Shown in pieces: positions 1 through 36,601 of a DNA stretch of 36,601 bases. Each line of letters opens with the position of its first letter. Position 1 is the first letter of the stretch. The position numbers were made by a program, and so were the translations under genes. Where the stretch lies: NCBI GenBank assembly GCA_031268995.1, contig JAIRWK010000116.1:1-36601 (forward strand), written 5' to 3'. The DNA comes from Planctomycetaceae bacterium. Lineage in GTDB: Bacteria > Planctomycetota > Planctomycetia > Pirellulales > Thermoguttaceae. The notes beneath the pieces are model-generated. The model worked only from the letters and a program-made list of their open reading frames with translations, was not told where the DNA came from and did no database searches.

Positions 1-68
1 TTGACCATAATTTTAATCCGAACTTATACATTTATTGTAACTCTTCATAATGTTTTTTACTTATTTTT

Positions 69-300
69 AACCACCCCTAACCCCTCCGAAGGAGGGGAAT
101 GATTAAACTCCTTGTCGAAAATTAAACCTTCCCTCCGAAGAAGGATGGTGCCTCTAATTCCCTTCCTTCGGAGGAGTTCCTCTAATTCCCTTCCTTCAGA
201 GGAGTTCCTCTCATTCCCCTCCTTCGGAGGAGTTCCTCTCATTCCCCTCCTTCGGAGGAGTTCCTCTCATTCCCCTCCTTCGGAGGGGCTAGGGGTGGTT
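69..300. repeat. 28-bp tandem repeats inside a 34-bp inverted repeat
   Basis: Five 28-bp units lie at 153-180, 181-208, 209-236, 237-264 and 265-292, all variants of TCTCATTCCCCTCCTTCGG followed by AGGAGTTCC; a more diverged unit precedes them at about 125-152. The block is bounded by inverted copies of one 34-nt sequence (69-102 and 267-300) that differ at a single position. It starts 6 nt beyond the pseC stop codon, so it lies in the 3' region of the glycan operon. Each unit also contains the small palindrome CCTCCTTCGGAGG. Open frames across it have repetitive composition and are not believable genes. It could be a terminator-like structure or a small repeat element. Confidence 0.9.
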
Positions 301-306
301 TATCGT

Positions 307-1452
307 TTATTTTACAATCGTTTGAATCGTTTTTGTAATATATTTCACATCACTGATTGTTAAATCAGTGTACAGTGGTAATGACATTGTTTTTTTGTAA
401 TACTCTTCTGATAACGGAAAATCACCTGTTTTATATCTGCGATCTTTATAAAACGGTTGTAAGTGAACAGGAATATAATGAACTTGCAAATTGATTCCAT
501 GCGACGATAATTCTGTAAATATTTCACGCTTTGTTTTTTTCACCACTTCAAAATTCACTAACAACGGACAAAGATGAAAACAAGCATCCGAATATTCTCT
601 TTCAACAAGAAACGAAAATCGTTCATCATTGCCGAACAACGTTTTATAAGTTTCAACAATTTTACGGCGTTTGCTCTTGAATTTATCGATACGTTTAAGT
701 TGTGAAATTCCTAGTGCGGATTGAATATCTGTCAAACGTCCGTTGTAACCGAGTAGTTGCATTTCGTAATACCATTGCCCGTCGTTTTGGTGTAATTGTT
801 TCGGATTTTTTGTCATGCCGTGTGAACGAAGCATTTTTAATTTTTCGTACAATTCTTCATTATTGGTCATAATTGCGCCGCCTTCACCGGTTGTAATTGT
901 TTTGACAGGATGAAATGAAAATGTTGTTATGTCGGAATATTGACACGAACCAACTTTTGTATTTTTGTAATCTGAACCAATTGCATGAGCCGCGTCTTCA
1001 ATAATTTTTAAGCTGCGTTGTTTTGCAATTTTTTGAATCGTTTGCATATCGCATGATTGACCGGCAAAATGGACAGGAATAATTGCTTTCGTTTTTGGCG
1101 TGATTTGTTTCTCAATATTTTTTGGATCAATATTTGCTGTTACCGGATCAATATCTGCAAACCTTACTTTTCCTCCAGCATAAATAATACAATTAGCCGA
1201 AGCCAAAAAAGTATTTGGTGTTGTAATTACTTCGTCATTTTTTTCAATTTCCAACGCCAGCATCGCCAGATGAAGTGCAACCGTCCCATTCGTAACAGCA
1301 ACCGCATATTTTGCGCCGGTATATTGACACAATACTTCTTCAAATTTTTCAACAACCGGTCCCTGTGTCAAAAAATCCGAACGCATCGCTTTGACAACAG
1401 CGTTAATATCCGATTCGGAAATTGATTGATGACCGTATCCGTATTGTTTCAT
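307..1452 (-). CDS. pseC: PseC-like UDP-4-amino-sugar aminotransferase (DegT/DnrJ/EryC1)
   Basis: PLP-dependent aminotransferase of 381 aa, full length for the DegT/DnrJ/EryC1/StrS family. The N-terminal LTQGP segment (28-32), the VTNGT motif near 53-57, Asp153 in IEDAAHA (expected to contact the PLP ring) and Lys184 in HPVKTITTGEGG (expected Schiff-base lysine) are all present. The N-terminus and overall pattern resemble PseC, which transaminates the 4-keto product of PseB to UDP-4-amino-4,6-dideoxy-beta-L-AltNAc. It is the last gene of the operon, 7 nt after the DUF4910 gene, and PseB is encoded upstream, which supports the assignment. A different 4-keto-sugar substrate is possible. No pseH, pseG or pseI is in the window. 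Confidence 0.88.
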   Translation of the reverse strand: MKQYGYGHQSISESDINAVVKAMRSDFLTQGPVVEKFEEVLCQYTGAKYAVAVTNGTVALHLAMLALEIEKNDEVITTPNTFLASANCIIYAGGKVRFADIDPVTANIDPKNIEKQITPKTKAIIPVHFAGQSCDMQTIQKIAKQRSLKIIEDAAHAIGSDYKNTKVGSCQYSDITTFSFHPVKTITTGEGGAIMTNNEELYEKLKMLRSHGMTKNPKQLHQNDGQWYYEMQLLGYNGRLTDIQSALGISQLKRIDKFKSKRRKIVETYKTLFGNDERFSFLVEREYSDACFHLCPLLVNFEVVKKTKREIFTELSSHGINLQVHYIPVHLQPFYKDRRYKTGDFPLSEEYYKKTMSLPLYTDLTISDVKYITKTIQTIVK

Positions 1453-1459
1453 TTTACTT

Positions 1460-2758
1460 TTATATTGCTTTAATCAATCCTGTTTTTTCGAGTTTTTCGG
1501 CTGTTGAAAACAAATCGTCGATTGATATTTGTATCTTATCTTGAATATCGAACATGTCATGTTTTCCGTCACAATAAGCAATAAAATTCATCATATCACG
1601 GACTTCATGTCCTGATTTTTTTGTCGAAATGGTCGGATATAATCCGCGTTTACCAAGTTGCGGTTCGCCTAAACATTGAACCTGGTACGTTTGATTTTTT
1701 TCTAATGCTGTTATTGTTTTTTTAATAACATTGTATGCCCCCAATAATCCTTCTTCAGTAACCAATTCAAGATTATCAAGCGACGTATGGTATTCGGGAA
1801 ATTCACCGTATTTTGTCCGCATCAGCGAAACAACAGGTAAATCAATTCCCGGCGCACCGTATTGTCTTTCATCGCTTCCGCGTGATAAAAATGAATACTC
1901 TGTCCATGTTGTTTCGTTATCTTTATTGTTATATTCTTTCAATATTGCCAAAGCCGCTTTGTCGGCAAGCGTGTTACCCAAACGTGATCGGAGTAAGGAA
2001 TAGGTTCGATTGTCGCCAACGCATGTTATCACAAAACCGGCTTTTGTTCGTTGTTTCATTATTTCAAGATTTTTTGAAAGGTAAATCAATGAACCAATTG
2101 TTTCCGGAACAAAAATAATTCGGTATGTATATCGTCGTTTCTCTTCCATCAACCATTGAATCAACGCGGTTGTTACAGCGGGACCGGGTAATTCGTTGTT
2201 TGCCATACTCGGATGACAAAAATATGTCGAAAGGAAAATTTCTTCTTCCGTTTTGCCTTGAATAATTAAATCGGCGTAAGTCAATGAACCGTCGAATAAC
2301 TCGCTATCAATAAAACAATGATATTTTCCATCTGTAAGTGTTTGCCGAAAATTTTCAGTAACACAAAATCCCCAACGTTCTTTGTAATATGAAGTAATGT
2401 ATGGAATCGCATTAGGTTGATCGGGTAATGAATAAAGGTGTTGTTGTAATTCTTCCAAAGTAATTTTTGTATCGACAGGTGTTGAATAACCGACGAGGTG
2501 AAGATTATTTACGGCAAAATCTACAATCTTTTCACCGGACTCATTTTTAATCCATGCGTTACGGATTTTCCATTCTTTGGGAACTGTCCAATCAAACGCC
2601 TGATAACCAGTTGGAACTTCATAAACATTTAATTGACCGTTAAGTATTTTGTTCAAATAATCGAGTGTTTCCCGATTCCCATCTCCCGTCAACGAACGGC
2701 AAATCGGAAATAAGTCACATATCCACGAATACATTGTCGTACCAATTTCATTACTCAT
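1460..2758 (-). CDS. DUF4910 aminopeptidase-like protein
   Basis: Protein of 432 aa starting MSNEIGTTMYSWICDLFPICRSLTG. The pattern matches the DUF4910 aminopeptidase-like family, which keeps an M28-type peptidase fold and often occurs in polysaccharide clusters. The FCHPSMANNELPGP segment (about 181-194) and GSDERQYGAPGIDLPV (about 293-308) are characteristic and hold putative metal-ligand His, Asp and Glu residues. The last 80 residues look like a small winged-helix-type tail. Its start overlaps the preceding gene's stop by 4 nt (2755-2758), so translational coupling is likely. Its role in glycan assembly is not established; amide hydrolysis or transfer on an amino sugar is only a guess. 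Confidence 0.8.
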   Translation of the reverse strand: MSNEIGTTMYSWICDLFPICRSLTGDGNRETLDYLNKILNGQLNVYEVPTGYQAFDWTVPKEWKIRNAWIKNESGEKIVDFAVNNLHLVGYSTPVDTKITLEELQQHLYSLPDQPNAIPYITSYYKERWGFCVTENFRQTLTDGKYHCFIDSELFDGSLTYADLIIQGKTEEEIFLSTYFCHPSMANNELPGPAVTTALIQWLMEEKRRYTYRIIFVPETIGSLIYLSKNLEIMKQRTKAGFVITCVGDNRTYSLLRSRLGNTLADKAALAILKEYNNKDNETTWTEYSFLSRGSDERQYGAPGIDLPVVSLMRTKYGEFPEYHTSLDNLELVTEEGLLGAYNVIKKTITALEKNQTYQVQCLGEPQLGKRGLYPTISTKKSGHEVRDMMNFIAYCDGKHDMFDIQDKIQISIDDLFSTAEKLEKTGLIKAI

Positions 2759-3618
2759 TTATTTTTCACTCCTTTTGATTTTTCGATATCATCCTGAATT
2801 AACCGATTCAACTCGCCCAAAGGAATTGGTTCTTGAATAAATGAAAAAATATCTTTATCAATATATTCTTGAGCGGCATCAAAATAATCTTTGAGATTAA
2901 AGCCTGAAATATGGCTGTTGCCGATGAATATCCGTTTCATTATTCCACGATTTAATAAATCTCTTTCTAGGGAAACAGTTGTTGGTACTGTTCTTGCATC
3001 TAAAACACGTACCCAATATGTCCAATCCTGGTCTTCTTTACTTGTGTTTGTTACAACGATTCCGTGAAAATTTTTTTCATAACGGTATGGTACTTTATTC
3101 AAATATTCGAAATGGTGAAATGCTGTTAAAATATTGTCCAAACCACCGATATAACATACTTTGGCATTATGTTGCAAAAGACGTGCAAATAAGCAGTTAT
3201 TACCGAATGACGTTTGTGGTAAATTCATAAACAACTCATCAATCAATTTTCCCCATCCAAGCATCGAAAAGAGTGGATCCATACTACGTTTCCAACGTCC
3301 TTGTTGAATGATATAATTGGAAAAACCGCCTACTTTTGATGGAGTAGTTTTCGGATCAAATATTTCTTGTTTACCGCAAAAAGAATAGGAAAAGGCGGGA
3401 ATAAGAACCGTTCCTAATTCTTCCAAAATTGTTACAAATTCCTTATAAAAAGCATTGATTTTTCCTTCTGGAAATTTCCCATTTTCTAATTCACGTGGAA
3501 TCCCAATTCGTTCGATACCAATATGCATCATGACTAAATCACCAGCAGTAATACCTACAGAGTGTATGGCATTCCTTAGGTCATTCCATGAATATAATTG
3601 TTGCTGTTCTGTACTCAT
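2755..3618 (-). CDS. AAC(3)-family N-acyltransferase
   Basis: Protein of 287 aa resembling aminoglycoside 3-N-acetyltransferases: the early GDLVMMHIGIERIG segment, LGTVLIPAFSYSF, then a DPLFSMLGWG stretch where the family usually has an H-P-x-x-S/A-F-type motif. Family members encoded in O-antigen or capsule clusters are thought to acylate sugar amines rather than antibiotics, and the context here fits that. It overlaps both neighbours by 4 nt (3615-3618 and 2755-2758). The nearby acyl carrier protein and FkbH protein suggest an ACP-bound acyl donor, which is inference. I would not annotate it as antibiotic resistance. Confidence 0.78.
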   Translation of the reverse strand: MSTEQQQLYSWNDLRNAIHSVGITAGDLVMMHIGIERIGIPRELENGKFPEGKINAFYKEFVTILEELGTVLIPAFSYSFCGKQEIFDPKTTPSKVGGFSNYIIQQGRWKRSMDPLFSMLGWGKLIDELFMNLPQTSFGNNCLFARLLQHNAKVCYIGGLDNILTAFHHFEYLNKVPYRYEKNFHGIVVTNTSKEDQDWTYWVRVLDARTVPTTVSLERDLLNRGIMKRIFIGNSHISGFNLKDYFDAAQEYIDKDIFSFIQEPIPLGELNRLIQDDIEKSKGVKNK

Positions 3619-5429
3619 ATTGATGTGACAAATGTATTAAAATATGTTTCCGAAACAATACGAACAAACGACTCCGAAACTGATGTTCTAACCAACGATT
3701 CAAAACCAAATGTTGTAAACAAATCTTTAACCATACTGTTTTTCGGTGTTGGAATATATTCACCGATGATTCGATGAAAACCATTTTGTTCTGCTTGTCT
3801 AAAAATCTCGTTCATTAAAAAATGCTCTGTTGTTCGGTTCAAAACCCGACAACTCATTAAGAAGGTATCAAGCAGTAAATCGTTATCGTCTTTGGAAATA
3901 CCGATTGCAACAGCAATTAATCCATGATCTCCGAATTTGTCCGATAATTCTAAAGTCAAGGCGATTGTTTGCGGATTGGACAAAAAACGCCATATTGTTT
4001 GTTCGTCATGCCGTCTTGTTGTAACGTTAAACTGGTTTGTTTTAGCAAGTAATTGGACAACACGCTGCATATTGCCGTCGTTAATAGGTACAATTTTTCC
4101 GACCATTTCAAGTGATTTCAAATAATCGTCCAGATTCGTAAATGAATGTTCAAATGTTTTACGTTTATTTTCGTTCAAATATTGTTGTGTCCGTTTTGTA
4201 TCGGCGGTTGTTACGGTAAGTGTTTCAAAAACGAGTGAATTTTCCAACGCCTGAATATAATCCGCCGCATCGTCCGGCACGTCAATAATTGTAACTTCCG
4301 GCGCGTTTTGACGAACTTCTTCACGTTCAGCAGGATTATCGTCGAAAAAAACCAAACTGTCGATTCCAAGATTCAACTCATTTGCAATTAATTTCATGCT
4401 CTCGCTTTTTGGTCGCCAATGAGCATGAAAACTTACAATATCGTCAAGTTTAAGTAACATATTCGGATTGACTTCAAACGGTTCTTTGGCGTTGGCTTCG
4501 TCATTTTTTGTTGCAACGGCAAGTAAAATTCCGCGTTTCAATAACTGTTTACAATACTGTTGAAAGTCACGATAGGCTTCACCTTCGGGACCTTCACCGA
4601 GTTCAATATCATAAGCACCAAGATCACCGACCACACCGCCCCAAAGCGTATTGTCAAGATCAAGTACCAACACTTTTTTTGAACCCGTCTGCATGACTCG
4701 GATTGCATTGGTGATTTGTTCTGCGAGTAATGTTGTTCCCAATTCGGTAAATGGTTGTTTTGTCCAGTAGTATTGCCTTGAACTGTAAAATGATTTTCGT
4801 CCGATATTACCGGAAAGCGTTTCAAGATCAATAAAAAACACGCCGCTTGGCAATGATTGACGAATCCATGAATTGATTTCACGAATCGTATCAATTTCTC
4901 CGCCGTGTTTTACTGAACAATGAAACCCAAGTGTTCCTGATCTTGTGTAATCATAACCAATCTGAATAATACGTCCGTTTTTCTGTTCTGCCAAATTCCA
5001 AATTTGTTGCCAAAAATGAAGTTCTTGTTCAATAATTTCATCTGTTGATTTATCTGTATCACGAATTTGTTTCAAAATCCGCTGATGCCATGGCAACAGA
5101 ACAAAAAAATCTGTTATGTTTTCTTGTAATTCAATAAGCGATTGTAACACGGTATCATATTCTGTATCGTGAATTGCAAGTTTTTGTCCATTTTTCAAAC
5201 CATGAACTGCCAGATGATAACCAAGCCATGTTGTTGTACATTGTCCTAAAAGTGAAACACATATCGCATCTTGCTGTTCTGCAAGATGTGGTAAAATCAT
5301 TTTACCGACAAGAGTCAATTCTTCCGGTGAAAGAAATTCTGTTTGCAAGGTTCTTTGTAATTCCTTGATAACCGATTCAGTTACACCTGAAGTAATTAGT
5401 TGTCGTAATTTTATAAAATCAGTTTTCAT
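3615..5429 (-). CDS. FkbH-like HAD-IIIC family protein
   Basis: Protein of 604 aa if started at the ATG at 5429, one base after the methyltransferase stop; an upstream ATG at 5450 would overlap that gene by 20 nt. Domains: an N-terminal region (about 1-245), then the HAD core with the DLDNTLWGG motif (nucleophile Asp257, second Asp259), LAVATKND as motif II and FFDDNPAEREE as motif III, then a GNAT-like C-terminal domain from about residue 430. Characterised FkbH proteins load a glyceryl unit from 1,3-bisphosphoglycerate onto an ACP phosphopantetheine and remove the phosphate. An ACP gene lies in the same operon, so formation of a hydroxyacyl-ACP used to decorate the sugar is plausible. Confidence 0.85.
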   Translation of the reverse strand: MKTDFIKLRQLITSGVTESVIKELQRTLQTEFLSPEELTLVGKMILPHLAEQQDAICVSLLGQCTTTWLGYHLAVHGLKNGQKLAIHDTEYDTVLQSLIELQENITDFFVLLPWHQRILKQIRDTDKSTDEIIEQELHFWQQIWNLAEQKNGRIIQIGYDYTRSGTLGFHCSVKHGGEIDTIREINSWIRQSLPSGVFFIDLETLSGNIGRKSFYSSRQYYWTKQPFTELGTTLLAEQITNAIRVMQTGSKKVLVLDLDNTLWGGVVGDLGAYDIELGEGPEGEAYRDFQQYCKQLLKRGILLAVATKNDEANAKEPFEVNPNMLLKLDDIVSFHAHWRPKSESMKLIANELNLGIDSLVFFDDNPAEREEVRQNAPEVTIIDVPDDAADYIQALENSLVFETLTVTTADTKRTQQYLNENKRKTFEHSFTNLDDYLKSLEMVGKIVPINDGNMQRVVQLLAKTNQFNVTTRRHDEQTIWRFLSNPQTIALTLELSDKFGDHGLIAVAIGISKDDNDLLLDTFLMSCRVLNRTTEHFLMNEIFRQAEQNGFHRIIGEYIPTPKNSMVKDLFTTFGFESLVRTSVSESFVRIVSETYFNTFVTSI

Positions 5430-5430
5430 A

Positions 5431-6373
<943 letters not shown>

Positions 6374-6450
6374 GATTTTTTGATTTTAATACTTAACAAC
6401 AATATTTTAAAATAAATTATTGGATGGCAATTTAATAAAAACACAGTTTG

Positions 6451-6849
6451 TTAATTATTTTTTTGAACAAATTCAATTGTGATACCACGTGTCATAGATG
6501 GTGAAAGGAAATTGATAAGTAAATCCTCTGTAACAACAGATTCCTTTTCAATAAAATCTATTTCAAATTTTTTATCCAAATATTCCATTGTCTGTTTAAT
6601 ATCCGGCGTTTCGATTGCAAAATGGTGAATGCCGCCAAGCCCATGATTAAATTGTGCTAATTTACTTTCAGGATCGGGAATTATAAACTCCAGTAATTTT
6701 CCTTCACCTTTTCCAAAAATACATTTTGCCTGATATTCTTTAACATAAACGGAATTTCCACGTTCAAATTCCATTAGTGATAAAAGGAAATCAACTTGAC
6801 TTTCGTCTGGAACGATTATTCCTACATGATGAATTTTATTTTTGAACAT
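6451..6849 (-). CDS. VOC (glyoxalase/epimerase-like) protein
   Basis: Protein of 132 aa with the vicinal-oxygen-chelate pattern of two beta-alpha-beta modules: KIHHVGIIVPD at the start (metal-ligand His about residue 8), LLEFIIP around 53-59, GGIHHFAIETPD near 71-82 and IEFV near the C-terminus. It most resembles the methylmalonyl-CoA epimerase-like branch. It lies between the ACP gene (16 nt away) and the methyltransferase gene. In this setting an acyl-thioester or sugar epimerisation is conceivable, but the substrate cannot be read from the sequence. Confidence 0.8.
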   Translation of the reverse strand: MFKNKIHHVGIIVPDESQVDFLLSLMEFERGNSVYVKEYQAKCIFGKGEGKLLEFIIPDPESKLAQFNHGLGGIHHFAIETPDIKQTMEYLDKKFEIDFIEKESVVTEDLLINFLSPSMTRGITIEFVQKNN

Positions 6850-6865
6850 AATAATTACACACGAT

Positions 6866-7120
6866 CTATTTTTTGTCGCTGGTCATTTTCTTTTCAAGAG
6901 CATCAATCAAATCGCCAACTGTTTTGAAATTAGCAATTTCACGACCTGTAAAACGAATCGCAAACTTTTTTTCAATAGATGTAATAAGTATCACATGCGC
7001 AACGGAATCCCAGTCCTTAACGTCTTTCGCCGATGTTTCACGTGTTACTGTTTTACCGTCAATATCAAAAGTGTCGGAAAAAATTTCCTGAATGTCTGTA
7101 ATAATTGTTGTTTGATTCAT
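6866..7120 (-). CDS. Acyl carrier protein
   Basis: Small acidic protein of 84 aa. The phosphopantetheine attachment site is Ser39 in the DWDSVAHV motif, and helix 3/4 sequences such as FAIRFTGREIANFKTVGDLIDAL fit the ACP fold. I chose the ATG at 7120 (MNQTT) over the upstream one at 7171, because a 17-residue extension is unusual for ACPs. Its place in the glycan operon, with an FkbH-like protein and an AAC(3)-type acyltransferase, suggests a dedicated carrier for the acyl group put on the sugar rather than the housekeeping fatty-acid ACP. Confidence 0.85.
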   Translation of the reverse strand: MNQTTIITDIQEIFSDTFDIDGKTVTRETSAKDVKDWDSVAHVILITSIEKKFAIRFTGREIANFKTVGDLIDALEKKMTSDKK

Positions 7121-7204
7121 ATTATGAACAATGTTTGTTAAAATAGTTTTATACGAAATGTTCCGTAGCAAAAATTGAAAAGCCGAATTTTCTGTTATTC
7201 TTAT

Positions 7205-8242
7205 TTACGCAGCTTCATTAACTCGTAATCGGAATGTTGGTTTTTCTACTATACTTTCATTATTGATTTCATTAATCAAATTCTTCATCTGTTCAACAGT
7301 AAGCCATTCGTTGTTATTACCACTATGGTACTCAAAATCATTTTGTACAGGTTTACCTAAAAGTTTGTTCTTTGATGGATAAGCATCGGGATAAATAACG
7401 TAATGATCGTCCATTTCAATCGTATTTCGTGCATCTTCAACGGAAATCATCATCTCGTGAATCTTTTCACCCGGTCGAATACCAATCTCTTTAAGCCGTA
7501 AATGCGGATCCATTGCTTTTGCCAAATCGGTCATTTTCATTGACGGAATTTTCTTGACAAATAATTCGCCGCCATTCATCTTTTCAGCCGCATAACAAAC
7601 TAAATCAATGGCACTTTCCAACTTCAACCAAAACCGCGTCATTCGATAATCTGTAATTGGAAGTTCCTTTGCACCTTCCTGTATCAATTTTTGAAAAAAC
7701 GGAATTACTGATCCACGACTTCCCGCAACATTCCCGTAACGAACAACAGAAAACTTCGTATTATGTCTGCCTGAATAAACGCTTCCGGCAATAAATAATT
7801 TATCGCTACATAATTTTGTTGCGCCATAAAGGTTAATTGGCGAACAGGCTTTATCCGTACTCAATGCGATTACTTTTTTAACATTCCTTTCGATTGACGT
7901 TTCAATAATATTTTGTGCGCCGAGAATATTTGTTTTAACCGCTTCAAACGGATTGTATTCACAAGCCGGAACTTGTTTCAACGCGGCGGCATGAATCACC
8001 ATGTCCACTCCGTCAATCGCCCGCATCAACCGTTCTTTATCCCGAACATCGCCAAGAAAAAATCGTAACTTCGGATTTCCTGCAAATTCCGGCATATTCG
8101 ACATCTCAAATTGCTTGAATTCGTCCCGCGAGAAAACAGCAATCCGTTCAACATATTGATAATTTGTCAAAATATGTTGAATAAACTTTTTTCCAAATGA
8201 ACCGGTTCCACCAGTTACTAAAATTGAACGCTCTGTAAACAT
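7205..8242 (-). CDS. pseB: PseB-like UDP-GlcNAc 4,6-dehydratase (C5-inverting)
   Basis: Extended short-chain dehydrogenase of 345 aa. The Rossmann motif GGTGSFG (11-17) binds NADP, SRDEFKQFEM (38-47) and LKQVPACEYNPFEAVKTN (88-105) are typical of PseB/FlaA1 enzymes, STDKA (128-132) replaces the usual catalytic TDE region as in this inverting family, and Y139-x3-K143 is the SDR dyad. PseB converts UDP-GlcNAc to UDP-2-acetamido-2,6-dideoxy-beta-L-arabino-hexos-4-ulose, the substrate of the PseC-like protein at the other end of the operon. The C-terminal 40 residues match the family's usual extension. Confidence 0.92.
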   Translation of the reverse strand: MFTERSILVTGGTGSFGKKFIQHILTNYQYVERIAVFSRDEFKQFEMSNMPEFAGNPKLRFFLGDVRDKERLMRAIDGVDMVIHAAALKQVPACEYNPFEAVKTNILGAQNIIETSIERNVKKVIALSTDKACSPINLYGATKLCSDKLFIAGSVYSGRHNTKFSVVRYGNVAGSRGSVIPFFQKLIQEGAKELPITDYRMTRFWLKLESAIDLVCYAAEKMNGGELFVKKIPSMKMTDLAKAMDPHLRLKEIGIRPGEKIHEMMISVEDARNTIEMDDHYVIYPDAYPSKNKLLGKPVQNDFEYHSGNNNEWLTVEQMKNLINEINNESIVEKPTFRLRVNEAA

Positions 8243-8360
8243 TGTAATTAAATTTGGTATGGTATAAAAATTGTTCCGTTTAGCCTTAAAAAACTTCGTA
8301 TTGGTAACTTATTTTCTACCGCGTGAGACACTAAAATGCGAAAATGCTACGTTGCCGGAA

Positions 8361-8425
8361 ATAACAAACGCAACAACACGGTGTTCGTTTAAGGGTAAAG
8401 CTCTATCAGCTCCTCAATTCAGCCA
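8361..8425 (-). repeat. Decayed copy of the dispersed ~100-bp element
   Basis: ACGCAACAACACGGTGTTCG followed by TTTAAGGGTAAAGCTCTATC resembles the central part of the element common to the right of 10 kb, in reverse orientation. It lies in the only sizeable gap of the glycan operon (8243-8525). The match is weak. Confidence 0.45.
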
Positions 8426-8430
8426 CGACT

Positions 8431-8505
8431 TGCGGGAGTGTAGCATTTTTTTGAAAACCACACAATAGCAATTTTACGATAAAACGATATTTTTTTGAAA
8501 AAATT
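8431..8505. repeat. Short dispersed repeat, copy 1 (matches 12528-12600)
   Basis: TGCGGGAGTGTAGC, then a T-run, then CACAATAGCAATTTTA and GATATTTTTTTGAAA. The same order of words, with small changes, occurs at 12528-12600. It is unrelated to the main dispersed element. Confidence 0.65.
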
Positions 8506-8525
8506 TAAACAATTATGTTGACAGC

Positions 8526-9899
8526 TCATACGGCTATTTTTTGAAGTTTTGATACGAATTGCCCTGAAAAAAATAAAACGTAAATCACAAAAACTACAAT
8601 CCGTACCAAAATCTCTGTAAACATTGCCAGAAATAATCCGAAACTTCCCCAACTTGAAATCGACCAGTACGCTACACCTAACATAGCAACCGCCCCAGCA
8701 ACTATCGTTATGAAATTCAACCAAGCAAACCCCATACTCGCTGTAATTGTGTAAATCGTTCCCGCTAAAACGGCAAATAAACAATAAATCCCAAACAAAA
8801 ATATTACCTCGTTGCTCACAACAAAATCACCGCCAAAGCAATTCCTCATTATTTGTTGCGGGAAAAACATAATCGGTAATAAAAGTACCAAAGCGGCAAG
8901 TACATTCAATCCTAACTGCACAACAATAATTTTACGCAGTTGACTTATATTATGTCTGCCTTGTGTTTCGCTTGCCATAGGTAACATAATGTTGTTCACG
9001 ATACCCGGCAAAAATGCTGCCATCGCATAAAATGTCATCAGCGCATAATAATTTCCTAATTCACCGGCTCCATTGGGTTGCGATCTTTGTATCATCTGAC
9101 AAATCCAAACCCCGCCCGCCGCAATCGTTCCACACATTACAGTCGGTAAACTAAATTTCCATAATATGGGCAACTCCTTATACGCATCAAAAAAAGAATA
9201 TCGTAAGCCGTGTGATTTGACGTTACGAAAAATAAAACTACTGTTAATAATAACATTCGCCAATGTTATGCCCGCTAGTGCTAGAACGGCACCATGAAGC
9301 CCTCCCAGTTTTGCCCCTATCCAATAAACCGGTATTGCCATCACTCCGATAATTAAAATGACACTTGCTTGTCCCTTGAAATCTTGGAATCCAGACATGA
9401 TTCCAAATTGAGTTGACATGAACGTCATCAAAAACAATAACAACGCACCCCACCTCATCTCGTCAACAATCCTCGGAGCTTTCAACGTTACCTCACAAAT
9501 GCGAGGAACACAAAGATAAAATACCACTGCAATAACTAGCGATACAACAAAAGATAATAAATAATTCAAACCAATAATTCGACCAACACGCTCCTTGTCC
9601 GACCGCAAAAGTTCAGAAATATACTTCATAGCGGTCAAACCCATCCCAAAACTCGAAAAAGTAACAAACATTGCTGCTGTTGCACGCACCAGACCAAAAT
9701 CACCAAACGCCTCCCTGCCTAAAATTCTTGCAACAAGAACCATTGCAACAAATGTTAGACATCGCCCAAGCCCATTGCCCAATACCGACCAAAACGTACC
9801 GCTCGCAATGCGTTTTCCAATCGGCGATTGTTGTACGCGGTTCAAAACCGGTCGGCAAATTGCCGGGCAATATCTGTCCGCTAACTTCGATAAACTCAA
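8526..9899 (-). CDS. Wzx-type oligosaccharide flippase (MATE/MOP superfamily)
   Basis: Integral membrane protein of 457 aa with roughly twelve hydrophobic segments. The early stretch GTFWSVLGNGLGRCLTFVAM and the LVARILGREAFGDFGLVRA motif are typical of PST/Wzx flippases, which move lipid-linked glycan units across the cytoplasmic membrane. The start is TTG; AAGGA lies about 10 nt upstream, and there is no better in-frame ATG before the conserved region. It is the first gene of the operon in this window, 283 nt before pseB. No glycosyltransferase is seen alongside, so the glycan cluster may continue elsewhere. Confidence 0.88.
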   Translation of the reverse strand: MSLSKLADRYCPAICRPVLNRVQQSPIGKRIASGTFWSVLGNGLGRCLTFVAMVLVARILGREAFGDFGLVRATAAMFVTFSSFGMGLTAMKYISELLRSDKERVGRIIGLNYLLSFVVSLVIAVVFYLCVPRICEVTLKAPRIVDEMRWGALLLFLMTFMSTQFGIMSGFQDFKGQASVILIIGVMAIPVYWIGAKLGGLHGAVLALAGITLANVIINSSFIFRNVKSHGLRYSFFDAYKELPILWKFSLPTVMCGTIAAGGVWICQMIQRSQPNGAGELGNYYALMTFYAMAAFLPGIVNNIMLPMASETQGRHNISQLRKIIVVQLGLNVLAALVLLLPIMFFPQQIMRNCFGGDFVVSNEVIFLFGIYCLFAVLAGTIYTITASMGFAWLNFITIVAGAVAMLGVAYWSISSWGSFGLFLAMFTEILVRIVVFVIYVLFFSGQFVSKLQKIAV

Positions 9900-9923
9900 T
9901 TTTGTAACGTCCTTGTTTGGTTT

Positions 9924-9975
9924 GATTTTTTAAACGCGAAATACGCGAATGTTACGCGAAAGGTCGCGAAAATTT
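9924..9975. repeat. GCGAA-rich short repeat, copy 1 (matches 12345-12393)
   Basis: TTTAAACGCGAAATACGCGA with following ATGTTACGCGAA and TCGCGAAAATTT; the near-identical TTTTTAACGCGAAAAACACG occurs at 12345-12393. Both copies lie just upstream of a minus-strand start codon (flippase at 9899, ORF6N remnant at 12334). Confidence 0.65.
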
Positions 9976-10019
9976 ACTTGGGCATGTTTCGTGTTAAAAT
10001 TTGTGCTTCCTATAGTTAA

Positions 10020-10124
10020 TATACCGTAGCTGGTATGGGCGATAGGCTTCGCCCATGAGCAACCGCTTCACGTTGTTGCGATCACGTGTTCAGTTTCTGG
10101 AATTCTAAAACCAGCTTTGGTATA
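10020..10124 (+). repeat. Dispersed ~100-bp element, forward copy
   Basis: Begins ATACCGTAGCTGGTATGGGC, carries the GGGCGA-TAGGCT-TCGCCC hairpin and the AACCGCTTCACGTTGTT arm, and ends near CAGCTTTGGTATAT. Lies between the PI-PLC gene end and the flippase start region. Confidence 0.9.
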
Positions 10125-10187
10125 TCAGGCTTTCCGTTATTCACGCCTACAGCACGATACCGAATTTAACGAATACCATGACGGTGT

Positions 10188-11399
10188 TTACGAGTTCCAA
10201 TTACTTTCAATTACTTCATATACCAAGTCGTTGTTATAGTAATCCATAATCTGCACACCTTGCGGATAATATAGTTTCCCACGACCGTTCCATTTGCCGT
10301 AAAAATAACTTTCAATTTTTCCGGCGTAGTAAAGCACAGAGGTTCCAACGTTCCATGCCTTATTCCACCAATTGAAGCAAAGCAAACTACCAGCAGTATC
10401 GTATTTAATTATATTTTCATTAAATACCTTTACCTCATGTGCCTTTAATTCAGCACGCTTATTTACTGTCATTGTCCAATCACCAATATCGTAAAAATTT
10501 TGCCAGTATATTGTTCCGTTATTACCCCAACTTCCGCCATGCATGGCACTTGCGTTTATGCCTTTCCCAAGGTTTCCACCGCCATCAAGCAACACTATTT
10601 TATTACGAATATCAGACAATTTTAAATGGGTACTTGTTCCCGTATAAACTCTGTCACGATGCCTATTGATTGCCGAATTGACATACTCAAGATAATCATG
10701 GGTATTATCTCCATATTCGTGCTTGATTAATACCAAAACAGTTTCACCCGGATGACCGTCAAGAAACGCCACGATGTTATTGAAAACTTTCTCAATGGTT
10801 ACCGGACCGTTGGGATAAGAGTCATAACAGATGACATGACCATGATGCAATTTACCGTCGGAACCAACACGTAAGTCAAAAAAACGAATGCCGTCTTTCA
10901 ACTGCTGTGTAATATTTTTGCTTTGGTATTGACACCTCGCCATATCCGGAACATCAGCATCTATCACGCCATAAGTAGCTGAATCATGTGTTCCGGGCAT
11001 TGAAATTTTACGAAGATCGGTAGAATCTGCTAAGCGTCGCATCCAATTAGCGGAATCATAACCATTAGGTCTATACCCATAGCTATCTAGCTTTTGTTTT
11101 TCCACATTCACCGCAATAGGCTTAGCGGAAATACCAACTTTATCAACACTTAACATTACTGTACCTTCAGTGCAAATTGCCACTGGTACAATCCATTCTA
11201 ACCCCGAGCCTGTTATTTCTCGCTCAGTGTCAACAGACGCAATTCCTTCGTCTCCTTTGCATATATAGATTTCATCAAAAGACAGTGTATCTACCGCCTC
11301 CTCAAATATAATCTTTATACTGTCTGTACCCGAAGAATCCATTTCACTATCAGCCTTTACAGCCTGAACTTCTCTCAACGCGTTTGAAATTGTAGTCAT
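10188..11399 (-). CDS. PI-PLC X-domain phospholipase-like protein
   Basis: Protein of 403 aa. Residues about 115-400 form a phosphatidylinositol-specific phospholipase C X-domain TIM barrel: KISMPGTHDSATYG with the first catalytic His (H138), GIRFFDLRV (170-178), then LHHGHV with the second catalytic His among H185-H188, and FLDGHPGETVLVLIKHEY. These enzymes cleave phosphoinositides or GPI-type lipids by general acid-base catalysis. Residues 1-105 are an uncharacterised, beta-rich region. No signal peptide is visible (MTTISNALREVQAVKADSE), which is odd for an enzyme usually secreted, so the substrate and location are uncertain. AAGGA lies a few bases upstream of the ATG. A palindrome lies 54 nt upstream. 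Confidence 0.85.
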   Translation of the reverse strand: MTTISNALREVQAVKADSEMDSSGTDSIKIIFEEAVDTLSFDEIYICKGDEGIASVDTEREITGSGLEWIVPVAICTEGTVMLSVDKVGISAKPIAVNVEKQKLDSYGYRPNGYDSANWMRRLADSTDLRKISMPGTHDSATYGVIDADVPDMARCQYQSKNITQQLKDGIRFFDLRVGSDGKLHHGHVICYDSYPNGPVTIEKVFNNIVAFLDGHPGETVLVLIKHEYGDNTHDYLEYVNSAINRHRDRVYTGTSTHLKLSDIRNKIVLLDGGGNLGKGINASAMHGGSWGNNGTIYWQNFYDIGDWTMTVNKRAELKAHEVKVFNENIIKYDTAGSLLCFNWWNKAWNVGTSVLYYAGKIESYFYGKWNGRGKLYYPQGVQIMDYYNNDLVYEVIESNWNS

Positions 11400-11452
11400 T
11401 TTTAATCCTTTTCGAATTAATTGTTAAAACTAATTTATCCAAATAAACACTA

Positions 11453-11478
11453 TTTGGACAAACACTATTTTGTCCAAA
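11453..11478. promoter_or_regulatory. 10-bp palindrome upstream of the PI-PLC gene
   Basis: TTTGGACAAA and TTTGTCCAAA form a perfect 10-bp inverted repeat around a 6-nt centre. Related words (TTATCCAAATAAACAC, CATTCGGACAAG) flank it. It lies 54-79 nt upstream of the PI-PLC start codon and could be an operator or a 5' UTR hairpin; no regulator gene is adjacent. Confidence 0.5.
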
Positions 11479-11788
11479 AGACACTCATTCGGACAAGATA
11501 CCGTTGATGGATATGCTCTATGTTAAGAGAAATTATCACTTGCTCGCCAATGCCCCATACAAGAGGAGACAAACTTGTAATTTCCAACAGCGGAACGTGT
11601 AAATCAAACAACTATACGGCAATAATATTTGCCCGTTTTAGTATTAACAATAATTTTATTACTGAACCTTTGTAAAATTGCGTCTGAATCCTTAAAATAT
11701 AAGATTCAAACTGGTATTAAAATTGACTAAAAAAATATTTTTTTGGGTTGCTTTGAGTGGGCAATAACCACTTTCCACTGATTTCTGT

Positions 11789-11880
11789 TATACCATAACA
11801 AGTATGGTTGATAGGCTTAACTGCTTCACATTGTTGCGATTACGTGTTCAACTTTCGGAAATTTAAACAGGTCGAATATA
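11789..11880 (+). repeat. Dispersed element, decayed forward copy
   Basis: ATACCATAACAAGTATGGTT, then TGATAGGCTTAACTGCTTCA and CATTGTTGCGATTACGTGTT follow the element's order, but the TCGCCCTTGAACAA part is deleted and the end is eroded. Confidence 0.75.
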
Positions 11881-12045
11881 AAAGTACGGGAAAGTTTACG
11901 TTCATCGTCGCAACTTGAAGTCGAAATTTCCGGCTTCAAGTTTTTCACTCGCTCACTGAGCAAATACCACAAACATGGCAATCAAAAGTTTCGTGTTATT
12001 GAATCAGTCAAAAAATTTGACCGTTTCACTTCTTTGTACTTTTCG

Positions 12046-12334
12046 TTACCGTAACATGTACAAGCCTTTTTCTGTAAAGGCAGCTGGTAGAACCGTTGAA
12101 TGTTTCTGACGATTGAACCGGTCAAAATTTTTGACCAGTTCGTATTTTTCTTTTTGAGTTATAGTAACAAATATATCCAATCGGAAATTTTTCAGGATTG
12201 TTTTTGACTGCTTGATTTATTTCTTTGGTTGTTATTCCGTACAACTCCGCTACATCACTATCAAGTATCACGCTTTGATCTCGTATCGTAATTATCTTTT
12301 CTTCAACCCGATTGAATTTCACAATGTCAGACAT
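12046..12334 (-). pseudogene. Frameshifted ORF6N-domain protein
   Basis: The intact frame from 12334 reads ITIRDQSVILDSDVAELYGI and VNQAVKNNPEKFP-type ORF6N sequence, then goes off-frame at GYI and stops at 12122. Moving one frame at about 12167-12173 restores the rest of the family pattern: a TQKEKYELVKNFDRFN stretch followed by LPAAFTEKGLYML, ending at a stop at 12046. ORF6N is a DNA-binding domain mostly found in phage and mobile-element proteins. The part after LYML is also lost, so this is a decayed relic; a sequencing error could explain the shift but not the short C-terminus. Confidence 0.75.
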
Positions 12335-12344
12335 TTTCGTTTAC

Positions 12345-12393
12345 ATTTTTTAACGCGAAAAACACGAATGTTACGCGAATTTTTGCGAATGTA
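12345..12393. repeat. GCGAA-rich short repeat, copy 2
   Basis: Matches 9924-9975 in word order (TTTTTAACGCGAAA, ACGAATGTTACGCGAA, GCGAAT). It begins 11 nt upstream of the ORF6N relic's start codon. Confidence 0.65.
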
Positions 12394-12527
12394 TTAGTTT
12401 TCTACAATGTTGTTTGTGAAAAATTTGCGTATTATTTACGTACTTCGCGTTGAAAAATACCTCCTGCATTCCCAACTCGTTTATTTTTTGTGTTATTGAA
12501 GAAATTCGTGTCGGTTCTGTCAAAAGT

Positions 12528-12600
12528 TGCGGGAGTATAGCGGTTTTTTGGAAAGCGCACAATAGCAATTTCGTGTGTATGGGGATATTTTCTTGAAATT
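12528..12600. repeat. Short dispersed repeat, copy 2 (matches 8431-8505)
   Basis: TGCGGGAGTATAGCGG, T-run, then GCACAATAGCAATTTC and GATATTTTCTTGAAAT, the same order as at 8431-8505. Confidence 0.65.
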
Positions 12601-12771
12601 TTCTGCATTTTCTGGTTGTTTCTTTTTGGAGGGAAAGATTATTTGAAAACAATGGACAATTAGGGCAAAATAGGGAGTTTAATTTTTTCAATATTACCAA
12701 AAAAGTGAAATGAAAATGAGTGATAATTCTGTACAAAATTGAAAAAAATTACGAATATTTAAAGATTCCGG

Positions 12772-12800
12772 TTGACACCAAATCTTGAATGATGTAGACT
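12772..12800 (+). promoter_or_regulatory. Putative sigma-70-type promoter before the DUF1559 gene
   Basis: TTGACA (12772-12777), a 17-nt spacer and TAGACT (12795-12800, four of six bases of TATAAT). It lies about 200 nt upstream of the ATG at 13002, leaving a long leader. Prediction from sequence only. Confidence 0.4.
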
Positions 12801-13001
12801 GGTCGCGCTAATTGGGCGTGTTTTTTGCCATGATGTTGTGGCGGACGTTTAAAACTGTCTCGACTAAAATTTCGTCAATTGTTGCTTGTTTGCCTATTGG
12901 AAAGTAGCCAATGGTGAGCATAAACATGAATCGAGAAATTTAATAGCATGAGCAGACACAATTACATCAATGAAACCTTATACAAATTAAGGAGGAAAAA
13001 G

Positions 13002-14268
13002 ATGAAAAAATTTATGAGAAACAATTTGAGAAATTCTCAGAAAACTTCGCCAGATTACCAAATGTTAAAATGGGTAACTGAGTTAAGTGGGGGGGGGGGG
13101 GGCTAGATGGATTAAAGAGCTAAAAAAGAACAATGGAAAAATTTCACTTTCCGAAAGTTGTTCAAAAAACTTTTTTTCTACTTTTCGTTCTTCCCTGTTC
13201 GGCTTTACGTTAGTCGAACTTCTTGTGGTTATTGCAATTATCGGCTTGTTGATTGCTATTTTGTTGCCGGCTATTCAAGCAGCTCGTGCGGCGGCAAGTC
13301 GAATGCAGTGTGCCAATAACATGAAGCAACTCGGATTAGCATTGCACAACTACCACGACGCACAAGAACTATTTCCCACTTCGTGTACGGACGCATTCAA
13401 CAATCATAGCAATAATCGTCCGGGTTTTGCTTGGTCTTATGCTGTGCAATTGCTTCCGTTTATGGAACAAGAAGCATTGCACAACAAGGCAAGTGCAGAG
13501 TTTGCTCTCCGTGATGGTGTGAAATCCACAGACACGGCTAATACGTTTATCGGGACTCTTAAATGTCCTTCAAGCGATATTGAAGTAATTGGTACCAGTT
13601 CAAAAAAAGGAATCAGTTATATGGTTTGCGATGGCGATTACAGCTATCGTTACATCAATAACGGTCTTGAACACGCACGCGGAGCTATTGCGTATCGCGG
13701 TCATACCGATATGAACGGAATTACGGACGGCACAAGTAATACGATTTTTATAAGCGAACGTTGTATTGCGCAAGTGTATAACAACGCCAATTATCGTATT
13801 GCCAAAGAAAGCGTTGTGATTGATACCTCCGCAGTGCCGACAAGTGCCAGTACCGGCGGCAGTACTTTCACAGGTGCTGTTCCTAACAATTGTACCACGT
13901 CAATTTCCGGAGAAAATTACACCGCGAATACTGTGGCAAATAATGACGGAGCAAATGGTTTTCCTTGGACAAGCGGTTTTACCATTTCAACCCATTTCAA
14001 TACGATTTTGCCGCCTAATTCTTCTTCGTGTGTTTCGGCAAGTGATATTGCAAATCCTATGATTCAACCGCCTACGAGTTATCATTCGGGCGGTGTCAAT
14101 GGGGCGTTGTGCGATGGGAGTGTTCGGTTCATTAGCGATGCAATTAATTATCAGACAAGCGGAGTTACTTCCGCTGCCGCAAGACCTAAACTCTCCGGCA
14201 TGTCTGATTTTGGCGTGTGGGGTGCATTGGGAACCCGCTCCGGCGATGAACCCGTAGCAGTACCGTAA
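13002..14268 (+). CDS. DUF1559 pseudopilin-like protein with a G14 frame switch near its start
   Basis: The best start is ATG 13002, 6 nt after a strong AAGGAGG site. From there translation reads 29 codons, enters a run of 14 G and hits TAG at 13104. The prepilin domain ([14 protein letters not shown] near 13201) lies in another frame, whose upstream stop TAA is at 13084, so its only start in that frame is a GTG at 13087 with no ribosome site. With 13 or 16 G the ATG frame joins the domain and gives about 421 aa. The domain has the prepilin hydrophobic helix, the [18 protein letters not shown] segment and the C-terminal H-x9-DG motif ([12 protein letters not shown]). DUF1559 proteins are abundant, presumed surface or filament-associated planctomycetal proteins. 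The predicted leader is unusually long for a prepilin. Confidence 0.82.
13089..13102 (+). repeat. G14 homopolymer at the DUF1559 start
   Basis: Fourteen consecutive G directly after codon 29 of the reading frame opened by the ribosome site at 12989-12995. The gene is one base out of frame in this copy. Confidence 0.95.
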
Positions 14269-14413
14269 ATTTGTTTATTCCATTTCAAAACTGCTCACAT
14301 TTTGGATTTCTGCGGCTACTCATTTTGCCTATCGAAAAAATGGCATTTGTGTTTTTGGATTGCCGAAATCCATAGTCGAGCAGCATACAATTTTTTATGA
14401 AAGGATCATTATT

Positions 14414-15618
14414 ATGAAGATCACAAGACAAGGATTCACGTTGGTTGAGCTTTTGGTGGTGATTGCAATCATTGGTGTTTTGATTGCGTTGTTGTTACCG
14501 GCAGTTCAAGCGGCGAGGGAAGCGGCACGGCGAATGCAATGTGCCAATAACCTCAAACAAATGGGAATTGCGATTCACAATTTTCATTCGGCAAATAAAC
14601 GGTTGCCCGGAGCTATAGAAGACCCGATATGGATGAGTTACAGCAACCAGATTTCGGGCTATAAAGAAGCAAATATATACTCGGGAACGGCTTTGCTACT
14701 TCCATTTATGGAACAGCAAGGGCTTTACGACGCAATTATTGCTCGGTTGAACGAGACCATTGCTAATAGCGCAATTCGCCCGTTTCCGTCCGCTGTTGAT
14801 TATCTCTCGACAACATCACGAACCGAGACGGCATTTGAAACAGGTGAAGGAAATATGGTCAATGATTTCCCCAATAGTCCGTTTGCGGTACAGTTGGCAA
14901 ATTTTCGTTGTCCATCTGAAAATTCCACTAAATTCAGCAACGGGAGAAGATGGGGACACACCAATTACGCGTGGAATTACGGCGATATTCCAGAATGGAC
15001 TAATTCAGAGCGTCCTCTTGGTTATCGGGGTATTTGGCTTTTTGCGCGAAACGGTAGGACGTTAAGTTTTTCGCGTATTGGTGATGGTACAAGTAACACG
15101 CTTTTATTTGCTGAAATGGCGGTTTCCGCATCGTACAACGATAACAAAGTCCGTTCGGGAATCGTGTATAACACATCAGTTACACGTAGTAGCGTTCCTT
15201 CCTCGTGTGCGGCAGAACGGGGCAACGGCGGAACATTTGTCAGCAGCGGTACGCGCAGTATCAAAGGTTGGTCGTGGGGAGACGGACGGAAACAAAATGC
15301 CGTCAAACTATTCTTCCACCTAATCAGCCGTCATGCGCTGACGCTTCAACAGGAACAGGTGATGGTGGTTATACCTTCTCTGTTTTTCGGTCAAATTTTT
15401 TGACGGCAAGCAGTTATCATTCTGGCGGTGTGAATATTGTACTTGTTGACGGTGGTGTTCGGTTCATTGCGGAAACAATCGGATGCGGAAACATCACGCA
15501 ACTTCCCGGACGGCCCGCGTACACAGGCTACTGGTACGAATACACCGGTCCATCCACTTATGGACCTTGGGGTGCGCTCGGCACAATTCGCGGCGGTGAT
15601 ACGACGGAGATTCCGTAA
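14414..15618 (+). pseudogene. Second DUF1559 protein with an internal frameshift
   Basis: Starts at ATG 14414 with AAAGGA about 9 nt upstream and reads [18 protein letters not shown], a standard short prepilin leader, then the [19 protein letters not shown] segment typical of DUF1559. The frame is lost near 15304-15310 and would stop at 15403. One frame over, the remaining family pattern resumes ([33 protein letters not shown] with H-x9-DG, WGALGTIRGGD) to a stop at 15618. One missing base explains the shift, and it is not in a homopolymer, so this looks like true decay or a read error rather than a switch. It would otherwise be about 400 aa, paralogous to the gene before it. Confidence 0.8.
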
Positions 15619-15678
15619 CACGCCGAAGCTGTAAGTTGTCAGCGGCGGTTGCTTGACTTTGGGCAACCGTCGCAATTT

Positions 15679-15782
15679 ATACCGTAGCCGGTATGGGCGG
15701 TAGGCTTCGCCCATGAACAACCGCTTCGCGATGCCACGCTTGTGTGTCCAGCTTCGGGGATTTCAAAACAGCTTGAGTATAG
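15679..15782 (+). repeat. Dispersed ~100-bp element, forward copy
   Basis: TATACCGTAGCC... to ...AACAGCTTGAGTATAG, complete with both hairpins. Lies just after the second DUF1559 gene. Confidence 0.93.
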
Positions 15783-15954
15783 AATATTTTTTGTGCTGTC
15801 CCTTTTGTCCTTAACGTATCTATTGTCCCTACTTACCACTAACCAATTAAATTTCATTTTTAACAAATATACACTACTCGTACTGTGAATTTCAGTAATT
15901 CAAAAGCATAAAATGCGGCGGTTGCCGAATTTAACGTGCGAACGGTTTAAAACC

Positions 15955-16404
15955 ATGAATATAAGAAAACTAATAATATTTCCGATGTTTTTCGTTTTTG
16001 TCGTTGCTGGTTGCGGCGGTCAAAGTACGAATGTAACAGAATTTACCGTTACGCTTGACGGTCAACCTTTGGAAGGTGCTAACATTGGGTTGATTCCCAA
16101 AAGCAGCGATGGAGCTGCTGCGTTTGGTACAACAGATTCCTCTGGAAAATGCCAAACTCAAACACTTTCAGGACGTGCTAACGGTGGGACTGTTGCGGGA
16201 GAATATGTTGTTACAGTCTCAAAATTGCAAGAAAAACCAACCGGACAAAATGTTACAAATATTGACACCGGCGCGGTTAGTCCCGAAACAGAAAACGTTG
16301 AATCGTTGCCGTTAATTTACGTCAACGAAACAACAACACCATTTGCCTTTGAAGTCAAAACGGGCAAAAATTCCTTTTCGCTTGAACTAAAATCTAACCC
16401 ATAG
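15955..16404 (+). CDS. Small transthyretin-like lipoprotein
   Basis: Protein of 149 aa from ATG 15955 (MNIRKLI); the longer open frame from 15913 adds an unlikely basic lead. Residues 1-19 are a signal peptide ending in the lipobox VAGC, so Cys19-20 should be lipidated and the protein anchored at the cell envelope. The rest has the pattern FTVTLDGQPLEGANIGLIPK ... GTTDSSGKCQT ... GEYVVTVSK, a transthyretin/carboxypeptidase-regulatory-like beta sandwich. Small lipoproteins of this type commonly sit next to DUF1559 genes in planctomycetes, as here; joint function is not shown. A strong hairpin follows the stop codon. Confidence 0.82.
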   Translation: MNIRKLIIFPMFFVFVVAGCGGQSTNVTEFTVTLDGQPLEGANIGLIPKSSDGAAAFGTTDSSGKCQTQTLSGRANGGTVAGEYVVTVSKLQEKPTGQNVTNIDTGAVSPETENVESLPLIYVNETTTPFAFEVKTGKNSFSLELKSNP

Positions 16405-16406
16405 TC

Positions 16407-16483
16407 ATGGTAATCACCGCAAAGGTGAAAAAGAATACACGAAAAACCTTCGTGCGCTTTTTCGTCTTTGCAGTGATTACCAT
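16407..16483. terminator. Long hairpin after the lipoprotein gene
   Basis: The arm 16407-16433 (ATGGTAATCACCGCAAAG...) pairs with 16457-16483 at 24 of 27 positions, and a nested CACGAA/TTCGTG stem lies inside. It starts 3 nt after the stop codon. It may terminate transcription, although no clean T-run follows; a small mobile hairpin element is an alternative. Confidence 0.6.
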
Positions 16484-16514
16484 TATTGACCATTTTAAAA
16501 AGTGTGTTAGGATA

Positions 16515-16564
16515 TGTCGAAATTGGCATGGGCGAAGCCTACCGTTTGTGCCGGCTTCGATATA
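16515..16564 (-). repeat. Dispersed element, partial reverse copy
   Basis: GGCATGGGCGAAGCCTACCG and GCCGGCTTCGATATAAA correspond to one end of the element; the remainder is missing or worn away. It lies about 35 nt before the next start codon. Confidence 0.6.
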
Positions 16565-16597
16565 AAATTGAAACTTTAACAATACTGTTATGTTAAT

Positions 16598-17908
16598 ATG
16601 ACGAAAAAACTTTTTTCACGGCGTGATGTTATCAAAGCGGCATCGGTTGCTGTTGCCTTGTCGCCGTTTTCACCAATGGTTTTGCCTGCTCAAGTGGTTG
16701 GGCGTAATGATGAAGTTGCTCCTAGTAATAAGATTACGCTTGGCATAATTGGTGCCGGTGGTCGCGGGCGGCATGACTTGCGGCGGTTTCTTTCGCAACC
16801 GGATGTCAAATTTCTTGCCATCGCTGATGTACAACGCGAAAGACGCAACTTGTGTAAAAACCGGAACGAGAAAGAATTTGGGATCAAGGAATGTGCGTTG
16901 TACCGTGATTTTCGGGATTTGCTTGCGCGCAAAGACATTGACGCGGTGCTTGTTGCGACTGGTGATCGTTGGCATGCGCATGCCTCAATTTACGCAGCTC
17001 AAGCGGGCAAAGATGTTTATTCAGAAAAGCCTTGTGCGATTACGGTTGATCTTTGTCGGCAACTTGCGAGCGCGATGAAACGCTACGGTACAATATTTCA
17101 AGGCGGTACCCAACGCCGAAGTCTCGGAAATTTCAAAACTGCCGTCGATCTCGCGAAAAGCGGGAAACTCGGTCAACTTAAAGAAGTTCATGCGGCTATA
17201 TACAACTTGGAAGTTATTTACGATTGGTTGCCCGCTCAACCGTTGCCCAATCCTGACGAAATTGATTGGGATCTTTGGCTTGGTCCGTCGCCGTGGCGTC
17301 CTTACAACTCGGAGTATGTAAGCAGAGGACGTTGGCGGGCGCATTATGATTTTGATTCCGGTTCAAAGTTTCATGATTGGGGTGCGCACACGGTGGATTT
17401 ATGTCAATGGGCAGTTGGTGCGGACGGTTCTGCGCCGGTGAAATATTGGTCGGAAGGTAAAAATGTGTATGGGGTTTATGAGAATGGTGTTAAACTTGTC
17501 GCGCGTCCTCCGAATGGTTGGATGGGGCTTGGCAATTGCGCGGTACGTTTTGAGGGAGACGAAGGTTGGATTGAGACTGGAGATAGTGGTCGGATTGCCG
17601 TTTCGCCTGATTCATTGCGAAGTGAGCTTGCCAAAGATTTTGGTCTTTACGGCAGGAGAAATGACGGTACTCACGGCGAAGACCCCGAAACACACATTCG
17701 TAACTTCCTAGACTGCGTTAAAACACGAGAACAACCCGTATGCAACGCCGATATTGTGTGCAGTACGCATATTGCGTGTCATGTGGCTGCAATGTCGTGG
17801 TTGTTGAAACGTGAATTGGTGTTCGATCCTCAAACAGACAATTTCCCAAACGACGACCAAGCAAATCGGTTAAAAACTCGATCATGGCGTGAACCTTGGA
17901 TCGTGTGA
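16598..17908 (+). CDS. Tat-exported Gfo/Idh/MocA oxidoreductase
   Basis: Protein of 436 aa. An N-terminal Tat signal (FSRRDVIKAASVAVALS, twin Arg at 8-9) indicates folded export with bound cofactor. The Rossmann motif GIIGAGGRGRHD (49-60) binds NAD(P), and EKP at 143-145 carries the conserved lysine of this family. The C-terminal half has DWGAHTVDLCQWA near 258-270, typical of planctomycetal members that oxidise sugars. Upstream is a partial dispersed repeat; downstream is the HEAT-DUF1080 gene. Proteins with this domain partner with 3-keto-disaccharide hydrolases in some glycoside pathways, but its substrate here is unknown. Confidence 0.88.
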   Translation: MTKKLFSRRDVIKAASVAVALSPFSPMVLPAQVVGRNDEVAPSNKITLGIIGAGGRGRHDLRRFLSQPDVKFLAIADVQRERRNLCKNRNEKEFGIKECALYRDFRDLLARKDIDAVLVATGDRWHAHASIYAAQAGKDVYSEKPCAITVDLCRQLASAMKRYGTIFQGGTQRRSLGNFKTAVDLAKSGKLGQLKEVHAAIYNLEVIYDWLPAQPLPNPDEIDWDLWLGPSPWRPYNSEYVSRGRWRAHYDFDSGSKFHDWGAHTVDLCQWAVGADGSAPVKYWSEGKNVYGVYENGVKLVARPPNGWMGLGNCAVRFEGDEGWIETGDSGRIAVSPDSLRSELAKDFGLYGRRNDGTHGEDPETHIRNFLDCVKTREQPVCNADIVCSTHIACHVAAMSWLLKRELVFDPQTDNFPNDDQANRLKTRSWREPWIV

Positions 17909-18234
17909 ATCCTAAAAGTGGTCGATTGTCGTTTAGTGTCTGACTGGAACAAAAAGGACGGCGTTTCATCGCCGTCACAATTTTGAGGGCAAATTTGGAT
18001 ACTGTCCCTTTTGCCCTTAATGTCCTTTTTGTTCCTATACTGAAGCTGTTTTAAAATTCCTGAAGCTGCGGTAAACCTGCAACGCAGAGCATTAGGTAAA
18101 CGCAACAACGAGAAGCGGTTGTTCAAGGGCGAAGCCTATCGCCCTACCGGCTACGGTATAATTCCCCTACCCTGCTCTCCGCCCCAATTAGGCGGCGGCA
18201 TTTACTAAAAAACTTTAACTTAAAAAAATTAAAA
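17909..18234. other. Intergenic gap between Gfo/Idh/MocA and HEAT-DUF1080 genes
   Basis: Contains a GTCCC-rich stretch at about 17996-18036 (ACTGTCCCTTTTGCCCTTAA and following) and a long-form reverse copy of the dispersed element at 18036-18160. No gene seen. Confidence 0.7.
18036..18160 (-). repeat. Dispersed element, long-form reverse copy
   Basis: TATACTGAAGCTGTTTTAAA to GGCTACGGTATA, with the extra segment GGTAAACCTGCAACGCAGAG that distinguishes the ~125-bp form. Confidence 0.92.
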
Positions 18235-20577
18235 ATGAATAAAATATTTTCGTGTGCGTTTCTTGTCCTGTTTGCAAGTTCGATTGTCTTTGCCCAATCT
18301 GGAAAACCTTCGCCGGATGAGACAGAAAAGAATATTAAGATTTTGCAAGAGATATTCAAAGACCCCGACAAGAAACCTTCCGACTCACAATTTCACACGG
18401 CATCGAAAACGGTGCTAAATCTGACTCAAAAAGGTACAGAGGCTGCAATACCGGAATTAAAGAAACTGCTTGTGCATGAGGAGTTGAATACAGTTGTACG
18501 TACTGCGTTGGTTAATATCGGCGAGGCTGGTGTTGTTGCAATGCGTGAGTCGTTGGTGTTGCTTGAGGGCAAAAATCTTGCCGGAGTGATTGAGTCGCTT
18601 GCTTATGTTCGAGATGCTCAATCGGATTCGCAACTCGTTAAATTGACGCAATCGACCGATCCGGTTGTTGCGAAGTCTGCGATTATTGCGTTGGGCAAAA
18701 TTGCGACGAGGAAATCCGTAATCAAACTACGGTCAATTTTGTCAAATCCGAATTCCAAATTCCGCGAAGAAGCTGCGGCAGCGTTATTGTATGCGGCAGA
18801 AGATTTTACTGCGTCAAATAACAACGCATCTGCGTTGACGATATTCAAAGAATTATATCAGCACAAAGAATTTCTTGCTATTTGGTCGGCGGCGGCACAA
18901 TCGTATATTTTGTTGGACGAGGAGCGTGGATTACAAATTTTTGGCAGGCTTCTTTTGTCGAAAAATGAGACTGAGTTCAAAACTGCGCGGAGTGTAGCTG
19001 TAAAGATCAAATCGCCGCGTGCTGGTAAATTGATTCTCAACAGTTTACCGCGACTTTCGGACAATAAAAAGGTAACGTTGATAGAAATACTTGGAATCCG
19101 AAAGGATCAATTTGCGGTAACGAAGTTGATTGAATTTGCGGAATCTGATGTTTTGGTTATAAGGCTTGCGGCGATTAAGGCGTTGGGCAGGATAGGCGAC
19201 ACACGCGGAATCGGCGAAATATTCAACGCAATTGACTCGAAAGATAAAGCAATAGCCGATGCGGGCAAGGCGAGTTTGTCGATGTTGCAAGGTGCTGAAT
19301 TTAACGAGACGATGATAAAGAATCTTGATTCGGCGAATAAACTTTTTCGTCTTGCGGCGTTGAAGGTGATCGCGGAGCGTCGGATAGTTGCGGCGACGGA
19401 CAAGGTTAAATTGCTTTTTGATGATGCGGATGTTGATGTCAAGGTTGCGGCGTATCATAGTTTTGCGCAGATGATAGTTGCGGTTCCGGCGGATTTGGAA
19501 TTTTTGTTAAATATTTACCAAAAAGCGATTTCGGATTCGGTTTCGGATGTTGTCAAGGAAGGATTACGTGAGGCGTTGGGTACGATTTGTCGTAAGATTC
19601 CGGCGCGGGACGAAGGTGTTGCGGTGATTGAAAAATTCAGGGACAAGGGCGACGTAAAGAATAAGCAATTTTTGATGGATTTATTATTTTTTATCGGCAA
19701 CACTAAAGCGTGTAAGGCGATAGCGGATTTTGCCAAGAGTAACGAAAACGATGTTGTCGATCATGCGACGATGTTGTTGGGCAAGTGGAGTTCGGTTGAT
19801 GCGGCACCGTTTTTGATTGAGCTTGCGGAAAATTTGTCAGCGGAGAGGTACAGGGTTCGGACGTTGAGCGGTTATCTTCGTGTTATTCGCCAATTTGGTT
19901 TACCTCTTGAGCAAAAATACGAGATGATCCAAAAGGCGGAGACGGTTGCCAAACGCGACGCGGACAAAAAACGTGTTGTGGAGATCAAGGAAAAGATTCA
20001 AAGTCAATTGCGGGCTAAACCGATTTTTGACGGCAAGACGTTTGAGGGGTGGGAGGGGAATTTGGGGTATTTCCGAGTTGAGAACGGTGTGATTATTGCC
20101 GGAACTTTTGAAAAACGGATTCCGCGCAATGAATTTCTTTGTACGAAAAAGGAGTACGGCGATTTCACGTTACATCTTGAGATCAAGGTTTTGGGCAATG
20201 GCGCAAATGCCGGAGTTCAATTCAGATCGAAACGTTTGACGGAGGACAAGAATCGACCAAACGAAGTGTCGGGTTATCAAGCAGATATGACGGAGACGGC
20301 GAAGTTTTGGGGATCGTTGTATGATGAGGCGAGGCGGGGCAAATTTCTTGCGGAGGCAAATTTTGGTGAAGTTGAACCGCTTTTCAGACCGAATGACTGG
20401 AACGAGGTAAAAATTGTTTGCAAAGAAAACAACATTAAACTTTACCTAAATGGTAAAATGACCGTTGATTACACCGAAACAGACAATGCCATTCCAAAAA
20501 GCGGAATCATCGGTTTACAAATTCACGCAGGTAATCCGAGCGAGGCTTGGTATCGAAACATAAGAATCGAAGAATAA
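18235..20577 (+). CDS. HEAT-repeat protein with C-terminal DUF1080 (3-keto-disaccharide hydrolase) domain
   Basis: Protein of 780 aa. Residues 1-20 are a Sec signal peptide (CAFLVLFASSIVFAQ). Residues about 40-580 are HEAT/Armadillo-type helical repeats, with recurring patterns such as VVRTALVNIGEAG, VVAKSAIIALGKIAT and VIRLAAIKALGRIGD. Residues 597-778 form a DUF1080 domain (IFDGKTFEGWEG, NEFLCTKKEYGDFTLHLEIKV, NAGVQFRS, GIIGLQIHAG), a concanavalin-like sandwich assigned as 3-keto-disaccharide hydrolase. The helical part probably positions the protein or binds partners. Its neighbour Gfo/Idh/MocA dehydrogenase could supply the 3-keto glycoside. Location should be periplasmic. Confidence 0.87.
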   Translation: MNKIFSCAFLVLFASSIVFAQSGKPSPDETEKNIKILQEIFKDPDKKPSDSQFHTASKTVLNLTQKGTEAAIPELKKLLVHEELNTVVRTALVNIGEAGVVAMRESLVLLEGKNLAGVIESLAYVRDAQSDSQLVKLTQSTDPVVAKSAIIALGKIATRKSVIKLRSILSNPNSKFREEAAAALLYAAEDFTASNNNASALTIFKELYQHKEFLAIWSAAAQSYILLDEERGLQIFGRLLLSKNETEFKTARSVAVKIKSPRAGKLILNSLPRLSDNKKVTLIEILGIRKDQFAVTKLIEFAESDVLVIRLAAIKALGRIGDTRGIGEIFNAIDSKDKAIADAGKASLSMLQGAEFNETMIKNLDSANKLFRLAALKVIAERRIVAATDKVKLLFDDADVDVKVAAYHSFAQMIVAVPADLEFLLNIYQKAISDSVSDVVKEGLREALGTICRKIPARDEGVAVIEKFRDKGDVKNKQFLMDLLFFIGNTKACKAIADFAKSNENDVVDHATMLLGKWSSVDAAPFLIELAENLSAERYRVRTLSGYLRVIRQFGLPLEQKYEMIQKAETVAKRDADKKRVVEIKEKIQSQLRAKPIFDGKTFEGWEGNLGYFRVENGVIIAGTFEKRIPRNEFLCTKKEYGDFTLHLEIKVLGNGANAGVQFRSKRLTEDKNRPNEVSGYQADMTETAKFWGSLYDEARRGKFLAEANFGEVEPLFRPNDWNEVKIVCKENNIKLYLNGKMTVDYTETDNAIPKSGIIGLQIHAGNPSEAWYRNIRIEE

Positions 20578-20714
20578 ACACCAAAAGGGATTTTTAAAAA
20601 TTGATTTTATTCGAATTTGGTCGATTTCTATTGGCTGAAAATCGACCGAATTTGAAATAATTTGTTTTTGGCAATGTTTTGGGCAAATAGGATTTTAGAA
20701 ATTTCCCAAAGCCA

Positions 20715-20840
20715 ATACCGTAGCTAGTATGAGTGTTATACCGTAGCCGGTGGGGCGGTAGCCTTCGCTTCTGAACAACTGCTTCGCGTTGTTGCGCTTG
20801 CGTGTTCAGCTCCATGAATTTTAAAGTAGCTTGAGTATAT
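20715..20840 (+). repeat. Dispersed element, forward copy with duplicated start
   Basis: A first ATACCGTAGCTAGTATGAGT is followed at once by a complete copy beginning TATACCGTAGCCGGTGGGGC and ending AGTAGCTTGAGTATAT. The doubled start suggests insertion beside or within an older copy. It lies 26 nt before the corrinoid-protein start codon. Confidence 0.9.
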
Positions 20841-20866
20841 TCGGTATTTAAGATTTATAGTTTTTT

Positions 20867-21499
20867 ATGACATTTTCTCCTATTTCGCAATCGATACTTG
20901 ATGGTGATGTTGACGTTGTGATAAGTGGTGTCAATTCGTTATTGGCGGATAATGTTTCACCGTTGGCGATATTGGATGAGCATGTTGTTACGGCGATGAA
21001 CGAGGCGGGCAAGCGTTTTGAGGAGGGTGATTTTTTTGTTCCGGATTTGATGTTGTCGGCGCGGGCGGTGCAAGAGACGATGAAAATAATTGACCCGCTT
21101 CTTAAAAATATGGGGCGGGAGAAGGCTGGGCGTGTGGTGATTGGTACGGTTCGTGGTGATCATCATGATATAGGCAAGAATCTTGTTGCGGTGATGCTTG
21201 AGGGTGGTGGTTTTGAGGTTTTGGATCTTGGGGTCAATGTTTCGCCTGATAAATTTATTGCGGCGGCAAAGGAGCGGCAAGGAACGATTGTCGCGTTATC
21301 TGCCTTGTTGACAACCACAATGCACGAGATGAAAAATGTCATTGAGTTGCTTAAAGAATCCGGTATTCGCGATGATGTCAAGGTAATAATTGGCGGTGCA
21401 CCGGTAACAAACGAGTTTGCACAATTAATAGGTGCCGACGGCTACAGCGACAACGCCAGTGCCGCCGTAACTTTGGCAAGAAATATAGTGAACGGATAA
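20867..21499 (+). CDS. Corrinoid (B12-binding) methyltransferase protein
   Basis: Protein of 210 aa with the two domains of MtaC/MtbC/MetH-like corrinoid proteins: a helical cap (about 1-85, including DEHVVTAMNEAGKRFEEGDFF and VPDLMLSARAVQ) and a Rossmann-type B12 domain carrying D98-x-H100-x-x-G103 in RGDHHDIGKNL, where the His coordinates cobalt, then LLTTTMHEM and VIIGGAPV. Such proteins carry a methyl group between a substrate-specific methyltransferase and an acceptor enzyme. No partner methyltransferase (MtaB, MttB or MtbA type) lies next to it, so its methyl donor is unknown. Confidence 0.9.
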   Translation: MTFSPISQSILDGDVDVVISGVNSLLADNVSPLAILDEHVVTAMNEAGKRFEEGDFFVPDLMLSARAVQETMKIIDPLLKNMGREKAGRVVIGTVRGDHHDIGKNLVAVMLEGGGFEVLDLGVNVSPDKFIAAAKERQGTIVALSALLTTTMHEMKNVIELLKESGIRDDVKVIIGGAPVTNEFAQLIGADGYSDNASAAVTLARNIVNG

Positions 21500-21510
21500 A
21501 ATTTAATTAT

Positions 21511-21553
21511 GTATAGCTGGTATTGGTATATGCTTCGCCCCTGAACAACCGCC
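21511..21553 (+). repeat. Dispersed element, truncated forward copy
   Basis: GTATAGCTGGTATTGGTATA then TGCTTCGCCCCTGAACAACC; it breaks off directly into the GTCCC-rich tract. Confidence 0.75.
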
Positions 21554-21632
21554 TGCTTTGTCCCATCTGTCTCTTCTGTCCTTTTTGTCCCTAATGTCCC
21601 TTAAAAAATTCCCCTCTGTGTTCTTTGTGGTT

Positions 21633-21737
21633 ATATACTCAAGCTACTTTAAAATTCATGGAGCTGAACACGCAAGCGCGACAACGTGAAGCGATTGTTC
21701 AGGGGCGAAGCCTACCGCCCATACCGGCTTCGGTATA
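21633..21737 (-). repeat. Dispersed ~100-bp element, reverse copy
   Basis: TATACTCAAGCTACTTTAAA to GGCTTCGGTATAAC, complete. Confidence 0.93.
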
Positions 21738-21913
21738 ACATCTTCCGTTTTCTAATTTTTCGTTTGAATATTGTCGCTGCCGATGTTTCCGACAAAAAAG
21801 CCGGAGTTGTTATTTCTTATTGTCAACGTTTCTTCTTTGTCGCCTGAAATATATATTATTGGGTTAGTTCGGTTGGGCAATAATTTTTTTGATCGTTTAG
21901 AGAAATTTTTTTA

Positions 21914-22048
21914 ATGGACATAAAGTACATGAGAGACAAAAGGGACATTGGGGAAGTAGTTTTAAAAAATACTGGAAACGAAAATTACTCTCCCAAATAC
22001 TTTTTTCCCTAATGTCCTTTATGTCCCATTTGTCTCTTAAAAAAATCT
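21914..22048. repeat. GTCCC-rich inverted repeat
   Basis: GAGAGACAAAAGGGACATTG (from about 21931) pairs imperfectly with the tract near 22006-22046 containing CCCTAATGTCC, ATGTCCCATTTGTCTCTT. Similar words occur at 15794-15835, 17996-18036, 21555-21607 and 34780-34900. Confidence 0.6.
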
Positions 22049-22075
22049 GAATAAGTTAATTATAAAGAAGCTCTT

Positions 22076-22942
22076 TTAAGGTAATTTTGTCGTGTAAGCC
22101 ATTAGTTTTCCGATCAATCTTGCTGCTGTGAATTCGGTTACGACATTGTTTCCGCCGAGAGGGGCAACCTCCACGACATCAATTCCCACAATGTTTTTTT
22201 CCTCACAAACACGCCGCAAAATACTTGTAACTTCACGCCACGATAAACCACCCGGCTCAGGCGTTCCCGTACCCGGCGCAAACGCAGGATCAAACGCATC
22301 AATATCAATTGAAATATAAACTTGCTTTGACAATCTATGCAAAATCTGATCAAGACAAAACGAATAATCCCCCGCAAGCAACATTGGCGTAATAAACCTC
22401 TTCACTTGATCAGGGCAATCTCTGACCTCTTCCTCGCTGAAACTCCGAATCCCGACTTGCACGATATTTGGCGTATATTCAAGCGAACGCCGCATTGCCG
22501 AACCGTGAGAATATCTTGTTCCTGTGTAGGAATCCCGCAAATCGGCGTGAGCGTCAAATTGCAGGACACTTATTTCGTCGTACTCCTCCGCCGCAACCCG
22601 CACTATCGGCGGCGTAATGCTGTGCTCGCCGCCAAGAAAAATAGGAATCCTGCCCCGTTGAAACAAATTACGCTCACGTACAGTGTTATAAATGAGTTCA
22701 AATTGTTCTTCGGGAGAATTAGCGGGAGGTATCGACGGAAGTGTTGCGACACCGTGTTGAGTCATGTCAAATAATAACTCTTCGTCAAAATGTTCTACTT
22801 GATCAGAAACTGCCAGAATCGCGTCTGGACCGTTTACCGTTCCCTTGAGAAAACTAACAGTACCCTCGTATGGAACCGGCTGAATTAAAAACTTCGCTGT
22901 TGCCGGATCTGATAACTCTTTGGGCAAACGAAAAAACGACAT
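22076..22942 (-). CDS. speB: Agmatinase/arginase-family ureohydrolase
   Basis: Protein of 288 aa from ATG 22942 (MSFFRLP); the open frame extends further upstream only because it runs through the dispersed repeat. The dimanganese ligands are present: GGEHS with H107, FDAHADLRD with D130, H132 and D134, and SIDIDAFDP with D213 and D215. Ureohydrolases cleave agmatine, arginine or related guanidines. The PGTGTPEPGGLSWRE stretch is typical of agmatinase-type members. Substrate selectivity cannot be settled from sequence, so the symbol is tentative. It stands alone, between repeats. Confidence 0.85.
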   Translation of the reverse strand: MSFFRLPKELSDPATAKFLIQPVPYEGTVSFLKGTVNGPDAILAVSDQVEHFDEELLFDMTQHGVATLPSIPPANSPEEQFELIYNTVRERNLFQRGRIPIFLGGEHSITPPIVRVAAEEYDEISVLQFDAHADLRDSYTGTRYSHGSAMRRSLEYTPNIVQVGIRSFSEEEVRDCPDQVKRFITPMLLAGDYSFCLDQILHRLSKQVYISIDIDAFDPAFAPGTGTPEPGGLSWREVTSILRRVCEEKNIVGIDVVEVAPLGGNNVVTEFTAARLIGKLMAYTTKLP

Positions 22943-22970
22943 AAAAAAGTTTGCTATAAATATTTGGTGA

Positions 22971-23076
22971 TTATACCTCAGCCAATACGGGCAATAGGCT
23001 TTGCCCTTGAACAACCGCTTCAAATTTGTACGATTGCGTGTTCAGCTTCAGGAATTTTAAAACAATTTGATTATAG
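22971..23076 (+). repeat. Dispersed ~100-bp element, forward copy
   Basis: TATACCTCAGCCAATACGGG to AACAATTTGATTATAG; slightly diverged but complete. It lies directly upstream of the minus-strand agmatinase gene, and its reverse strand reads MKRLFKGKAYCPYWLRY in frame with that gene. Confidence 0.88.
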
Positions 23077-23137
23077 CCGCACTACAACCAGCGGCGGGCA
23101 AAGCCTATTGCCCATGCTGGTTGTGATACGGCATAAA
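23077..23137 (-). repeat. Dispersed element, partial reverse copy
   Basis: GGCGGGCAAAGCCTATTGCC and CATGCTGGTTGTGATACGGC match the hairpin end in reverse orientation, head to head with the preceding copy. Confidence 0.65.
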
Positions 23138-23149
23138 GCGGTTCGCAAA

Positions 23150-24316
23150 TCACGGTTTTGTGATTGCGCTTGCGAATAATATGTTACCGCCTTCGCGCAC
23201 GATGAAAATAAACGGACGGTCAACGTAAAATTCTTTTGGTTTCGTGATGTCAAGCGAAGTTGTTCTGATTGATAGTCCGGTTGCTGCTGCGGCTTCTGTT
23301 CCGCTCTCGTCAACCTTGATAAATACCTTTTGCAAAACATCACTTACAACAAGGTTACGGCTTGGCGTAATTCCGGTAAAATCGGCATCATGGCTGAAAA
23401 TTTTCTTGACCCCCGCACGAGACAATGCCGACCGCAAACTCGTCTTATACTCAACCTCAAATCGCGGTAACTTGACATCCAACAGCTGCTTTTTAAGCGT
23501 CCTAAACGTGCCGTCAAAATTATCCTGCGTCAACTTCGCGACAACCTCCGATAACTCCGTTCCCTTGTCCGGCAAAATAACAACCGCACTCACACCTTTC
23601 GTTTTATACGGTAATTCAATCCATTGCGAATTGGCATCTTTCCCGTATCGAAGGCTTGCGTTTCTGTTCCTCATCATTTTTACTTTTTTATTTTCACCGT
23701 TTGGGAGAGCGAAATCGTCTTCTTGGGTTTGTTGTTTGTTGAATTTGTTTAACCATTCGTCAAAAAAATATATCGCCGAAACCGCAATCACCCGATTACT
23801 CGGATCAACTTCATCGAAAAGTGTCTTTATTTTCGAATTCGTGTTTTGGTCAACCCACTCATTTATACTCGCACAAGCATTACCCGGATTCGATTGAAAA
23901 TCGACCTGCTCAACTTTGGCTGCGAAATTCTTTTTTACCGTGTCAACAAAGTCGGGCAAAATGTTGAAATCTTTTTGAATCCAGAGCGATGTTGCGGTTT
24001 TTAGCGGCGAACCTTCTTTCGCATACTCTTTTATTTTGAGCGAGCTAACCAGATTGCCAATATCGCCGTCGTATCCAAGCAGCGATTTCAATTCCGCTTC
24101 CGTTTCGCCTTTCGTTCCGGGTACAACCAACGCAACCACGAGATTTGCACCGTAAGGTGAAATTGAAACATTGTCTTTTTTATTTCCTGTTGTTGCGTTA
24201 CGGAACAACACTAATTGATCCGCCGACCAACTTGTCAACGGAAAACCAAACATTGACAAAAGAACCACGACAAATACAGCACAAGCCGTTCGGGTTCTAC
24301 ACAATTGACTTTTCAT
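23150..24316 (-). CDS. Secreted serpin (serine protease inhibitor)
   Basis: Protein of 388 aa, normal serpin length. Residues about 1-31 form a signal peptide (TACAVFVVVLLSMFGFPL, then SWSA). Serpin landmarks are present: NVSISPYGANLVVALV, ETEAELKSLLGY, VIAVSAIYFFDEW, the WIELPYK segment, and the reactive-centre hinge DESGTEAAAATG at 336-347, whose run of small residues is that of inhibitory serpins, then RPFIFIVRE near the C-terminus. The scissile residue lies roughly at 350-356 (SIRTTS). It probably traps a protease outside the cytoplasm; whether the target is its own or foreign is unknown. GGAGGAG precedes the ATG. Confidence 0.92.
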   Translation of the reverse strand: MKSQLCRTRTACAVFVVVLLSMFGFPLTSWSADQLVLFRNATTGNKKDNVSISPYGANLVVALVVPGTKGETEAELKSLLGYDGDIGNLVSSLKIKEYAKEGSPLKTATSLWIQKDFNILPDFVDTVKKNFAAKVEQVDFQSNPGNACASINEWVDQNTNSKIKTLFDEVDPSNRVIAVSAIYFFDEWLNKFNKQQTQEDDFALPNGENKKVKMMRNRNASLRYGKDANSQWIELPYKTKGVSAVVILPDKGTELSEVVAKLTQDNFDGTFRTLKKQLLDVKLPRFEVEYKTSLRSALSRAGVKKIFSHDADFTGITPSRNLVVSDVLQKVFIKVDESGTEAAAATGLSIRTTSLDITKPKEFYVDRPFIFIVREGGNILFASAITKP

Positions 24317-24553
24317 TGAAAAACTCCTCCGTTAAATTTAAGGGACATTGAAATTCATAAGGGTTGAATACGCTGCAACGGCAACATGAAACGCAGTTGC
24401 CCGCACCGACTACGGCACATCGCAACAAACGCAATCACCCTTCCTGTAAAAAACACACCCATCTTATGCACAATAAATTTTATGTCAATAGAAAAAAACA
24501 CAAAAATTTTCATAACAGGGAATGTCAAAAAATCCGCCTTTTCAAATCTTAAC

Positions 24554-24621
24554 ACGAAAGGCACGAAAAGGGGAATTTAAAAGAAATATTTCGTGCTTTT
24601 TGTGTTTTTCGTGCCTTTCGT
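24554..24621. terminator. 16-bp perfect hairpin
   Basis: ACGAAAGGCACGAAAA (24554-24569) is perfectly complementary to 24606-24621, with a 36-nt loop that itself contains related GTGCTTTTTGTG words. It lies 238 nt from the serpin start, so it is not that gene's terminator; it may be a small inverted-repeat element. Confidence 0.5.
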
Positions 24622-24623
24622 AT

Positions 24624-24726
24624 TATACTGAAGCTACTTTAAAATTCTTGAAGCTGAACCTGCAATCGCAACAACGTGAAGCGGTTATTCAATGGCGAAG
24701 CCTACCGCCCTACCGGCTACGGTATA
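24624..24726 (-). repeat. Dispersed ~100-bp element, reverse copy
   Basis: TATACTGAAGCTACTTTAAA to GGCTACGGTATA, complete, directly beside the preceding hairpin. Confidence 0.93.
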
Positions 24727-24885
24727 AAAATTGTTTATCGTAAAACTATACAAGCTGCGTTGTATTTGGCAGGTCGTTGGGTCGAAGTTGGGGCGGTGTT
24801 GTGCTGTCGTTTTTTGTCTAGTACAATTTCGCCCTTCGTATTTCTTGTCCGCATCAACTCAACATCGGACAAAAAGCACAATTTG

Positions 24886-24989
24886 TATGCTCAAGCCGGT
24901 ATGGGCGGTAGGCTTCGTCCCTGAACAACCGCCTCACGTTGTTACGCTTCCGTGTTCAGCTTCGGAATTTTAAAGTGGCTTGTGTATAA
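24886..24989 (+). repeat. Dispersed ~100-bp element, forward copy
   Basis: GTATGCTCAAGCCGGTATGG to AGTGGCTTGTGTATAAG. The first bases look like a hybrid of the two ends. It lies 42 nt before glyA. Confidence 0.88.
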
Positions 24990-25031
24990 GAAGTTGAAAT
25001 AGAAAAATTAATTTATTAGTATAAAAGGCGA

Positions 25032-26336
25032 ATGCAAATGGAACGTTATCCAAATTTAAAGGAATCTGATCCCGAAATATATGACTTGATTCAACATGAA
25101 TCGGAATATGAATCTACGACGTTGAAAATGATTGCGTCGGAGAGTTATGCGTCTTACAGTGTTCTGGAGGCTTGCGGTTCGATGTTGACGGACAAGTACG
25201 CGGAAGGTTATCCGGGATCGCGGTATTATGAGGGTAATGAATTTGTTGATCAAGTTGAGAATCTTGCAATAGAGCGGGCGAAGTTGCTTTTTGGCGCGGA
25301 ACACGCGAACGTCCAACCTTACAGCGGTTCGCCGGCTAATCACGCGGTTTATCGTGCGTTACTAAAGACAGGCGATAAGGTAATGGGAATGCCGGTACCA
25401 AGCGGCGGGCATCTTACGCATGGTTGGCGGGTGAATTTTTCTGGAATTGATTACGAGCAAGTTCCATACGGTCCCAATCCGGTTACGGGGCGTTTTGATA
25501 TGAACGTAATTCGGGAAACGGCAAAACGTGAACGTCCGCGAATGATTTGGGTTGGGGCAACAGCTTACCCGCACAAAATCGAATACAAAGATTTTGCAGA
25601 AATAGCAAATGAAATCGATGCGTATTTAGTTGCGGACATTGCCCATATAAACGCATTGATTATTGCTGGAGTGCATCCTGATCCGGTTCCGTGTTGTGAT
25701 GTTGTAACCAGCACAAGTCATAAAATGTTGCGGGGACCGCGTGCGGGATTCCTTCTGTCAACTGTGGAAGACCGATTTCAAGCAAAATATCATTTGGATA
25801 GCAAGTTTAATCTCGCGAAACGTTTAGACCGTGCGGTATTTCCGGGTTTGCAAGGCGGACCTCATTTACATATTATTGCGGGCATGGCGGTTGCGTTCAA
25901 GGAGGCGTTGACGGATGATTTCAAGAATTACGGGGTTCAGATTGTCAAGAACGCGAAGGCGTTAGCTGATTCGTTGTTGGGCAAGGGTTGGCGGCTTGCC
26001 GGCGGCGGCACGGACACGCATTTATTGATTTTGGATTTTCGCAACGAGAAGTTTACCGGCAAAGACGCAGCGATTGCGTTGGCGAAATCGGGCATTATTG
26101 CGAATTTCAACATGGTACCTGGTGATTTCCGCAGTCCGTTTATTACAAGTGGAGTGCGTCTTGGCACGCCTTCGTTGACAGCGATGGGAATGAAAGAACA
26201 AGACATGGAACTCGTCGCCAACTGGATTGACCGCGTCTGCAAAAACATCAACAACATTGACCAACACACAAAAAACATCCGCCAAGAAATCTCAGAATTC
26301 TGCTCAAAATTCAAAATACCAGGCATCCGCGAATAA
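25032..26336 (+). CDS. glyA: Serine hydroxymethyltransferase
   Basis: PLP enzyme of 434 aa, normal length for bacterial SHMT, which converts serine and tetrahydrofolate to glycine and methylene-THF. Features: MIASESYASYSVLEACGS at 33-50, TDKYAEGYPGSRYYEGNE at 53-70, VQPYSGSPAN, VADIAHINALIIAGVHP, and the PLP lysine K231 in TSTSHKMLRGPRAG. Several positions differ from the common form (SRYYEGN for KRYYGGC, HKMLRGPRAG for HKTLRGPRGG), so it belongs to a divergent branch, though catalytic residues remain. A second ATG at 25038 is possible. Confidence 0.92.
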   Translation: MQMERYPNLKESDPEIYDLIQHESEYESTTLKMIASESYASYSVLEACGSMLTDKYAEGYPGSRYYEGNEFVDQVENLAIERAKLLFGAEHANVQPYSGSPANHAVYRALLKTGDKVMGMPVPSGGHLTHGWRVNFSGIDYEQVPYGPNPVTGRFDMNVIRETAKRERPRMIWVGATAYPHKIEYKDFAEIANEIDAYLVADIAHINALIIAGVHPDPVPCCDVVTSTSHKMLRGPRAGFLLSTVEDRFQAKYHLDSKFNLAKRLDRAVFPGLQGGPHLHIIAGMAVAFKEALTDDFKNYGVQIVKNAKALADSLLGKGWRLAGGGTDTHLLILDFRNEKFTGKDAAIALAKSGIIANFNMVPGDFRSPFITSGVRLGTPSLTAMGMKEQDMELVANWIDRVCKNINNIDQHTKNIRQEISEFCSKFKIPGIRE

Positions 26337-26351
26337 CCCAAACAGATCGGG

Positions 26352-26478
26352 TATATGCTCAAGCTGTTTTAAAATTCCTGAAGCTGAGGTAAACCTGCAA
26401 CACAGAGCGTTAAGCAAACGCAACAATGTGAAGCGGTTGTTCAAGGGCGAAGCCTGTCGCCCACACCGGCTTCGGTAC
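26352..26478 (-). repeat. Dispersed element, long-form reverse copy
   Basis: TATATGCTCAAGCTGTTTTA to CCGGCTTCGGTAC, with the extra GGTAAACCTGCAACACAGAG segment. Confidence 0.92.
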
Positions 26479-26642
26479 AGCCATTTTTATTTGCGTACAT
26501 TGTGCATAAATTTCGGTAGAGTATAATGCGGCGGTTGTTGGTAGTGAGGCAAAGGCACTTTGACTAAGACATCGCCCAAAAATAATTTTCCCCAAATAAA
26601 AAAGTGGCAATTGGTGTGATTGTTTAGAAGAAACTTCCCAAA

Positions 26643-26769
26643 TTATACTCAAGCTGTTTTAAAATTCCAGAAGCTGAGGTAAACCTGCAACGCAGAGCGT
26701 TAAGCAAGCGCAACAACGTGAAGCGGTTGTTCAAGGGCGAAGCCTGCCGCCCATACCGGCTTCGGTATA
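26643..26769 (-). repeat. Dispersed element, long-form reverse copy
   Basis: TTATACTCAAGCTGTTTTAA to CCGGCTTCGGTATA; closely similar to the 26352-26478 copy, including GTTAAGCAAGCGCAACAACG. Confidence 0.93.
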
Positions 26770-26870
26770 TTCGTAACAATTGGAAACGAAACAAATTTGT
26801 TTCCGATTGCTTTTCCAATTTTTTTGTAACCACTAGACGGTATGAAAAACTTAATACCGAATCAATCATC

Positions 26871-27446
26871 ATGGCAATTTCACTTACAAAAGGACAAAAT
26901 GTTTCGTTGAGCGAAGCAGCTCCTGGGTTGAATAAAATCAAGATAGGTCTTGGTTGGGATGTTCGTGCGACACAAGGTTCGGCGTTTGATTTGGATGCTT
27001 CGGCGTTTTTGTTGAACGAATCCGGCAGAGTCCGCAGTGCCGCCGATTTCATTTTTTATAACCAATCAAAATCGACGTGCGGCAGTGTCGCTTACATGGG
27101 CGATAACCGAACCGGCGAAGGTGAAGGCGACGATGAAGAAATTCTCGTAACCTTAAATTCCGTTCCGGCAGATGTGCAAAAAATTGTCTTCACGGTAACA
27201 ATTCACGAAGGCGAAAAAAACGGTCAAAATTTCGGTCAAGTGAGTAGAGCGTTTATTCGGATTGTCAATCTTGACGGCAATGAAGAGATCGCCCGATTTG
27301 ATCTTTCGGAAGATGCCAGTACAAGTATAACAATGATATTTGGCGAACTTTACCGCCACAACGGCGCATGGAAATTTCGTGCAGTTGGACAAAGTTTATC
27401 GGGCGGACTTGAAGTAGTTGCCAAACAATACGGTGTACCGCTTTAA
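26871..27446 (+). CDS. terD: TerD-family protein
   Basis: Protein of 191 aa from ATG 26871 (MAISLTKGQNVSLSEAAPGL), the usual TerD start. Conserved features are IGLGWDVR, FDLDASAFLLN with calcium-binding acidic residues, YMGDNRTGEGEGDDEEI and the matching acidic beta-strands that follow, VQKIVFTVTIHEG, FARFDLSED-type motif and ELYRHNGAWKFRAVGQ. TerD domains bind Ca2+ and belong to tellurite-resistance/stress systems whose biochemical role is debated. Here it heads a plus-strand series with radical-SAM and AAA+ genes, unlike the usual terZABCDE row. Upstream is a dispersed repeat ending about 100 nt away. Confidence 0.93.
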   Translation: MAISLTKGQNVSLSEAAPGLNKIKIGLGWDVRATQGSAFDLDASAFLLNESGRVRSAADFIFYNQSKSTCGSVAYMGDNRTGEGEGDDEEILVTLNSVPADVQKIVFTVTIHEGEKNGQNFGQVSRAFIRIVNLDGNEEIARFDLSEDASTSITMIFGELYRHNGAWKFRAVGQSLSGGLEVVAKQYGVPL

Positions 27447-27476
27447 TGTTTCAATCAAGGTCTCAATAAAGTTGCA

Positions 27477-27572
27477 ATATACCGAAGCCGGTATGGGCGG
27501 TAGGTTTCGTCCTTGAACAACCGCTTCGCGATGTTATGCTTGCGTAATCAGCTTTAAAACAGCTTGAGTATA
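27477..27572 (+). repeat. Dispersed ~100-bp element, forward copy
   Basis: ATATACCGAAGCCGGTATGG to AACAGCTTGAGTATA. It ends 4 nt before the next start codon, so it forms the whole immediate 5' leader of the radical-SAM gene. Confidence 0.93.
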
Positions 27573-27576
27573 AACA

Positions 27577-28194
27577 ATGCAAATTGCGAGAAAAAAAAGT
27601 CATTGTAAAGTGTTGGGACCCGGATTACGCAGTGTAATATGGTTTCACGGTTGTTGCCGAAAATGTCCGGGATGTATCGCAGATACAATGAACGAAACCG
27701 CAGAACATGAAACGTTGAGTGCGGAAGAACTCGCTGGTTGGGTCTCGGCAAGTAAAGATATTGAAGGCATTACACTTTCCGGCGGAGAACCGTTGATGCA
27801 ACCGCTTGACGAGTTGGCAGAGTTTTTAACGTTAGCCAAACAACAGTCAAACTTATCCGTTCTTTGTTACACCGGTTATACGTTGGAAGAATTGCAGGAC
27901 AACAGAGAAATGCAGGACGTATTGCTGTTGATTGACGTGTTAATTGACGGCGAATATCGGCAAGGGTTAGACAACGGACAGCGTTGGCGGGGCAGCGGCA
28001 ATCAGCGGTTCCATTTTTTGACACCGCGATACCGCAACGAAGCCGACGAATGGTATATTGCCAGCGAACGGCAAATCGAAATCGAATTGGATATGAACGG
28101 TAAATTACTGATTAGCGGTGTTCCGTCGAAGGATTTTATTGACAAGTTGACAACCGAATTACAACGGCGTGAAATAAATGTGGATTTTTCGTAG
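27577..28194 (+). CDS. Compact radical-SAM protein (NrdG / 4Fe-4S single-cluster type)
   Basis: Protein of 205 aa. Cys26-x3-Cys30-x2-Cys33 (in FHGCCRKCPGC) should bind the [4Fe-4S] cluster used for SAM cleavage; SGGEP at 68-72 is the SAM-binding GGE motif. The pattern is close to anaerobic ribonucleotide-reductase activases (NrdG), but no nrdD is nearby. The C-terminal ELDMNGKLLISGVPS stretch occurs in relatives encoded beside AAA+ ATPases, as here. Likely role: generating a radical on, or modifying, a neighbouring protein; this is inference. There is no clear ribosome site because the start lies 4 nt after a dispersed repeat. Confidence 0.85.
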   Translation: MQIARKKSHCKVLGPGLRSVIWFHGCCRKCPGCIADTMNETAEHETLSAEELAGWVSASKDIEGITLSGGEPLMQPLDELAEFLTLAKQQSNLSVLCYTGYTLEELQDNREMQDVLLLIDVLIDGEYRQGLDNGQRWRGSGNQRFHFLTPRYRNEADEWYIASERQIEIELDMNGKLLISGVPSKDFIDKLTTELQRREINVDFS

Positions 28195-28237
28195 TTTTTA
28201 TGTTGTAATTTGTGCAGATAAGCATGAAATGGTTCGA

Positions 28238-28333
28238 TGTACTAAAGCTACATTAAAGTTGAACACGGAAGCGCAACAACGTGAAGCGGTTGTTCAAGGG
28301 CGAAGCCTGCCGCCCATACCGGCTCCGGCATAA
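28238..28333 (-). repeat. Dispersed element, reverse copy
   Basis: TACTAAAGCTACATTAAAGT to CCGGCTCCGGCATAAC; the stretch between the TTTAAA-like word and GAACACGG is shortened. Confidence 0.88.
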
Positions 28334-28403
28334 CACAAAAAATAAATTTGTTACGTTTGAGTAATTCATCGTTAAATACAAACCCAAAAAAGGAGAAAAT
28401 AAT

Positions 28404-29690
28404 ATGAGTGGACCGAAATCAGGAACAGTGGTAGTTGGCGGGGGCGCGATTATAGGATTGGGGGCGGTTGCAGCTGTTGCATTACCGGCGGTTGCGGTTG
28501 GATTAATGGGATACGGCGTTTATAAGGGAAGTACAGCCGCCGCACGGGGAGTGAATAAAGCAATGGAGGAACACCAAAAACATAAGGGCGATATGCTCGC
28601 CGAAATCAATCGGCAGGAACGTCCTGTGCAATCACTCCTATCGAACGCGGAATCCCGCTGGCAAAATGAAAAGCAATCGCTTAACGTTGCTCGTCAAAAA
28701 GCGGAACGGGAACTTGCCCAACTTCGTAACACGTCCGGCACCCCGCAAGCGAAAAGAGAAGCGGAGGAAACATTCCGTAAAGCGGAAGAATTATTCGCTG
28801 AAGCAGACGATTTGAACAACAAATTCAACACGGCAAATAGTGAGTTGAAAGGAAAATTCGCGGAAGCAAGACGTAAAACGGCTTCTTCGGCGAGAACAGT
28901 TCGTGGTATTATCAGCAATGGACAAGTTATAGCTGATCGGGCAGTTTGTACAATCAATGCGGCAATCGAATCCGCCCGCAATGCCAAACTTGTTTATGAA
29001 GAAACGCTGTTGGTAATTCAGCAGAAAGCCGCCGAAGAACGGAGACAAGAAATCCTCCGCCAAAATGCAAGGAGCAGTATTGACAATGCGAAAAACGAAA
29101 TGGAGGCGGATACTTTGACATTCATTCAGGATTGGCTTGGCGAAGAGTCAACAGTAATGATTAACAAGCATTTGACGGAAGCTGAAAAGGCATTCAAAAC
29201 GTTACAATACGAAACCAGCACAAAATTGGCACAAGAATCTGTTGCAATGTATCGCAAATTTTATGATACGGCATTGCAAACGAAACAGAAGTTCGAACAA
29301 CGTGAAATCATTGCTGATGCAATTACAGCCGCATTGACGGATTTGCAATATGACGAACCGGATGTCAATTACGAACCGAAGGACGGTGAAGAAAATACAA
29401 TGCTCGGTAACATCACAATTTTCGCGAAGTCAAAAGGTGAAACTGGTGATATGCGGTTGGCAATTGATATGGACGGTAAAGTCAATCTTGAAGTGGAAAA
29501 TATTCCCGAAGGACAAGAATCGGAATGTCATCAGAAGTTGACCGATTTACAGACAAAAGTTTCGAGTACGGTTGATCTGGAAATTACGGATTGGGGGCGT
29601 GCGTCGCATGTCAAACCGGCAAACAAGGACGGAGTGCGAGTACAACAAAAGATTCAACAACAAGAAAAAATTCGGCAACGAGGGGTGTAA
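28404..29690 (+). CDS. Glycine-rich membrane/coiled-coil protein with a possible DUF2997-like tail
   Basis: Protein of 428 aa, not a family I can name firmly. Residues 8-45 are a glycine/alanine-rich hydrophobic stretch (VVVGGGAIIGLGAVAAVALP) suited to membrane insertion or a glycine zipper. Residues about 55-310 are charged heptad-rich helix, probably coiled coil. Residues about 350-395 (MRLAIDMDGKVNLEVENIP, then ECHQKLTDLQTKV) resemble DUF2997, a small domain encoded beside AAA+ ATPases in other bacteria; this match is from memory and needs a profile search. AAGGAG precedes ATG 28404 at good spacing. It lies between the radical-SAM and AAA+ genes, so it may be their partner or target. Confidence 0.7.
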   Translation: MSGPKSGTVVVGGGAIIGLGAVAAVALPAVAVGLMGYGVYKGSTAAARGVNKAMEEHQKHKGDMLAEINRQERPVQSLLSNAESRWQNEKQSLNVARQKAERELAQLRNTSGTPQAKREAEETFRKAEELFAEADDLNNKFNTANSELKGKFAEARRKTASSARTVRGIISNGQVIADRAVCTINAAIESARNAKLVYEETLLVIQQKAAEERRQEILRQNARSSIDNAKNEMEADTLTFIQDWLGEESTVMINKHLTEAEKAFKTLQYETSTKLAQESVAMYRKFYDTALQTKQKFEQREIIADAITAALTDLQYDEPDVNYEPKDGEENTMLGNITIFAKSKGETGDMRLAIDMDGKVNLEVENIPEGQESECHQKLTDLQTKVSSTVDLEITDWGRASHVKPANKDGVRVQQKIQQQEKIRQRGV

Positions 29691-29697
29691 CAACCGC

Positions 29698-29822
29698 AAT
29701 ACCGCAGCCGGTAGGGCGATAGGTTTCGTCCTTGAACAACCGCTTCACGTTGCTACGCTTGCCTAACGCTTTGTGTTGCAGGAGTACCGTAGCTCTATGA
29801 ATTTTAAAGTAGCTTGAGTGCA
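29698..29822 (+). repeat. Dispersed element, long-form forward copy
   Basis: AATACCGCAGCCGGTAGGGC to AGTAGCTTGAGTGCATAC; has GCCTAACGCTTTGTGTTGCA as the reverse complement of the long-form extra segment. It ends 10 nt before the AAA+ start codon. Confidence 0.92.
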
Positions 29823-29832
29823 TACCAAATAA

Positions 29833-32361
29833 ATGTTTTGCAAACGTCTTTATGAAAAGTTAGTTGTTGAATTTGGGAGACGGCAATTTGTGCTGACCGG
29901 TAAAACAGCGGATGCATATTTTGCCGATTCCGTGCGTGGAGTTTGCGCTAACATTGAAGATGCTCTTTTGTATTATGCGGTCAAACAAGGATACGAAATA
30001 GCGGTTGCCTTCGACGAAAAGATGACGATGCGTTTCGCAAAACCTGAAATGATGGAAAAATACAACGACATCGTTCAAGGTAAATCCGAAGACCCGAAGA
30101 AAAAGGCGGGCAGTGTTTCTCGAAGCCGCAGTACGCCGCCGCCGTTGCCGCCGCCGCAAAATAACCCATTGGGTAGTACAAACAGCATGTCTTCGGTTTC
30201 GCAGCCTGACACCGTGCAAGCTGTTGAACAAGTTCAAACGAATTCCGCAAGCAAAGCACAACAAATCTTCGACGGTATTAAAAACCGTTTGATCCCGCAC
30301 AAAACGAAGGCATTCATTATTTTATGTAACACCGAAAAAGTTTTAGAACACGCCGACGGAAAACTGACACCCGCTTCGGAACAAAAAGTCAGGACGATTC
30401 GGGAATGGGCAAAAATTCAACCGGGTTGTCCCGATACCGCAACGATTCTTGTCATCAACCCAGTAAAAATGAAATACGGTGAAGATGTCAACCTTGCAGA
30501 TCAGGAATTTTCACTTGCTTCAGATCGGCTGGTTTCCGGACTTGCTGACCGAACAGTGAATATTGAGATCGGAAATCCTGATTTGACAGAGATAACAGGG
30601 GTGCTAACTCGCTTGCAATGCCGATACGGTTTGGGAGGTCATCCGAAGCATATTGCAAAATATATCGCATCAAAAAATATGGCGATGTATAATATCGTTT
30701 CAATGATTCGCCGTAAAATGCTGGAAAAACCGCAACCCAAAGTGTTAGAACAAATCTTTGAAGACGACAGCAAAGCAAAACGAAAACAAGCATTGGCAGA
30801 TGTAGAAAAAGAATTGAATGATTTAATTGGTCTTGCGAATGTAAGGGAAAAACTCAAAGGGCTTTTCGGACTTGCTACGATGATTAAAAGGCGGCAGGAA
30901 AACGGACGCGATACAAAAGATTTTTCACTTCATTCATTGTTAGTTGGCAATCCGGGAACAGGGAAAACGGTTGTTGCGCGAATTTTGGCAAAGTATTATT
31001 TCGGACTTGGTTTGCGGAGAACGGATAAAGTTGTTGAAATTTCGGTTGCGGATATTTCCAGCGGTTATAATCCGGGCGAATCAATGGAAAAGTTGAAGGC
31101 GGTTATTGCGGATGCGATGGGCGGCGTGTTATTTATTGATGAAGTTTATCAATTTGCGGATCAGGAATGGTTAAAGCAAGCATTTGAAAATGTCCTGATG
31201 AAATCAATGGAAGACCATCGGGACGAATTAACCGTGTTGGCTGCCGGATACGGCGGCGAATATTTGCAACGGACGTTAAAAATTAACGCCGGTGTACCGC
31301 GACGTTTCAATCATCCCGACAACACGATTGAATTTCCCGATTATTCTGCTGATGAGCTATTCCAAATTACAGAACGGATATTGCAGGCGGAACATTATCG
31401 ATTAGCAAACAATGCCCGCGAACCGTTGCACAAATATATTGCCGGACGTATTAAGATTGGCAAAATGGAAAACGCCGGCGGCGCAAGAAATCTTGCCGAA
31501 ACGATAGTTAAAAATGCCGCACGGAGAAACGAATTTGCCGAAATTGGAATGTTGGATATTCCGAGCGTGAAACGCGGTGCAACAATTGATGAAATTATTG
31601 ACGAACTTAATAAAAATTTCGTCGGCTTGCAAAGCGTAAAAGACCAAATTCTCCGCATTGCAAAACGAATCGCTTACAATGAAAAAAACAATTTAGGAAC
31701 GGACGCAAAATACAACATGAGATTCGTCGGCAATCCCGGTACGGGAAAAACAACCATTGCCAGATATATGAGTCGAGTCTTTAATGCTGTCGGGTTGATC
31801 GAAGGAACTGATGTTGTGGAAATTTCGGCGTTGAATTTGAAGGCAGGTTATGTTGGTCAATCGTCGGGAAGAGTGTCGGAAGCATTTACCAAAGCACGTG
31901 AAGAAGGAAAGGTGTTGTTCGTTGATGAAGCTCATAATTTATGTCAATCGTCAGGTGATCAGGATTCTTTCAATAAAGATATTATCGGGCAAATCACACA
32001 GGAAGTAACATCTCTCCAGAATGCCCATGTGTTTACAATTTTAGCCGGTTATCCCGAACCGATGCAACGTTTGTTTAATGCCGATCCCGGTTGGGAGCGG
32101 CGGTTTCCTTATATCATAAATTTTCCCGATTACGAAGCCGAAGATTGTTTGCTCATATTGAAAAAGGCATTACGGAGAAATAAGTTGGAACTCGCGCCGG
32201 AAACGGAGACACCATTGTTGGTGCTGATTGACCGGATGAAACAAAATCCAAAATTCGGCAATGCAGGCGAAATGAACAATTTAGCAGAAATATTATTGGG
32301 CAATCACATTATGCGCGACGACGAATCACAGACAATTACAATGGAGGATTTACCGCAATGA
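29833..32361 (+). CDS. Double AAA+ ATPase (SpoVK/CbbX-like) with degenerate N-terminal ATPase region
   Basis: Protein of 842 aa. Residues about 1-300 include a Pro-rich linker (TPPPLPPPQNN near 100) and a region (AFIILCNTEKVLEH, then CPDTATILVIN) that resembles a degenerate ATPase lacking Walker A. AAA1: Walker A GNPGTGKT 372-379 and Walker B VLFIDE 432-437. AAA2: Walker A GNPGTGKT 633-640 and Walker B VLFVDE 694-699. Both belong to the SpoVK/CbbX/EccA branch, whose members remodel protein complexes as hexameric rings. Two intact motor domains suggest an active remodelling machine. The next gene overlaps its stop by 4 nt. Upstream neighbours are the coiled-coil and radical-SAM proteins. Confidence 0.9.
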   Translation: MFCKRLYEKLVVEFGRRQFVLTGKTADAYFADSVRGVCANIEDALLYYAVKQGYEIAVAFDEKMTMRFAKPEMMEKYNDIVQGKSEDPKKKAGSVSRSRSTPPPLPPPQNNPLGSTNSMSSVSQPDTVQAVEQVQTNSASKAQQIFDGIKNRLIPHKTKAFIILCNTEKVLEHADGKLTPASEQKVRTIREWAKIQPGCPDTATILVINPVKMKYGEDVNLADQEFSLASDRLVSGLADRTVNIEIGNPDLTEITGVLTRLQCRYGLGGHPKHIAKYIASKNMAMYNIVSMIRRKMLEKPQPKVLEQIFEDDSKAKRKQALADVEKELNDLIGLANVREKLKGLFGLATMIKRRQENGRDTKDFSLHSLLVGNPGTGKTVVARILAKYYFGLGLRRTDKVVEISVADISSGYNPGESMEKLKAVIADAMGGVLFIDEVYQFADQEWLKQAFENVLMKSMEDHRDELTVLAAGYGGEYLQRTLKINAGVPRRFNHPDNTIEFPDYSADELFQITERILQAEHYRLANNAREPLHKYIAGRIKIGKMENAGGARNLAETIVKNAARRNEFAEIGMLDIPSVKRGATIDEIIDELNKNFVGLQSVKDQILRIAKRIAYNEKNNLGTDAKYNMRFVGNPGTGKTTIARYMSRVFNAVGLIEGTDVVEISALNLKAGYVGQSSGRVSEAFTKAREEGKVLFVDEAHNLCQSSGDQDSFNKDIIGQITQEVTSLQNAHVFTILAGYPEPMQRLFNADPGWERRFPYIINFPDYEAEDCLLILKKALRRNKLELAPETETPLLVLIDRMKQNPKFGNAGEMNNLAEILLGNHIMRDDESQTITMEDLPQ

Positions 32362-32855
32362 CAATACAAGAGATTATCAATCCCTACGAAAACGCAATGT
32401 TGGATGAAGAAGCAACACAGCGGTTAACGAGTATCGTCAAGAAATTGCTTGATATTCAGACGTTGGAAGCGGCGAAACAAGAAATAATGACGGAAATTAC
32501 TCGCTTAAATACCGAGCGAGCGAATCGGCGGCAGGAAAATCAAAAAGCGGAGCAGGATTTAGAAAACGAGCGGCAAGTACTAGTGGAGGAAATGAGTAAG
32601 CTCAATATCCAGCTGGCAAGTTTACAAGAAACTAAAGCCAAAAACGAAAAGAAATTAGCGGAGATCAGAAAATTGCAGAATGAAATCAATGCAATGCCGA
32701 AAGACTCCGAAATAAAAAGGGAATATGACGAAACAAAAAAATTGATGGAAAATTTAAAGAAAAATCCTTGGCTTGCCTCCAATGTTTGCGATAATATTCA
32801 AAAAATTTGGAAAGAATTGCCGGTAGATGAACTTGATAAAGTAATTAATCATTAA
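32358..32855 (+). CDS. Coiled-coil protein coupled to the AAA+ gene
   Basis: Protein of 165 aa, no family recognised. Residues about 30-140 are almost wholly Glu/Lys/Asn/Leu heptad-like helix (such as RRQENQKAEQDLENERQVLVEE), so a long coiled coil is expected; no signal peptide or membrane segment. ATG overlaps the AAA+ stop codon (ATGA), so the two are likely translated together and may interact, for instance as adaptor and ATPase. Confidence 0.75.
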   Translation: MTIQEIINPYENAMLDEEATQRLTSIVKKLLDIQTLEAAKQEIMTEITRLNTERANRRQENQKAEQDLENERQVLVEEMSKLNIQLASLQETKAKNEKKLAEIRKLQNEINAMPKDSEIKREYDETKKLMENLKKNPWLASNVCDNIQKIWKELPVDELDKVINH

Positions 32856-32932
32856 GTCCAAGAAGATAAGCAATTTTTCCTTCGCTAATATTTTGACTCA
32901 TTAAAAGATAAATTTAACAAAATAATTCACTA

Positions 32933-33321
32933 GTGTCCCATTAAAGTTGTTTGGTTTTTTTGTAATCTATTATTTTTTTAATAGTTATGTAAAATTTTGA
33001 CCAGCATCGACTTCAAATTGATTTTTTGAGACGATTAAAAAACGAAAGGTAAGTCATTATGTTTACAGGTCAATTTATTTTCACAAAAATAAAGGAACTC
33101 AAAATGTAGTAATTTTTTTATCAAATTCTACAGATTTTGAGTCTGCCACAATTTGAAAAAACACCTATATTTCAAGCATTAAACGAAAAAAATTACAGAA
33201 ACAACAAAACCACAAAGCATAACCAATTAACATTATTCGACGTAGGACAGGATACCAGTGAATATATGATAAATTATTGACAACCCCATTTCGTAACCAG
33301 AAAATTCCACATTCAGGACAC
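32933..33321 (+). mobile_element. Internally deleted IS4-type insertion sequence
   Basis: The ends GTGTCC (32933) and GGACAC (33316-33321) are inverted. An ATG at 33059 opens MFTGQFIFTKIKEL, like the N-terminus of IS4-family transposases with a DUF4372 lead, and stops after 16 codons. About 20 nt later an open stretch resumes with the family's C-terminus: LQILSLPQFEKTPIFQAL at 33128 onwards, then HNQLTLFDV before the stop at 33278-33280. The whole catalytic middle is missing, leaving a 389-bp element that could be moved only by a transposase supplied elsewhere. No clear target-site duplication seen. Confidence 0.72.
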
Positions 33322-33453
33322 CCTACCCTGCGGGCAAAAAATTTTTTTTGAAATTTCTAATGTATGGCACAATATCGCTTGATATATACCTGAGCTACTT
33401 TATACTGATCGTTTAAGGCTCTTGATCGTGTAGAACCTTAACACTTCAAACAA

Positions 33454-33556
33454 TATACCGTAGCCGATAGGGCGATAGGCTTCGCCCTTGGGCAACCGCT
33501 TCACGTTGTTGCGATTGCGTGTTCAGCTTCGGGAATTTAAAAACAGCTTGAGTATA
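33454..33556 (+). repeat. Dispersed ~100-bp element, forward copy
   Basis: ATATACCGTAGCCGATAGGG to AACAGCTTGAGTATAAT. It lies 8 nt upstream of the ATG at 33565 and is inverted relative to the copy inside the following coding region. Confidence 0.93.
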
Positions 33557-33564
33557 ATAATAAA

Positions 33565-34713
33565 ATGTTAAAAACTAAAAAAACACAAAAAAGCAAAATA
33601 GGCGATAGCGTTTCTACTGAGGCTGTTTTAAAACTCCCGAAGTTGGATACGGAATCGCAACAACGTGAAGCGGTTGTTAAAGGGCGAAGCCTACCGCCCA
33701 TACCGGCGTCGGTATCACGTCGTAATTTTTGTTACAAAATTGCGAGTTGTGGGATTGTCGGTGGAATTTTGGCAAGTACGTTGCGTGAAAAATCCGACCG
33801 CCCAAAAATATTCGCCAACGAAACCACACAAACGACAACAACAACAACAACAACAACCCAAACCTCCGGCGCAAGAACCGGAAATCTTATCGGTGTTTCT
33901 ACTTATTCATTTTGGCATTTTGAAAAAGAAGAAGTTCCGATTGAAAAATGTATTGACCTTGCGGCAAAATTCGGTTTTGATGCGGTTGAAATCCTTGAAG
34001 TGCAAATGACCAAAAGAGACCCCAAAACAATCGCCGAAATCAAACGTCAAACTTTGTCTCGCGGACTTTTTCTTTGTGGGCTTTCAACTCATCAGACTTT
34101 CGTATCGCCCGATTCGGAAATCCGCCAAACCAATATTGACAAAACGAAACAAAGTATTGAACTGGCTCACAATCTTGGCATTCCTACGATTCGCGTAAAT
34201 ACCGGTAGATGGAGTACAACAAAAACATTCGATGACTTAATGAAAAATCGCGGAGTTGAGCCGCCGTTGGAGGGTTACACGGACGAGGACGGTTTTCCTT
34301 GGGTGATTGATTCGTTTAGAAAATTAGTGCCGTTTGCGGAGGCGGCGGGAGTAGTGATGGGGCTTGAGAATCATTGGGGGCTTGGCAGCACACCCGAGGG
34401 CGTTCTCAAAATTGTCGATGCCGTCAACTCGCCATACCTGCAAGTTACCGCCGACACCGGTAATTTTTTTGAAGATTATTATGCCAAATTTGAAAAGCTA
34501 GTTCCCAAAGCCGTACTTGTTCAAACTAAAACATATTTTGGCGGCGGGAAATGGTATTCTCTTGAGATTGACTATGACAAAATTGCTGAGATATTGCAAA
34601 AACATAATTATCGCGGTTTTATTTCGCTAGAGTTTGAAGGCAATGAACCACCCGAAATCGCCGTCCCCAAAAGCCTGTCAATGCTAAGATCAAAATTCAA
34701 ATTCAAAAAATAA
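33565..34713 (+). CDS. Tat-exported sugar isomerase/epimerase-like protein with repeat-derived N-terminus
   Basis: Protein of 382 aa. Residues about 18-50 are encoded by an in-frame reverse copy of the dispersed element (KLDTESQQREAVVKGRSLPP and so on). Straight after it comes a Tat signal, SRRNFCYKIASCGIVGGIL, with twin Arg 52-53. No ATG, GTG or TTG lies in frame between repeat and twin arginine, so translation must start in or before the repeat; ATG 33565 is the likely start. Residues about 95-380 form a TIM barrel of the AP-endonuclease-2/xylose-isomerase-like family (FGFDAVEILEVQMTKRD, GLENHWGLGSTPEG, TADTGNFFEDYYAKFEKL, FISLEFEGNE with likely metal ligands). A Ser/Thr/Gln-rich linker follows the signal. 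Substrate unknown. Confidence 0.85.
   Translation: MLKTKKTQKSKIGDSVSTEAVLKLPKLDTESQQREAVVKGRSLPPIPASVSRRNFCYKIASCGIVGGILASTLREKSDRPKIFANETTQTTTTTTTTTQTSGARTGNLIGVSTYSFWHFEKEEVPIEKCIDLAAKFGFDAVEILEVQMTKRDPKTIAEIKRQTLSRGLFLCGLSTHQTFVSPDSEIRQTNIDKTKQSIELAHNLGIPTIRVNTGRWSTTKTFDDLMKNRGVEPPLEGYTDEDGFPWVIDSFRKLVPFAEAAGVVMGLENHWGLGSTPEGVLKIVDAVNSPYLQVTADTGNFFEDYYAKFEKLVPKAVLVQTKTYFGGGKWYSLEIDYDKIAEILQKHNYRGFISLEFEGNEPPEIAVPKSLSMLRSKFKFKK
33617..33715 (-). repeat. Dispersed element, reverse copy inside a coding region
   Basis: CTGAGGCTGTTTTAAAACTC to CCGGCGTCGGTATC. It is read in the host gene's frame without stops; the final TATA of other copies is TATCA here, which avoids the TAA that would otherwise end the frame. 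Confidence 0.92.
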
Positions 34714-34927
34714 AAACACATGATTTCATACCGCCCATAAAAGAAAAAATGCCCGACCGTAAATTCCGATCTTTTTAACGAATACGAGGGACACAAGGGA
34801 CATTAAAAACACGAAGGGCAAAGCTCAAACTGAACGTAAGGTCACCCCTTGCGGTCGCCCAATCGCGGGATAAGATTTTACCTGTCCCTTACGTCCCTTT
34901 AAAAAGATCGGACAAAAAAGATATCTG
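34714..34927. other. Intergenic gap with a GTCCC-type inverted-repeat element
   Basis: TCCGATCTTTTTAA (34765-34778) is a perfect inverted copy of 34899-34912. Between the arms are GAGGGACACAAGGGACATTA and CTGTCCCTTACGTCCC words related to tracts at 15.8, 18.0, 21.6 and 22.0 kb. It could act as a bidirectional terminator or a small element. Confidence 0.65.
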
Positions 34928-35113
34928 TCAACGTACTTCTAGGTATGTAAGCGCGCTCAGGACTCCAATTGTTACCGAGCCTATAATGAATCCTATGTTG
35001 ACCAAAATCCCGCCATCACGCGTAAACGGCACGCCAACAATTAAACTCAAAAGAAAAAGCAAAAACACTATACTCGATATCGAAATCGAAATTATACAAA
35101 GAATCTTCGGCAT
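34928..35113 (-). CDS. Small two-helix membrane protein
   Basis: Protein of 61 aa. Two hydrophobic segments (about 4-28, CIISISISSIVFLLFLLSLI, and 36-56, GGILVNIGFIIGSVTIGVL) joined by VPFTRDG; it should span the membrane twice. The pattern resembles small conserved planctomycetal membrane proteins as I remember them, but no function is known. The start MPKILCI is clear; codon phase is kept throughout. It is convergent with the Tat isomerase gene. Confidence 0.62.
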   Translation of the reverse strand: MPKILCIISISISSIVFLLFLLSLIVGVPFTRDGGILVNIGFIIGSVTIGVLSALTYLEVR

Positions 35114-35130
35114 ACTTTTTGACTAAATTG

Positions 35131-35228
35131 TTATACCGAAACCGGTGATAGCAATAGGCTTCGCCCTCGAACAACCGCTCACGTTGTTACGTTTGCGTGT
35201 TCCGGTTTCGGGGATTTTAAACTGTCTG
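35131..35228 (+). repeat. Dispersed element, forward copy
   Basis: TTATACCGAAACCGGTGATA to GGGATTTTAAACTGTCTG; the last part differs from other copies. Confidence 0.85.
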
Positions 35229-35269
35229 CACTTTAAATTTCGGCGGCTGTCGTACCCCAACTAACTAAT

Positions 35270-35372
35270 ATACCGTAGCTGGTAAGGCGATAGGCTTCGC
35301 CCAGGAACAACCGCTTCACGTTGTTGCGCTTGCGAGTTCCGCTCCATGAATTTTAAGGTAGCTTGAGTATAA
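35270..35372 (+). repeat. Dispersed ~100-bp element, forward copy
   Basis: TATACCGTAGCTGGTAAGGC to GGTAGCTTGAGTATAAC; complete, in direct orientation about 40 nt after the previous copy. Confidence 0.93.
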
Positions 35373-35401
35373 CATGTAGCGGTATGAAACGGCTTGAGCA
35401 T

Positions 35402-35929
35402 CTATCCTTTTTCGTTGACTGTTCTTTTTGTAACGCTTCCGTTGCCTCGTTGTACTCTGATATCTGGTGCGTTACCGAGTTGTGTTAGTATTTGCAACAG
35501 CGCATTTAACTGAATAAACTTCATGCCAAACCTGTCAACAAACTCATTCAAACAAAATTCGCTATCCAACAACGCATCAGAATTGGAATCAATTTCTCCT
35601 GTGATAGTTGACAAGAGGTCGGTTTGTACCCGCTCTAATTTCACCGCAGCTCTACGGCAATACTCCGATAACTCAGGATTAGAACGCTTCCACAACGCTA
35701 ATTCGACAGATTTTCGGCGTTGGCTTTGTCCTGTTTGTGTGATTAGGTCTTCCAGAAGTTCATTCTGTCTGTCTTGCGTTACAAGCAACTCCCTCACCAA
35801 AAGACATAACTCTGAAAGCGAGTCTTGCACTGGATTTATTGGTGTTTGGGATTGAGATTCCTGTTGTTGATTCGAGTGGGCAATATCAATTTGAGATACG
35901 AAATGCGGTTCATTATAGGAATTAGGCAT
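35402..35929 (-). CDS. Conserved-looking 175-aa helical protein
   Basis: Protein of 175 aa without a named family. Residues 1-38 are Gln/Ser-rich and probably disordered; residues 40-155 are helical, with ELCLLVRELLVTQDRQNELL, then a WKRSNPELSEYCRRAA segment and ALLDSEFCLNEFVDRFGMKF. Similar LDxEFxLNEFVDRFG sequences appear, to my memory, in hypothetical proteins of planctomycetes. No signal peptide or membrane segment. It stands alone between repeats. It is more believable than the opposite-strand frame across the same bases because of its acidic/hydrophobic helix pattern. Confidence 0.65.
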   Translation of the reverse strand: MPNSYNEPHFVSQIDIAHSNQQQESQSQTPINPVQDSLSELCLLVRELLVTQDRQNELLEDLITQTGQSQRRKSVELALWKRSNPELSEYCRRAAVKLERVQTDLLSTITGEIDSNSDALLDSEFCLNEFVDRFGMKFIQLNALLQILTQLGNAPDIRVQRGNGSVTKRTVNEKG

Positions 35930-35980
35930 TTGTCAAAAACTACAGTTTTAAGGTGAAAAAAAATAAGGTGAAAAAAAACG

Positions 35981-36035
35981 TGTACCGAAGCCGGTATTAG
36001 TGTACCGAAGCCGGTATTAGCGGTAGGCTTTATTC
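35981..36035 (+). repeat. Dispersed element, partial forward copy with doubled start
   Basis: TGTACCGAAGCCGGTATTAG occurs twice in tandem (35981-36000 and 36001-36020), then CGGTAGGCTTTATTCGTAC, after which the element breaks off. Confidence 0.75.
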
Positions 36036-36049
36036 GTACCGTTTGCAAT

Positions 36050-36151
36050 GTACGCTCAAGCCGGTTTAATTTCCCAAAACCAGACACGCAAGCATAACAT
36101 TACGAAGCGGTTGTTCAAGGATAAACCCTACCACCCACCAGCTACGGTATA
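36050..36151 (-). repeat. Dispersed element, reverse copy
   Basis: GTACGCTCAAGCCGGTTTAA to CCAGCTACGGTATAG; diverged, but the order is kept. Confidence 0.8.
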
Positions 36152-36248
36152 GTAAACCATTTTTTTACAAAAAAGTCGAGTACCCCCTCGTAACAACTAC
36201 ATCAAAATCTCCAAAAACTTAAAAATTTTTGCCGATCTATTCAAAAAA

Positions 36249-36312
36249 TATACCGCAACCGTTATTTATGGTAAGCGTAACAATTGAACAATCGTTTCAC
36301 TTTGTTGTGATT
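36249..36312 (+). repeat. Dispersed element, decayed forward copy
   Basis: ATACCGCAACCGTTATTTAT, GGTAAGCG, then AACAATCGTTTCACTTTGTT; eroded and cut by the next copy. Confidence 0.65.
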
Positions 36313-36415
36313 TTATACCGTAGCCGGTAGGGCGATAGGCTTCGCCCTTGAACAACCGCTTCACGTTGTTACGCTTACGTGTTCAGTTTCAGGAATTTTA
36401 AAGTAGCTTGAGTAT
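36313..36415 (+). repeat. Dispersed ~100-bp element, forward copy
   Basis: TTATACCGTAGCCGGTAGGG to AGTAGCTTGAGTATAAA; a complete, near-consensus copy. Confidence 0.94.
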
Positions 36416-36601
36416 AAATTGTTAAATTTCATTTGATTTCCTTACTAGCCACCATAAATAAACAAGAGAATACAACAAAATTAAAAGGTAACTATTCAGT
36501 AGCCTAAAAAGATTTATACTAAAGGAGTTAAATCCTATTACCGATTTGTTGTAAATTTAACGATCAAATCCATAATTGCTTAAATATTAGCAGCTTAGGT
36601 T

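Follow-up and report, generated by a model that had tools for sequence, protein, structure and literature searches.

A 100-bp MITE read in frame ahead of the twin-arginine motif of a predicted exported sugar-isomerase-like protein in a planctomycete bacterium

Short repeats that are translated as part of proteins have been described in several groups of bacteria. The Rickettsia palindromic elements (RPEs) (Ogata et al. 2000, 2002) are 100–150 bp in length, have terminal inverted repeats, and are present both in intergenic DNA and in frame within conserved genes. According to reviews, their inserts are solvent-exposed and one RPE frame encodes a recognisable peptide (PMC10969869, PMC2229807, PMC3767692). 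In-frame fusions of Correia (107 bp), ERIC, and Yersinia YPAL repeats in bacterial genes have also been reported (Delihas 2007, PMC2229807), and the signal peptide of Yersinia YPO1552 is partly formed by a MITE (PMC2229807). Protein-coding palindromes have been known in Rickettsia since 2000, and how they move and how they come to land in frame have stayed open questions.

Here we investigate a repeat that is read in frame in a Planctomycetaceae bacterium. The window, which is the whole stretch of 36,601 nucleotides that was analysed, contains an open reading frame at 33565–34713 (+) for a 382 aa protein with a xylose-isomerase-like TIM barrel (PF01261, E = 1.7e-34) and a predicted Tat-type export signal. 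The frame begins with MLKTKKTQKSKIGDSV (33565–33612, +), identified from excision reconstruction and orthologue starts as the probable original start and n-region. This is followed by the left copy of a target-site duplication, TC (33613–33614, +), the 100-bp MITE proper, read in its reverse frame 0 (33615–33714, -), and the right copy of TC (33715–33716, +), which forms bases 1 and 2 of the Ser codon before the twin arginines. The twin-arginine motif S-R-R-N-F (33715–33729, +) is kept in orthologues, and the hydrophobic part of the Tat signal, CYKIASCGIVGGILAST (33730–33780, +), was delimited from the sequence, the orthologue comparison, and the excision reconstruction. The AP_endonuc_2 TIM-barrel domain covers aa 130–376 (33952–34692, +), as placed by a domain match and a high-confidence model. 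In the model of the focal protein the barrel folds well, with high confidence, and residues 1–99 do not. Between the Tat signal and the barrel is a Thr-rich stretch (TTQTTTTTTTTTQT, 33820–33870), which is shorter in the orthologues.

An earlier note on this DNA had placed a reverse copy of the repeat at about codons 18–50, and this was accurate. Codons 17–51 (33613–33716) are a reverse copy of 104 bp, with no indel and 15 mismatches to the consensus. A whole-genome search with this stretch returned 55 matches, the best other copy having E = 1.6e-35, and the match of the focal stretch to the repeat is far beyond chance. The twin arginines were also correctly said to follow directly, since SRRNF comes at once and there is no in-frame ATG or GTG between the copy and the arginines. 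At the left end the focal copy has TCTACT, compared to TATACT in others, which together with TATCA at the right end gives the TC...TC target-site duplication. The TATCA had been properly read at the end where most copies have TATA(N), but it reflects the Ser codon into which the element inserted and is not, as had been suggested, a change that keeps the frame open.

The repeat is a MITE of 100 bp, or 104 bp including the 2-bp target duplication on each side. Its consensus has 104 columns (TATACCG...GAGTATA) and sharp edges, outside which the flanks fall to background immediately. The terminal inverted repeats are present and imperfect (TACCGAAGC vs TACTCAAGC), the length is within 100–150 bp, and the folding energy is weakly better than that of shuffles (z -1.1 and -2.3). 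Copy lengths peak at 103 and 104 bp, with a lesser form of 125/126 bp; overall, the 103-bp form, which shifts the frame, is about as common as the 104-bp form, which keeps it. A profile search of 101 contigs or stretches of the genome, 1.025 Mb in total, identified 609 whole or partial copies. Extrapolation from contigs not chosen for hits gives a load of ~2,460 copies, making up 5.5% of the bases of the 4.2-Mb genome. Roughly one quarter of the genome underlies these counts, and the assembly is fragmented and 86% complete. The distribution in relatives is patchy. Matches at E 0.001 were found in 7 of the 60 genomes searched, six of which are within the genus (the bacterium's own, G102, G097, G099, G109, and G103) while the seventh, a weak match, is from another genus. 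The MITE is also present in G116, a genome of the sister genus, where a copy (L187:707–810) is in frame upstream of a Tat-like protein (SRRTFLKLG), but with an ATG between the two.

The window has 23 MITE hits. Copies are present on the forward strand at 10020–10124, 15678–15781, 20737–20839, 22973–23074, 24888–24988, 27478–27572, 29699–29820, 35132–35227, 35269–35371, and 36314–36416, and on the reverse strand at 18036–18160 (long form, ~125 bp), 21634–21737, 24624–24726, 26354–26478 (long form), 28239–28331, and 36052–36150 (diverged). A further long-form copy of 126 bp (26644–26769, -) is in frame near the N-terminus of the open reading frame at 26628–27443. An Rfam search of the window matched no known RNA family. 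Other repeats in the window include a tandem array of a 28-bp unit (148–287) and recurrent TGTCCCT-like units, a second repeat type of this genome (15796–15831, 17996–18046, 21558–21611, and 22003–22047).

Are these copies the result of transposition? Among 309 tabulated full copies whose inner ends are intact, 10 pairs of identical non-TA dinucleotides were found just outside the two ends of the MITE, against 0.93 expected. The matching non-TA pairs of 13 full copies are GA (9), TC (2), AA (1), and CA (1). Two copies are nested, each having entered another copy at CTT-GA-ACAACC, and the GA of CTTGAACAACC is found again on either side (L048:1454–1557 and L119:11464–11567, each at the same internal GA and each with a GA duplication). 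An empty site is available for aroA, where G109 has GAA TAT CGT and the genome studied here has GAA TA-[100 bp]-TAT CGT. From the matching end dinucleotides, the nested copies, and the aroA empty site it follows that the element is 100 bp and that its insertion duplicates 2 bp, so that each event adds 102 bp net.

The genome contains broken transposase genes of the IS630 family (DDE_3), and the HTH_33 domain was found as well. The DDE_3 remnants have ...AAATCTAAAACAGCTTGAGTATA at their 3' ends, and the 5' end that is best preserved is TATACCGTAGCTACTATG; the MITE end sequences set against these remnant ends are TTTTAAAACAGCTTGAGTATA and TATACCGTAGCCGGTATG. The terminal bases common to the MITE and the DDE_3/HTH_33 copies are 15 of 18 at the 5' end and 20 of 22 at the 3' end. 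Judged from these sequences, it is very probable that IS630-family transposases moved the MITE, presumably acting in trans. No intact IS630 copy was seen, all of the DDE_3 copies found being broken or truncated and several of their 3' ends lying at contig edges. Nor was there in the sample a complete autonomous element flanked by partial MITE hits, and the partner was traced via the DDE_3 remnants instead. A REP/RAYT origin was also considered and was rejected on finding 0 Y1_Tnp matches in the genome of this bacterium; of the 40 genomes searched, 29 have such a gene.

What did the focal gene look like before the insertion? Excision of the focal 100 bp and one TC joins MLKTKKTQKSKIGDSV to SRRNFCYKIASCG, an ordinary Tat signal that starts at the present ATG. 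The excised sequence, ATG...GATAGCGTTTCACGTCGTAATTTT, reads in frame as MLKTKKTQKSKIGDSVSRRNF, and its junction, GAT AGC GTT TCA CGT CGT AAT TTT, is in frame with the present ATG (MLKTKKTQKSKIGDSVSRRNFCYKIASCGIVGGILAST). The n-region left after excision, MLKTKKTQKSKIGDSV-SRRNF, is uninterrupted and lysine-rich and requires no deletion. Since excision restores an in-frame Tat signal with the present ATG, the n-region appears to have existed already when the element entered it, and the start was most probably retained. On this reconstruction, the present ATG with its 16 codons is most likely older than the copy, which did not replace a start. The earlier note had proposed the opposite, with the repeat taking the place of the original start; the present ATG would then lie in formerly upstream DNA. 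The orthologue n-regions do vary, with about 4–24 residues before SRR, and no conservation can be recognised in the 16 residues ahead of the copy. However, the intact n-region recovered on removal of the element and one TC goes against start replacement, as do the in-gene copies of L133 and L140, which have TC...TC ends as in the focal copy, and we regard it as highly improbable. The proposed lengthening of the n-region did occur, although the gain is 34 codons rather than about 50 residues. An in-frame TTG (33643) is present inside the focal copy, 78 bases downstream of the ATG, and its use would mean that the element gave the gene a new start and is itself only partly translated. This too is very unlikely, given the intact-frame ATG 78 bases upstream of the TTG that matches the pre-insertion gene.

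The orthologues in G111, G109, G106, and G117 are 75–79% identical to the focal protein, align with it only from residue 48/49, and lack the repeat. Their N-termini are MKKLLNANIELSRQNNYRNNKSKLSRRNF (G111), MTTNNSQSNNLSRRNF (G109), MKTNSISRRHF (G117), and MRTISRRKF (G106). The Tat motif S/T-R-R-x-F and a hydrophobic stretch are present in the orthologues (SRRNF, SRRHF, or SRRKF), with RR invariant in 11 sequences. For distant relatives in the Bacteroidota and Planctomycetota, the alignment begins only at ~residue 44 or later. Orthologues are about equally close in the Planctomycetota and the Bacteroidota; the genome also contains planctomycete-type genes such as that for a DUF1559 pilin, and taken together these make the Planctomycetota the probable phylum. 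The suggestion of an RPE-like in-frame insertion before the Tat motif is borne out by the absence of the repeat in the four orthologues and by dozens of other genes that have been hit likewise.

Segments encoded by the repeat are indeed present in many proteins of this genome, as a search that had been proposed for them found. Full MITE copies in open frames of at least 200 codons number 39 in the sample, and 33 of the 39 are exactly 104 bp and read in frame. From 21 such in-gene copies in 0.75 Mb of contigs not chosen for hits, ~118 are extrapolated genome-wide, where open reading frames were taken without a gene-caller filter and several in-gene cases beyond the named conserved genes are open frames alone. 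In a frame-blind test, 20 copies were flanked on each side by 100 or more open codons of a single strand. Of these, 18 are 104-mers, all in frame and open, and none of the copies was flanked by open stretches in different frames. The 104-mers are 129 of the 420 full copies (31%), compared to 18 of 20 in the frame-blind set (binomial P = 6e-8). That in-gene copies are almost only of the frame-keeping length indicates selection on reading frames. Three MITE reading frames are used in genes, one for each codon phase of the 2-bp target.

The genes with the MITE in frame include aroA, uvrA, mnmE, ubiD, a histidine kinase, a short-chain dehydrogenase (SDR), and several signal peptides. In aroA, encoding EPSP synthase (L043:2091–3728, -), there are two in-frame copies, one of them mid-enzyme. 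AroA aligns with its best solved homologue without gaps up to residue 182 and again from residue 216, and the aroA insert is absent in 14 aligned orthologues. AroA is modelled with confidence (pTM 0.84), and the insert is the main stretch of low confidence in the model (118–151), although this would be expected either way because the orthologues lack the insert. A second EPSP-synthase-like gene (39% identical) is present on contig C3. Two in-frame copies are also found in mnmE (L044:3864–5330, -), one nearly intact and one strongly diverged, and both are absent in the G109 orthologue. Near the N-terminus, ahead of a hydrophobic targeting stretch, are 12 of the 33 in-frame 104-bp copies, for example MRTIV[34 aa]TLIIVFFVPLFFSGC.

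Selection on the encoded peptide was also considered. Main-frame mismatches by codon position are alike in the in-gene (65/46/52) and intergenic (156/115/129) copies, and with equal codon-position profiles this explanation was rejected. No sign of a benefit of the insert was seen in the data analysed, namely the in-gene and intergenic codon-position profiles.

Is the focal gene active, or is it silent? A second MITE copy of 103 bp (33454–33556, +), inverted to the focal copy, ends 8 bp before the ATG. If both copies (33454–33556 and 33613–33716) are transcribed, a very stable hairpin is predicted (-156 kcal/mol, z -18.7), the loop of which would hold the ATG, and this could lower translation. 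Enclosure of the start codon by so long a predicted hairpin would be in keeping with a silent gene or a pseudogene, in which the copy merely happens, for the time being, to leave the frame open. Against this, there is no stop or frameshift across the 382 codons despite 15 differences from the consensus in the 104 bp of the copy, in-gene copies genome-wide are almost only of the frame-preserving length, and the TIM barrel is intact in the model. A silent gene therefore seems unlikely. Comparison of the focal gene with its orthologues shows a conserved gene body, with dN of 0.12–0.16 and dS of at least 1.5, values which are pairwise and old and are no proof of activity since the insertion.

Alternatively, the inverted pair may be an RNA switch or an RNase III site that controls the gene, with coding being secondary. 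The ATG would sit in the loop of a predicted stem of about 90 pairs, there is a promoter-like match upstream (33379–33406) that is barely above shuffles, and action of this kind has been reported for NEMIS/Correia repeats (PMC2229807). However, close neighbour copies are common in this genome, with 21 inverted and 75 direct pairs within 150 bp, and another promoter-like match at the end of the first copy (33537–33566), likewise barely above shuffles, would exclude the stem from the mRNA. We consider control by the inverted pair possible, though rather doubtful.

We believe it very likely that a 100-bp MITE moved by IS630 landed in frame in the focal n-region and added 34 residues to a protein that is predicted to be exported, with a near neutral outcome. 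The element would be non-autonomous and would have been moved by an IS630-family (Tc1/mariner-like) transposase that duplicates a 2-bp target, which is usually TA and sometimes GA/TC. As 100 bp plus a 2-bp duplication is 102 bp, or 34 codons, the common 104-bp form never shifts the frame. One strand of the MITE is open for each of the three codon phases of the 2-bp target, so that a copy within a gene would simply be translated. The focal copy would have inserted into the Ser codon just before the twin arginines (GTT/TC/ACGTCG), so that the 34 gained residues separate the existing start from the Tat motif. The protein is most likely still made and still targeted to Tat export, its n-region being longer and unstructured. 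The insert would then be lost with the signal peptide, leaving the mature enzyme unchanged and the insertion nearly neutral; the protein is presumably expressed, exported, and unharmed.

The simplest reading is of a selfish element with a length that happens to keep frames, where selection removes the frame-breaking insertions. It is also conceivable, but not probable, that the element evolved gene tolerance, with the 34-codon form open in three phases spreading as silent inserts in more than 100 proteins, some of which later became longer targeting regions.

The same phenomenon as in Rickettsia is seen in an unrelated lineage and on a far larger scale. Here the target duplication can be read, as can empty sites and the terminal sequences of the presumed partner transposon. 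Does the frame bias come from selection after random insertion? This can now be tested, the 103- and 104-bp forms being a natural experiment, as can whether the inserted peptides ever acquire function. For annotation there is a warning, in that 'novel' N-terminal extensions or inserts in this clade can be transposon-derived. The genome is a clear and testable case of jumping DNA that is read as protein.

Compared with the known systems, REP/REPIN elements with RAYT are similarly short, abundant, and hairpin-forming, but there is no Y1_Tnp gene here. To our knowledge REPs have not been described as duplicating their target, unlike this MITE. With IS630/Tc1-mariner MITEs there is a match of both ends to IS630 copies, a mostly TA 2-bp duplication, the lack of a transposase of its own, and short imperfect inverted repeats. 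The differences are the use of GA/TC targets as well, the very high copy number, and that no intact IS was seen; the MITE shares the tested features of IS630-derived MITEs apart from an active transposase, for which only broken or truncated DDE_3 copies were found. A literature search for IS630 MITEs in frame in genes returned no matching report. Like the Correia, ERIC, and YPAL repeats, it is a short MITE translated in frame within bacterial genes, whereas here the copy is within a Tat n-region and many copies are mid-enzyme in conserved proteins. In contrast to the 44 RPE integrations reported for R. conorii, there are ~2,460 copies here. The RPE target duplication is listed as unknown in a review, while for this element a transposase family can be named, and a duplication and empty sites can be pointed to. 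Three frames are used that match the phases of the 2-bp target, and the organism is not rickettsial. Membership of the RPEs is not claimed, the likeness being drawn from descriptions of them. In the manner of its occurrence, however, this MITE appears to work as the RPEs do, being also short, bounded by terminal inverted repeats, and present both in intergenic DNA and in frame inside conserved protein genes.
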